Below, piece after piece: positions 1 through 6,097 of a DNA stretch of 6,097 nt. The stretch is from assembly GCA_021161545.1 (NCBI GenBank), contig JAGHAJ010000252.1, positions 1 through 6,097 of the forward strand, written 5' to 3'. Source of the DNA: Synergistota bacterium. GTDB taxonomy: Bacteria; Synergistota; JAGHAJ01. Under the pieces are notes generated by a model. It was given only the letters and a program-made list of their open reading frames with translations, had not been told where the DNA came from and ran no database searches. Made by a program: the position numbers and the translations under genes. Position 1 is the first letter of the stretch; every line of letters begins with the position of its first letter.

Positions 1-1422
1 CTCATTACCAAAACACAAGGGCTCAATATTAGTGCTCTGAAAGTTTCTAAAAAAGTAAAAAGGCTTCATCCAAAAGATTTCAAAGAAGAAAAAACCCCGG
101 TCTGGAGTTTTAAACAAAGAGGCAATTGGGCAACACATAGTGGGGAATACAGAGGCAATTGGTCGCCTTATATCCCAAGGAATGTGATTCTCAAATATTC
201 AAAACCCGGCGAATTAGTGTTAGATTACTTCTGTGGTGCTGGGACTACTGCTGTTGAATGTAAACTCTTAGGAAGAAGGTGTATCGCATTTGATATTAAT
301 GATAAGGCAATTGAGTTAGCAAAAAGGAATGTAGATTTTAATGTAGAATCATCACAATTAACCTTACTTGAAGAAAGTCATACAAAGGTTTACGAGCCTG
401 AATTGTCAGTTGGGGATGCAAGAAATTTATCATTCCTGCAAGATAACTCGGTAGACTTAATTTGTGCCCATCCTCCTTATGCAAACATTATCCACTACAC
501 AGATTCTAAAAAGGGGGATTTGTCGTTTTTTGATATCGATGATTTCCTAAGAGAAATGTCTGAGGTTGCTAAGGAAAGCTTCAGAGTGCTAAAACCGGGC
601 AGGCAGTGTGCTATCTTGATAGGGGATACACGCAGGAAGAAACATGTAATACCCTTGGGTTTCAAGCTTATAAATGTTTATTTATCTGCGGGTTTTAAAT
701 TAAGGGAGCTCGTTATTAAACGGCAACACAATTGCAAGACTACAGGGTTCTGGTATGCTAACAGCATAAAATACAATTTCCTCCTTTTGGCCCATGAGTA
801 TTTGCCAATCTTTGAGAAACCTAAGGTATCCATCCCTTTGAGTGTAAGAGAGAGAAGTGTAGATTATAGCTCTATCGTTCCAGCTGTGGAAAAACCGCCG
901 CTAAAGAAGAAATTGGATAAGCTCGAGACTACAACAGTATGGGTCTTGCCGGAAGAAGGTTTTGAAGAGCGTTTGAGTAAAAATGTAGTTGATAGATATT
1001 CGAACGGGGGAAACTATTCAACTGTGACCTTTGTTTCCCACTGCAGGAAGGAAAGAAGATTTACTGAAGGAGACACACAAAAGGAGAAACAGTTATTCTT
1101 TATCAAATCCCCATTTTTGAATGATAACCCCTCTAAGTGGAGTATTGAGCAGTACTTAAATAAAGTAAAAGAGATTGTGAATCAAGAATTACCTTATTTA
1201 AACAAAGGTGGATTTGTGGTGATCCAAACCCGAGATGTAAGGGTAGAGGGATATATAGAACCCCTTGCTAAAAGGCTGGTAGATGAATTGACACATGACA
1301 ATTTATGGCTTAAAGAGATAGTAGTTGTTACTCAGGATGGAGCAGATCCACAGTTAGAGAAATCAGGAGACTATTTAAAAATAGTCCATCAATATCTACT
1401 CGTTTATGAGGTGAAAAAATGA
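1..1422 (+). CDS. Site-specific DNA methyltransferase (N4-cytosine/N6-adenine type), 5' end outside the window
   Basis: The frame is open from the first base, so the gene starts upstream; a GTG at 184 is internal. In visible residue numbers, the AdoMet-binding motif I is DYFCGAGTT (about 75-83), preceded by the family's usual WxPYIPRNVI...KPGELVLD stretch, and motif II/III follows (CIAFDIN). The catalytic motif IV is HPPY (about 157-160) in place of the commoner DPPY/SPPY. A Rossmann-type half with RVLKPGRQCAILIGDTRR follows. The C-terminal third (about 367-473) looks like a degenerate second copy of this catalytic half, with SPF where motif IV would be. The protein should methylate an exocyclic amino group in a specific DNA site; the site cannot be read from sequence. 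It overlaps the next gene by ATGA, suggesting translational coupling in a restriction-modification or solitary-methylase operon. The family call is firm; base specificity and system type are open. Confidence 0.92.
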   Translation, partial: LITKTQGLNISALKVSKKVKRLHPKDFKEEKTPVWSFKQRGNWATHSGEYRGNWSPYIPRNVILKYSKPGELVLDYFCGAGTTAVECKLLGRRCIAFDINDKAIELAKRNVDFNVESSQLTLLEESHTKVYEPELSVGDARNLSFLQDNSVDLICAHPPYANIIHYTDSKKGDLSFFDIDDFLREMSEVAKESFRVLKPGRQCAILIGDTRRKKHVIPLGFKLINVYLSAGFKLRELVIKRQHNCKTTGFWYANSIKYNFLLLAHEYLPIFEKPKVSIPLSVRERSVDYSSIVPAVEKPPLKKKLDKLETTTVWVLPEEGFEERLSKNVVDRYSNGGNYSTVTFVSHCRKERRFTEGDTQKEKQLFFIKSPFLNDNPSKWSIEQYLNKVKEIVNQELPYLNKGGFVVIQTRDVRVEGYIEPLAKRLVDELTHDNLWLKEIVVVTQDGADPQLEKSGDYLKIVHQYLLVYEVKK

Positions 1423-1961
1423 AAAAGCGGAGGAAAATATACAAACATGAGATAGAGCTAACTAACTTAAGAATTGAGAATAGGCCCCGTGAAGAATTCA
1501 GGAAACTATTGGAAAGAATAAAGTATAGGGGTTATGAAGTGGAACAACTGTCAGATGGTAGGAAAATAGTAATAACAAAGCCTGGTGGTAAGTTTACATT
1601 TGGCAAAATCAAGCGTGAGGATTTTATGGTTTGGGTTTATAATTCTGAAGACCTAACTCTCTGGCTGATCTCTCATAAAGATATATACAATGACCTTGAA
1701 GAAAAGGGGAAAGCCAATCCCAGAGAAACCATCAAAATAATAGATGCTCTTGAAAGGGTTTTTAACGGTGAAGACCCTGATAGTGTATTGAAAGATGCAG
1801 AATTAAGTAATCCGACAGGAGAACCTCCAGAGGTTTTACTCAAGGCGTATAAGTGGATATGGGGACAAGAAGACTGCAATTATCCGGAAGGGCAGGGTCG
1901 TGAGATGTCAATGAAGGGTATAAGAGAACTCCGAGATAAGTTAAGAAGGGCATTAGAGTGA
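1419..1961 (+). CDS. Unrecognised 180-residue protein coupled to the methyltransferase; possible restriction or accessory subunit
   Basis: The start ATG overlaps the methyltransferase stop (ATGA), and GAGGTGA at 1408-1414 inside the upstream gene is its Shine-Dalgarno. I do not recognise the family. The N-terminus is very basic (KKRRK, residues 2-6), followed by a charged helix (about 22-37) and a beta-rich segment with KPGGKFTFGK (54-63). A tryptophan-rich part, VWVYNSEDLTLWLISHKD (71-88), is followed by a helical stretch with NPRETIKIIDALERVFNGEDPD (100-121). The C-terminus carries a distinctive block, KWIWGQEDCNYP...GREMSM (145-165). There is no signal peptide or membrane segment and no clear PD-(D/E)XK, HNH or GIY-YIG motif. 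The tight coupling implies a role with the methyltransferase: a small restriction endonuclease, a specificity factor or a control protein are all possible. The frame is certainly coding; the function is inferred from position only. Confidence 0.85.
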   Translation: MKKRRKIYKHEIELTNLRIENRPREEFRKLLERIKYRGYEVEQLSDGRKIVITKPGGKFTFGKIKREDFMVWVYNSEDLTLWLISHKDIYNDLEEKGKANPRETIKIIDALERVFNGEDPDSVLKDAELSNPTGEPPEVLLKAYKWIWGQEDCNYPEGQGREMSMKGIRELRDKLRRALE

Positions 1962-2045
1962 AGTGGGGCAAGTACCTTAAGGATTAAAAGACTACCTTTG
2001 TGAGATGCCTTTGGGTAGTGTCTGGCTTACCCAACCTTTGAGATG

Positions 2046-2600
2046 TCATAAATCCCTTATTAGCCACTTGTGTATTGGGATGATGTCAATCAGGGTATCG
2101 TTTATCTTCATGCTTCTTTCTTCATCGAAGGAGATGAGCAGTCCGTGATTCTGCCTGAGCGTCCTGCAGGCCTCTAAAACGCCTTCAATCTCCCTTTTTG
2201 TGTTCCTCTCATTCAGCGTGTAAGCCACTTGAATGGGAGGGTCCTTTTGCCTTCAAAGTAAAAGATTCGTATCCTCTCCGCTTTAGCTCTAAGAACACGA
2301 GATTTCTGCCTATGAGCTCCGGTTTAAGCTCAAACAATGCCTCCTTCACTTTTTCGAAGTCTTCTAATTCAAAGCCCTGCATTCTGTCGTCCTCGAAGTC
2401 CAGATATACGGAACTATTCTCGTATTTCCTGAAAGGGCAGTCCGCTGTCTGTGGGCTTGCAAGGGAGGGGCGTCTTTCCTTTCATGCCAATCCCCGAAGA
2501 ACTTCTCTCTTTGTTTCACATCTCCAAGAATTGTCTTTGGGGTTTTCCTTATTTTTCTCTCCTCGATCATATCCTTGAATTCTTTTAGCAGTTGTGTGAT
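2046..2600 (-). pseudogene. Decayed AAA_14/DUF4143-type ATPase
   Basis: Pieces of one ATPase family occur in the correct order but in different frames. From the minus-strand 5' side: LLKEFKDMIEERKIRKTP (about 2594-2540), like the usual N-terminal helix; a weak P-loop-like GMKGKTPL in another frame (about 2465-2500); the Walker B-like VYLDFEDDRMQGFELEDF in a third frame (about 2409-2350); then RNLVFLELKRRGYE (about 2310-2268), which in intact members lies in the C-terminal DUF4143 half; and finally PIQVAYTLNERNTKREIEGV...ISFDEE...IIPIHKWL to the stop at 2046. The Walker B piece joins the C-terminal piece after only about 35 residues, so most of the middle is deleted, and the segment after RRGYE is also shortened and frameshifted (FYFEGKR is in yet another frame). 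Intact relatives are about 400 residues. Several independent lesions mean it is dead. The ATPase family assignment comes from memory of its motifs. Confidence 0.75.
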
Positions 2601-2644
2601 AATTGAGTTGTGTAAGGGGCTGATACAATTGATTGTATACTACC
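2577..2644 (-). repeat. Direct repeat copy A, downstream of the Rpn-type gene
   Basis: This 68-bp segment matches 3753-3818 in the same orientation. Shared blocks, in order, are GAATTCTTTT, a TTGTxTxAxAATTxAGTT core, AGGGGCTG, and TTGATTGTxTACTACC, separated by small gaps. On the minus strand it overlaps the first codons of the ATPase pseudogene. It could be an old insertion-sequence end, a duplicated 5' gene region, or a scar from insertion of the nuclease gene. Confidence 0.7.
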
Positions 2645-2692
2645 ATAAAAGCACAAAGATACAAATACACAAGCAATCTCGCAGGATTTCTC

Positions 2693-3706
2693 TTAAACTC
2701 GCAGTAGGAGTTTCTTTGCATCTTCAAGGGTCTTTATGTCGAATATAGCGAGTGCCAGCTCATCTATCTTACTAACAGGCGCATTACTCAGAAGTGTTTC
2801 CATCTCCCTGTCTATGCTTCCAAACTTGCGAATCAATAACTGCCTCACCAACTCCACCTTGCCCGTCTTCATACCTTCTTTCATGCCCTCTTTCATGCCC
2901 TCTTTTATGCCTTTCTTCAGCCCTCTTTCTATACCTTCCTTCAATCCCTTCTCCATACCTATCTTTTCTGCTGTCGTCACAAACGGCACCTTCTTCACCT
3001 CCTCAAACTTGACTATCTCCTCGTGAAATCTTCTATCATATCCCTTAGGTAAAGATATCAACCAATCAATAAAAGTGTAAAGCAACAACACATCTTCCCT
3101 GGTATATCCCTTGTCATACAATGCCTTCACCAGACTTACCTTCCATAAAAGCCTCTTTTCCACATCCTTCTTTGTCTCCATCTCCCTTAAGTGGGCAAGC
3201 ACTATCACCGAAAATGGGTTCTTATCTCCCTCAAGCTCCTGCTCTTTCCCCCTATAGTCTAATATCTTTACCACGGGAAAGTGGAACAGGTGGTGAAATC
3301 CCCACCTCCTGTATTCGTATGTGTCCTGTCTGAAGTTAAGGTTGTCATCTGCCAATATTGCTAAACTCACCACATTTGCGTTGTACCTGTCGAGTATCCT
3401 GTGGTTGTATGTGAACATCCTCCTTGAAAAGTCTTGAGCTGCATATCCCTGAACCTCTATGTGTATGAGTAACCACTCTTCAGTGCCGTCTTTCAAGAAT
3501 ACCTTAACTAATATGTCTGCAAATCTCTTTCCTACCTCAGAGCGGCTCGATATCTTCTGAAGCTCCTTGTCAAGGAACTCATAACCCTTGTTGAAGTCGA
3601 TGTCCTTCTCTATCTCAGGAAAGAAGAATAATAGAAACTCCCTGAAGTACTTTACAACTGCATCCTTCCAGACTGCATCACTCTTTATCCTCTTCACCTC
3701 CTGCAT
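2693..3706 (-). CDS. Rpn-family PD-(D/E)XK nuclease / putative transposase with DUF4351-like C-terminus
   Basis: This is an intact 337-residue protein. The N-terminal nuclease core shows SDAVWKDAVVKYFREFLLFFFP (9-30), then RFADILVKVF (61-70) and WLLIHIEVQG (78-87). D64 and E84-x-Q86 fit the catalytic acidic residues of the Rpn/PDDEXK_2 family, members of which are reported to cut DNA and promote RecA-independent recombination. NHRILDRYNANVVSLAILADD (101-121) continues the family pattern. Residues 250-281 are eight GxxK/E-type tetrapeptides, probably a helix or coiled coil, and 284-337 match the short DUF4351-like tail. The ATG at 3706 has only weak upstream SD; the best SD-like string, AGGAGGTGA, lies inside codons 2-5, so initiation may be unusual. 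Direct repeats flank the gene on both sides, and a broken ATPase lies beyond one of them, so it sits in a rearranged locus. The nuclease family call is firm; whether it mobilises DNA here is not shown. Confidence 0.92.
   Translation of the reverse strand: MQEVKRIKSDAVWKDAVVKYFREFLLFFFPEIEKDIDFNKGYEFLDKELQKISSRSEVGKRFADILVKVFLKDGTEEWLLIHIEVQGYAAQDFSRRMFTYNHRILDRYNANVVSLAILADDNLNFRQDTYEYRRWGFHHLFHFPVVKILDYRGKEQELEGDKNPFSVIVLAHLREMETKKDVEKRLLWKVSLVKALYDKGYTREDVLLLYTFIDWLISLPKGYDRRFHEEIVKFEEVKKVPFVTTAEKIGMEKGLKEGIERGLKKGIKEGMKEGMKEGMKTGKVELVRQLLIRKFGSIDREMETLLSNAPVSKIDELALAIFDIKTLEDAKKLLLRV
2864..2959 (-). repeat. In-frame tandem 12-bp repeat inside the Rpn-type gene
   Basis: Eight 12-base units encode G-(M/L/I)-(K/E)-(E/K/R) tetrapeptides (residues 250-281). 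The units nearest the 3' end of the gene are nearly identical (GMKE repeated), while those farther upstream have diverged. Such linkers between the nuclease core and the DUF4351-like tail are usual in this family and can change in unit number without breaking the frame. Confidence 0.85.
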
Positions 3707-3718
3707 CTCACTACTGAT

Positions 3719-3727
3719 ATTATATCA
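3719..3727 (-). promoter_or_regulatory. Possible extended -10 promoter of the Rpn-type gene
   Basis: Minus-strand TGATATAAT contains a perfect TATAAT with a TG extension one base upstream. No good -35 hexamer is seen at the usual distance. The -10 ends 12 bases before the ATG at 3706, so a transcript would have a 5' leader of only about 5-6 bases, which agrees with the lack of a good upstream Shine-Dalgarno. Confidence 0.35.
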
Positions 3728-3752
3728 CAGCATAAGCCCTCATTATGATCTG

Positions 3753-3818
3753 GAATTCTTTTCCAATTGTATAACAATTAAGTTATTCATTTAGGGGCTG
3801 GCTTGATTGTGTACTACC
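3753..3818 (-). repeat. Direct repeat copy B, upstream of the Rpn-type gene
   Basis: This is the partner of 2577-2644 (see the shared blocks there). It lies between the Rpn-type gene and the stop codon of the 4Fe-4S gene and ends 7 bases from that stop. On the minus strand it reads into KEFQIIM before a stop, parallel to the KEFKDMI at the start of the ATPase pseudogene in copy A, so the similarity reaches the first codons of that gene. Confidence 0.7.
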
Positions 3819-3824
3819 TTTTTA

Positions 3825-4772
3825 TTACCTGTATTTCAAATATTCCTTTCTTTCACCGCTGTCAAATCCAAATGTTATTTTAATTGCATTTTGGGGGCAT
3901 ACATCTTGACAAGTAGTGCATAAAATACATTCTGTTGATAATATTCTCTTACCTTCATTTTTGTATTTTAAAAGCTCAATATCCATAGGGCAATTTTTTT
4001 CACATAAGTGACAATCAATACATTTACTGTTATCAATTGATACTTTTAATAATGAAAAACGAGATGTAAGCTTCTGGAGCACAGGTACAGGACAAACATA
4101 TTTGCAAAACGCTCTATTATCTTTAAGCAAAGCTGCTAAACTGATTCCAATAACATAATAAAAAATATTTCCAATAGCAAGCCAGTACACTTCGGTTATT
4201 GAATGGTTAAATATGTCTTTCGTTCCAATTATAAACCAAAAATATGATACTAATCCAAGGGAAAAAAAGAAATGTATATATCTAATAATTCCAAGATTAT
4301 GCAACCTTCCGCTTGTTTTTTTCCAGGGTAAAAGGTCTAATATCATGGCTGTCCAGCACGCCCAACCGCACCAGCCTCTACCAAATATCAGAGGCCCAAT
4401 AATCTTGGCAATAAAATAATGCAAGGTAGCTACTGCGAATACCCCAGCAAATAGATAAAAGAAGAATCCCTCGATCTGCATATTCTCATGCCGAATAAAT
4501 CCAACATATCCTAATATATACGCTCCTATAAGGAGTTGAGTAATTCTCCTACCCCAAAGAACGTATTTTTTAGGAAGTGCCCCACTTAAGAAAATGCCAA
4601 TAGCAAGAGAAGTCCCTAAATAGATGAAATTATAGATATAAAAAGATTTACCAGTGGCAAAATACCTCCAAAAGGCAACGCTGTAGAAGATAAATATGAA
4701 CAATAAAGGAAGTTTTATTGTGCTTAAACTTATGTTCCATTTGTTTTCATCTCTTTTAGGCAAAGTGTCCAT
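3825..4772 (-). CDS. NapH/NosR-like membrane 4Fe-4S ferredoxin-type protein
   Basis: This 315-residue integral membrane protein probably passes electrons between the quinone pool and a partner oxidoreductase. Hydrophobic helices are seen at about 20-37, 47-66, 77-93, 103-122, 165-183 and 195-216. GRGWCGWAC (131-139) and CKYVCP (223-228) are the Cys motifs typical of the NapH/NosR/CcoG group. The C-terminus holds two 4Fe-4S ferredoxin sites: C251, C254, C257, C261 and C282, C285, C288, C292, each followed by Pro. The ATG at 4772 is the first possible start after an in-frame TGA; AGGGG abuts it directly, so a TTG at codon 4 with 9-base spacing to AGGGG is an alternative. No partner (NapG, NosZ or another reductase) is in the window. 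The gene starts about 25 bases after a GTTAGGC site, so it could be a cassette passenger, but no attC-like element follows its 3' end. Electron acceptor unknown. Confidence 0.93.
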   Translation of the reverse strand: MDTLPKRDENKWNISLSTIKLPLLFIFIFYSVAFWRYFATGKSFYIYNFIYLGTSLAIGIFLSGALPKKYVLWGRRITQLLIGAYILGYVGFIRHENMQIEGFFFYLFAGVFAVATLHYFIAKIIGPLIFGRGWCGWACWTAMILDLLPWKKTSGRLHNLGIIRYIHFFFSLGLVSYFWFIIGTKDIFNHSITEVYWLAIGNIFYYVIGISLAALLKDNRAFCKYVCPVPVLQKLTSRFSLLKVSIDNSKCIDCHLCEKNCPMDIELLKYKNEGKRILSTECILCTTCQDVCPQNAIKITFGFDSGERKEYLKYR

Positions 4773-4797
4773 CCCCTGTCATTCCCGTCATATTTTC

Positions 4798-4885
4798 GCC
4801 TAACGTTCCCAGCATAAAAGAAGTTTTTGCGATGCAAAATTTGGGTGGGTGCCGTAAGGCACGAACCTTTTATGCTGTGTTAGGC
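4798..4885 (-). repeat. attC-like imperfect inverted repeat (GCCTAAC ... GTTAGGC)
   Basis: The 88-bp element is bounded by 7-bp arms GCCTAAC (4798-4804) and GTTAGGC (4879-4885), which fit the RYYYAAC and GTTRRRY simple sites of integron attC. Inside lie inner arms CAGCATAAAAG (4810-4820) and CTTTTATGCTG (4867-4877), 11 bp complementary. The unpaired spacers are 5 bases on one side and 1 on the other; canonical attC usually has similar spacers on both sides. The central part has its own two hairpins. Its position between two minus-strand genes, directly after the stop of one and before the start of the next, is that of a cassette recombination site. A transcription terminator or other palindromic element is the alternative. 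Confidence 0.6.
4825..4862. other. Two small hairpins inside the attC-like element
   Basis: TTTTGC/GCAAAA with a GAT loop (4825-4839) and GTGCC/GGCAC with a GTAA loop of the GNRA type (4849-4862) are both perfect. They sit in the centre of the larger inverted repeat, giving a branched fold when the strand is single. They resemble the variable terminal structures of long attC sites but could also form in RNA. Confidence 0.7.
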
Positions 4886-4897
4886 GACGGCCACGCA

Positions 4898-5377
4898 TCA
4901 TACCTCTCCCCTCCAGAGTATTTCATCAAATATCTCGTCTGGGTAAAGACCGATAACAGCCTTTTTCAACAGGAGTCTTTTGGTATTGGTATCCTTTTCA
5001 AGCAGATACTTTGTGATAGTTTGCTTTGGATCATTAGAACAGGAATCGCATATTTCTTTCGGGATCGCTCTTTTAAGAAAATCGATTGGCTTATCCTTGT
5101 AACCGTTTACATACCTCTTATGGGCTCTGTATGGGAATTTGGTAATGTTGCTCTCGATATAGAAATGCCAAATATCAAAATCTTTTATTCCTACGTTCGG
5201 ATTGAGATAATGGGAAGCTGCACCTTGGCATAAACATATTCCAACGAGTGAATTATGATAAGTCCTTGTCAGATGGGGGTTTCTTCTAAAGAAGTCCTCG
5301 TGCTCTCTTAATGCTAATCTTCTCAGCTCTTCTAAATCGTTCTTCGTAAGAGGGGTATATAATCTTCCTGCACTCAT
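4898..5377 (-). CDS. Small nucleotidyltransferase-like protein of a conserved uncharacterised family
   Basis: This is an intact 159-residue soluble protein with no signal peptide. CLCQGAASHYL (48-58) followed by GIKDFDIWHFY (63-73) and KPIDFLKR (96-103) fits the minimal nucleotidyltransferase pattern: a hG(S/A) turn, a D-x-D pair (D66, D68) and a third acid (D99). Proteins with the CQGAA...KDFDxW block are, as I recall, conserved hypotheticals of similar size. C48 and C50, and C110 and C113, give two Cys pairs that might bind metal or be incidental. AAGGTGG (5385-5391) with 7-base spacing supports the ATG at 5377. The start overlaps a 27-codon leader ORF by ATGA. GTTAGGC-type sites flank the gene on both sides, which suggests it moves as a cassette. 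The nucleotidyltransferase fold is an inference from motifs; the substrate, and any toxin or resistance role, are unknown. Confidence 0.85.
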   Translation of the reverse strand: MSAGRLYTPLTKNDLEELRRLALREHEDFFRRNPHLTRTYHNSLVGICLCQGAASHYLNPNVGIKDFDIWHFYIESNITKFPYRAHKRYVNGYKDKPIDFLKRAIPKEICDSCSNDPKQTITKYLLEKDTNTKRLLLKKAVIGLYPDEIFDEILWRGEV

Positions 5378-5457
5378 GACAATTCCACCTTGGGGCTGTC
5401 GCCTAACTCGTTTATATGCGAACTGTTTACATATACATCTTTTGTTGCTATGCTCAT
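5374..5457 (-). CDS. 27-residue leader ORF overlapping the cassette gene (ATGA)
   Basis: The ATG at 5457 is preceded by AAGGAGG (5464-5470) with six bases between, the strongest ribosome site in the window. The peptide starts MSIATKDVYVNS and ends SPKVELS. Its TGA overlaps the ATG of the nucleotidyltransferase-like gene, so ribosomes ending the leader could restart there. Codons 1-16 lie upstream of the GTTAGGC junction and 17-27 within the putative cassette, so the ORF looks like a fusion made by recombination. The layout resembles the short attI1 ORF of class 1 integrons, which raises translation of the first cassette. It could instead be the truncated 5' end of a gene interrupted at this point. 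Confidence 0.6.
   Translation of the reverse strand: MSIATKDVYVNSSHINELGDSPKVELS
5394..5407 (-). other. Single GTTAGGC core-like site at the 5' cassette boundary
   Basis: Minus-strand GTTAGGCGACAGCC matches the plus-strand GTTAGGCGACGGCC at 4879-4892 except for one base, and its first nine bases also match minus 4804-4796. No complementary GCCTAAC partner lies within 160 bases upstream, so unlike the 4798-4885 site it is a single core, as in attI or a secondary insertion site. Confidence 0.55.
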
Positions 5458-5463
5458 GTTTTA

Positions 5464-5470
5464 CCTCCTT
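5464..5470 (-). promoter_or_regulatory. Strong Shine-Dalgarno of the leader ORF
   Basis: Minus-strand AAGGAGG, six bases before ATG 5457, is complementary to the 16S rRNA 3' end over its whole length. It decides the leader ORF start. Confidence 0.8.
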
Positions 5471-5512
5471 TTAAAATGTTATCAAGGTAGTGATGAACAC
5501 ACGAGCGATTTA

Positions 5513-5541
5513 ATTATTACACAGCTGGCAAAGGAGTTCAA
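5513..5541 (-). promoter_or_regulatory. Sigma-70-like promoter for the leader ORF and cassette gene
   Basis: Minus strand: -35 TTGAAC (5541-5536), a 17-base spacer, then -10 AATAAT (5518-5513, five of six to TATAAT). It lies after the hairpin that closes the upstream gene and about 55 bases before the leader ATG. It could act as the cassette promoter and read through to the 4Fe-4S gene. Confidence 0.6.
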
Positions 5542-5560
5542 GGATAAAGGTTAGGGTTTG

Positions 5561-5583
5561 GCGGGTGGGGAATCTCCACCCGC
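5561..5583 (-). terminator. Hairpin closing the phage-type gene
   Basis: GCGGGTGG (5561-5568) and CCACCCGC (5576-5583) form a perfect 8-bp GC-rich stem with a 7-base loop, starting 11 bases after the stop at 5595. There is no T-run after it on the minus strand, so intrinsic termination would be weak; it may act with Rho or protect the mRNA end. Confidence 0.55.
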
Positions 5584-5594
5584 TTTAGGCTATT

Positions 5595-6097
5595 TCAGTT
5601 CTTCAGGCTCTGGTTCATGATTTCTATGCCCTGCAGGTATTGTTCTTTTTTAAGGTAGTCTATGGCTTCCTTTGCCTGCTGTCTGGTGAGCTCTTTGGTG
5701 CTGGATATACCCCACTTCTGTTTTATGTATTCGTGCAGCATCTCCTCATAGTTGTTGGTCCTTGCTATTGTGTGCAGGAGCTTTATCTGGTTTGCTGTGA
5801 TTGGCTCTGTCTTTTCTTCTGTTTCTGTCTTTTCCTCTGGTTGTTCCACCTCCATGTCGAGGATTTCTGCTATAGCCCTGTTCTTTGCACGGGTCTCTGC
5901 CACTGTTGCCGTGTCGTGGTGGAGCCTCTCTGATGGCTCCATCTCCTTGGTGTTGCATACTCCGAGTGATGACACGAGTCTGCCGTTTTCGTCTGTGGCT
6001 CTGACTTCCACCATGTATGTGATGCTTCCGTCTGCTTCCTGATAGCTCTGGACATCCCATATCTCGAGGTTGATGTTGTAGAGCTTTGCCAGACTCA
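5595..6097 (-). CDS. Phage/plasmid-type protein resembling single-strand annealing or recombination proteins, 5' end outside the window
   Basis: 166 C-terminal residues are visible. The frame stays open to the window edge (SLAKLYNINLEIWDVQSYQE precedes an internal ATG at 6014), so the start lies beyond it. The N-terminal part has beta strands with MVEVRATDENGRLVSSLGVC and then a helix with the pattern TATVAETRAKNRAIAEILD, which I associate with phage Rad52/ERF-like and related proteins of mobile DNA. An acidic linker with repeated EEKTE follows, then a C-terminal helical domain, ITANQIKLLHTIARTNNYEE...STKELTRQQAKEAIDYL, of a kind found at the end of phage recombination and ssDNA-handling proteins. 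A GC hairpin follows the stop. The neighbouring cassette promoter lies just downstream on the same strand. The family resemblance is by pattern only; the exact function is not certain. Confidence 0.8.
   Translation of the reverse strand, partial: SLAKLYNINLEIWDVQSYQEADGSITYMVEVRATDENGRLVSSLGVCNTKEMEPSERLHHDTATVAETRAKNRAIAEILDMEVEQPEEKTETEEKTEPITANQIKLLHTIARTNNYEEMLHEYIKQKWGISSTKELTRQQAKEAIDYLKKEQYLQGIEIMNQSLKN

Follow-up and report, generated by a model that had tools for sequence, protein, structure and literature searches.

Integron cassettes which lack an integrase are common (PMC9024848, PMC9668308), and archaeal metagenome-assembled genomes (MAGs) also contain integrons, mostly without an integrase (PMC9668308). 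Among attC sites the first extrahelical base has been called absolutely conserved (PMC2727003). The choice of strand is set by the extrahelical bases, although the spacer can impose polarity once these are gone, and deletion of these bases costs approximately sixfold in efficiency; recombination is lowered but not abolished (PMC2727003).

We analysed a stretch of 6,097 nucleotides (here called the window), a contig from the genome of a Synergistota bacterium. In it we found a single gene with a core site at its 5' end and an attC-like site at its 3' end, all in one shared orientation, as in an integron cassette. We consider that this is probably an orphan cassette with a single attC and no integrase, whose mobilisation would have taken place in the past or in trans. 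The features of the locus are:

4804-5406, minus strand: gene cassette of 603 bp bounded by the presumed exchange points (G|TTAGGC), with core sites at 5401-5407 and 4798-4804, the gene between them and the attC-like site at its 3' end

5401-5407, minus strand: 5' core site GTTAGGC (R' type), with extended complementarity (GTTAGGCGACAGCC) to the R'' side of the 3' site

4898-5377, minus strand: cassette gene, 159 aa, predicted nucleotidyltransferase fold, with its ATG 30 nt downstream of the core and AAGGTGG upstream

4798-4885, minus strand: attC-like site with R'' GCCTAAC (4885-4879), R' GTTAGGC (4804-4798), the spacer GGAAC, the arms L'' CAGCATAAAAG and L' CTTTTATGCTG, and a branched terminal structure with two hairpins

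4798-4804, minus strand: 3' core site GTTAGGC(GA), with the ATG of the next gene 32 nt behind it at 4772

3825-4772, minus strand: NapH/MauN-like membrane ferredoxin gene, directly following the second core site at a distance of 32 nt

5374-5457, minus strand: 27-codon open reading frame (ORF), read from the sequence, with a strong AGGAGG ahead of it, which spans the 5' core and overlaps the start of the cassette gene (ATGA)

The first-pass annotation had described three copies of one 9-mer at the boundaries of the gene. Three exact copies of GTTAGGCGA were found at 4796-4804 (minus strand), 4879-4887 (plus strand) and 5399-5407 (minus strand), agreeing base for base with the positions it had given. 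By a simple expectation the window should contain approximately 0.05 exact copies; with one mismatch allowed 0.69 copies are expected, and three were reached in 9 of 200 shuffles. The minus-strand order which had been read was borne out (core site 5407-5401, gene 5377-4898, palindrome 4885-4798, closing core site), as was the cassette length of 603 bp, which runs from T 5406 to G 4804. The 3' core site is presumed to be the start of the following unit as well. At 13 of 14 nt the 5' end of the cassette can pair with its own R'' (4879-4892/5394-5407, an inverted repeat), which counts in favour of a cassette, since circularisation requires such ends. When the 5' end was tested against R'' by shuffling, this was significant for the window only (p = 0.007) and not for either of two archaeal relatives taken singly (L049 and L050, see below).

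The imperfect palindrome at 4798-4885 lies immediately 3' of the 159-aa gene, and the 88-bp inverted repeat which had been reported there is real, with a branched interior. Its ends fit the complementary R boxes expected of attC (RYYYAAC/GTTRRRY, 50-150 nt apart): GCCTAAC and GTTAGGC pair at 7 of 7 positions across 88 bp. Next to the R boxes, as expected of attC, the L''/L' arms form an inner stem, here of 11 bp and perfect. The central spacers are asymmetric (5 nt vs 1 nt), rightly described earlier as unusual, and the 1-nt side is shorter than in all 22 of our reference attC sites. The spacer is unpaired, as in attC, with a G beside the AAC of R' on the bottom strand (GCCTAAC-G), and the nucleotide adjoining R' is the usual one (CGTTAGGC; compared with PMC2727003). 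Two or three extrahelical bases are expected on the L'' arm of an attC and the 11-bp L stem of the window has none, so we term this site attC-like, or atypical, and not a classical attC. As DNA it folds at −26.0 kcal/mol on the plus strand (the bottom strand of the cassette) vs −23.7 kcal/mol on the minus strand, with z at approximately −6.6 on both strands and none of 200 shuffles folding as well. A descriptor of RYYYAAC/GTTRRRY ends, with at most one R mismatch and an inner stem of at least 8 bp, matched the window at 4798-4885 only and matched nothing in 300 shuffled windows. The window site was also the sole match in 131,579 bases of loci from the same genome, which partly overlap and cover the neighbourhoods of 30 of its 53 GTTAGGC copies.

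We built a covariance model (R1) from 22 real attC sites (alignment A2), taken from class 1 integron plasmids (the aadA1 and aadB attC) and from cassette arrays in IMG/VR contigs. The stems of A2 covary strongly (54 two-sided changes vs 20 in shuffles). It should be noted that GCCTAAC..GTTAGGC ends are over-represented in the reference set, most of whose sites were found by that pattern. The attC covariance check on both strands which the first-pass annotation had proposed gave a match at 4797-4886 on the minus strand (20.9 bits, E = 1.9e−5, filters off) vs 15.8 bits on the opposite strand of the site; the strand of the gene is thus the better one, which is the orientation expected of a cassette. 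No other match in the window passed an E of 1. The score was carried almost wholly by the R boxes, and the L helix of the model was skipped in the alignment; in the reference sites the L stem has a one-base asymmetry, the extrahelical base. For comparison, typical attC sites scored approximately 33-71 bits and a plasmid attC, from the ereA cassette region, scored 16.4 bits. By this test the window site is an attC, but an outlying one.

There is no integrase gene in the window, as had been noted, and a search for intI in the bacterium's own genome (82% complete) found no integron integrase, which is likely to be absent from it. Two proteins of this genome (290 and 294 aa) matched TIGR02249 below the cut-off, both without the middle region of the profile. 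One of them lies beside hslVU, a neighbourhood which marks it as XerC-like, and the integrase-like proteins of the genome were of the XerC/XerD types only. Six genomes which carry relatives of the cassette gene gave no TIGR02249 match above the cut-off. An intI with the integrase-specific extra domain, which a complete integron should have, was therefore not among our findings. With no integron integrase found, R1 matching in the cassette orientation and a core site preceding two archaeal relatives of the gene, the earlier name of integrase-less cassette is the right one.

A DNA similarity search of the same genome gave no further copy of the site. A scan of this genome for CTAAC..GTTAG gave 12 matches vs 26 in the reversed control, using a spacing range which left out the window site, and a scan with R1 returned nothing but also missed the window's own site, and hence says little. 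The absence of related GTTAGGC-bounded units elsewhere had been named beforehand as a point against a cassette, and this point holds, as none were found as far as tested. The 6.1-kb contig has one attC site, where a CALIN is defined by at least two attC sites within 4 kb.

The cassette adjoins phage-like and other mobile-looking genes. It is possible that the NapH/MauN-like gene is the gene of a second cassette; the descriptor scan found no attC-like site after its stop. On the other side, the 27-codon ORF at 5374-5457 may be a leader like the attI1 ORF or a gene truncated by the cassette, and it had no match in phage records. The phage-like gene at 5595-6095, whose relatives were sought in viral contigs for an empty site, had none there. 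A short dispersed repeat of 35-48 nt is present in the window at 5495-5546 and 2570-2604 in inverted orientation, with further copies on five contigs of the same genome (C120, C101, C156, C264 and C257), which supports the assignment of the window contig to this genome. Similar direct repeats (GGGGCTG...GATTGTRTACTACC, at 2618-2646 and 3795-3819) lie on either side of an Rpn-type nuclease/transposase gene (2693-3706), which gives it the look of an inserted unit.

Relatives of the cassette gene were found at 38-69% identity in Pyrohabitans, Aenigmatarchaeota, Thorarchaeota, Bacteroidales, one further bacterium and Gemmatimonadaceae, and at 33% identity on Methylobacterium plasmids; IMG/VR and phage records contained none. 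The genomes with relatives are all metagenome bins, in which single contigs are possibly misplaced. Of 185 genomes of the window's own phylum 2 contain the gene, as does 1 among 227 in the phylum to which the Thorarchaeota genome (L052) belongs. A conserved syntenic position would have counted against a mobile unit, and we found no conserved syntenic locus and a gene which is sporadic across phyla. In the proposed search for the unit in different surroundings, relatives of the gene were seen in unrelated surroundings, two of them with a core site. This distribution suggests that the nucleotidyltransferase-like gene travels between bacteria and archaea.

The two relatives with a core site are those of Pyrohabitans (L049, core GTTAGACGAC, 30 nt before the ATG) and Aenigmatarchaeota (L050, core GTTAGGTGAC, 32 nt before the ATG), the distance in the window being 30 nt. 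Between the window, L049 and L050, the 30 nt after the core are identical at 15-19 of 30 positions (50-63%) and the 60 nt before the core at 13-19 of 60 positions (22-32%). The 3' regions of L049, L050 and a third relative (L051) contained no foldable site (z = +0.4, −1.0 and −0.1) and no match to R1, and we do not claim that these archaeal 3' regions are related to attC. In L049 (5708-6576) the relative lies within an 854-bp block at the 3' end of argB, between 15-bp direct repeats (AAGATAACGCCGTAA). The exact empty junction of this block is found in L485, and L484 is also without the block. The block-free junction in L485 shows that this region of L049 moves, though not at cassette boundaries.

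One form of the orphan-cassette explanation, which differs from it only in present activity, is that the locus is a fully decayed integron remnant whose site no integrase can recombine. We regard this as a real but rather doubtful possibility. It would fit with the single site, the lack of an integrase, the loss of the 3' site in the relatives and the lack of an attC after the next gene, but the intact R boxes, the match of the 5' end to R'' at 13 of 14 nt and the perfect stem argue against a long decay.

We also scanned viral contigs for an interior motif (CCCAAATTT..AAACTTC). The matches were mostly due to chance, and attC-like ends were found in one IMG/VR contig only (L203). This contig has two attC-like sites, at 33-105 and approximately 418-484, with perfect 10-bp stems and without extrahelical bases, which enclose a one-gene unit of 310 bp with ends complementary at 18 of 20 positions. 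R1 detected neither of the two sites, and sites of this type may therefore form a subtype which is missed by models of classical attC. We would put forward, as an unlikely extension, that the window and L203 share an undescribed attC subclass with a perfect L stem, no extrahelical bases and one very short spacer side. Environmental integrases for which the spacer alone decides the strand would act on this subclass, and genes like the nucleotidyltransferase-like one would be carried by it between bacteria and archaea. Five other IMG/VR contigs (L081, L086, L125, L131 and L075) contain long cassette arrays, in which the attC sites number up to a dozen or more; these are either virus-borne cassettes or bacterial contigs mis-sorted as viral.

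The first-pass annotation had allowed for a different element with similar ends, and this part of its reading has become the less likely one. Such an element, for example a single-strand transposon with hairpin ends or a non-autonomous element which relies on a host tyrosine recombinase such as XerC/D, would have arrived at RYYYAAC/GTTRRRY ends by convergence. The perfect L stem without the extrahelical bases of the L box would suit it, as would the fact that neither excision nor an empty-site allele was found for the window, and that the integrase-like proteins identified in the genome are all of the XerC/XerD types. The block in L049, with its 15-bp repeats and its clean empty site in L485, also moves at a junction which is not G|TT. 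However, core, gene and palindrome stand in the order and orientation of a cassette, R1 matches the site, the same core precedes two relatives, and in L203 sites of the same build bracket a one-gene unit of 310 bp; we consider this explanation improbable. A palindrome which serves as a transcription terminator or RNA structure, with three merely coincidental 9-mers, is extremely unlikely: the palindrome does lie between two same-strand genes and folds strongly, but it is followed by no T run and has no Rfam match, the third 9-mer is found at the opposite end of the gene, precisely in the place of a core site, and such a site occurred in none of 300 shuffled windows.

The 159-aa protein encoded by the cassette belongs to no Pfam, NCBIfam, PHROG or PADLOC family. 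An AlphaFold2 model was made from seven sequences (pLDDT 86), and its structural neighbours were nearly all nucleotidyltransferases of the Pol-beta type, with ANT(4'') foremost (Foldseek E = 9e−4; Z = 6.8, rmsd 4.3 over 113 residues). Invariant among the seven sequences are G52, K65-D66-F67-D68 and D99, and the catalytic pattern hG[GS]..D-x-[DE]...D is matched save for GAA where GS is usual. The model indicates that the protein is likely to be kin to the Pol-beta nucleotidyltransferases, a kinship which we claim at the level of the fold only, as the Z values are middling. The protein is a putative enzyme.

If the unit is an orphan integron cassette, an integron integrase, whether formerly present or provided in trans, would bind the folded bottom strand of attC (the plus strand of the window). 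Strand exchange at G|TTAGGC would then excise or insert a 603-bp circle with ends sharing the core, and loss of the cassette would leave an empty junction in which the flanking G is fused to TTAGGCGAAAATATG. The cassette probably arrived with at least one further unit, given that its 3' core continues as GTTAGGCGA before another gene. Since no integrase was found in the local lineage, the cassette would presumably stay in place until the cell acquires one. We infer both the mobility by IntI and the present immobility of the cassette.

Among described systems, the locus resembles CALINs and single attC sites (IntegronFinder, PMC9024848) in having one gene between cores, a correctly oriented 3' attC and no integrase nearby, but its one attC-like site is under the two-site threshold of a CALIN and has an L stem without extrahelical bases. 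Like archaeal and environmental integrons (Ghaly et al. 2022, PMC9668308), which are mostly integrase-less, it is MAG-borne and carries a cassette gene common to archaea and bacteria. Unlike in those integrons (PMC9668308), the archaeal relatives here keep the 5' core without a foldable attC, and the genome of the window is bacterial. As an isolated cassette away from an integrase and beside a phage-like gene, it is also similar to the attG-inserted cassettes outside integrons of Loot et al. 2024, in so far as these are described where cited in PMC12901181. It differs from that description in that the 3' junction of the window is continued by a complete GTTAGGCGA core, and this points to the remnant of an array more than to a single insertion at a GTT target. 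The encoded protein shares its predicted fold and the G..D-x-D...D pattern (G52, D66, D68 and D99) with Pol-beta-type nucleotidyltransferases (ANT(4''), PDB 6un8 and 1kny; CCA-adding enzymes; GrpB), but at only 4-17% identity, with Z of at most 6.8 and with GAA in place of GS. The cassette of the window is a known kind of object which carries an unclassified gene of the nucleotidyltransferase fold. For a bacterial class which is represented by one genome in the set compared, it is an added case of an integrase-less cassette, one which carries an uncharacterised enzyme family, and its attC-like site, without the features thought necessary for strand choice, is a natural substrate for probing how strict those rules are.
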